30,462 nucleotides of DNA from positions 1 to 30,462 of the IMG/VR virus record IMGVR_UViG_3300025164_000291; one strand, 5' to 3'. Both the position numbers and the translations under genes were made by a program. Source of the stretch: a virus. The notes below the pieces were generated by a model, which ran no database searches, was not told the DNA's origin, and saw only the letters and a program-made list of their open reading frames with translations. Positions 1 to 30,462 of the stretch are shown in pieces; within the stretch, counting starts at the first letter, position 1; each line of letters begins with the position of its first letter.

Positions 1-207
1 CCACTGACCAGCTTCCCACCGAGCGTCAGCCATAAAGCCAACAAGGGCACACCCCATAGCAGAACCAGTGCGATTATGGAGGCGGACAGTTACGACACGC
101 CACGGTGCGGTCGTTGGTAGTGCGCCAGCGGCACTCGGGATGACACCCTGGCCGGTCGCAGGCTGGCCGAGCCACTTATTTGCGTTTTTATAACGAATGC
201 TTTTCAT
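1..207 (-). CDS. Partial phage protein, probably virion-associated (N-terminus only)
   Basis: The window edge cuts this gene, leaving the first 69 codons. It starts with ATG directly after the TAG of the upstream 63-residue gene, so the two are probably translationally coupled. The visible part reads MKSIRYKNANKWLGQ and later has a beta-strand-like run, PWRVVTVRLHNRTGSAMG, with conserved-looking aromatics and glycines. This style is common in small phage virion proteins, but I do not recognise the family. It continues the leftward structural block and should be transcribed from the promoter near 455. Confidence 0.7.
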   Translation of the reverse strand, partial: MKSIRYKNANKWLGQPATGQGVIPSAAGALPTTAPWRVVTVRLHNRTGSAMGCALVGFMADARWEAGQW

Positions 208-399
208 CTAACGGCCACTCCTTGACCTGGGGGACTTGCCCCGTGACTTTTTATCGCGGGCGGGCTGGCCTGTTGGCTTCCAGCCATGCTCGACACCCCG
301 CAGAAGGTTGACCATGCGCTTGGCGCGGGCAGGAGACTTGGCAGTAGCCCTGTGTTCACCGCCCTTTAGGACTTCTTTACCGCGAAAATCGTAAGACAC
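208..399 (-). CDS. Small highly basic protein, unknown function
   Basis: This is a 63-residue protein starting with GTG, preceded by a strong AGGGGG ribosome site about eight bases upstream. It is very rich in Arg and Lys, and the C-terminus is almost entirely basic and polar (QPARDKKSRGKSPRSRSGR). A nucleic-acid-binding or packaging-associated role is possible, but nothing in the sequence proves one. It is the first gene after the leftward promoter at 440-468, with a leader of about 34 bases, and abuts the next gene with no gap. Confidence 0.7.
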   Translation of the reverse strand: MSYDFRGKEVLKGGEHRATAKSPARAKRMVNLLRGVEHGWKPTGQPARDKKSRGKSPRSRSGR

Positions 400-439
400 T
401 TTATAACCCCCTTCAGGTTAGGACAGTAGTACATCATAT

Positions 440-468
440 AGCATATTGTTTATGACGCACTGTGTCAA
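440..468 (-). promoter_or_regulatory. Leftward sigma-70-type promoter with embedded operator palindrome
   Basis: On the minus strand this reads TTGACA (463-468), a 17-base spacer, then TATGCT (440-445). The -35 box is the first arm of the palindrome TGACACA-G-TGCGTCA (453-467 on the plus strand as TGACGCACTGTGTCA). The same layout occurs at two other leftward promoters in the window. It would drive the 63-residue gene and everything to its left. Confidence 0.7.
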
Positions 469-497
469 GTTTATAATGCGACTTGTCAAACAATTAT

Positions 498-3400
498 TTA
501 GCTAAGTGATCGCCACGCTGTACCATCCCACACATATATTGTCACAACTCCAGCAGTAACTCTAAACACTACACCTTTTCCGTTTGGAGGGGGATCAACT
601 GGAGCGTTTGTTGTTATAGACAAAGGTACGACATTTCCTGTCCATACAACCGACCGGAAGAGGATTGGGTCAATTTCTAAGGACAGTGCTGTAAGCTGTG
701 AAAGCGCCGGTGGCAACGTCCCGCCTTCTTGCGTTACTGTCCCTATAGAAGAAACCAGCACAAGTCCTACAAGATTACGAGTGAAATCAGCAACAACTGT
801 ACCTACTGCACTAATTACCTCCACTCCCGCAAGAGTTGGAGAAACATCCTGTCCGAGATTACCAATAACCCCTGTACTCGATACTCCACTAAGTTGCACG
901 TCACTGTTCGCTGTAGGTGTACCGACGCTTCCCGCCGCAGTATGCCCCGTAATAGGTTGTTCAGGTGCAGGAGCAGAAACATCTCCAAGTATCGCAATAG
1001 AAGAAATGCCGTCTTCAGGGATAACGAAATCAACAGTTGGCGTACCGACTTCTCCAACCGCTACGACCCCCGCCAATCCGACTGTTCCTACACCCTCCGC
1101 GATAATGGTACCAGTTCCTTCAATCCCAGACACACCAGCAAGAGAAATACTTTGACTTGAAACTAAAGTCCCAACATTCGTCGTTGCTGTGACACTTGCC
1201 AGCGGGAGTTGTAGAGAAATAGAACCAACTAATCCATTCGCAGTTATACCAGTCAGTTGGGTCGGAAGGGTTGGGGTAAGTATTCCCACGGAGGCAGAAG
1301 CAAAAACACCAGTAGGTACTATAGACATTCCGCGAGAAACTGAGCCAACCGCTACCGTCGCTGCATTTCCGGTAATTGCTTTTGTTTTAGTAAGAGCAAG
1401 AGTACCAACACTACCTGTTACTGAGTTCCCAGTAGGAACTGGCCCCTGGATAACAGAGCCTACGAAGTTTATGAGAACAACAAGTTCGTTTGAGTAACCA
1501 GAAGGTCCAATACCATTAACAGCACGAACTCTATAAGTGTAGGTCGTAGCCGAAAGGATCGTCCTGTCTGTATATGTTGTTGTATTCGCCGGAAGTGTGG
1601 CAAGCAGCGCAAACGCTCCAGCGCCAATTTTCCGCTCAAGCTCGAAGTAGTCCTCGTCGGTGCTGTTGTCATCCCACGCAAGGATGGCTGTGGGGGCATT
1701 CACTCCTGTGAGCGCAACACTGTTTGGTGGTGTGGGAGTTCCTACGGCTGTGGTTCCTACAACACCTGTTAAGGCCCGAACGAGGTCTCCGATAACAGGA
1801 GTGACGGTCCCAACACTGCCTGTGGCCGCTACCCCAGTAAGTGGAGCCGTTCCGGTTGGTATAGTAACAGAACCGACACTCCCGGTAGCCTCAATCCCAG
1901 AAAGAGCGGCTTGGCGCGGAATGCCTTGTGTGGACTTAAACTTCCATGACTGGAAGCGGCCTCCAAGGTTGCCTAAGCGCCCTCTTCCTCCAGTATTCCA
2001 ATAATAAACGAGCGGTTGGGAAACAGTAACAGAATCTACGCTCCCAGTTGCAGCTTCTCCTACAACCGCGACAGTAGAAGAGGGCGTGATTGTACCAACG
2101 GAAGCCGCCGCTTCGGTCCCAGAAATGGCTTGGGATTGGCTAACAGTCCCTATAAAGCCGGTAGAAGAGTTCCCCGTTAGTGGAATGCTGTAGTCTGGAG
2201 AAGCAGTCCCTACGTCAGAAGTGGCCGCAACACCAGAAACCGCCTGCGCTTGACTGACTGAACCAACTGCGCCTGTTGCTTCACTGCCTGTTAGGGAAAC
2301 GTCAGCACTTTGAACAACTGTACCGACAGATGCCGTGGCACTGGGTCCGGTAATTGGCGCGTCTATATTTGGAGCAGCCGCTTGAACGGCTGTAGTTGCA
2401 CTGACTCCCGTTAGAGCAGCTTCGGCATCTCCACCCTGGCTCGCAACAACAGTACCAACACTACCTATTGCTCCCTCTCCTACAAGTGGAACAGTGCTGC
2501 TTGGTACGACTGAACCAGTACCAGATGTTGCTTCAGTTCCAGTAATGGAAACGTTGGCTGAAGGTGTGAGCGTCCCTACAGCACTGGTTGCTTCAACTCC
2601 TGTAGTTGGGACGTTTTCGTTAGGGGTTAGCGTTCCTACTGCGGTAGTAGCTTCAATTCCAATAAGCGGGACACTTGAATCAGGAACAAGAGTACCGACA
2701 CTGGCGGTTGCTTCAATTCCTGAAATCGCCTGTGTCGGAATAATATTATCAACAGAAGTAGTTGCGGCTACTCCCGTCAACCCGACAGTAATAGCGACTA
2801 AAAACGCCCCAAAAAGGCCGCTGCCGAATTCGCCAGTAAGCGGCGTTTCAACATCAGAAGTTAGGACTGCCTCTTTCTTGAACCGACGAGACTGAAACCA
2901 GCCGCCCCACTTTGCTGGTTTATTCCAAACACGCGCATCTACAGCCCTGAATGTGATAGTGCTTGCTGCCCATGTGTCGGAAGACCCCATTGTATATGCG
3001 GCAGGGGCTTCTGGCCCAGGAACGCCAAGGACTTTAGATGAAATCGCGACAGTGGACCCAACCGTTGTACTGGCCTGTCCAGTATTCGCTTCTACGAGAT
3101 TAGTGTAACCGGAGGGAACTGCTGAGACGGTAGTATCGTCGTCATCCAAGAAAGCGACGGCGACACTAAGAGCGCCTGGGGTTACTGAAGTGGTTGCTGT
3201 GGGGTTTGGGGCGTTGCTGGTTCCTGTTGCTGGTGTCTGCCAGGCGGCGTCGAGAATTGTGTTAGGATCGCCGCCGCGCCATACCTGGACGACGTTGGAC
3301 TTGAGAATAGTTGCATGTTTGACGACATCAACGGTGGTGTCCGGCGTGGCCCCCATGACCTTGTAGCCAAAGTTCGCGCCGGGGTTTGCGCCCGTTCCGT

Positions 3401-3572
3401 TTTCAGGGACGGTATATCCTGCCGAGGCGATGGAATCAGCACAACTAATATCGCCAGCAGTCGCTACAAGAACAAGATCGCCTGTGATTGGCGAGCCAGG
3501 AAGCGTGATGGACTGGTTGCCAGAACCAGCAGTAATAGTTGTTCCGAGTTCTCCAACCTTCAACCACGCCAT
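498..3572 (-). CDS. Giant repeat-containing tail fibre / virion surface protein
   Basis: This 1024-residue protein starts at ATG 3572, eight bases after the previous stop. Residues 1-210 form a beta-rich, jelly-roll-like head similar in layout to the neighbouring 236-residue protein. From about residue 264 to the C-terminal region there are about 29 copies of a ~19-residue motif, roughly LTGVEATSAVGTLTPS. A Fn3-like domain (about residues 620-697, ending TYTYRVRAVNGIGPSGYSNE) interrupts the array. Two short tethers, WGGWFQSRRFKK (about 220) and GGRFQSWKFKS (about 537), punctuate it. The C-terminal 65 residues lack the repeat and end in IYVWDGTAWRSLS. Its place in the tail region and repetitive beta composition suggest a fibre or decoration protein; no enzyme motif is seen. 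Confidence 0.8.
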   Translation of the reverse strand: MAWLKVGELGTTITAGSGNQSITLPGSPITGDLVLVATAGDISCADSIASAGYTVPENGTGANPGANFGYKVMGATPDTTVDVVKHATILKSNVVQVWRGGDPNTILDAAWQTPATGTSNAPNPTATTSVTPGALSVAVAFLDDDDTTVSAVPSGYTNLVEANTGQASTTVGSTVAISSKVLGVPGPEAPAAYTMGSSDTWAASTITFRAVDARVWNKPAKWGGWFQSRRFKKEAVLTSDVETPLTGEFGSGLFGAFLVAITVGLTGVAATTSVDNIIPTQAISGIEATASVGTLVPDSSVPLIGIEATTAVGTLTPNENVPTTGVEATSAVGTLTPSANVSITGTEATSGTGSVVPSSTVPLVGEGAIGSVGTVVASQGGDAEAALTGVSATTAVQAAAPNIDAPITGPSATASVGTVVQSADVSLTGSEATGAVGSVSQAQAVSGVAATSDVGTASPDYSIPLTGNSSTGFIGTVSQSQAISGTEAAASVGTITPSSTVAVVGEAATGSVDSVTVSQPLVYYWNTGGRGRLGNLGGRFQSWKFKSTQGIPRQAALSGIEATGSVGSVTIPTGTAPLTGVAATGSVGTVTPVIGDLVRALTGVVGTTAVGTPTPPNSVALTGVNAPTAILAWDDNSTDEDYFELERKIGAGAFALLATLPANTTTYTDRTILSATTYTYRVRAVNGIGPSGYSNELVVLINFVGSVIQGPVPTGNSVTGSVGTLALTKTKAITGNAATVAVGSVSRGMSIVPTGVFASASVGILTPTLPTQLTGITANGLVGSISLQLPLASVTATTNVGTLVSSQSISLAGVSGIEGTGTIIAEGVGTVGLAGVVAVGEVGTPTVDFVIPEDGISSIAILGDVSAPAPEQPITGHTAAGSVGTPTANSDVQLSGVSSTGVIGNLGQDVSPTLAGVEVISAVGTVVADFTRNLVGLVLVSSIGTVTQEGGTLPPALSQLTALSLEIDPILFRSVVWTGNVVPLSITTNAPVDPPPNGKGVVFRVTAGVVTIYVWDGTAWRSLS
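735..2790 (-). repeat. Degenerate tandem ~57-base repeat array encoding ~19-residue units
   Basis: About 29 degenerate units lie within the fibre gene. At protein level each reads approximately (L/I)(T/S)G-x-x-AT-x-x-VG(T/S)-(V/L)-(T/S)-P/Q followed by 4-6 variable residues. The array is broken once by a GGRFQSWKFKS tether (DNA near 1930-2005) and once by a Fn3-like domain (near 1480-1710). Units differ widely at the base level, so this is an old or diversified array rather than a recent expansion. Confidence 0.75.
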
Positions 3573-3579
3573 TAAGGAA

Positions 3580-4290
3580 TTATCCTAAACTGCCTGGCCG
3601 ACGAATCTTATTGTAGAAAATTGATCGAGGTGCCCACGCTTGCGTCGCCCCGCCCGCCGCTACTTTATGTGCGCTAATCGTCACACCAGCCGAAGTACCC
3701 GCAGTCGCCGTCCAGGACGAATTGTATGTACCCGTGGCACTCACGATGCGGTAGGCACTAGCCGCATTCAGGCCGTCCCCACTCGTTTGGTTCCATTCAG
3801 ATAATTTCGTGAAGGGCGACGCGACGGTTGTTGTGGGATTGGTGCCGTCTGGCATGAACACAAAGGAAACAAGGAAGGTATCCGCCACGGTTGTCGCAAC
3901 GCCTGGCGAAGTAAATGGCGACGCACTGTCCTCCTGGCGACCCGCGACATCCAGTGATGGAGAAGCACTTGTGCCCGTACCCTCCACCACAATGATACTG
4001 CAATAAGCCGACCCCGCCGTTCCCGTGAAGGTATGGCTGCTGCCACGAAGTCCCGCACTCGCGCCATTGTTATCGTTGTAATAGACACGAAACTCTGTAC
4101 CGTCACTTAGACTGAGTTGTGTGCCGATCTGCGTCCACGTATTGCCTTTGCTATCCGTTACACTGGTAAATGTACCAAAGAACCGGAAGCCAACAATAAT
4201 GGTACTGCCAGCAGTCGTCGTAACGCTTGAGGTTACAACGCTCGTTCCGCTGCTGCCATTGACAGTGTCGATGCCCAGACCGAGTGCCAT
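3580..4290 (-). CDS. Adhesin-like virion protein, paralogue of the fibre N-terminal domain
   Basis: A 236-residue Ser/Thr/Gly-rich beta protein. Its ATG overlaps the upstream stop by one base (TAATG). It has no signal peptide or catalytic motif. The layout resembles residues 1-210 of the fibre: an early strand region, a VEGTGTSASPSLD segment, a SPGVATTVADTFLVSFVF strand, an SPFTKLSEWNQ loop and a terminal AGVTISAHKVA strand. It ends in APRSIFYNKIRRPG, which recalls the short basic-aromatic tethers of the fibre. It is probably a small receptor-binding or decoration protein in the same particle. Function is inferred from position and composition. Confidence 0.7.
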   Translation of the reverse strand: MALGLGIDTVNGSSGTSVVTSSVTTTAGSTIIVGFRFFGTFTSVTDSKGNTWTQIGTQLSLSDGTEFRVYYNDNNGASAGLRGSSHTFTGTAGSAYCSIIVVEGTGTSASPSLDVAGRQEDSASPFTSPGVATTVADTFLVSFVFMPDGTNPTTTVASPFTKLSEWNQTSGDGLNAASAYRIVSATGTYNSSWTATAGTSAGVTISAHKVAAGGATQAWAPRSIFYNKIRRPGSLG

Positions 4291-6038
4291 TAGGGGACTA
4301 ACCTCAGGTTCGTCGGGGCTGCTGGCGGTGATGGGCCGGCCCCGGTTGGGTCAAACCACTTGAACGCCCCAATATCGAGTTCGTTCGTCGTGCCCCATTG
4401 AGTATCTGTGACGGCCACACCAATTCCCCGTAATCCGCTCGTACTCTGAAGATGAAACTCATTGCTGGCAAGGTCAATAACATTGGGCGTGGTTGTAACA
4501 TTATTCTGATAGAATGTCGGCCAATCGGTGTTGGCCCCAACCGTAGTCCTCCCTGATCCGCCCCAATCGCGCCAACAGGAAATGTTGTTTGGGTACTCGA
4601 CGCCTAGATAACGATCAAGGATGAGGTTGTTCCTCCACACGCTACCCGTGTAGGTGTCCACCATCGCGGACTGAATACGATTGTTCGAATATTCATTCCC
4701 AGCATTCTCGTTCGCGTAAATGATGTTGTTGGCATAGACGCCGTTGGTGGCTGTCGTGAAGGATGTAATGCCGATACCGCCATTATTGTAAATGACATTG
4801 TTGTAAATGAGATTATTGCTCGCATCACCACCAACTCCGCTGATCTCGATGCCGTGATCGTCCCCGCCATAAAACACGTTCCGCCGGACGGTGGTACGTT
4901 GTGCGCTGACTTCGATTCCTGGTTTATATAAGCTACTGTGCTGGGGGTCCGCGTTCACATCCTTAAAGACGTTGCCTTCGATCAAATTATACTGGCAGTT
5001 GGGAGCGCCAGTCGCCTCCCAGCCTAAGCCCATGCCGCCGTCAAAGAGATTGTTCTTCCACTGGTTGTAATCGGAGCCTTCTTTTGTCAGTCCCGTATCG
5101 TGGCCGCCGCGCTGCGAGTGGCTATACTGGATCACGTTTCTGTCAGACGAACTGCCGATTGTCACGATGGTCGAACCGTCATCTAGGCCCCATTGTCCGG
5201 CATCATGTACATAGGAATAGTGGACGAGATTGTAGCCGTTTGTGATATAAATGCCTTCTAACCAGCCTCCGCCACCCGCATCAATCTCGGCATTCACGAT
5301 GGCGTTTCGCTGTCCGCCGATGTTGACGCGGGGACCGTTGCCATCGGTGTTGTCCACGTTGATCCCGTCGAGGATCAGGTAGTTCCTGCCCGAGCTGATG
5401 TAAATAGTGGACTGTCCGCCGGGGGCGTTGCTCGTCGTGATGGTCGGTGTTTCCCCGTAGTTCGCTTGGATCACGGTGCGATTCGCCTGCGTGCCGCTGT
5501 TCACAGGAATAAAAGAGTCTGAACTGTATGTGCCCCCACCGACCAGGACCAGGGTCCCAGCGGCGACTCCATTCGCAGACGAGACTTTCGGCCAGGCGTT
5601 CGCCCAGGAGGTGCCGTTTTGGGAGCCCGCACCGCCCGGCACGACGTACCGGATGGTCCCAGGCGTCGTCGTGGTGGCACTCGCCGTGTTGGAATAGGAG
5701 CCGAAAACCTCCGTGCCGCTGTCATTCTTGGCATAGGTGCGGACGCGGAAATTGTAGGTGGTGCCGTATTTGAGCCCGTACATCTGGAATTTGGCGGCGG
5801 ACCCCATGCTCGTCCCGGTCCCGTCCGTGATGTCCGTGTAGTGGGCCTCGGTCACCCAGTAGGGGAGCCAGTTCCGCCCGTCGCGCGTGATCGGCAGCTC
5901 GGTCCAGGAGCTGTACCGCGAGTCCCCATCGGACTGAATCTCGACCTTGTAGCCCCAGCCAGGATTCGTGACCGCAGGCCACGTCAGATTGATCTGATTT
6001 GGACCCTTAGCGGTCGCGGTGATGACCGGCGCGTCCAT
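4290..6038 (-). CDS. Tailspike: Fn3-like domain plus right-handed beta-helix
   Basis: A 582-residue protein. Residues 1-125 are Fn3-like (GPNQINLTWPAV and GTTYNFRVRTYAKNDSG are the typical strands). Residues about 130-560 form a parallel beta-helix with pectate-lyase/NosD-like coils rich in NNVIYNN, NNLI and GIEI rungs. The entry motif WANAWPKV and early TIRYVVPGGAG match the start of many secreted or phage beta-helix proteins. Such proteins bind or depolymerise surface polysaccharide. Asp/Glu-rich rungs are present, but I cannot assign catalytic residues. The 5' portion is clearly more GC-rich than the rest, suggesting a modular origin of the Fn3 part. A GAGGA ribosome site precedes the ATG. 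Confidence 0.82.
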   Translation of the reverse strand: MDAPVITATAKGPNQINLTWPAVTNPGWGYKVEIQSDGDSRYSSWTELPITRDGRNWLPYWVTEAHYTDITDGTGTSMGSAAKFQMYGLKYGTTYNFRVRTYAKNDSGTEVFGSYSNTASATTTTPGTIRYVVPGGAGSQNGTSWANAWPKVSSANGVAAGTLVLVGGGTYSSDSFIPVNSGTQANRTVIQANYGETPTITTSNAPGGQSTIYISSGRNYLILDGINVDNTDGNGPRVNIGGQRNAIVNAEIDAGGGGWLEGIYITNGYNLVHYSYVHDAGQWGLDDGSTIVTIGSSSDRNVIQYSHSQRGGHDTGLTKEGSDYNQWKNNLFDGGMGLGWEATGAPNCQYNLIEGNVFKDVNADPQHSSLYKPGIEVSAQRTTVRRNVFYGGDDHGIEISGVGGDASNNLIYNNVIYNNGGIGITSFTTATNGVYANNIIYANENAGNEYSNNRIQSAMVDTYTGSVWRNNLILDRYLGVEYPNNISCWRDWGGSGRTTVGANTDWPTFYQNNVTTTPNVIDLASNEFHLQSTSGLRGIGVAVTDTQWGTTNELDIGAFKWFDPTGAGPSPPAAPTNLRLVP

Positions 6039-6083
6039 ATCGCTAAGTCCTCATGGATAGACCCACCACGCCTGCCTTTTCCA

Positions 6084-6653
6084 TTAGTTAAGAGCTTCCA
6101 CTACATATTGCTGTACCTGAATCCCGTTGCCGGCGTTGCTGATCGAGAAGCCAGTCCAGAAGTCAAGAATGTTCGCAATCGTGCTATCAAACCCTGTACC
6201 AACAGCAGGAGCAGTCACAGGAAGTAAGAAGGAGCCAGAAGTATTCACAGCGTCTACCTGTGAGGCAGTTAGTGTGAACATAATCCCAGCGACAAGCCCT
6301 TGACCCATGAAATTTGCTGTTGTAGTGGCTCCGATTGCCCGGCATGTAAGTAATACCTCAAGCACGAACGGCAGTGTTGTGTGTGCCGTCGCGTTAAGTT
6401 GAATTGCGCCAGAGGTCCAGACAACGATAGTGCCAAGCATAACTTGGAAAGTAATTGTCCCTGGTGTTGTCACAATGTTACTGATCCCACCAGAAACAGT
6501 TACCCGAAGAACCTTACCTTCCGAAAAGTAGTTCGGAGCGAAGGTGTAAAGTGATGTTGCTGGAATGACTGTCTTCGCGGTCGTGTAGGTATTGAACAGC
6601 GTTCCGGCAACGGACTGAGCAACAAGCGTTTCCTGCCAAGTTTGAAGGCTCAT
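6084..6653 (-). CDS. Probable virion protein, beta-rich, unknown function
   Basis: A 189-residue protein with a good AAAGGAGAG ribosome site upstream of ATG 6653. It begins MSLQTWQETLVAQ, is rich in Thr/Val/Ala, and has strands such as TPGTITFQVMLGTIVVWTSGA. No Cys-metal site, signal peptide or membrane segment is convincing. It looks like a jelly-roll decoration or minor head/tail protein. It sits between a 154-residue virion-like protein and the tailspike in one leftward operon. Confidence 0.72.
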   Translation of the reverse strand: MSLQTWQETLVAQSVAGTLFNTYTTAKTVIPATSLYTFAPNYFSEGKVLRVTVSGGISNIVTTPGTITFQVMLGTIVVWTSGAIQLNATAHTTLPFVLEVLLTCRAIGATTTANFMGQGLVAGIMFTLTASQVDAVNTSGSFLLPVTAPAVGTGFDSTIANILDFWTGFSISNAGNGIQVQQYVVEALN

Positions 6654-6665
6654 GTATTCTCTCCT

Positions 6666-7130
6666 TTATGCAATCCGAATGAGGCCAGTTGTGGCATCGT
6701 TCGTCGGCATTGTGAGAGTGAATGTCCCAGCAGTGATCGTCTGAGCGCCGAAGGTATGCACGCTCACCGTCTTGTTACCCTGAGTCGAGTTGTAAATCAT
6801 CACCGCATCAAAGGCGGTTGCCAATGTCACAGTTGTGTACACGATGGAAGCAGTCGGCGTACTAAAGGCGGTCGTGCTAGTACTCGTCGGCGCGATCCAA
6901 TCTGGTGAACCTGTGAGGTCAACTCCGCCCGCGACGTAGTTTGTCCCTGACACTTCACCCGTTGCTGTATATACTGTGGACGAGGCATTGACCGTTGCCG
7001 TAGTGAGGTACAATGCAGCCTTGAATGAGTCAGCGGTCGTTGTGCCGCGAGTAACTGTGGTCCCAAACGCATGAATCCCGTTTAGGAGTTCCACCTTGAA
7101 ACTCGTTGCCATTGCTTGTGTGTTTGCCAT
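6666..7130 (-). CDS. Probable small virion protein
   Basis: A 154-residue protein starting MANTQAMATSFKVELLNGIHAFG, with a GGAGAAATAA ribosome region just before the ATG. It is almost entirely Thr/Ser/Val/Ala beta-type sequence with no charged clusters. The LNG-x-HxF start followed by FKAALYLTTA and a later VDLTGSPDWIAPTST stretch resembles small structural proteins I associate with other tailed phages; this is recollection, not a search. It ends ten bases before the next gene's stop boundary and is co-transcribed with its neighbours. Confidence 0.72.
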   Translation of the reverse strand: MANTQAMATSFKVELLNGIHAFGTTVTRGTTTADSFKAALYLTTATVNASSTVYTATGEVSGTNYVAGGVDLTGSPDWIAPTSTSTTAFSTPTASIVYTTVTLATAFDAVMIYNSTQGNKTVSVHTFGAQTITAGTFTLTMPTNDATTGLIRIA

Positions 7131-7139
7131 TTATTTCTC

Positions 7140-7364
7140 CTAGATGGGTTGGATAACCCCCGACATTGGGGGCATCTTTTTGAGTGTGACATGCGCCGAG
7201 CGATGCACTAACTCACCATTGAAATAATACTCGACCCAGGTGGTTGTTTCGTTTTCATTGTCAATCTCGCCTGTTCTCTTATTCAGCAAGGCGATGTCCA
7301 TTTCCCCGTGAACTGTATTGACAGTCTCAGGGATTGACTTTAGGCTTCCTTTCCATTCTCTCAT
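7140..7364 (-). CDS. Small protein of the virion operon, unknown function
   Basis: A 74-residue protein. I place the start at ATG 7364 because a near-perfect AGGAGG lies five bases upstream. A longer reading to 7442 would overlap the upstream gene and leave this ribosome site unused. It begins MREWKGSLKSIPETVNTVHG and includes TTWVEYYFNGELVHRSAHV. No domain is recognised. It has mixed charge and no membrane segment. Confidence 0.65.
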   Translation of the reverse strand: MREWKGSLKSIPETVNTVHGEMDIALLNKRTGEIDNENETTTWVEYYFNGELVHRSAHVTLKKMPPMSGVIQPI

Positions 7365-7383
7365 GTCACCCTCCTGTGATTCT

Positions 7384-7644
7384 TTAAGAGTAGGATAATC
7401 CTGTTCTGTTGTCCCATACATTTGTGAAGTTGTCTGACCCAACGGCCCACTTCATGCCAGTCAAGTTCGAGTTACTGTCGTACTCTAATCTTACAATCCT
7501 CCATACACCAGAGGATTGGCTAGACCCAGGAGCGGCCTTCCCTATATAAATCAAGAGGCCGTTTGAATCAAACGCCAGTAAAGTCGTGAACTTAGTAGGT
7601 TCATCTACTGGAATACGGATGCCAGAAACAGACTTGACAGTCAC
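7384..7644 (-). CDS. Small conserved-type phage virion protein
   Basis: An 86-residue protein with GTG start at 7644 and GAGGT upstream. It contains YIGKAAPGSSQSSGVWRI followed by a C-terminal NVWDNRTGLSYS. The KAAPGS...W-I and WDNR...SYS features match a small protein type I recall from many tailed phages, often beside tail or capsid genes, with no defined function. It is first after the leftward promoter at 7670-7698 (leader about 19 bases). Confidence 0.72.
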   Translation of the reverse strand: MTVKSVSGIRIPVDEPTKFTTLLAFDSNGLLIYIGKAAPGSSQSSGVWRIVRLEYDSNSNLTGMKWAVGSDNFTNVWDNRTGLSYS

Positions 7645-7669
7645 CTTTTCTTACCTCGTATAACACACT

Positions 7670-7698
7670 AGTGTATTATATATAATGCACTGCGTCAA
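7670..7698 (-). promoter_or_regulatory. Leftward sigma-70-type promoter with operator-like -35 palindrome
   Basis: The minus strand reads TTGACG (7693-7698), a 17-base spacer, then TACACT (7670-7675). The -35 belongs to TGACGCA-G-TGCATTA, a decayed copy of the palindrome seen at the other leftward promoters. A perfect ACACTAGTGT palindrome covers the -10. It lies between the 65-residue gene and the 86-residue gene, so it should boost the tail/fibre genes. Confidence 0.65.
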
Positions 7699-7700
7699 GT

Positions 7701-7898
7701 TTATTTTGTGGTAATGGAGCGTCTAAGTTCGGTTATTTCTATTGCGAGTGCGTTTTTATCGGCCCTGAGTGCTTCTAGTTCGTTCCGCATGGCAAATAGA
7801 GCATCTTTAAACCACAGACTGACCATAAATGCTCGCACAATTCGGTGCAGTAAGCGGCTAAATCTCCCGTGTTTTGGGCTAATTATAAGCATTCCCAT
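7701..7898 (-). CDS. Small coiled-coil protein
   Basis: A 65-residue protein whose ATG overlaps the preceding stop (TAATG), suggesting coupling. The N-terminal half is basic and hydrophobic (SRLLHRIVRAFMVSLWFKD), possibly membrane-associated. The C-terminal half, MRNELEALRADKNALAIEITELRRS, has heptad spacing typical of a coiled coil. There is no strong Shine-Dalgarno site of its own. Function is unknown. Confidence 0.5.
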   Translation of the reverse strand: MGMLIISPKHGRFSRLLHRIVRAFMVSLWFKDALFAMRNELEALRADKNALAIEITELRRSITTK

Positions 7899-8248
7899 TA
7901 TGGCACCGAGGAAGTGAGGACAGCATTTATAGTTCCGCTAGTGTAATTGGATACTACAGCCTTCATCCAACGAAGCGGAAGGTCAATACTTATAAAACTA
8001 TCTTCAGTAATATCTACACCTAGTTGTGTACCGGCTGTGACATTACTAGGTTTTGTTGCGGCATTTGATCCTTGTAACTGTACAGTAGCAATGCTGATTC
8101 CAGTTATATCAACAGAGAAATTACGAAACCCACGCACATCTATCCACACGCCTGTCGTAGTCGCTACAGCAGCATCTAAGAGCTTCCATGAAGTCCAGTA
8201 TGCCCCTGAGCCATAGGAACCTTGGTCTACAGGATCACCGTGAGCCAT
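7898..8248 (-). CDS. Beta-rich virion-type protein, unknown function
   Basis: A 116-residue protein starting MAHGDPVDQGSYGSGAY. Its start overlaps the upstream stop by one base (TAATG). The sequence alternates strands such as VWIDVRGFRNFSVDITG, IATVQLQGSN and AVLTSSVP, compatible with a small jelly-roll or decoration protein. No catalytic or metal motif is present. It is one of a run of four short coupled genes downstream of the portal. Confidence 0.68.
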   Translation of the reverse strand: MAHGDPVDQGSYGSGAYWTSWKLLDAAVATTTGVWIDVRGFRNFSVDITGISIATVQLQGSNAATKPSNVTAGTQLGVDITEDSFISIDLPLRWMKAVVSNYTSGTINAVLTSSVP

Positions 8249-8643
8249 TACGTTCTCCCAACCGCCGGTAAGAACACTGTGTCAGATGGGATTGCCAAAA
8301 GATTGACGAAGATATTCGCAGACACTTTCGCTGCCTGTGGGATGTTCGAGATTAACTTGATATGAAATTTCGCGGCGTCGGTGATATACACGGCTACCGG
8401 GAGCGTCAACTCATGTGTTCCTTTTTCCTTCACTAAGCGGAGAGTATGGTCTACATCATACGCAAGTGTTGGGTTTAGGATTAAAAGTTCAAGGTACAAC
8501 TCCGCAGTAGCATCCACAGAGAAGACGACGCCAACTTTGTACCACCCACGCGGCAGCGGGGCAGTCTCAGCGACTACGGTGCCTGGAGGCGGGCCGGTAA
8601 AAACGACTCCACCATACCAGTTAAAAACTTCCGACTGTGCCAT
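8248..8643 (-). CDS. Beta-rich virion-type protein, unknown function
   Basis: A 131-residue protein beginning MAQSEVFNWYGGVVFTG. Strand-like segments (GWYKVGVVFSVDATAELYLEL, HELTLPVAVYITDAAKFHIK) suggest a single beta sandwich. The GGAG upstream lies inside the previous gene, which this gene overlaps by 23 bases. No further identity can be given. By context it belongs with the head/neck or decoration genes. Confidence 0.68.
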   Translation of the reverse strand: MAQSEVFNWYGGVVFTGPPPGTVVAETAPLPRGWYKVGVVFSVDATAELYLELLILNPTLAYDVDHTLRLVKEKGTHELTLPVAVYITDAAKFHIKLISNIPQAAKVSANIFVNLLAIPSDTVFLPAVGRT

Positions 8644-8842
8644 GACGTTCTTTCTCCAGCATTGCGGTTCCGGCTAAGGCACGCTTCATAAGGTCTTCGC
8701 TGTCCTGGCGGTTACGAGTCTCAATGTCCTTCGCGTGAATGTCAGTGGAGATCGGGACTCCATCTACCACACCTTTAATGATATACCACTCACCGCGCTT
8801 GTGGACTTCAAGGATTGTCACCTTTTGTCGTTCGTCGGCCAT
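8621..8842 (-). CDS. Small charged protein, unknown function
   Basis: A 73-residue protein with an AGGTG ribosome site. The N-terminal half looks like a small beta barrel (VTILEVHKRGEWYIIKG and VDGVPISTDIH). The C-terminal half is a charged helix (EDLMKRALAGTAMLEKER). It starts three bases after the previous stop and overlaps the next gene. Confidence 0.62.
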   Translation of the reverse strand: MADERQKVTILEVHKRGEWYIIKGVVDGVPISTDIHAKDIETRNRQDSEDLMKRALAGTAMLEKERHGTVGSF

Positions 8843-8844
8843 GA

Positions 8845-9276
8845 CTACACCTGAATCAATACAACACGCCGCGATGTTGTAACGAGTACACCCATCGGGT
8901 GCTGCATGACAAGTTTAATGTCTTCCCCGATTTCGGGAGCAAAAATTGGGATGGTTCTTGGTGCGCCCCGTGGTACTGGTTGTGTTACGGGCACCAAGCC
9001 ACCTTCAGCCGCCACTGCTTCCGCAGTCGCTTTCTCTGCTTCACTCACTGACCGCGTGCGAAGCTTCGTCCCTAAGTTTGACTCAGGGAAGAACACTAAC
9101 GGTTTAATACAGTGATAGCACGTAATGGGTGTGTCTACAAATGTCTCTGGCGACGGCTGCTGGCCTACCGCCACAAAGTCCGCCGCGTTGGGCTTTTCTT
9201 TTGCTTCAAGCGGACGGCTGGACTTGTATCGTACTTGCTCACACACACGACAAAAGGCGACATATGTTTCTGCCAT
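8845..9276 (-). CDS. Zinc-ribbon-containing virion-operon protein
   Basis: A 143-residue protein. ATG 9276 is chosen because GGAGGG lies at ideal distance; a TTG four codons upstream is less likely. Two pairs of cysteines, CRVCEQ near the N-terminus and CYHC near residue 55, can form a zinc ribbon. The C-terminal part (IGEDIKLVMQHPMGVLVTTS) is beta-like. It lies immediately downstream of the portal gene, where scaffold, protease or capsid genes often sit, but it resembles none of these. Confidence 0.65.
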   Translation of the reverse strand: MAETYVAFCRVCEQVRYKSSRPLEAKEKPNAADFVAVGQQPSPETFVDTPITCYHCIKPLVFFPESNLGTKLRTRSVSEAEKATAEAVAAEGGLVPVTQPVPRGAPRTIPIFAPEIGEDIKLVMQHPMGVLVTTSRRVVLIQV

Positions 9277-9304
9277 GACTCCCTCCAATGTGCCAGATTG
9301 CCAG

Positions 9305-11062
9305 TTACTTCTTCTTCGACTGCGCCTTCATCATCGCAGCAGCGGCGGCTGCTTTATCCATACGACCAGCCACACTTTCCCAATTTGGCCACTCGATTGT
9401 TTCGAGCAGTGACTTGCGATCAATGGCCTGCATTCGGAACAGCATAGACCCGAGGCGCTTGAGCATGGTTTTGGACATGACTGCGAAGGACGCAGGGTCC
9501 ACGTACACTGAATACTCCTCAGGTTTCTCTAGTGGCTCCCAATTCACAGGCTCATAGGACTGTCCTTCGACAGCAGGAATAGTCCGAGGGGTAGTGTACC
9601 CCATCGCCATCCGAGCGAAGATCATTTCCGCGAGGCGCTGCACGACGTTGTACAGCATACGTGCGCGGAGCCGAGTCGTGGACTGCGACTGCGCGATTTC
9701 AGTTTCAGTCAGATCAGCGGAGATGTTCCCGCGTCCTGCTTGGCCCGTGCGTGGCTCAGAGAACCCAAGCAAGCGGCGTTGCAGCGCCAGCATACGCTCG
9801 GGGGCTTGTACCATGTCCGGTGGCATAGGGGGCGGGTACACAATCTTCACTTCAGAGTTCGCGTTGATTTGTAATACCTGGGCGGGAATGGACGCGAAGC
9901 TTTCCCAGTCCAGTCCGGTATTTCCTATGGCAACCACCAGCCCGTTATTCAACCGGATCGCGTTTTCCACCTGAGCAGACAGCATCTTGTTCGCGGCAAG
10001 CTGGAGTTGCTCAGTCTGTTGGACGAAGCCGTTAGACCAAAAGCGGCCTAGGGCTGGCTCAAGGATCACACGCAGCAAGCCGAAGTCTCGGTAGTTGTAT
10101 GGGCCGTCCCACAGGATGACACCATTACACCCAACGACGCGGCGGGCGAATGGGTAGAGTGCCTTTTCGCGTGACACCAGTATCTTATTCCCATTCTCGT
10201 CTAAGCGTGGAGTTCCTTCACTGTCTAGCTCCTCCTCAACAACGGACTCCATTGCGGGATCACGGAAGACTGCATCAAGGATGCGAGCGCGGGACTTCTT
10301 AAACCCAAGGGTGGAAGTCTGGAAGATTGAACTGGAATATAGTGGGCCGCTGTAGTATGACGTGCGGGGGCCTTCAGGACTGAACGACCCAGCGCGTTCC
10401 TTAGCACTGTACCGATCCTCTGGCTTGACATACATCCCCTTGATAGGGAACAAGCGGCGAACGTCGTACAGGTCCATGACCGTCTCTTTAATGACCATGT
10501 TCCATTTGATGTCGTTCACGGCATCGGGGTCAGGCAGGACGGTACGAGGATCGCGGTGTTCAACTACAACATCCCCCATCCCGTTCGCCGCAGCCGAATC
10601 CCACTGGACATCAATGAAGCCAGTCCCAACAATGAGGGACCACATGCAGGCGTACAGTAACTCAAGGTCTACAAAGTTCCGTGCCCACACTGCGCGGAAT
10701 GCACGCTCCGCTTTCGCATCTCGACCTTGTGTATTTTTATTGCGGGATACATAAATACGAAGCTGCGACTCGCTTAAGTCGCTCGCTTCAGACAGAATGA
10801 GCGTGCGAAGCTCGTTTGCGACAATAGGCGGGCGGTACGAGGGCATGGTTTTTGGCCAGTGCTTCCCGTAGAAGATATTCAGGGCGCTGTCAAATTTAGA
10901 AAACTCCGCCTCGTCTTCTCGGACTCGCTCAGATTCGTTCGCGGCGCTCTCCAACCAGCCCCACATCTCGACTTCTTGGGGGGTGGGTGTATACAAACCC
11001 GCAGGTGTGGTGGACTCATCCTTTAGAGTCAGCGTAGACTTAGCAGCCTCGATGTCTTCCAT
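9305..11062 (-). CDS. Portal protein
   Basis: This 585-residue protein has the length and style of podovirus/siphovirus-type portals that form the dodecameric DNA channel at the capsid vertex. Supporting segments are an acidic N-terminus with WGWLESAANESERVRED and FYGKHWP; the wing region with VGTGFIDVQWD and EHRDPRTVLPDPDAVND; IILWDGPYNYRDFGL-type core sequence; the long helical region (QQTEQLQLAANKMLSAQVENA); and a Met/Ala-rich C-terminus. It lies two genes downstream of the lysis genes and downstream of terminase on the same strand, an expected packaging order. I know of no other family that fits as well. Confidence 0.82.
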   Translation of the reverse strand: MEDIEAAKSTLTLKDESTTPAGLYTPTPQEVEMWGWLESAANESERVREDEAEFSKFDSALNIFYGKHWPKTMPSYRPPIVANELRTLILSEASDLSESQLRIYVSRNKNTQGRDAKAERAFRAVWARNFVDLELLYACMWSLIVGTGFIDVQWDSAAANGMGDVVVEHRDPRTVLPDPDAVNDIKWNMVIKETVMDLYDVRRLFPIKGMYVKPEDRYSAKERAGSFSPEGPRTSYYSGPLYSSSIFQTSTLGFKKSRARILDAVFRDPAMESVVEEELDSEGTPRLDENGNKILVSREKALYPFARRVVGCNGVILWDGPYNYRDFGLLRVILEPALGRFWSNGFVQQTEQLQLAANKMLSAQVENAIRLNNGLVVAIGNTGLDWESFASIPAQVLQINANSEVKIVYPPPMPPDMVQAPERMLALQRRLLGFSEPRTGQAGRGNISADLTETEIAQSQSTTRLRARMLYNVVQRLAEMIFARMAMGYTTPRTIPAVEGQSYEPVNWEPLEKPEEYSVYVDPASFAVMSKTMLKRLGSMLFRMQAIDRKSLLETIEWPNWESVAGRMDKAAAAAAMMKAQSKKK

Positions 11063-11065
11063 ACA

Positions 11066-11536
11066 TTATCCTTGGTATTGATTAGTTAAGTACCACTGCA
11101 CAGCTTCAAGAAGTGAATGCTCACCGAATTCTTGATAGGTCATGTCGTCTTCTGTGAACGACGCGGCAATGGCTCTGATTGTGTCTGCCACAGTCTCACC
11201 TCGGCCAGCGGCCATCGTTACCAGCAACTCTCGATCTCCTTTACTTAAGTAGCCGAGAGACAACGACTTGAAGGCATCAGGATCGCCTTCGAGGATCGCT
11301 TGGAGAGGGAGAACCCAGGCCGTGTTGTTTAGACCAGTCAAGCCAATGCGCTCTGCAAACATAAAATACATCGGCTGGTCGGTCAAGGTTTCGGGGCTTT
11401 CCGGTCCCGTGGCCTCCGTAACAGACGTGCCTGAAATGGGGGATGTTGGACTGGATGAGCCCGAAGGTGGTGCAGCCAGGCCAGGCGCACTTCCAGTTAG
11501 TTTCTCGATCAGGGACTTGAGTTTCCATTTTGCCAT
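11066..11536 (-). CDS. Unknown protein upstream of portal
   Basis: A 156-residue protein with GGAGGAGGG directly before the ATG. Residues 1-50 are low complexity (Ser/Pro/Gly/Thr). The C-terminal half is helical and well formed (DPDAFKSLSLGYLSKGDRE, VADTIRAIAASFTEDDMTY). It stops three bases before the portal ATG, so the two are probably translated together. It could be a packaging or portal accessory protein. No motif identifies it. Confidence 0.65.
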   Translation of the reverse strand: MAKWKLKSLIEKLTGSAPGLAAPPSGSSSPTSPISGTSVTEATGPESPETLTDQPMYFMFAERIGLTGLNNTAWVLPLQAILEGDPDAFKSLSLGYLSKGDRELLVTMAAGRGETVADTIRAIAASFTEDDMTYQEFGEHSLLEAVQWYLTNQYQG

Positions 11537-11546
11537 TACCCTCCTC

Positions 11547-11720
11547 CTACTCTTGGTCTTGCTCTCGAATAAGTTCTAAGGAAGCCTTAAGTTTCTCCAT
11601 GAGTTCTTCTTGAGAGTCCATCGTGGCGGTGTCGGAATCATCCATATGCGTCTGATGCAACTCGACCGCTGCCTCTAGTGTCTCTTCAAGTGACTCAAGC
11701 ATTTCACTGATGGATGACAT
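11547..11720 (-). CDS. Small acidic coiled-coil protein
   Basis: A 57-residue gene with AGGAG five bases before ATG 11720. The protein begins MSSISEMLESLEETLEAAVE and continues with heptad-like Leu/Glu patterns (SQEELMEKLKASLELIRE), so it is predicted to be almost wholly helical and acidic. Its stop codon lies within the ribosome-site region of the next gene. A scaffold-like or assembly role is conceivable only from composition. Confidence 0.62.
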   Translation of the reverse strand: MSSISEMLESLEETLEAAVELHQTHMDDSDTATMDSQEELMEKLKASLELIREQDQE

Positions 11721-11728
11721 AGTATCTC

Positions 11729-11932
11729 CTACTGTCGTGGTACATAACGGTCGAGTGTTTGATCGCTGAGCGCACGGAGCGACTCACACCGTGGACATAT
11801 AAACATCCAGTGGCCAGGTCGCCAAAGTGGGTGTCGCTCGTTCAACAACTTCATTTCTAACCCACACGGACGCTCGGGCTTTCCTCCCATTTCGTCTGGG
11901 GCGGTACAGCGAGGCGCTTTATACTTTCTCAT
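11729..11932 (-). CDS. Small zinc-ribbon protein
   Basis: A 67-residue protein with cysteines at CTAPDEMGGKPERPC and a CPRCES pair, spaced as in a treble-clef or rubredoxin-like zinc ribbon. GGAGGG stands five or six bases before the ATG. The start overlaps the end of the lysozyme gene by 14 bases. Function is unknown. Confidence 0.65.
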   Translation of the reverse strand: MRKYKAPRCTAPDEMGGKPERPCGLEMKLLNERHPLWRPGHWMFICPRCESLRALSDQTLDRYVPRQ

Positions 11933-12392
11933 ACTTTCCCTCCAACCAGATGCGACACTCGGCGTTTCGACGATTCACTAAGCCAGGAATCTTCACGCCG
12001 TTGTCAAAAACCCATCGGAGCAGCTGCCGAGGAACTTCGTTATACATACCTGCGTTAAGGAATTGGCGAAGAGTAGATATGCGTAAGGCATCTTCACCGA
12101 CATTGTACGTGAAGGACACTAGCGCGTCGAACTGTTCATTCGTAAGCGGGACTGTCACTAACCGACCCACAGCATCTTCGGCTGTTTCACAATCCTCCGC
12201 GAGTAACTTCTCCGCTTCTTCTTCAGTGAGTGGCGGTGTGTCAGGCCCAACGCCTTGGGTGTTCCCGTACCCGTTCGTCCACACACCACCAGTATCCTGA
12301 TATGGAGTCGCACTGAAGGACTCCCAGGACTTAATAAATGCAAGGCCTGCTGGAGTGAGACACCGATTTAGTGTTCCCTCCGTTGTGTCCAT
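11919..12392 (-). CDS. Endolysin, T4-type lysozyme (glycoside hydrolase 24)
   Basis: This 157-residue muramidase hydrolyses the beta-1,4 bond between N-acetylmuramic acid and N-acetylglucosamine to lyse the host. The catalytic triad of the GH24 family is visible with exact T4 spacing: Glu24 (KSWESF), Asp33 (PYQDTGG) and Thr39 (VWTNGYGNT), matching E11/D20/T26 of T4. The family segment LTNEQFDALVSFTYNVG follows, then RRNAECRIWLEG. No signal peptide is present, so export should depend on the holin encoded just upstream, whose stop overlaps this ATG (TAATG). Confidence 0.93.
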   Translation of the reverse strand: MDTTEGTLNRCLTPAGLAFIKSWESFSATPYQDTGGVWTNGYGNTQGVGPDTPPLTEEEAEKLLAEDCETAEDAVGRLVTVPLTNEQFDALVSFTYNVGEDALRISTLRQFLNAGMYNEVPRQLLRWVFDNGVKIPGLVNRRNAECRIWLEGKYEKV

Positions 12393-12838
12393 TATTTGTT
12401 GCTACCGTTCTTACTGGCTGCCCAGTGCATAATACCCTTCTCGACACCGCGAGTCGCAGTGAAGAGGCCACCAATGAGACCGAATGCGTAGAACGCCCGT
12501 TGTGCAGCCGCTTCGAGGTACTCAGGGCTTGCGCCGGTCAGGTACATAGCGAAGCCTTCAATCGCAATCCATGCCACAAACGTCGCGCACATCAACAGAG
12601 GGCGGACGCGGCGAACGAACGGATCACCAGACTGCAAAGCGGCGATCTGAATGTCGCGCTGAGCTTTGTCGAATTCGGCCTGTGCTTGCACCAGCATGGT
12701 AATCACCGGCGCAGCAACCGTCATCATTTCGTGCTTGAACTTGAGTCGCTCTTCGTCGGTGGTGGAAACTTTATCTATTCCATTAAATACAGAATCGAGG
12801 AGCGAACCAATGAAAGGAATTGCAGCTAAGAAACCCAT
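12392..12838 (-). CDS. Holin, 3-TM gene-transfer-agent-like type
   Basis: A 148-residue membrane protein with an amphipathic or hydrophobic N-terminus (residues 1-18), a charged linker (AQAEFDKAQRDIQIAALQSG), then hydrophobic segments at about 80-100 and 113-129. The order of helical charged linker, D-x-F-x-R-x-x-RP and transmembrane pair matches the GTA_holin_3TM type family as I know it. Its placement immediately before the lysozyme with a one-base overlap supports the call. It would form membrane lesions that release or activate the endolysin. Confidence 0.8.
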   Translation of the reverse strand: MGFLAAIPFIGSLLDSVFNGIDKVSTTDEERLKFKHEMMTVAAPVITMLVQAQAEFDKAQRDIQIAALQSGDPFVRRVRPLLMCATFVAWIAIEGFAMYLTGASPEYLEAAAQRAFYAFGLIGGLFTATRGVEKGIMHWAASKNGSNK

Positions 12839-12939
12839 TAGGATTCTCCATATTCATATAACTTTGAAGCAAGAAGAAGGAAGAACAACGAAGGAGCGCC
12901 GATGACCCAGCCAAGTCCCCTAGCAAGCGCCTTCATCAT
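12838..12939 (-). CDS. Tiny membrane peptide in lysis/packaging junction
   Basis: A 33-residue peptide starting MMKALARGLGWVIG. It has one transmembrane segment (GAPSLFFLLLASKL) and a positive N-terminus. GGAG lies upstream at the end of the terminase gene, and the stop overlaps the holin start (TAATG). Its context suggests a lysis accessory such as an antiholin, but this is inference. Confidence 0.6.
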   Translation of the reverse strand: MMKALARGLGWVIGAPSLFFLLLASKLYEYGES

Positions 12940-12940
12940 A

Positions 12941-14656
12941 CTATAACTCCAACCAATTCTTCGTCGCAGTCCCAGCTTGCTCACGCAACACATCACCGAC
13001 TCGCTTCTTTGCCCGCGCACTTGGGTCAAGCTGCTCGACGATCTTAATGCCTTCAGGCAATTCATCATCACTGACAACGGCGATGGCCTTGCGCGGCTCG
13101 AAGTAATTCTCTTCGCGGGAGCGAAGGGCGACAAGGAAGGCAATCACTCTGTCGTCCCTGCCGTGTTCGGCTTCATACTTTCCACTGTCTGTCCGAGTGA
13201 AGTCCGCGAGTTCATCAAGTAACTTTTGTTCATGGATGGTACACAAGTTCTCGTTCAGGGCACGGCGGCCCGCTTCAATAAGCAGTGGGCGACTGAAGAC
13301 GTTCGTTTCCCACCCATACAGGCGCGAGCGATATAAGCGAATCTTATCAGGGCGGCCACGCCACATATGTAAGTTCGGATAGTTGTGAACGCGAATCAAC
13401 GGGTCCTGCACCGCGTGGCCGGTGTTATTCACTTCGACGGCAACAACCGCCTTGTTGTACCACAACCCAACAGCATTGAGTGCGATGGCAAAATCCCACG
13501 GGGCAATCGTACCGTACACACAAGCGACCTGTTCGAGTGTCTCAATATCAATGACTTCTGCACACGCGGCGTTTCCGCCAATCACTCCCGCCGCTGTGTC
13601 AGCACCAATGACATACCGGCGGCCTTCTTTTGGCTTTGCCCAGACGCGCACCTCACCTTTTAGGTCGTCGGTGAACTTCCAGGTGTCGTCCTGCGGGCAC
13701 TTGTACATCCGACCTCGCCATTGTGGGGGGCGAATGTTTGTTCGCTGACGAATGAGTGCGAGAGGGTCGAATGCTGGAAGCCCGCGAGAAATGAAGGCCT
13801 CTTCGGGAGATGCGGGGTATTCCTGGTGGAACACCTCCAGCGACCCTTGGCACTTCGTCTTGATAGCGAACCGTCGCCAGGCAAGTTGCTCTGGCGTTAG
13901 CCCATGCGTCTTCGCAATCAGCTTCTCTTCTTCATCCCATTCAGCTTCCGGCAGTCCTGGGGACCGCCGATACTTTGACATAATAAACCACGGGATGAAG
14001 ATAGGGATAAGGTCTGACTCTCCACTAATGGCCCGCTGCCATTCTTCGTAGAATAACTGGCCGTCACCAACCTTTCCGTTCGCTGTGGATTCAAGAATCC
14101 ACATCGTATCGTTTAGGTCCGGCATGACTTGGAACAGGCCAGTGAGAATTTCTGGTTGCTTCCAGAATGCTACTTCACTCGCATGAATGCAAGTCTGGGT
14201 CGTGCCTCTCCCCTTCGCGGACACGCCAGCCGAAATGACCCGAAAGCGCGACGTGCCGGTTTTGAAGGGGAACTCCAGCACTTTCACGCGGGGTGGGACA
14301 AGCTTCGGGAGTGGCAGGTAGTCGTAAAACAGCTTCGCCATGTTGAACAAGGCGTGGGAGGAATCGAGGTCTTGGGCCAACACCAACGATTGAGTCCCTG
14401 GCTGTTCGAGTGTCCGAGTGAATGTCAACGCCTCGAAGAAGGTGGAGGCATATGTCTGCCTCGACTTCAAGACGATGAACCAAAGCCGCTGGTCGAGATC
14501 AAGTTTAGGAGATACGTGCGACCAGAGAATCTCCTGGGACTCACTGAAGCGCATTGGGACAATCCAGCCTCGCTCATTGCGAATCTGGAGTCCCTGCATG
14601 AACCGCTTGAAGCGATCCGAGCGGAGGCCACCAACTTTAGACTGACCGCTCGGCAC
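12941..14656 (-). CDS. Terminase large subunit
   Basis: This 571-residue packaging motor has an N-terminal ATPase and a C-terminal RNase H-like nuclease. ATPase signs are the deviant Walker A-like KSRQTYAST (64-72) and the Walker B region CIHASEVAFW with Glu161. Nuclease residues are Asp353 in GADTAAG, Glu408 in AVEVNNTGHA, and the Asp501/Asp502 pair in HGRDDRVIAFL, the usual third acidic site. The GTG start is backed by AGGAG eight bases upstream and overlaps the previous gene by 20 bases. No convincing small subunit is recognised; a nearby upstream gene may fill that role. Confidence 0.93.
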   Translation of the reverse strand: MPSGQSKVGGLRSDRFKRFMQGLQIRNERGWIVPMRFSESQEILWSHVSPKLDLDQRLWFIVLKSRQTYASTFFEALTFTRTLEQPGTQSLVLAQDLDSSHALFNMAKLFYDYLPLPKLVPPRVKVLEFPFKTGTSRFRVISAGVSAKGRGTTQTCIHASEVAFWKQPEILTGLFQVMPDLNDTMWILESTANGKVGDGQLFYEEWQRAISGESDLIPIFIPWFIMSKYRRSPGLPEAEWDEEEKLIAKTHGLTPEQLAWRRFAIKTKCQGSLEVFHQEYPASPEEAFISRGLPAFDPLALIRQRTNIRPPQWRGRMYKCPQDDTWKFTDDLKGEVRVWAKPKEGRRYVIGADTAAGVIGGNAACAEVIDIETLEQVACVYGTIAPWDFAIALNAVGLWYNKAVVAVEVNNTGHAVQDPLIRVHNYPNLHMWRGRPDKIRLYRSRLYGWETNVFSRPLLIEAGRRALNENLCTIHEQKLLDELADFTRTDSGKYEAEHGRDDRVIAFLVALRSREENYFEPRKAIAVVSDDELPEGIKIVEQLDPSARAKKRVGDVLREQAGTATKNWLEL

Positions 14657-14918
14657 GAATTTGGCTCCTACGCTTTAGTCGCTCCTCGATTGCCGCGAGT
14701 TCTTGGTCAGAAAACGTGTCCGCTTGGTGTGCCTTCACTAATGACTTACACTCCGCGATGTCTACGTCAATTTGACGAAACTTCTCAGCAGCAGCCTGGA
14801 AGTCCTTTCGCATCACTTTCCACGGGAGGTAGGTATAGTGATACAGTACATATGCGACTGCACCAACGATTGCCGCCTGCGAAGCTGTGACGAATCCTAG
14901 CCAGAAATAGAGCCACAT
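14637..14918 (-). CDS. Membrane-anchored coiled-coil protein, spanin-like
   Basis: A 93-residue protein with an excellent AAGGAGGG ribosome site. Residues 4-28 form a transmembrane helix (FVTASQAAIVGAVAYVLY). The remaining 60 residues are a charged helix with heptads (AAEKFRQIDVDIAECKSL, LAAIEERLKRRSQI). This N-in membrane anchor plus periplasmic coiled coil is the topology of an inner-membrane spanin (Rz-like). No outer-membrane partner lipoprotein is visible nearby, so the role is only suggested. Confidence 0.62.
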   Translation of the reverse strand: MWLYFWLGFVTASQAAIVGAVAYVLYHYTYLPWKVMRKDFQAAAEKFRQIDVDIAECKSLVKAHQADTFSDQELAAIEERLKRRSQIRAERSV

Positions 14919-14940
14919 ATTCCCTCCTTGACAAACAGAA

Positions 14941-15048
14941 CTATTCGTTTTCGCTCTTGGGCGGTGGAACTGGCGAATAGGCTTTCTTAGAGCCTACCGG
15001 CGCAATGTTCCCTTGTTCGTCTGTGTCAATCGGGGTGCCCGACTTCAT
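14941..15048 (-). CDS. Very small Pro-rich protein (tentative)
   Basis: A 35-codon reading frame that begins within the end of the upstream gene (23-base overlap) and ends before the ribosome site of the spanin-like gene. The protein starts MKSGTPIDTDEQGN and ends in a Pro-rich tail, YSPVPPPKSENE. Only a weak GAAG ribosome site is present. It fills an otherwise empty gap in a compact operon, which supports it modestly. Confidence 0.4.
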   Translation of the reverse strand: MKSGTPIDTDEQGNIAPVGSKKAYSPVPPPKSENE

Positions 15049-15559
15049 CAACTTCAAGTTCGCGGTCTTCTTCTGTGCGTTCGTCTGGAAATAAATCTGC
15101 GCCACTTTCGAGAGCCTCCTTCACCTTTGGACTGGAGGTGAATAAGTCAGTTTTGCCGTGCAAGTAATCTTGCAGGCGCTCATACGCGGTCTGGTCGTCC
15201 TTTTCCTTGACCTTACTGGCCGCGACCTCAGCAAACATTGCGTGGCGGTCACACGCGATGGCTAAGTTAATGACATTGACCGCGCCAAACTCGAATTTGA
15301 TTTCGTTGTATTTCTCTAAAAGTAAGTCACGCAACTGGCGGAAGCCGTCGCTGGAATTCTCCGACTTCAACTTCTTGACAATCGCCTTGAAGTTGATTGG
15401 GTGCTGGCCAAGAAGGCTAGATTTCAAGCCAGTTCTTGCTTTGACTGCGCCGCGTGACGGGACGAACTGGGTGAACCGCGCTGGCTTCGCTGTCCCTGAG
15501 CAATCCTCGATGCCCGGCAAGGGTAAGTTTGGTGTATTCATCTTTTCTAAATCCAGCAT
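15026..15559 (-). CDS. Unknown helical protein upstream of terminase
   Basis: A 177-residue protein if it begins at ATG 15559, which has AAAGGTGG just upstream. An in-frame TTG at 15754 with GGGAGG six bases away could extend it to 242 residues, but the extension would overlap the neighbouring frame for over 300 bases and reads like Ser/Pro-rich shadow sequence. The body is helical (FKAIVKKLKSENSSDGFRQ, FGAVNVINLAIACDRHAMF) with an acidic tail. By position it might be a small terminase or packaging accessory; no motif confirms that. Confidence 0.6.
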   Translation of the reverse strand: MLDLEKMNTPNLPLPGIEDCSGTAKPARFTQFVPSRGAVKARTGLKSSLLGQHPINFKAIVKKLKSENSSDGFRQLRDLLLEKYNEIKFEFGAVNVINLAIACDRHAMFAEVAASKVKEKDDQTAYERLQDYLHGKTDLFTSSPKVKEALESGADLFPDERTEEDRELEVDEVGHPD

Positions 15560-15824
15560 TGGCCACCTTTCTCCAGAGACTACGTGCGCCCCGCGAGGCC
15601 CTGACACTGTTTGACCAGGACTTATTTCCGACGGTGCCTCGCTTGAAGCAGGCACGGAGTCCCCGTAGAGCTTGGCGAGTGTGGAAACGTCTGACTTGCT
15701 GATCGTCAGGATAGGCGATTCGGTATTTTTCAATAAGGACTTTCGCTCTTGCAAGGAAATCCTCCCTTTTCTCCTGTGCCAGCCAGGATGGAACAATGAA
15801 CTCCGCGTCGAAGTCGAGGAACAT
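15417..15824 (-). CDS. Overlapping small basic protein (tentative)
   Basis: A 135-residue frame whose ATG overlaps the previous stop (TAATG). The N-terminal third looks authentic (FLDFDAEFIVPSWLAQEKRE, ARAKVLIEKYRIAYPDDQQ). Later parts are Arg-rich (RRFHTRQALRGLRACFKRG). Its last 142 bases overlap the next gene in another frame. One alternative is that only the beginning is real and a +1 shift joins it to the downstream frame. A basic helical protein before the terminase could be a small terminase subunit, but this is a guess. Confidence 0.5.
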   Translation of the reverse strand: MFLDFDAEFIVPSWLAQEKREDFLARAKVLIEKYRIAYPDDQQVRRFHTRQALRGLRACFKRGTVGNKSWSNSVRASRGARSLWRKVANAGFRKDEYTKLTLAGHRGLLRDSEASAVHPVRPVTRRSQSKNWLEI

Positions 15825-16465
15825 TATGGCACTAACTCGGGACCAAACATTATGTCAATCATGCGGGACAAGTCTTCTGGTGACTTGACGTTCACTTCTG
15901 GCGAGCGAGCCATCCACTTCGCCCAGAGTTCACTAGGGAGTTCTTCAGCCGCGTATGCGCCAGTGCGTGCCAACTCTGCTTCTCTACCCGGAACCCACTC
16001 AAGCCCGTGCGTCAGCTTTCCGGCTGCACCAGTCAGGTCTTCAGCGGCGTGTCCGAGTTCTTCAGCAAGGACCGACGGGGCTGACTCTTCACCTACAGTG
16101 ACCCACGGGCCAGTCCTTTTGATTGGATTATAAAAGCCACCGTAATTTGACACCCCAGCCTTCCCGCCAGGCAGCGTACTGATGGGGACGGTCTTTTCAT
16201 GGCCGAGAAGATACTTCAGTACTTTAGACCGAAGTGGGTCCGTTTTGTATAAGTCGTTTAGGGCAGACCAAAGCCCTGTAGCTTTTGGCCCATATGCGTG
16301 AATCTGCCCAGGCATCCCCGACGCCATTCTCCCACCAGCCCGCTCCTTTTGTGTACTACCGAGGAGGAAGCGAAGAATTGGACCGAATGAGCCAGCAACC
16401 TCGGGTATTTCGCTACTTAGGGCTGCTTCAGTCTCTTGAAGCTCTGGACTAACCGGGACGGCCAT
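15824..16465 (-). CDS. Unknown virion-operon protein with zincin-like motif
   Basis: A 213-residue protein starting at ATG 16465, chosen for the AAGGAG seven bases upstream; longer readings have no ribosome site and run into the promoter leader. It begins MAVPVSPELQETEAALSSE. Residues near 135-150 read APSVLAEELGHAAED, which resembles a metalloprotease helix (HELGH) with the first His replaced by Glu. The C-terminus is helical (ELPSELWAKWMA). It is the first gene of the leftward block. It could be a head protein or a degenerate protease; neither is proven. Confidence 0.68.
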   Translation of the reverse strand: MAVPVSPELQETEAALSSEIPEVAGSFGPILRFLLGSTQKERAGGRMASGMPGQIHAYGPKATGLWSALNDLYKTDPLRSKVLKYLLGHEKTVPISTLPGGKAGVSNYGGFYNPIKRTGPWVTVGEESAPSVLAEELGHAAEDLTGAAGKLTHGLEWVPGREAELARTGAYAAEELPSELWAKWMARSPEVNVKSPEDLSRMIDIMFGPELVP

Positions 16466-16517
16466 CGTTACTCCTTGAATACGAAACGCGCCCCGCGGGG
16501 GCACAAGTAGATACTAC

Positions 16518-16546
16518 ACTATAACACGTATGACGCAGTGAGTCAA
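16518..16546 (-). promoter_or_regulatory. Leftward sigma-70-type promoter of the virion block
   Basis: The minus strand reads TTGACT (16541-16546), a 17-base spacer, then TATAGT (16518-16523), the best -10 of the leftward set. The -35 is the first arm of TGACTCA-C-TGCGTCA, the shared operator-like palindrome. The leader to the first ATG is about 46 bases. It is divergent from the rightward promoter at 16579. Confidence 0.78.
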
Positions 16547-16578
16547 CCAAAAAGTGCGTCTTCTTTATAAAATAATCA

Positions 16579-16607
16579 TTGACAGGTGCAAGTGGCCGTG
16601 TTACACT
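16579..16607 (+). promoter_or_regulatory. Rightward sigma-70-type promoter for the RepA-like gene
   Basis: TTGACA (16579-16584), a 17-base spacer, then TACACT (16602-16607). Because the -35 and -10 cover 16586, the coding region must start downstream, at 16685. Thirty-two bases separate its -35 from that of the leftward promoter. A TGTCTCA heptamer lies at 16611-16617, near the probable transcript start. Confidence 0.75.
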
Positions 16608-16684
16608 GGTTGTCTCACCTCAAACAACCCCACTACACAGCGCGTGCAGCCGGGGTGCCCACCGAACGAAAGGAGCTAAGGAGT

Positions 16685-17578
16685 ATGCACAAACTCACTT
16701 GCTGCGACTTCGCAGCAGAGCATTATCCACCAATAGAATCAGTAATTAGCGGAGGAATCCTTGATAAAAACGGTATAACAATCCTGAGCGGCGAACCCGG
16801 AACCGGAAAATCGTTACTGACCCTTCAACTCGCTATGAACATTGCAAACGGCGACCACTTCCTTGGATACCTTGTCCCTCGACCTCAAAACACTCTCCTG
16901 ATTATGAAAGAAGTCCCACCTGCAACTATCCAGCATCGCTTACTGACTCAAAATAAAGACGATACGGCCTACCCCAAGACGCTATGGATAGACACTGACC
17001 CACTTAATTTCTACCTCGACGAACCTGTAGTTATGCAAGCAACAACTCACTGGCTCAAGAAAAATAAAATTGAAGTCGTTATCATCGACCCGCTTATTGA
17101 ATTCCACCATCAAGACGAGAACGACGCTAAGGGAATGAGAGCAGGTGTCATTGACCCTCTACGTGCATGGCAGCAACTTGGCCTTTCTATATTTATTGTC
17201 CACCACCATGCGAAGTCAAACGAGGACAACCCCAGGGAAGGCTTAAACAAGATGCGCGGCTCAAGCACGCTTGGCGGAGCCATTGATACAAACGTCCAAC
17301 TCTCAACCCTTGGAGGCTACACTAGAGTTCTTTCCTTCGCTAAACTCAGGAACCACGACCACCCACACTCTGTTATAAAGCTTACCTTCGACCCGCTCAA
17401 GTGGACGTTCTCTCGGACAGACTCTTTATATACCATTCAGGAGCTACTGAAGGCCCATCCTGAGCTTTCTGTCCCTGAAGCGGTAGAAGAGGCCGTCAAC
17501 CGAGGCATTTGCTCAAGGGCGACCGCCTACCGTAAAATTGTGAAATTGAGGGGTGAGACAAGTGAGACAAAAAGTTGA
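16685..17578 (+). CDS. RepA/DnaB-like replicative ATPase (AAA_25 type)
   Basis: A 297-residue RecA-fold ATPase. Start ATG 16685 follows AAAGGAG by nine bases. Walker A is GEPGTGKS (36-43) and Walker B is VVIIDP with Asp135. A His-rich sensor segment, IFIVHHHAKS, lies at 170-178, and RGSSTLGGAIDTNVQL (191-206) is typical of RepA-like hexameric helicases. Residues about 250-290 look like a helix-turn-helix (SVPEAVEEAVNRGICSRAT). It probably unwinds or loads helicase at the phage origin. It is isolated from other replication genes and has its own promoter. Its C-terminal codons are built from TGAGACA repeats that may be binding sites. Confidence 0.85.
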   Translation: MHKLTCCDFAAEHYPPIESVISGGILDKNGITILSGEPGTGKSLLTLQLAMNIANGDHFLGYLVPRPQNTLLIMKEVPPATIQHRLLTQNKDDTAYPKTLWIDTDPLNFYLDEPVVMQATTHWLKKNKIEVVIIDPLIEFHHQDENDAKGMRAGVIDPLRAWQQLGLSIFIVHHHAKSNEDNPREGLNKMRGSSTLGGAIDTNVQLSTLGGYTRVLSFAKLRNHDHPHSVIKLTFDPLKWTFSRTDSLYTIQELLKAHPELSVPEAVEEAVNRGICSRATAYRKIVKLRGETSETKS

Positions 17579-17668
17579 GACACCGCAAACGCTTTGTTGT
17601 GAACAAGTTACAGCTTGTCTCACGAAAAATCTCACACCTTACTATTAGGGGGTACTGAGACTGAGACA
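17554..17668. repeat. Cluster of TGAGACA heptamers, possible iterons
   Basis: TGAGACA occurs at 17554, 17563, 17576 and 17662 on the plus strand, TGAGACT at 17656, and the inverse TGTCTCA at 17616, with a partial copy at 17630. Another inverse copy lies at 16611 before the RepA-like gene. The first copies create the Gly-Glu-Thr-Ser-Glu-Thr tail of that protein. The gene-free part (17579-17680) also separates two convergent genes. No simple terminator with a T-run is seen. Confidence 0.6.
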
Positions 17669-17680
17669 CTGGCGAGTGAA

Positions 17681-17917
17681 TCACTCCTTTATTGATGCTT
17701 CCACACGCGCCTTCGCCGCTCTCCCCTCAAGGAACTTTTCCACAATCGCTTTAGCCGTCGGGGTCATCTTGTCCGTTTTATAAGCTTCAGTCATGGCATC
17801 CACAACAATCTCTTCCAGAAGCCCTGAAACACTCGTTGATAGCGCCCGTGCCACCCCCGAGATAAGCTCACGAACATCCGGCCTGCACGCTACTGTTGTC
17901 CATCCGTAATTAGCCAT
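17681..17917 (-). CDS. Ribbon-helix-helix-like small DNA-binding protein (candidate)
   Basis: A 78-residue protein with start at ATG 17917 after AAGGAGG. The first 45 residues fit a ribbon-helix-helix pattern: a strand (WTTVACRPDVRELI), then two helices around a turn (SGVARALSTSVSGLLEEIV). The C-terminal half is a charged helix (TAKAIVEKFLEGRAAKARVE). Proteins of this type are usually dimeric repressors. It is a candidate binder of the phage palindromes, but that link is inference. Confidence 0.62.
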   Translation of the reverse strand: MANYGWTTVACRPDVRELISGVARALSTSVSGLLEEIVVDAMTEAYKTDKMTPTAKAIVEKFLEGRAAKARVEASIKE

Positions 17918-18083
17918 CATGCTCCTCCTTGTTTGGTACATTATCACAAATACACTTTAGGCTACCCTCAATAATCTTCAGTGAATCAGGTGCTTGCCTG
18001 TATGTACCACAGTCCTTACACTGAAACGCTAACTCATTATCAAGGCGTTCCCACCTTCCCTTACTGCCTTTCACTGTGAACAT
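17910..18083 (-). CDS. Small zinc-ribbon protein
   Basis: A 57-residue protein with ATG 18083 preceded by AAGGAG. Its centre reads CKDCGTYRQAPDS, with a second cysteine pair (CIC) about 25 residues on, giving a four-Cys zinc ribbon. It overlaps the next gene's start by eight bases. It resembles many tiny phage zinc proteins of unknown role. Confidence 0.65.
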   Translation of the reverse strand: MFTVKGSKGRWERLDNELAFQCKDCGTYRQAPDSLKIIEGSLKCICDNVPNKEEHDG

Positions 18084-18150
18084 ATGACTCCTTGTAGCCC
18101 AGGGCAGACCCCCAAGCCAACGCTGCACACACTCGGTATGAGCATGGCTA

Positions 18151-18226
18151 TGGTAGAGCCAGCGAGATTCGAACTCGCAATCACCAGCTTGAAGGGCTGG
18201 GGGCTTGACCGTTCGCCTATGGCTCC
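18151..18226 (-). tRNA. tRNA-Glu (anticodon UUC) with encoded CCA
   Basis: A 76-base cloverleaf. The acceptor is GGAGCCA/TGGCTCT (first pair G-U), the D stem GGC/GCC, the anticodon stem CCAGC/GCTGG with loop CCTTCAA, and the T stem GCGAG/CTCGC with loop TTCGAAT. Discriminator A and an encoded CCA follow. The anticodon is UUC. Position 33 is C rather than the near-universal U. Confidence 0.85.
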
Positions 18227-18227
18227 G

Positions 18228-18302
18228 TGGCTGTGGAGGAAGGACTCGAACCTCCAGCGCGGTGCTTAACAGGCACCTGTTCTACCGTTGAACTACTCCA
18301 CA
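18228..18302 (-). tRNA. tRNA-Asn (anticodon GUU) with encoded CCA
   Basis: A 75-base cloverleaf. The acceptor is TGTGGAG/CTCCACA, the D stem GTTC/GAAC, and the anticodon arm GGTGC-CTGTTAA-GCACC with U33 and anticodon GUU. The T arm is GGAGG/CCTTC (one G-U pair), with discriminator G and encoded CCA. It sits one base from the tRNA-Glu, so the two are probably one transcript. Confidence 0.92.
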
Positions 18303-18304
18303 AC

Positions 18305-18380
18305 TGGAGCTAGACCGAGGACTCGAACCCCGCACCCGCTACTTACAAAGCAGCCGCTCTACCTGATGAGCTAGTCTAGC
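18305..18380 (-). tRNA. tRNA-Thr (anticodon UGU) with encoded CCA
   Basis: A 76-base cloverleaf. The acceptor is GCTAGAC/GTCTAGC, the D stem GCTC/GAGC, and the anticodon arm GCTGC-TTTGTAA-GTAGC with anticodon UGU. The T arm is CGGGG/CCTCG, with discriminator U and encoded CCA. It is first in the three-tRNA cluster by direction of transcription. I found no convincing promoter in the 150 bases upstream. Confidence 0.92.
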
Positions 18381-18480
18381 GTCCTGTGACCCGACTCTGT
18401 GTCACACGTACTTGGTGGCTGTATAAGGCACTCAAGTCAAAACACATTCCGTCACTAAGAGTCACAGGTAAGTTATAGTA

Positions 18481-18501
18481 GGCCAGTGTATAACACCGGC
18501 C
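18481..18501. other. Small hairpin between accessory gene and tRNA cluster
   Basis: GGCC-A-GTGT, loop ATA, ACAC-C-GGCC: a compact 21-base inverted repeat in the 18381-18533 gap. It lacks a following T-run on either strand, so it is a weak terminator candidate or an RNA processing/structure element for the leftward transcript into the tRNAs. Confidence 0.4.
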
Positions 18502-18533
18502 CAACTCCTTGCACACTTGGTACATGAGCCAAC

Positions 18534-18746
18534 TTACGGAATATGCACGTCTTTTAGTGTTGTTTCAAAAAAGCCATTCGCTATCCAACCACATACTGAA
18601 CACTTATAATGCTTCTTCTCTTCTACGTACGTCCACGTATGCCACTTACATCGAGGCTTCTTTTGTTCGTATAGGTTTAGATAGTACATTACAGCAAGAA
18701 ATACAACCAGCAGCCCCCAGATAATCAGTACCTCTCCGTCGTTCAT
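18534..18746 (-). CDS. Membrane protein with C-terminal zinc ribbon
   Basis: A 70-residue protein. The start is placed at ATG 18746 because this ATG overlaps the previous gene's TGA (ATGA). Residues about 4-25 form a transmembrane helix (LIIWGLLVVFLAVMYYLNLY), followed by CKWHTWTY and then CSVCGWIANG, a His/Cys zinc-ribbon pattern on the cytoplasmic or periplasmic side. Unknown function. A longer reading to 18800 has no ribosome site. Confidence 0.6.
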   Translation of the reverse strand: MNDGEVLIIWGLLVVFLAVMYYLNLYEQKKPRCKWHTWTYVEEKKHYKCSVCGWIANGFFETTLKDVHIP

Positions 18747-18913
18747 AGTCCCCACCGTTTGTCTTTTACTAGCCCCGCAGTGATTGCACAGCGCATACAT
18801 GCCAAGTCATCACCATGCTTCACCCATGTTGTGTGTGTCCCGTGTGTTTTACACGTAAGTATGCGAATTCTCTTTCTTTCTGCTTTATGCTTCAGTGTCC
18901 GTTCACTGGCCAT
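18743..18913 (-). CDS. Small basic zinc-finger-like protein
   Basis: A 56-residue gene with GGAGGGCGGG before the ATG. It is Lys/Arg-rich at the N-terminus (TLKHKAERKRIRIL), with C21-x2-H24 and C39-x2-C42 forming a likely zinc site (CKTHGTHTTW, then CMRC). The stop overlaps the next start. In another frame the same bases give a plausible N-terminal extension of the following gene, which I reject for lack of a ribosome site. Confidence 0.6.
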   Translation of the reverse strand: MASERTLKHKAERKRIRILTCKTHGTHTTWVKHGDDLACMRCAITAGLVKDKRWGL

Positions 18914-19004
18914 CCCGCCCTCCAGTGTCTCGCGTGGCGCACCAGTAAACCAGTATAAACACTAACACAACACTCACATACGCTTCAATGAGCCATACTA
19001 GCAC
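18903..19004 (-). CDS. Tiny single-pass membrane peptide
   Basis: A 33-residue peptide with GTG start at 19004, seven bases after GGAGG. It is nearly all transmembrane (VLVWLIEAYVSVVLVFILVY) with a short polar tail. It overlaps both neighbours slightly, as is usual here. Confidence 0.5.
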   Translation of the reverse strand: MLVWLIEAYVSVVLVFILVYWCATRDTGGRDGQ

Positions 19005-19176
19005 CTAAGCACCTCCAGGGGTATGTAAACCCAAAGCTTCTAAACATACGAAGCAGCCAGTCTGAACACGAAAAGCACGCCCATTCATATTCCATACTTG
19101 ACCCAACACGGTAGCCGAATGGCAGGCCAGTCGTTATAGGTGCTGTCTTCCCACACGCGAGGCATTTCGGCTTCAC
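18985..19176 (-). CDS. Small zinc-ribbon protein
   Basis: A 63-residue protein with GTG start, AAGGGG upstream and a GTGA overlap with the preceding stop. It begins MKPKCLACGKTAPITTG and has CFSCSDWLLR about 28 residues later, giving a four-Cys zinc ribbon. Unknown function; part of the leftward accessory operon. Confidence 0.62.
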   Translation of the reverse strand: MKPKCLACGKTAPITTGLPFGYRVGSSMEYEWACFSCSDWLLRMFRSFGFTYPWRCLGASMAH

Positions 19177-19442
19177 TTGTCAACCCCTTTCGCAACCGGC
19201 ACCCAGAACTTCTCCACACACACATCCCAGATGGCCTCACTCAAGCACCCAATCACTGCCACTGCCTCGTCCACCCTCATCCACATGTCCATCCCACCCT
19301 CACACCCCTTTGCTTTGCTGAACGTGAGGCACACATGATCGCCTGGTGGAATACGAACGCCATTCACTTCACGCTGCGGCCTTTTCACATACTTAGCACT
19401 TATCTTCGCTTTATTGCCTTCGTATGAAAACGACTTCGCCAT
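19173..19442 (-). CDS. Unknown small protein, first gene of leftward accessory operon
   Basis: An 89-residue protein with ATG 19442 chosen because AGGAGG lies eight bases upstream; an ATG two codons earlier is too close to that site. It begins MAKSFSYEGNKAKISAKYVK and contains VRIPPGDHVCLTFSKAKG. Mixed beta composition, no motif recognised. It follows the promoter at 19508-19535 and a CA-repeat-rich leader. Confidence 0.65.
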   Translation of the reverse strand: MAKSFSYEGNKAKISAKYVKRPQREVNGVRIPPGDHVCLTFSKAKGCEGGMDMWMRVDEAVAVIGCLSEAIWDVCVEKFWVPVAKGVDK

Positions 19443-19507
19443 GCTCATGCCCTCCTGTGATGTGTGTGTGTGTGTTGCACCTAGGACATCCATTCTATCA
19501 CACTTCT

Positions 19508-19535
19508 ATTATAGAAACAAGAAAAATGGTGAAAA
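19508..19535 (-). promoter_or_regulatory. Leftward promoter for the accessory operon
   Basis: The minus strand has TTTTCA (19530-19535), a 16-base spacer and a consensus TATAAT (19508-19513). It sits in an AT-rich island (19490-19550) beside a GC-rich block and reads into the 89-residue gene. Unlike the virion promoters it lacks the TGACGCA palindrome. Confidence 0.5.
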
Positions 19536-19555
19536 TTTAGCGAGAAACCGAATCG

Positions 19556-19700
19556 AATTCCGAAGGGAGAGAGCCCGCCCCCACCCCGGCTTGCTCGCGG
19601 GCGTGTGCGCGTGTGCGTGTGCGCGAGTCCCCCGCGTGTCTGATCGGACGCGAGTCTGCGCCTACCGGCGCGTGTCTGATCCGACGGGCGCGCGTTTAGT
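19556..19700. other. GC-rich, alternating purine-pyrimidine block; part of possible origin
   Basis: This gene-free block contains a 25-base run of strictly alternating purine/pyrimidine (19601-19625, G-C and G-T steps), a typical Z-DNA-forming pattern. It also has a 17-base direct repeat, GCGTGTCTGATCSGACG, at 19634-19650 and 19670-19686 with one mismatch. It borders an AT-rich island at 19490-19550. Apparent reading frames here are low-complexity and are not credible genes. Confidence 0.5.
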
Positions 19701-19729
19701 CTTACAAGTCTAGTAAGTCTTACAGCACT

Positions 19730-19738
19730 TGCTACACT
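19730..19738 (+). promoter_or_regulatory. Weak extended -10 promoter candidate for rightward genes
   Basis: TG-C-TACACT (TACACT at 19733-19738) matches an extended -10. No good -35 lies 17 bases upstream. It is the only rightward promoter candidate I see before the 19996 gene and precedes the operator-like palindromes, so those could act as downstream operators. Confidence 0.3.
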
Positions 19739-19760
19739 AGGGAAGACTTCGGACACGCGA

Positions 19761-19775
19761 TGACGCAATGCGTCA
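19761..19775. promoter_or_regulatory. Perfect-arm operator palindrome TGACGCA-A-TGCGTCA
   Basis: The best copy in the window of the palindrome that overlaps the -35 of three leftward promoters. Both seven-base arms are exact. It directly abuts the 62-base interrupted palindrome at 19776. Confidence 0.65.
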
Positions 19776-19837
19776 TGTGCCAAATCGGCACAGTTTGGTG
19801 TGTTGGTCGGCACACTAAACTGCGCCAAAACGGCACA
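19776..19837. repeat. 62-base interrupted palindrome with nested inverted repeats
   Basis: Outer elements TGTGCCAAATCGGCACA (19776-19792) and TGCGCCAAAACGGCACA (19821-19837) are each self-palindromic around a five-base core. Between them CAGTTTGGTGTG (19791-19802) and CACACTAAACTG (19811-19822) pair over 12 bases with one mismatch around the loop TTGGTCGG. The two halves are therefore reverse complements of each other apart from the cores and two other positions. It is suited to a dimeric or tetrameric DNA-binding protein or a cruciform. Confidence 0.7.
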
Positions 19838-19841
19838 CTTT

Positions 19842-19915
19842 TAACGCACCGCGTCACGTAACGCATCGCGTCAAGTGCGCGATTTCGTTGGGTTCGACCG
19901 CGCCGCACCGCGTCA
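19842..19915. promoter_or_regulatory. Three further operator-like sites in tandem
   Basis: TAACGCACCGCGTCA (19842-19856), TAACGCATCGCGTCA (19859-19873) and CGCCGCACCGCGTCA (19901-19915). On the minus strand these read TGACGCGGTGCGTTA, TGACGCGATGCGTTA and TGACGCGGTGCGGCG. They share polarity and core with the -35-associated palindromes. Confidence 0.6.
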
Positions 19916-19995
19916 TGGTACACACCCTGCACACCATGTCGGCCAGTCGCGGCTGTCACCCCATCACACAGGGCTAAGTGCCCAGGAGGATCACC

Positions 19996-20262
19996 ATGAA
20001 TCGGGCAGAGTATGAGGCACGTATTGCTACCCTGGAATCGGAAAATCAAGCCCTTCGCACCAGCAAGTTCACCAAGCCCACGCCTAAGGTGTCCGTGAAG
20101 GGCGCAGTCAGTATCTACGGCTTGGGCAAGTTTCCGGTAACGCTGTACAAAGAGCAATGGCTTAGGCTCTTTGCGGCGCAGGCAGAGATTATGGCCTTCA
20201 TCACGGCCAACGACAGCAAGCTTTCGGTGAAGCCGAAAGCCGACACCGGCGAAGTGCAGTAA
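19996..20262 (+). CDS. Small coiled-coil/basic protein, first rightward early gene
   Basis: An 88-residue protein with start ATG 19996 after AGGAGG. Residues 1-22 form a coiled-coil helix (AEYEARIATLESENQAL). Residues about 34-60 read VKGAVSIYGLGKFPVTLYKE, a segment I recall from small proteins of several phages and bacterial mobile elements, without known function. The C-terminus is Lys-rich. It is the first gene to the right of the palindrome-rich region and could encode an origin- or operator-associated factor. Confidence 0.7.
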   Translation: MNRAEYEARIATLESENQALRTSKFTKPTPKVSVKGAVSIYGLGKFPVTLYKEQWLRLFAAQAEIMAFITANDSKLSVKPKADTGEVQ

Positions 20263-20292
20263 ACCCACGGGCGGGGGTGGATAACATATCGC

Positions 20293-20322
20293 CCTCGCCT
20301 ACACTTTATCACACGGGCGAGG
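20293..20322. other. Short intergenic hairpin
   Basis: CCTCGCC (20293-20299) pairs with GGCGAGG (20316-20322) around a 16-base loop, just upstream of the ribosome site of the 20331 gene. It may be an RNA processing or attenuation element. No T-run follows. Confidence 0.35.
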
Positions 20323-20330
20323 CAAGGTCA

Positions 20331-20564
20331 ATGGCAAGACTTGACATGCTCCTGAAAGCGAGGCTTACAGTCTTGATGACGGAAGGTCAAATCCTCGCTG
20401 CTGCTCAAGCTAAGGGGATTAAGCTTGACTTTCTTGATAACGGTGAGGTAAGGTTCAAAACACCTGACATGATAAGGGCTAGTCGTGCAGCTTGGTCGGA
20501 TGTGCTGATCGCCTGCGCTGGTAGGCAGGCAAAGCAGCAAGCTAACAGCATTTGGCCGAAGTGA
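20331..20564 (+). CDS. Small helical protein, unknown function
   Basis: A 77-residue protein with ATG 20331; an AAGG lies only three or four bases upstream, so the ribosome site is weak. It begins MARLDMLLKARLTVLMTEGQ and contains DFLDNGEVRFKTPDMIRAS. It looks like a small helical protein with a beta hairpin. A downstream ATG at codon 16 is an alternative start. Confidence 0.6.
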   Translation: MARLDMLLKARLTVLMTEGQILAAAQAKGIKLDFLDNGEVRFKTPDMIRASRAAWSDVLIACAGRQAKQQANSIWPK

Positions 20565-20573
20565 GGTAGCATC

Positions 20574-20834
20574 ATGGCCACCTTCACGGTCCAGGTTAAC
20601 GAGTATCCGAACTGTGATTTTTGCCGGTTGAACGGTGTCAAGTGCCATGCGCTTGTGGACGGCAAGACTAAGCTTGGCCCTTGGGCGTTCATGTGTCTGC
20701 CTCATCATGAGCGTGTGGGTATCGGCTTGGGGTTAGGCAAGGGCCAGCTTCTAGTCAAGAGGCAGGTGCAGCCTACGAGCAAGCCTAGCAAGCTGTCAAT
20801 CCAGGCTATTATTGACCACAAAGCTAATGCTTAA
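20574..20834 (+). CDS. Conserved-type small zinc-binding phage protein
   Basis: An 86-residue protein with GAGGT upstream. Cysteines at 14, 17 and 24, then Cys41 with His44/His45, make a probable zinc site (NCDFCRLNGVKC, CLPHHERVG). ALVDGKTKLGPWAFMC followed by GIGLGLGKGQLL matches a small protein type I recall from many tailed phages. Function unknown. Confidence 0.72.
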   Translation: MATFTVQVNEYPNCDFCRLNGVKCHALVDGKTKLGPWAFMCLPHHERVGIGLGLGKGQLLVKRQVQPTSKPSKLSIQAIIDHKANA

Positions 20835-20973
20835 GGATGGTCTGTACAGGGTATGTAACTCATACCTGTGTGCAGGTTTTGTGGTCAAAGATGGCCGGGT
20901 AGTCAGATGCGCGCCAATCTTGAGGAGATTCATCCAGCAATACATGAGGATAGCCCAGTGGATAAGTGGGTAG
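20827..20973 (+). CDS. Tiny conserved-type protein with LCAGFVV motif
   Basis: A 48-residue protein whose ATG lies inside the end of the previous gene (eight-base overlap), indicating coupling. It reads LYRVCNSYLCAGFVV and then DGRVVRCAPILRRFI. I recall this YLCAGFVV...G-RV...CAPILRR pattern from small proteins of many phages. Residues 10-35 would form a compact beta unit. Unknown function. Confidence 0.68.
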   Translation: MLKDGLYRVCNSYLCAGFVVKDGRVVRCAPILRRFIQQYMRIAQWISG

Positions 20974-21092
20974 CACAAAGTAAGCCGTGCTGTAGTAAGT
21001 GTGGTGCTACACTCGTTTACCGAGACTATGGTTTCGGTAAGGACTGGGATCACCCACTAAACAAAGGTTGCACGGTGAGGGAGCGGCCATGA
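20958..21092 (+). CDS. Tiny zinc-ribbon protein
   Basis: A 44-residue protein with GTG start at 20958, eight bases after GAGG. The CCSKCGATLVYRDYG segment and a later Cys (NKGC) suggest a zinc ribbon. The TGA overlaps the next ATG. A longer frame from 20868 would overlap the preceding gene in full and lacks a ribosome site. Confidence 0.55.
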   Translation: MDKWVAQSKPCCSKCGATLVYRDYGFGKDWDHPLNKGCTVRERP

Positions 21093-21316
21093 GCATTCTA
21101 CTTAAGCCAAGGGACGACAAGGGACGGTATCACATACCGATCATCCTGAACGGCGAGGTTATCCACTACGTCCGCGCCTATTGTCGTTTTAGGGCTGAGA
21201 GGTTTGTGCAGAGGTTGGCGGGCAGGCAGATACACGCGACTGTGGGTGGTCGGTGGATCAGGGATGAACTTGGGGAACACTTCGAGTCCGGTTATTGGAT
21301 AAGGCAAGAGGCTTAG
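21089..21316 (+). CDS. Small basic protein, unknown function
   Basis: A 75-residue protein with GAGGGAG six bases upstream and an ATGA overlap with the previous stop. It starts MSILLKPRDDKGRYHIPIIL and has a helical Arg-rich centre (YCRFRAERFVQRLAGRQ). It may bind nucleic acid, but no domain is recognised. Confidence 0.62.
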   Translation: MSILLKPRDDKGRYHIPIILNGEVIHYVRAYCRFRAERFVQRLAGRQIHATVGGRWIRDELGEHFESGYWIRQEA

Positions 21317-21318
21317 TT

Positions 21319-21504
21319 ATGGATACTACATACGAGGTCCACGCATACTGCGAAAACGAGAATTGTAGGGACCACAAGTTTCTCTTTGCGGTTGTATCTA
21401 CTGTCCCGGCCAAGTGTCATGTGTGTGGGACTGAGGCAAAGACTGTGGCTCTGCATCCTGCACGGTCGGTGGAGGATAGCATTGGTGGGACTGACCCTGA
21501 TTGA
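21319..21504 (+). CDS. Small zinc-ribbon protein
   Basis: A 61-residue protein; ATG 21319 follows GAGG by eight bases. CENENCRDHKFLF plus CHVCGTEAK gives a four-Cys ribbon of the kind seen in nucleic-acid-associated small proteins. Unknown function. Confidence 0.62.
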   Translation: MDTTYEVHAYCENENCRDHKFLFAVVSTVPAKCHVCGTEAKTVALHPARSVEDSIGGTDPD

Positions 21505-21533
21505 CGGAGACAAGAGATGAGAAGGGTACTGCC

Positions 21534-21797
21534 ATGATTAGTTTAGAACAAGCGAAAGCATTGGCCCTTGGTGATATACTTCACGAAACGGGCTACTTCA
21601 ACGCCGACGGGACTTGCCGAAGGTGGCGAGTGAATGGGAGGGTGAGGACATGGAAGCGTGACGCCTCGCGTGTCCACGTGCCAATTAAGCACGGCCTATA
21701 TTCATACGATGCACTTACCAGCCTCACAGCGTTAGGCACAATGCACTTTCCAGACGATGCGACTTGCTTACAATGCCAAGCGGCGCGGAAAGGTTAG
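21534..21797 (+). CDS. Small protein of a recurrent phage type, unknown function
   Basis: An 87-residue protein; ATG 21534 is preceded by AGAAGGG. LALGDILHETGYFNADGT, then CRRWRVNGRVRTWKRD and VPIKHGLYSYDALT match a small protein I recall from many phages, with a small SH3-like feel. A CLQCQAARKG tail adds a Cys pair. Function undefined. Confidence 0.68.
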   Translation: MISLEQAKALALGDILHETGYFNADGTCRRWRVNGRVRTWKRDASRVHVPIKHGLYSYDALTSLTALGTMHFPDDATCLQCQAARKG

Positions 21798-21803
21798 GGG
21801 TGA

Positions 21804-21899
21804 ATGAGCATACAAACCATCAGACCCGGCGCAGTGTATGCGTACATCATCTGTCTCGTCATTGTGGCGCTTGTGTTGGTCTTGGCACTAGCAAATTGA
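21804..21899 (+). CDS. Tiny membrane peptide
   Basis: A 31-residue gene with AGGGG just upstream of ATG. The whole C-terminal part is one transmembrane helix (YIICLVIVALVLVLALA). Such peptides are common in phage early regions and may act on the host membrane; no specific role can be given. Confidence 0.6.
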   Translation: MSIQTIRPGAVYAYIICLVIVALVLVLALAN

Positions 21900-21909
21900 G
21901 AGGAAGGTC

Positions 21910-22101
21910 ATGGAACCTGTAATGGCCCTGAAAGCTTTCCTCACGGCCCTTGCAATCCTGTTAGGTCAGTGGTCAGGAGCGGATAAGGCGCAGTGTAACT
22001 ACGAACTGCGAGACGAGAATGCTGTCATAATCTGTGCCTTAGTCTCCCCGAAGATACTTAAGGGGGATAACATACCGGACTTTCCAACAAGGAAGTTTTG
22101 A
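21910..22101 (+). CDS. Small exported-type protein
   Basis: A 63-residue protein with GAGGAAGG upstream. Residues 5-20 form a signal-like or membrane helix (ALKAFLTALAILLGQWSG). The mature part has two Cys (CNYELRDENAVIIC), which could form a disulphide outside the cytoplasm. Unknown function. Confidence 0.6.
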   Translation: MEPVMALKAFLTALAILLGQWSGADKAQCNYELRDENAVIICALVSPKILKGDNIPDFPTRKF

Positions 22102-22113
22102 GCGGAGGTAGTC

Positions 22114-22503
22114 ATGAAACCATTACCGTATCTCGTTTGTGCTGGTTTGCGTGGGCCAGATGTTGAAAGCCAAGGAGCGGAAGCTTGGAAAGTCATAGTA
22201 ATTGCACCGTTACGGTGGTTTACAGCGAAAGCTTTGGGGGTCGATCCTAATGAGTGGTGCTTTTCCGGTTTTGTGTTCCCTCCTCCGCCCTTTTTATCGG
22301 AGCGGAATTCGCTAACACTAAACAGAGCTAGATCGTTTACCAGCACTCAGTACATAAACGAGGCACATCACGTGATGTCTCACGCAGGAGACGCCTATAC
22401 CGCTTTGATAGCATTTACCTTGGAATATGACGCCGCCCTTTCCTGTAAGATTGAGGAATATAAACAGGTACTTACGGAAAACGATTTGCTCCCAAGAGAA
22501 TGA
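22114..22503 (+). CDS. Unknown 129-residue protein
   Basis: Preceded by GCGGAGG. Beta-rich N-terminal half (KVIVIAPLRWFTAKALGVD, WCFSGFVFPPPPFLSE); helical C-terminus (AYTALIAFTLEYDAALSCK). No motif is recognised. Its last bases overlap the next ATG (ATGA), so the pair is coupled. Confidence 0.65.
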   Translation: MKPLPYLVCAGLRGPDVESQGAEAWKVIVIAPLRWFTAKALGVDPNEWCFSGFVFPPPPFLSERNSLTLNRARSFTSTQYINEAHHVMSHAGDAYTALIAFTLEYDAALSCKIEEYKQVLTENDLLPRE

Positions 22504-22790
22504 CGCCGCAAATGACACAACTTGAGCGTCTCGAAGCTGAGAACTTGTTGCTGTCTCGGTTGAGACAGATAAAAGCTGAGGTACAGCTTAACAAAAATCC
22601 CTGGTCTATGTGGATTAGAGTCCCAGGACATGATGGTGCTGTTCTGTCGCATGAACAGTATCATCGGCTATTGGAGTTAGTCCATGACGAGATCATGACT
22701 GTGACAGTGAATGACAAGCGCGTAGGGTGGAATTTCGGGGCGAAGTTTGGTGCCGGGTTGGTAAAGGCGATTGAAAAAGGAGGAGAATAG
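22500..22790 (+). CDS. Unknown small helical protein
   Basis: A 96-residue protein coupled to the previous gene by ATGA. Its N-terminus is a coiled coil (LERLEAENLLLSRLRQIKAE) followed by PWSMWIRVPGHDGAVLSHEQ and a helical tail. No recognised family. The end of the gene (AAGGAGGAGAA) doubles as ribosome site for the next gene. Confidence 0.62.
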   Translation: MTPQMTQLERLEAENLLLSRLRQIKAEVQLNKNPWSMWIRVPGHDGAVLSHEQYHRLLELVHDEIMTVTVNDKRVGWNFGAKFGAGLVKAIEKGGE

Positions 22791-22792
22791 TC

Positions 22793-22969
22793 ATGGCAAA
22801 GTCTTTCGTTGTCGCGTGTCGGACATTCTTTGGGCAGCTTCCGCAGCAGAGCCTCAAGGCATTCGCTGATGATGTAAAGAAGCTAACGGACGCGGATAAG
22901 GCCGAGCTTATCCCGTTGTTGGCCGCTGAGTTGGGTGAAGAGGTTACGCTTACGCAGCCTTCTGCGTAG
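22793..22969 (+). CDS. Small conserved-type phage protein (FFG/AEL)
   Basis: A 58-residue gene with AAGGAGGAG upstream. It begins MAKSFVVACRTFFGQLP and continues LKAFADDVKKLTDADKAEL. I recall similar short proteins from other phages, where function is also unknown. The protein is helical and acidic. Confidence 0.65.
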   Translation: MAKSFVVACRTFFGQLPQQSLKAFADDVKKLTDADKAELIPLLAAELGEEVTLTQPSA

Positions 22970-23215
22970 ATGCTACAAATGATGAACACTGAGCGACTGT
23001 ACGAAGCGGCGGAGATGCTGTACGGGCGGCTACTTAAGCAAGGTACTAGTGTACTAAGCAGCGAAATCAAGTACCTGGACCCATACAGCATCCCAGCCCA
23101 CACAAGACGCTTCGTGTTTGAGTGGCTCGTAAAGGAGGTTCAACGTGAGAGCTTACTGCAAGGCAAAGAGGTATCGGGCGATGCTTCGGGAGAAGGTACT
23201 GTCGGGGCTATCTAA
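22970..23215 (+). CDS. Unknown small helical protein
   Basis: An 81-residue protein whose ATG directly follows the previous stop. There is no strong ribosome site, so it is probably coupled; an ATG at codon 4 or 5 is equally possible. LYEAAEMLYGRLLKQG and AHTRRFVFEWLVKEVQRE are credible helices. Its last 70 bases overlap the next gene. Confidence 0.55.
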   Translation: MLQMMNTERLYEAAEMLYGRLLKQGTSVLSSEIKYLDPYSIPAHTRRFVFEWLVKEVQRESLLQGKEVSGDASGEGTVGAI

Positions 23216-23552
23216 CGATCCATCGGGGGTTATGAGGAACCCCGAGACATGCTCACCGCCACTCATGCGAGGGAACACTAAGATAGTCGAGCATAACTTA
23301 GCGGGCTACAAGGGTGCGCGAGGGAGAGCCCGAACCGCACCAAAAAACCGCCGTTCGGGTGGGAGGCGATTTTTGGCTCCGCTTGACGCGGCGCGGTATT
23401 TGGAGAGCATAGGGAGAGCCCACGTTGAGGTGCTGCCTATAGGTTATGGTCAACAGATCGTGACTGAGGTTACGGTAAGGCGTCCAGGGTTGAAGTTGCT
23501 TGGGCTGGTGGAGTACATCCAGAAGTCCTGTGTTGTTAGGGTGGAGAAGTAG
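23145..23552 (+). CDS. Basic protein, unknown function
   Basis: A 135-residue protein with GTG start and an ideal AAAGGAGG six bases upstream. The N-terminal two thirds are Arg/Lys-rich (GYKGARGRARTAPKNRRSGG). The C-terminus is beta-type (QQIVTEVTVRRPGLKLLG). It may bind nucleic acid. No family recognised. Confidence 0.65.
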   Translation: MRAYCKAKRYRAMLREKVLSGLSNDPSGVMRNPETCSPPLMRGNTKIVEHNLAGYKGARGRARTAPKNRRSGGRRFLAPLDAARYLESIGRAHVEVLPIGYGQQIVTEVTVRRPGLKLLGLVEYIQKSCVVRVEK

Positions 23553-23554
23553 TT

Positions 23555-23884
23555 ATGGCACACAAACCTGACTTGGAGATTAGTACGTTCCAGAACAGGC
23601 CAGCGTATCGGTACATCCGGGCGTCGGATAATGTGCCAAAACATGCTGGATACAACCCACAGGCTTTGGTTAAGTTGTTTAATCCAGCGGGTGCGGGCAC
23701 ATGGTACATAGCTGAGTACGATCCGACTACTCGGAGAGCCTTCGGTGCTGCACATATCCATGAGTTCGAGTTTGGATACTTCGACATGAAGGAGCTTGTG
23801 GATTTCCGTGGGCAGTTCGGCTTGCCTATCGAAAGGGACTTACATTGGAGTCCTCGTAAGTTATCGGAGTGTAAAGGAACATAG
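23555..23884 (+). CDS. DUF2958-like protein
   Basis: A 109-residue protein. Residues about 35-95 match the DUF2958 pattern as I know it: ALVKLFNPAGAGTWYIAEYD, then FEFGYFDMKELVDFRGQFG and LPIERDLHW. This domain is widespread on plasmids and phages and is often coupled to transfer or anti-restriction loci; its biochemistry is unknown. GGAG lies upstream of the ATG. The N-terminal ~30 residues are an addition specific to this copy. Confidence 0.82.
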   Translation: MAHKPDLEISTFQNRPAYRYIRASDNVPKHAGYNPQALVKLFNPAGAGTWYIAEYDPTTRRAFGAAHIHEFEFGYFDMKELVDFRGQFGLPIERDLHWSPRKLSECKGT

Positions 23885-23900
23885 TTAGGAGTGTGCCGAT

Positions 23901-24086
23901 ATGCCAAAGGATAAACATTCAATGGGTTCTGCTCCAGTAATTAGGTGTCCCGACTGTTACACCGAATGGTTGGCAAGCCAACCCCTCACTCTTAGGGGCT
24001 TTTGTATAAGCGAGTGCGAGTGTTGCAGTACTGCTTATGGTGTCGAGTTTACGTGCCCTTGTTGTAAACGAACGTGGAGCGAGTAG
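23901..24086 (+). CDS. Small protein with multiple zinc Cys pairs
   Basis: A 61-residue protein with GGAG nine bases upstream. CPDCYTEW, CECCSTAYG and CPCCKRTWSE provide three Cys pairs plus one extra Cys, consistent with one or two zinc ribbons. Unknown function. Confidence 0.62.
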   Translation: MPKDKHSMGSAPVIRCPDCYTEWLASQPLTLRGFCISECECCSTAYGVEFTCPCCKRTWSE

Positions 24087-24105
24087 GGAGGCTGAGGGAC
24101 GCAAC

Positions 24106-24327
24106 ATGGCAAGAGTGTACAAGTTGTACCCACTGTGTGAATCGTTTGGGCTAGTGGTGAGGTTTAATCCACCACACATTAGGGACGCCGACTTAAAGGA
24201 GAAGCTACCACAAGCCACGTATTGTCGCTTGAACGAATGGCTAACTGGTCAAACGACGTTTACAGAAGGCCCGTATCCTTGGGACGTAGAGCAGTTTCTT
24301 TCTGGTGACTTGAGAATCACTGACTGA
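24106..24327 (+). CDS. Unknown small protein
   Basis: A 73-residue protein; ATG 24106 is preceded by GAGGGA at seven bases. It starts MARVYKLYPLCESFGLVVRF and contains LPQATYCRLNEWLTGQT. Mixed alpha/beta, no motif. Longer upstream reading lacks a ribosome site and overlaps the zinc protein. Confidence 0.62.
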   Translation: MARVYKLYPLCESFGLVVRFNPPHIRDADLKEKLPQATYCRLNEWLTGQTTFTEGPYPWDVEQFLSGDLRITD

Positions 24328-24336
24328 GGAGCCACC

Positions 24337-24465
24337 ATGAAAACCGACGGGAAGCGTTGCCCAGTATGTCACGCAAGACTTGACAAGGGCTTTTGTAAGC
24401 GGTGTCATCTTGAGAAAATGGAATTGAGGGAAGGGACTGCAAACCTACCCCGTGAACCTCGCTGA
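24337..24465 (+). CDS. Tiny zinc-ribbon protein
   Basis: A 42-residue gene with GAGGAG upstream. CPVCHARLDKGFCKRCH gives a compact four-Cys zinc knuckle. The remainder is charged. Unknown function. Confidence 0.6.
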   Translation: MKTDGKRCPVCHARLDKGFCKRCHLEKMELREGTANLPREPR

Positions 24466-24482
24466 ACTAAGTAGGTAAATAA

Positions 24483-24674
24483 ATGCGCATCACCAAAGCA
24501 GAACTCAAACAAACCTCTCTCTCCCAAGATGTAACCTGCTCAGTCGCGGTTTCCTTTTCAATAATCGAGGCAACGAAGTTCATTGATTATTACGATCATG
24601 ACGAAAGGAAAGTGCTGGAAGCAAGACTGCTTCTGAAAGTTAAGCAAGCCATCGAAAATGTGCTTAGGAGGTAG
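24483..24674 (+). CDS. Unknown small protein
   Basis: A 63-residue protein starting MRITKAELKQTSLSQDV. The ribosome site (TAGG) is weak. A helical C-terminus (ERKVLEARLLLKVKQAIENV) follows a short strand region. No motif recognised. Confidence 0.55.
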   Translation: MRITKAELKQTSLSQDVTCSVAVSFSIIEATKFIDYYDHDERKVLEARLLLKVKQAIENVLRR

Positions 24675-24731
24675 AAATTTTGTCGCCTAGGCCAGCCATG
24701 CTTTGCTTTTAAACGAGAGGGGGATAGTAAG

Positions 24732-25199
24732 GTGAGGCAATCACTTATCGACGGCCTATTTGTCGGCCCACGCCCGAAGCTAAGGGACTTTGAGAAGATG
24801 CCGAAGGTTCGCACCGTTGTAACACTGCTCAAGGAGTCAGAAGGCCCTGAGGCTATAGGTGCTGCTGTTCTCAAGAGCGGCAAAGAGTGGCTGTGGCGGC
24901 CTATAAGCTTTCGGCCTTCTGGAATGAATTGGACGCCACCAGCAGCCGTCATACTTATTGCAAGGGAAGTCCTTGACCGAATTAACCAGGGTGCCGCCGT
25001 GTTCGTGCATTGTGCAGCGGGGATTGATAGGACTGGCGTAGTGTTGTATACTGTAGCTAGGTTGAAAGGCTATAACTCAAAGGCGTCAGTCGAACTACTT
25101 GATAGCGCATACCAACAACTTAGTTTAGGTGAGCGGAAGGCACAGCAAGCGAGGGTAATCGCGCATATGACTTATGAGGAAGAATTCAATGCCAGATAA
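24732..25199 (+). CDS. Dual-specificity-phosphatase-like protein
   Basis: A 155-residue protein with GTG start and a GAGGGGG region upstream. It carries the Cys-based phosphatase loop VHCAAGIDRTG (Cys94, Arg100; C-x5-R), preceded by the usual strand. An N-terminal LFVGPRP and VRTVVTLL match the dual-specificity fold. The general-acid Asp normally found about 30 residues before the loop is not evident in RPISFRPSGMNW, so activity may be altered. It could dephosphorylate protein, nucleotide or RNA ends. It overlaps the cysteine-rich gene by 11 bases and so is translationally coupled to it. Confidence 0.8.
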   Translation: MRQSLIDGLFVGPRPKLRDFEKMPKVRTVVTLLKESEGPEAIGAAVLKSGKEWLWRPISFRPSGMNWTPPAAVILIAREVLDRINQGAAVFVHCAAGIDRTGVVLYTVARLKGYNSKASVELLDSAYQQLSLGERKAQQARVIAHMTYEEEFNAR

Positions 25200-27042
25200 A
25201 TATGTACCAACTGACTGGCCGCTTGGTAAGTTAACGAGGGGGATTTTTGGGTTCACTTCTCCGTTTGGTGTTGAGCTTGATAAGCGTATCTGTGCAATGC
25301 CGATGAGGGAGATTAGAGTTTCCGGTGGTTCACTTATAACAGATAACCATGAGCTTGTTCTGAGTTCGCACGTTGCAGTGTTTAAGGCGCTTGGGCTCCA
25401 GAATGCGCCGTTAATAAGCCGAGGGAATGTGAGGGAACGTTTGTATGGCCTGTATGGGAAGTGGAGGGACGACGCTGGGCCTTCTATGGTCGAGGCGAAT
25501 GTCTTCTTTTATAGACTAAATCAAATGTTGCAAGGTTTTCGCCTTGTAGTGAGTCACGTCGGTACGTTAGAGGAATTAGCTCAGTCAGTGAATTTTAAAT
25601 TAAGACTTCCGAGAGGAAGTCGCCTTGCGCTTGGCCTTTTTCTTGTGACGATTATGGAGGCGATTAGAGGGGTGATGAGTACTAAAAAAGTTCATCCCTT
25701 AATCGTGTCTGGCATTAAAGAATTCCTTACTGAGTTAGACGAGAAGTTTTGCGACGAAATGCAGCATGTGGTTTCGCTCGTTTCTAATAGAAAACTTAAG
25801 GACATACCGGAAGGGAAGACGAAGTGCTGGATGTGTGGAAAAACAAAGGAGTTTAAGTACTTTAGGTGCCTTTCGTGCTTAGCCTGCTCGTCATGTTGTG
25901 CCGACGACTTGAAGTGTAAGCAGTGTCGTCAGATCGTATGTGACTTTCTTCCTATCAATCGCGAGAAGAATGAAACATCGGTTTGCCCTGTTTGTTTGGA
26001 TTGCATCTTTTGCTGTAAATGCTGGCGGTGCGTTTCGTGTAACTTGGCTCAAGATAAGGAGTATAGTGGACATTGTAGCAGATGTGGGAGGTGCCATAAG
26101 TGTTGCACTTATGCATGCTGGAATGCTAGTTCGTATTCGGCTGACGCAATAAACTTAGGCGCACTTCTTGGGGTCCACTATAGTCTTGAGGGGATTCATG
26201 CGGTGATGAAGTCTCGAAAGGACTTTGAAGATAGTGGAGGATTTAAGCAACGACTAGAGAGAGAGATGGATGAAGTATCGAAGCAACTGACTAGACTACT
26301 CTACGACCAAAGCGTTCTAGCGTGTATTGGAGAAGTGAGGCACTACGGAGCGCGGGCTTGTATCGGTAACTTACTTGCAGCCAGCAACGAAGTAATTCTG
26401 GCTATAGGAGTTGTTTTACCTCAAGTGTTCAGGGCCGTTGCGAATGGACGGGATGCTGCGTATAAGAACGCTAGAGTTTATGATGACAAAGAACTGCTTG
26501 AGCTTTCCTGTCTATGTTTCCTTGCTCCTGATAGGTGGGATGGTGGATTTGGCGGAGTAGCGTGGGGAGCAATCGCAAAGAACGCGCTAGAATTCCGCCT
26601 TGGTACAATTTCGCAGGCCGAATTTGTGGAGAAGGCAATTACACTTGTGCATAACGGTGGCTCATTCATCTTTAAGCCGACGGGGCTATTTCATTCGCCT
26701 CCTGGGCAAAAACTTTATGCTATTCTAAACAGAAAATTCGAGGGCATGCTTCCTGAGTATGACTATCCGCCTGTGCTGGTAAATCCTGCACAGAAAAAAC
26801 TGATTGAGGAAGCGGAAGGGTTCGGGCTACTCAAGCGAGTGGGCGACGCGGTGCAGTTATTGCCCGAGGCAGTTTGGGGGGTGAGGTACACTCCTATTGT
26901 GTATGATACTACTCGTAAATTAAAGGGACTTCCATCCTTGGATACAGTAGAGAAGGTCATTAGTAATAACAAGATACCCCTTAGTCATTATTACGATAGA
27001 CTTAAGGCGATAGGTAAAGAATATAAAAATTTCCGTAACTAA
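25189..27042 (+). CDS. Large cysteine-rich multi-zinc protein of unknown function
   Basis: A 617-residue protein; ATG 25189 is chosen because GAGGAAG precedes it (an earlier ATG at 25174 is possible). Residues 1-205 are helical. About residues 211-308 hold 24 cysteines, mostly as C-x2-C pairs (for example CLSCLACSSCC and CSRCGRCHKCC), implying several zinc sites. The second half has ACIGEVRHYGARACIGN and then FGGVAWGAIAKNALEF and LVHNGGSFIFKP, a pattern I vaguely recall from other large-phage proteins. No catalytic family is recognised. It is flanked on both sides, at 0-11 bases, by Cys-dependent phosphatases, so a shared task is likely. Confidence 0.75.
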   Translation: MPDKYVPTDWPLGKLTRGIFGFTSPFGVELDKRICAMPMREIRVSGGSLITDNHELVLSSHVAVFKALGLQNAPLISRGNVRERLYGLYGKWRDDAGPSMVEANVFFYRLNQMLQGFRLVVSHVGTLEELAQSVNFKLRLPRGSRLALGLFLVTIMEAIRGVMSTKKVHPLIVSGIKEFLTELDEKFCDEMQHVVSLVSNRKLKDIPEGKTKCWMCGKTKEFKYFRCLSCLACSSCCADDLKCKQCRQIVCDFLPINREKNETSVCPVCLDCIFCCKCWRCVSCNLAQDKEYSGHCSRCGRCHKCCTYACWNASSYSADAINLGALLGVHYSLEGIHAVMKSRKDFEDSGGFKQRLEREMDEVSKQLTRLLYDQSVLACIGEVRHYGARACIGNLLAASNEVILAIGVVLPQVFRAVANGRDAAYKNARVYDDKELLELSCLCFLAPDRWDGGFGGVAWGAIAKNALEFRLGTISQAEFVEKAITLVHNGGSFIFKPTGLFHSPPGQKLYAILNRKFEGMLPEYDYPPVLVNPAQKKLIEEAEGFGLLKRVGDAVQLLPEAVWGVRYTPIVYDTTRKLKGLPSLDTVEKVISNNKIPLSHYYDRLKAIGKEYKNFRN

Positions 27043-27053
27043 AGGAGGTTACA

Positions 27054-27929
27054 ATGTCGAAGTGGTGGAAGAAAGGTGGAGTGATTGGTCGTGGCCAGAG
27101 CCACAAAGACGACAAGACACACGGGCCAATTAGTAAGTGGAAATGTCATGAGGGAAATATGTTTGTGTTTGATTCACCGTCTGGTGTACTTAAGTTTCAT
27201 GGTGCGGGGAGGACCCGTGGACTTCAGGAGAGGGCTGGCTGGCTGTACCTTGACTGTGCCGATTTGTACTTGCCTGCTGTTATGTGTTCCGGCTTTGCAC
27301 CTATGATGTTAGCGAGTCATATACCAAAGAGGCTTCGGGTTGGAGTAGATTGGCCCGATATGGGTATACCTCTTTTGGACAAAGAATTCTGGTTGGCACT
27401 CCTTAGTGACCTTGAGCAGCTTGCAGCGAACGTGAAGAACAAACCCTTGAATGTTGTGGCGTGCTGCCAAGGTGGGCACGGTAGAACTGGCTCGGCTCTG
27501 TCGGTAATTGCTGGACTTTATAAACTGGCGGATAATCCAGTAGAGTTTGTTCGAAAGAAGTACTGTGATAAGGCGGTAGAAACGACGGGTCAGGTCAACT
27601 ACGTGAAGGACATTACTGAGTTAAAGTTTACAGCAGAACCAGGAAAGGGAGTGTATACGGGGTTGACTTCTGGTATTTATGACCCTGTAGGTTATACTCC
27701 GTACAGTGGAGTGCATATAACTGATGATACACCGCTACATTACTACCGAAAGGGAGTTAAAGTATTTGGTGGTGGAGCGCATGACGAAGGGACCGGCTCC
27801 ACTAACAAAAAGCTCACAGACGCAACTCAGTGGGGAGTGTGTACTGTGTGTCGCGGGGACGCAATAGATGGGACGTGTGTAAGCTGTTGGCTTGATGTTC
27901 CTTATTGCGACTGCCCCCTAAACAAGTAA
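27054..27929 (+). CDS. PTP-like cysteine phosphatase with C-terminal zinc ribbon
   Basis: A 291-residue protein with AAAGGAGG upstream. The three hallmarks of tyrosine-phosphatase-like enzymes are in order: a WPD loop at 100-102 (VGVDWPDMGIP), a signature loop CCQGGHGRTG (Cys138, Arg144), and a Gln at 180 in ETTGQVNYV. The segment between WPD and the loop (DKEFWLALLSDLEQLA) and VEFVRKKYCDKAVE after it match phosphatases I know from phages. The C-terminal 30 residues contain CTVCRG and CVSCWLDVPYCDC, a zinc ribbon. Substrate unknown. Pairing with the first phosphatase and the cysteine-rich protein suggests one functional cassette. Confidence 0.83.
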   Translation: MSKWWKKGGVIGRGQSHKDDKTHGPISKWKCHEGNMFVFDSPSGVLKFHGAGRTRGLQERAGWLYLDCADLYLPAVMCSGFAPMMLASHIPKRLRVGVDWPDMGIPLLDKEFWLALLSDLEQLAANVKNKPLNVVACCQGGHGRTGSALSVIAGLYKLADNPVEFVRKKYCDKAVETTGQVNYVKDITELKFTAEPGKGVYTGLTSGIYDPVGYTPYSGVHITDDTPLHYYRKGVKVFGGGAHDEGTGSTNKKLTDATQWGVCTVCRGDAIDGTCVSCWLDVPYCDCPLNK

Positions 27930-27960
27930 CAAGAACGCTAAACCGAGAGGAGGTGAGCCT

Positions 27961-28347
27961 ATGTTGAAGCAATCGCTGGCAGGGACGGGCAAGACCTACG
28001 TGGAAGTCCAGGCACGGATGTATCCTGGTGGGGTGCTGCATGTCCAAGGGAGAGGCCATAAGGCGAACCGTGAATACGGTATTGCAGTGAATCTGGCGGT
28101 GCCTAGCGATGTTCGGTCGTTTTTCAATCGAGAGGAGCCGAGCAAGGCATCGAAGCTTTCACAGGCGAACACCGGGGCACGGTATATCCCTGGGCAGGTG
28201 CGGTCACGTCGTGGGTATCTGCATTTCCAGTTCAAAGATGGCGGAGCGAATCGGATGTACGGCATTGCGTTTGATGTGCAGCGTACTGCGTCATCCGACG
28301 CCTCTACTCTGTGGACTTGGACTGCGGAGAACATCATCGGTAGCTGA
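27961..28347 (+). CDS. Unknown protein with an internal duplication
   Basis: A 128-residue protein with AGGAGGTGA upstream. Two halves repeat: GGVLHVQGRGHKANREYGIA near residue 23 and RGYLHFQFKDGGANRMYGIA near residue 84. Each is a beta unit of about 30 residues, so the protein is probably a two-repeat beta fold. A basic and polar linker lies between them. No known domain. Confidence 0.65.
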   Translation: MLKQSLAGTGKTYVEVQARMYPGGVLHVQGRGHKANREYGIAVNLAVPSDVRSFFNREEPSKASKLSQANTGARYIPGQVRSRRGYLHFQFKDGGANRMYGIAFDVQRTASSDASTLWTWTAENIIGS

Positions 28348-28363
28348 CGTGGACTAGGGACTT

Positions 28364-28477
28364 AACCTACAGTGGCCTCATACTGGTCCTATTCCAGCCT
28401 GTAGGTTGGTTCCGCTTTACCTATGGGGGAGTGGGTGAGACTGTCATATCTTCAGAAGTCGGCCTCACTCACTCCCC
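28364..28477 (+). other. Structured intergenic RNA region (two hairpins)
   Basis: AACCTACAG (28364-28372) pairs with CTGTAGGTT (28399-28407), enclosing a smaller CTGG/CCAG hairpin. Next GGGGAGTGGGTGAG (28426-28439) pairs over 14 bases with CTCACTCACTCCCC (28464-28477), one G-U pair, loop 24 bases, followed by TTT. The 28348-28497 gap holds no gene. It may be a terminator, a small RNA or a leader element. Confidence 0.55.
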
Positions 28478-28497
28478 TTTAGAGTACTGGAGGAGCC

Positions 28498-28644
28498 ATG
28501 CTTATCTGGACAGGGTTTACTAAGGCTGTTACGTGGCATACCTCATACTCGTACGTTGGGTTCGGGTTGCTGAACCGCAAGCTATTCGTAACCCTTCGTG
28601 TGTGGTTTCTCCGCTTCCATGTGGAGATAGGGAAGGTAGTATAA
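28498..28644 (+). CDS. Small basic-aromatic protein
   Basis: A 48-residue gene with GGAGGAG directly before the ATG. It begins MLIWTGFTKAVTWHTSYSYV and is rich in aromatics (LRVWFLRFHVEIG). The stop overlaps the next start (TAATG). Unknown function. Confidence 0.55.
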   Translation: MLIWTGFTKAVTWHTSYSYVGFGLLNRKLFVTLRVWFLRFHVEIGKVV

Positions 28645-28832
28645 TGCCCACCAAATTGAGCAAGGACAATAAGGCAATCATTCGTGAATTTTTTGAGGCG
28701 CTAGAGGACAGAAATTGGGACCTAGCCCGTCGAATTTTCGGCGCAAATAGGGATTTGCTGGCGGAGGAGTTACCAAAACTGAAGTGGACTATACCTCTTC
28801 CACCCACACACTTATGTAGTAAGGAGGATTAG
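28644..28832 (+). CDS. Small acidic helical protein
   Basis: A 62-residue protein; ATG 28644 is coupled to the previous gene. It reads MPTKLSKDNKAIIREFFEAL and ANRDLLAEELPKLKWTIPLP. The C-terminus has PPTHLC. No motif recognised. Confidence 0.58.
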   Translation: MPTKLSKDNKAIIREFFEALEDRNWDLARRIFGANRDLLAEELPKLKWTIPLPPTHLCSKED

Positions 28833-28834
28833 TC

Positions 28835-29173
28835 ATGGTAGAGTCGCAGGTTAGGCAGTGGTACTATGCGTTCCTTAATCAGACGCGCGATACACTCTTT
28901 AGTCAAGTGAGTAGCTGTTGTCTAGGGTTGTACAATCCAAGGAGTCAAGATAGGACGCACGTTTCACGTAAGTGGCGGGATAACGTGTACGATAGAGAGG
29001 TACTGCATATTTCTCCTATGCCGTGTATTCAATTCGACGGCAAAGTAGATGCTTTCACCCCCGGATTCGAGCTTATAACTGTACTTTGTACTGACGGTAA
29101 GACTATAGGACACCATAAACCTGGTGAGTGTCCATTCATGGTCCCACCTGGCCCCAAGGAGGAACTAAAATGA
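28835..29173 (+). CDS. Unknown 112-residue protein upstream of RNA ligase
   Basis: AAGGAGG precedes the ATG. The protein has two adjacent Cys (SSCCLGLYNPR), a basic centre (QDRTHVSRKWRDN) and a terminal GKTIGHHKPGECPFM with a His/Cys cluster. Its TGA overlaps the RNA-ligase ATG, so the two are translated together. A partner role for the ligase is possible but only inferred from coupling. Confidence 0.6.
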   Translation: MVESQVRQWYYAFLNQTRDTLFSQVSSCCLGLYNPRSQDRTHVSRKWRDNVYDREVLHISPMPCIQFDGKVDAFTPGFELITVLCTDGKTIGHHKPGECPFMVPPGPKEELK

Positions 29174-30144
29174 GCCACCTTGCGTCGTATCCGAAAGTGT
29201 ATGGGTATGGGCATAAATACTTGACTGACTTACTAAAGAGTGGTGTTACTGTAGTGCAGGAGAAAGTGGATGGGAGTCAGTTTTCGTTCCGTAAAGTGGA
29301 GAGCGGTGAGGTACAGTTTCGGTCAAGGACTGCGATAATCCAACCTGAACAGCCACCGAATATGTTTGCGCCTGCGGTGAAGTATGTATTAAGTGTGGCA
29401 ACCTTGTTGGTGACTGACGCAACTTATAGGGGTGAGGCGTTTCATAAGCCAAAACACAATGTAATGGCGTATGCAAGGGTGCCGCATGGGAACGTGGCAT
29501 TGTTTGACGTAGAATATGAAGGGCAGAATTTCATTTATCACCCTCAAACTCTTAACGAGTACGCCGAACACCTCGGACTTGAGCCAGTGACCAACTACTT
29601 TTATGGAGATGCGTCACAGCTTTCGCTAGAGAAGTTAATGGAGTTTCTTAAGTATAGGTCCTTCCTCGGTGGGGGTGAAGTTGAGGGTATTGTTGTTAAG
29701 AACTACGATAGATTTGGTATTGATGGGAAGGTGATGATGGCGAAGATCGTGAGTGCGGACTTTAAGGAGAAGCACCGGACAGAGTGGAAGGGGATGGGGC
29801 AAGGTAAGGGTGACATCGTGACCCGGATTGTGGAGGTACTCAAGACTGAGGCACGGTGGCGTAAGGCTGTGCAACACTTGAGGGAGGCTGGCACACTACT
29901 GGAAGAGCCGAAGGACATTGGCTCAATCATCTTGGAGTTGAAACGTGATTTACTGGAAGAGGAAGGCGAGTGGCTAAAAGAGCAGATGTTTAAGGAATTG
30001 ATTGGGGACGTACTGAGGGGTGTGTGTCGGGGCGTGGCGGAGTGGTATAAGGCGGAGTTGATGAAGGCTACTGAAGGAGTGGATGATGGCATGGATACGA
30101 GGAGCGCCAAAAACGCCGCGTTGGGTGAGGGGAGCGGCGGTTGA
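29170..30144 (+). CDS. RNA ligase, T4 Rnl2-like nucleotidyltransferase
   Basis: A 324-residue protein; ATG 29170 follows AAGGAGG by seven bases. Nucleotidyltransferase motifs are clear: motif I EKVDGS with Lys32, RGEAF (87-91), motif IIIa LFDVE (111-115), motif IV EGIVVKN (172-178) and motif V AKIVS (191-195). Such enzymes adenylylate a 5'-phosphate and join RNA nicks, and phages use them to mend tRNAs cut by host anticodon nucleases. The helical C-terminal third (GDIVTRIVEVLKTEARWR) is not part of the core. A polynucleotide kinase is not visible in the window. Confidence 0.88.
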   Translation: MSHLASYPKVYGYGHKYLTDLLKSGVTVVQEKVDGSQFSFRKVESGEVQFRSRTAIIQPEQPPNMFAPAVKYVLSVATLLVTDATYRGEAFHKPKHNVMAYARVPHGNVALFDVEYEGQNFIYHPQTLNEYAEHLGLEPVTNYFYGDASQLSLEKLMEFLKYRSFLGGGEVEGIVVKNYDRFGIDGKVMMAKIVSADFKEKHRTEWKGMGQGKGDIVTRIVEVLKTEARWRKAVQHLREAGTLLEEPKDIGSIILELKRDLLEEEGEWLKEQMFKELIGDVLRGVCRGVAEWYKAELMKATEGVDDGMDTRSAKNAALGEGSGG

Positions 30145-30156
30145 CGCACCGCGTTA
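30142..30156. promoter_or_regulatory. Operator-like site TGACGCACCGCGTTA
   Basis: Matches the sites at 19842-19873 in the opposite orientation. It overlaps the last codon of the RNA ligase and lies just before the next gene. A TTGACG -35 is present, but the -10 expected 17 bases on falls in a G-run, so a promoter is doubtful. Confidence 0.4.
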
Positions 30157-30166
30157 GGGGGGGGGT

Positions 30167-30382
30167 ATGGGGGCGGTAATGGAAATAACAGGGCTGACAA
30201 TAACACCGGAGAAGAGAGCGTATAGTGACGGGTATAGGGATGGATACGTCGCTGGCCGCAAGCATGAGCATGAGTTTCTCGTTTCGATTCTTGGGAGGCG
30301 GTTCACTGAGCTACTTGATTCATACGTTCATGTGGTACTAGAGGAGGCGTATCAGGAGTATGAAAGAGGAGGGAGTGGGTAA
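30167..30382 (+). CDS. Small protein, unknown function
   Basis: A 71-residue protein with an unusual G9 ribosome site (30157-30165) just upstream; an ATG four codons later is an alternative start. AYSDGYRDGYVAGRKHE and FTELLDSYVHVVLEEAYQEY are helical, and the GYRDGY segment resembles short phage proteins. The stop overlaps the next ATG (TAATG). Confidence 0.6.
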   Translation: MGAVMEITGLTITPEKRAYSDGYRDGYVAGRKHEHEFLVSILGRRFTELLDSYVHVVLEEAYQEYERGGSG

Positions 30383-30462
30383 TGAAAATACTGATGGCTA
30401 GTCTTGTTTTGGGTGTCTCGCTTCTTGTCGTCAGTTCGTTTGTCTATAAATACATTCACACG
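30382..30462 (+). CDS. Partial membrane or exported protein (N-terminus)
   Basis: The gene runs off the right edge after 27 codons. It starts MKILMASLVLGVSLLVV, a hydrophobic signal or transmembrane segment with a Lys at position 2. It is coupled to the previous gene by TAATG. Confidence 0.6.
   Translation, partial: MKILMASLVLGVSLLVVSSFVYKYIHT

Follow-up and report, generated by a model that had tools for sequence, protein, structure and literature searches.

Three neighboring phage genes, P1, C, and P2, may represent a divergent, stripped-down version of a module that is conserved among phages and serves to edit phosphorylation within the infected cell; taken jointly, these two propositions have, in our estimate, about an even chance of being right. 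The genes are found in IMG/VR virus record IMGVR_UViG_3300025164_000291, whose 30,462 bases are referred to as the window. In most carriers of the module, C and its two flanking PTP-fold proteins are accompanied by a PPDK-derived ATP-grasp/phosphohistidine phosphotransferase devoid of the barrel, a CsrA-like protein (X), and a further protein (Z).

Organization of the genes in the window

A sequence-only reading of this DNA had described two phosphatase-like genes around the gene for a 617-residue protein, and the corresponding ORFs, which are neighbors in one shared orientation, were confirmed at their coordinates (Table 1). The length of 617 aa results from an alternative start of C at ATG 25189, with AGGAA located just 5′ of it; the overlap between P1 and C is 11 bases with this start and 26 bases with that at 25174. 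C and P2 are separated by a spacer of 11 bases (27043–27053), and both the overlap of the first pair and the short gap of the second, pointed out in the same reading, are borne out.

Table 1. Coordinates of P1, C, P2, and their features in the window.
Feature	Coordinates	Strand	Description
P1	24732..25199	+	PTP-superfamily protein, 155 aa, GTG start
P1 catalytic P-loop CAAGIDRTG	25011..25037	+	residues 94–102, direct reading
C	25174..27042	+	622 aa from ATG 25174; divergent member of phage family PHROG 20946
N-terminal helical stretch of C	25492..25692	+	residues 107–173, weak likeness to family positions 67–135
Cys-rich region of C	25825..26118	+	residues 218–315, 24 Cys
Conserved alpha-helical core of C	26254..26808	+	residues 361–545; E387, R389, H390, G460, G461, W464, H493, N494, K501
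P2	27054..27929	+	PTP-superfamily phosphatase, 291 aa
P2 catalytic loop CQGGHGRTG	27465..27491	+	residues 138–146
P2 C-terminal tail	27831..27926	+	six Cys, zinc-ribbon-like, not in relatives' P2

A near-identical second IMG/VR contig, the only close relative of the window P1, C, or P2 detected in viral contigs, adds 7.7 kb on the right side of the window. This extension carries genes for an exoribonuclease, a PD-(D/E)XK nuclease, and an AAA ATPase, and no further genes of the module. Profiles of PPDK, X, and Z gave no match in the 38 kb of window plus extension, both contigs being partial. The gene at 27961–28347, encoding a 128-aa protein of two similar halves with a G-x-L-H-V/F-Q-x-K/G … N-R-x-Y-G-I-A motif occurring twice, has no informative family match and was ruled out as Z (hhalign prob <1), as were genes 28533 and 28835 (hhalign prob <1); gene 23145 was likewise ruled out by hhalign as X.

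The window phage is organized differently from the named carriers of the module, and is of a different phage type; the best matches of its terminase are, for example, with Roseobacter CRP-7 (34%). It is rich in small Cys-motif (zinc-ribbon-like) proteins, with CxxC pairs in those encoded at 17910–18128, 18534–18800, 18985–19176, and 23901–24086. Three adjacent tRNA genes (Glu, Asn, and Thr) are located on the minus strand at 18151–18380. The 1024-aa protein encoded at 498–3572, on the same strand, combines a fibronectin III domain with numerous short repeats of the degenerate type TGVxATxxVGTxxP, and is probably a protein of the tail or surface.

C as a member of a predicted all-alpha family

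The large protein had been said to belong to no recognized catalytic family, and this still holds: searches of Pfam, NCBIfam, PADLOC, PDB sequences, and PDB folds recognized no family for C, and no confident match to an unrelated known family emerged from either sequence or fold searches. PADLOC models of anti-phage defense also matched none of the seven proteins submitted. C is, however, matched to PHROG 20946 (2.8e-9), a family of phage proteins nameless in function. With the HMM of the C family, it scores 44.8 bits (4.5e-12), as compared to 6.0 bits for the best of 5,000 shuffles, and hhalign gives prob 98 with E 2.4e-13. Short local alignments with hypothetical proteins of RcZahn and Vibrio phages were also obtained. 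The RcZahn C protein as a query retrieves 40 phage records, and profile scans of IMG/VR and genomes yield about 70 distinct C loci. By its score as compared to the shuffles, the kinship of the window C with the PHROG 20946 family is solid.

Identity among the relatives of C falls to about 30%, and 18 residues are invariant among 60 relatives without the window. When the window is included, the residues listed for the core in Table 1 are invariant in all 61 aligned sequences, together with L491, L518, and G524. The invariant E, R, H, W, H, N, and K lie at helix ends and in loops, and look like the residue set of an enzyme. The window C departs at six of the 18 positions (R to G, D to E, N to F, D to N, Q to K, and one Tyr), and its activity is therefore possibly different from that of the relatives. 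The N-terminal helical stretch shows a faint likeness to another part of the family profile (hhalign E 0.007, prob 5), hinting at a possible degenerate internal duplication.

A structural model of the C protein from one relative, L038, is of high quality (pLDDT 95.8) and all-alpha. With the window C, modeling was less successful (pLDDT 58.5): values are mostly 70–96 at residues 360–500 but poor elsewhere, so that its structural reading is limited to the core. A Foldseek search of PDB folds with the L038 model found nothing significant (best E 0.53, TM <0.2), while four entries in a viral structure library, seemingly of the same family, were hit at E <0.001, and the same four were retrieved with the window model. 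As far as the models tell, C represents a new all-alpha protein family.

The Cys-rich region of C

The earlier count of 24 cysteines in about 100 residues proved accurate: of the 30 Cys in C, 24 lie within a stretch of 98 residues, amounting to 24% Cys as compared to about 1% elsewhere. Three C-x2-C-x2-C-x3-C blocks are found at 232, 271, and 301. Their spacing is compatible with zinc knuckles and also with ferredoxin-type Fe-S sites, and therefore the designation "multi-zinc scaffold" in the sequence-only reading was a guess as to the metal, although the Cys cluster itself is real. Nor is the cluster the shared feature of the module, since it has no counterpart in any of the surveyed relatives, which have 1–10 Cys per C protein. 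Used alone as a query, the region gave no phage match and one marginal PDB match (E 0.04). It is a probable metal-binding insert, unique to the window phage by its sequence.

Distribution of the module in other phages

Because loci were gathered by C alone, the genes next to it provide an independent test of the association. Among 68 distinct loci thus fetched, in which genes were scored only where enough flank was present, a PTP gene is located 5′ of C (P1) in 61 of 62 and 3′ of C (P2) in 59 of 61. Furthermore, the PPDK-like phosphotransferase, the CsrA-like X, and Z are present in every testable C locus (55/55, 57/57, and 60/60, respectively), and the exact order PPDK-X-P1-C-P2-Z is kept in 50 of the 68 loci, counts that do not equal independent evolutionary events as many of the carrier phages are related. 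All of seven cellular-genome contigs harbor the full set in the identical order. The module is found in the named phages RcZahn, PG28, and TM16, and the gene table of DLP3 shows the block too (PMC7326821). Lack of co-occurrence in other phages had been proposed as one outcome that would refute the idea of a dedicated complex; instead, more than 60 other phage loci contain the trio with order and orientation unchanged, and the arrangement is not a product of chance.

There are exceptions. C is directly followed by Z, without P2, in L003 (1.215.A) and L014, and in SIO-2 a separate P2 gene is lacking in the interval from C to the polymerase. P2 is therefore not strictly required in some lineages.

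What the C proteins share is the alpha-helical domain, and not the Cys-rich part that the sequence-only reading had put at the center. The module corresponds to the block of PHROG 20946, 17568, and 18609 in siphophages of 80–105 kb, such as SIO-2, J26 ("Modirecodeviridae"), DLP3 and DLP5 (Delepquintavirus), RcZahn, and Rhizobium TM16. The window resembles this block in the core of C, in the order and orientation of P1-C-P2, and in an orthologous P2. In contrast, PPDK, the CsrA-like X, and Z are missing from the available sequence, P1 is divergent, C contains the 98-residue Cys-rich region, P2 has a Cys tail, and the phage is of a different type. Going by its gene content, the window shows that P1-C-P2 can apparently exist without a neighboring kinase.

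In the named phages inspected, the block lies between the terminase and the DNA polymerase I/portal genes. Its position upstream of DNA polymerase I and portal genes, together with invariant polar residues of C that resemble an active site, would fit a pathway for a modified nucleotide, cofactor, or DNA base, in which a small molecule would be phosphorylated by the PPDK-like enzyme, with C as the transferase and P1 and P2 for the removal of phosphates. We consider such a pathway unlikely, as no base-modification gene was recognized adjoining the module and the window triad has no neighboring kinase.

P2 as a PTP-fold protein with its catalytic set complete

The window P2 has the full PTP set: a C-x5-R loop, a general-acid Asp (in DMGIP) on the N-terminal side of it, and a Gln in the Q-loop AVETTGQ on the C-terminal side. 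Matches of the window P2 with PTP families in Pfam are all sub-threshold, while it matches the P2 family at E 1e-13 with a three-sequence profile and 6.8e-16 with a refined HMM. The P2 family profile in turn matches solved PTPs at E 2e-10, including archaeal 5z59 and SsoPTP. In the tree, P1s and P2s form separate clades, and the window P2 joins the clade of all 62 P2s with a support of 0.88, as would be expected if the triad was inherited as a unit. The catalytic motifs are well kept in relatives: the loop C-x2-G-x2-R-(T/S)-G in 61 of 62 P1s and all 62 P2s, the general-acid Asp in all 61 P1s and 61 of 62 P2s, and VE(S/T)xxQ in 58 of 61 P1s and 60 of 62 P2s.

The P2 family is phrog_17568, which is labeled "thymidylate synthase" in PHROGs and GenBank, as for DLP3 gp141. 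From its motifs and profile matches, phrog_17568, including gp141, is a PTP-fold protein, not the enzyme of its label. It shares the Cys-x5-Arg loop, the preceding Asp, and the later VE(S/T)xxQ with the archaeal-type PTP/DSPs of Thermococcus (5z59) and Sulfolobus (SsoPTP), and differs from them in GHG within the loop and an extra conserved N-terminal region, to which the Cys tail is added in the window P2.

P1 as a divergent PTP subtype

The window P1 passes the gathering score of Pfam Y_phosphatase3 (28.1 bits, E 2.5e-6), and its motif HCAAGIDRTG at residues 93–102 provides the C-x5-R loop as C94…R100. However, no Asp-x2-4-Pro was found 20–45 residues N-terminal of the Cys, and no VE(S/T)xxQ after the loop. 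Its match to the relatives' P1 is weak (hhalign prob 93 over 56 columns only; hmmsearch 1.7e-5), and it sits on a long branch in the tree. The window P1 is of a divergent PTP subtype; it may lack activity, serve for binding, or be adapted to labile phosphates. Of the two Cys-dependent phosphatases claimed earlier, P2 has its catalytic set complete, while for P1, lacking the general-acid Asp and the Q-loop Gln, the label of an ordinary active phosphatase is unsafe.

The missing Asp has a precedent. Its absence is tolerated in PTP-fold RNA triphosphatases, and a set for repair of RNA ends or nucleotides could be imagined in which the PTP-fold enzymes act on RNA 5′/3′ phosphates with a ligase, while the Cys-rich part of C serves for RNA binding. 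Indeed, an RNA ligase is encoded at 29128–30144 (PF09414, 8e-12; phrog_548, 2e-22), 1.2 kb downstream of the triad, tRNA genes are located upstream of it, and the best Pfam match of the relatives' P1 and P2 is PTP-SAK, which might be a further hint. On the other hand, the annotations around the module include no RNA ligase in the relatives inspected, and an ATP-grasp/phosphohistidine kinase is not an RNA-end kinase, so that we regard this repair function as rather improbable.

Loss of the Asp and Gln from P1, together with the six altered positions of C, might otherwise mean that the window copy is a decaying remnant, with catalytic residues gone from both of these proteins and P2 as its one working member. 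This is very unlikely in view of three open frames with good starts and tight spacing, the near-identical second contig, and a C protein that has gained a large organized Cys-rich region and has not shrunk.

The PPDK-like kinase and CsrA-like protein of the relatives

The relatives' kinase has strong ATP-grasp and phosphohistidine domains like PPDK, with the His motif in 60 of 62, and differs from PPDK in that the pyruvate/PEP-binding TIM barrel is missing. In Pfam, only PPDK_N and the mobile domain are matched, without PEP-utilizers_C; one relative's kinase scores 566 bits against the TIGR01828 cut-off of 843, covering 3–526 of 865 profile positions. The C-termini are poorly conserved. As the alignment of the kinase profile with PPDK chains in the PDB extends to about residue 657 of 873, a vestige of the start of the barrel may be present. 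No such kinase was found in the window, and the same applies to X, which has a segment like the CsrA-like regulators of other phages.

The J26 enzyme has been named PPDK and described with a four-strand barrel, while the superposition in that paper covers residues 1–527 (PMC12038007). A metabolic take-over, namely a PPDK-based set for carbon metabolism like that described for J26, in which the phosphatases would have a regulatory part, would agree with the strong likeness to PPDK over the two domains, and with the encoding of CsrA, a regulator of host carbon metabolism, beside the PPDK-like gene (PMC12038007). This is quite unlikely to be the function, because the enzyme either lacks the pyruvate/PEP barrel or has a tail of low conservation in its place, and neither the window nor its extension yielded a PPDK. 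Missing barrel and failed TIGR01828 cut-off make the carbon-metabolism annotation of phage PPDK (L002–L005 and L011–L088) doubtful; by its domain content, phage "PPDK" is probably a phosphotransferase with a different acceptor.

Proposed role of the module

Editing of phosphorylation inside the infected cell, the reading that we prefer, would divide the work as follows. C is most likely the center for substrate handling or catalysis. P2 would be an active Cys-dependent phosphatase, taking phosphate off a substrate bound or made by C, and P1 a second PTP-fold partner, normally active. The window P1 is possibly specialized for an easily cleaved phosphate (5′-triphosphate, acyl-phosphate, phosphohistidine, or phosphoarginine) or for binding only. 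Both the Cys-rich insert of C and the Cys tail of P2 are probable metal-binding elements that may hold or target the complex. In most carriers, the PPDK-derived shuttle would be the writer and P2 the eraser. A physical P1-C-P2 complex, its enzymatic activity and substrate, and the hand-over from C to P2 are what we infer from these data.

Virion proteomics of DLP3 disfavors a role as virion proteins: PPDK (gp135), P1 (gp139), C (gp140), and P2 (gp141), and likewise the next gene product at the position of Z (gp142), are not among the 21 virion-associated proteins (PMC7326821 Table 4), which points to work within the cell.

A bolder version can be put forward only tentatively, and is in our view somewhat doubtful. 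P-C-P and the barrel-less PPDK might constitute a new phosphorylation system, in which ATP charges a phosphohistidine shuttle, C phosphorylates the target, and the two phosphatases reverse it. In the window, only the half that erases would then be at work, and its C would bear a metal cluster.

Significance

In the literature searched, which covers few subscription journals, no paper names the P1-C-P2 gene block as a unit, and mentions are limited to single genes: PPDK, CsrA, PTP, and "thymidylate synthase" for P2. The block is catalogued yet uncharacterized, having been sequenced in dozens of phages and filed under nameless or misnamed families ("thymidylate synthase" and "pyruvate phosphate dikinase"), and the window carries a new variant of it. 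Recognized as a unit, it implies that the PPDK published as a "metabolic gene" is probably a phosphotransferase of another kind, and it offers a new fold in which the residues worth mutating are clearly marked out, while the function of the module becomes testable in phages that can be cultured in the laboratory, such as DLP3, RcZahn, and SIO-2. The block seems to be a phage toolkit, so far undescribed, that takes phosphate off and, in most carriers, also puts it on.
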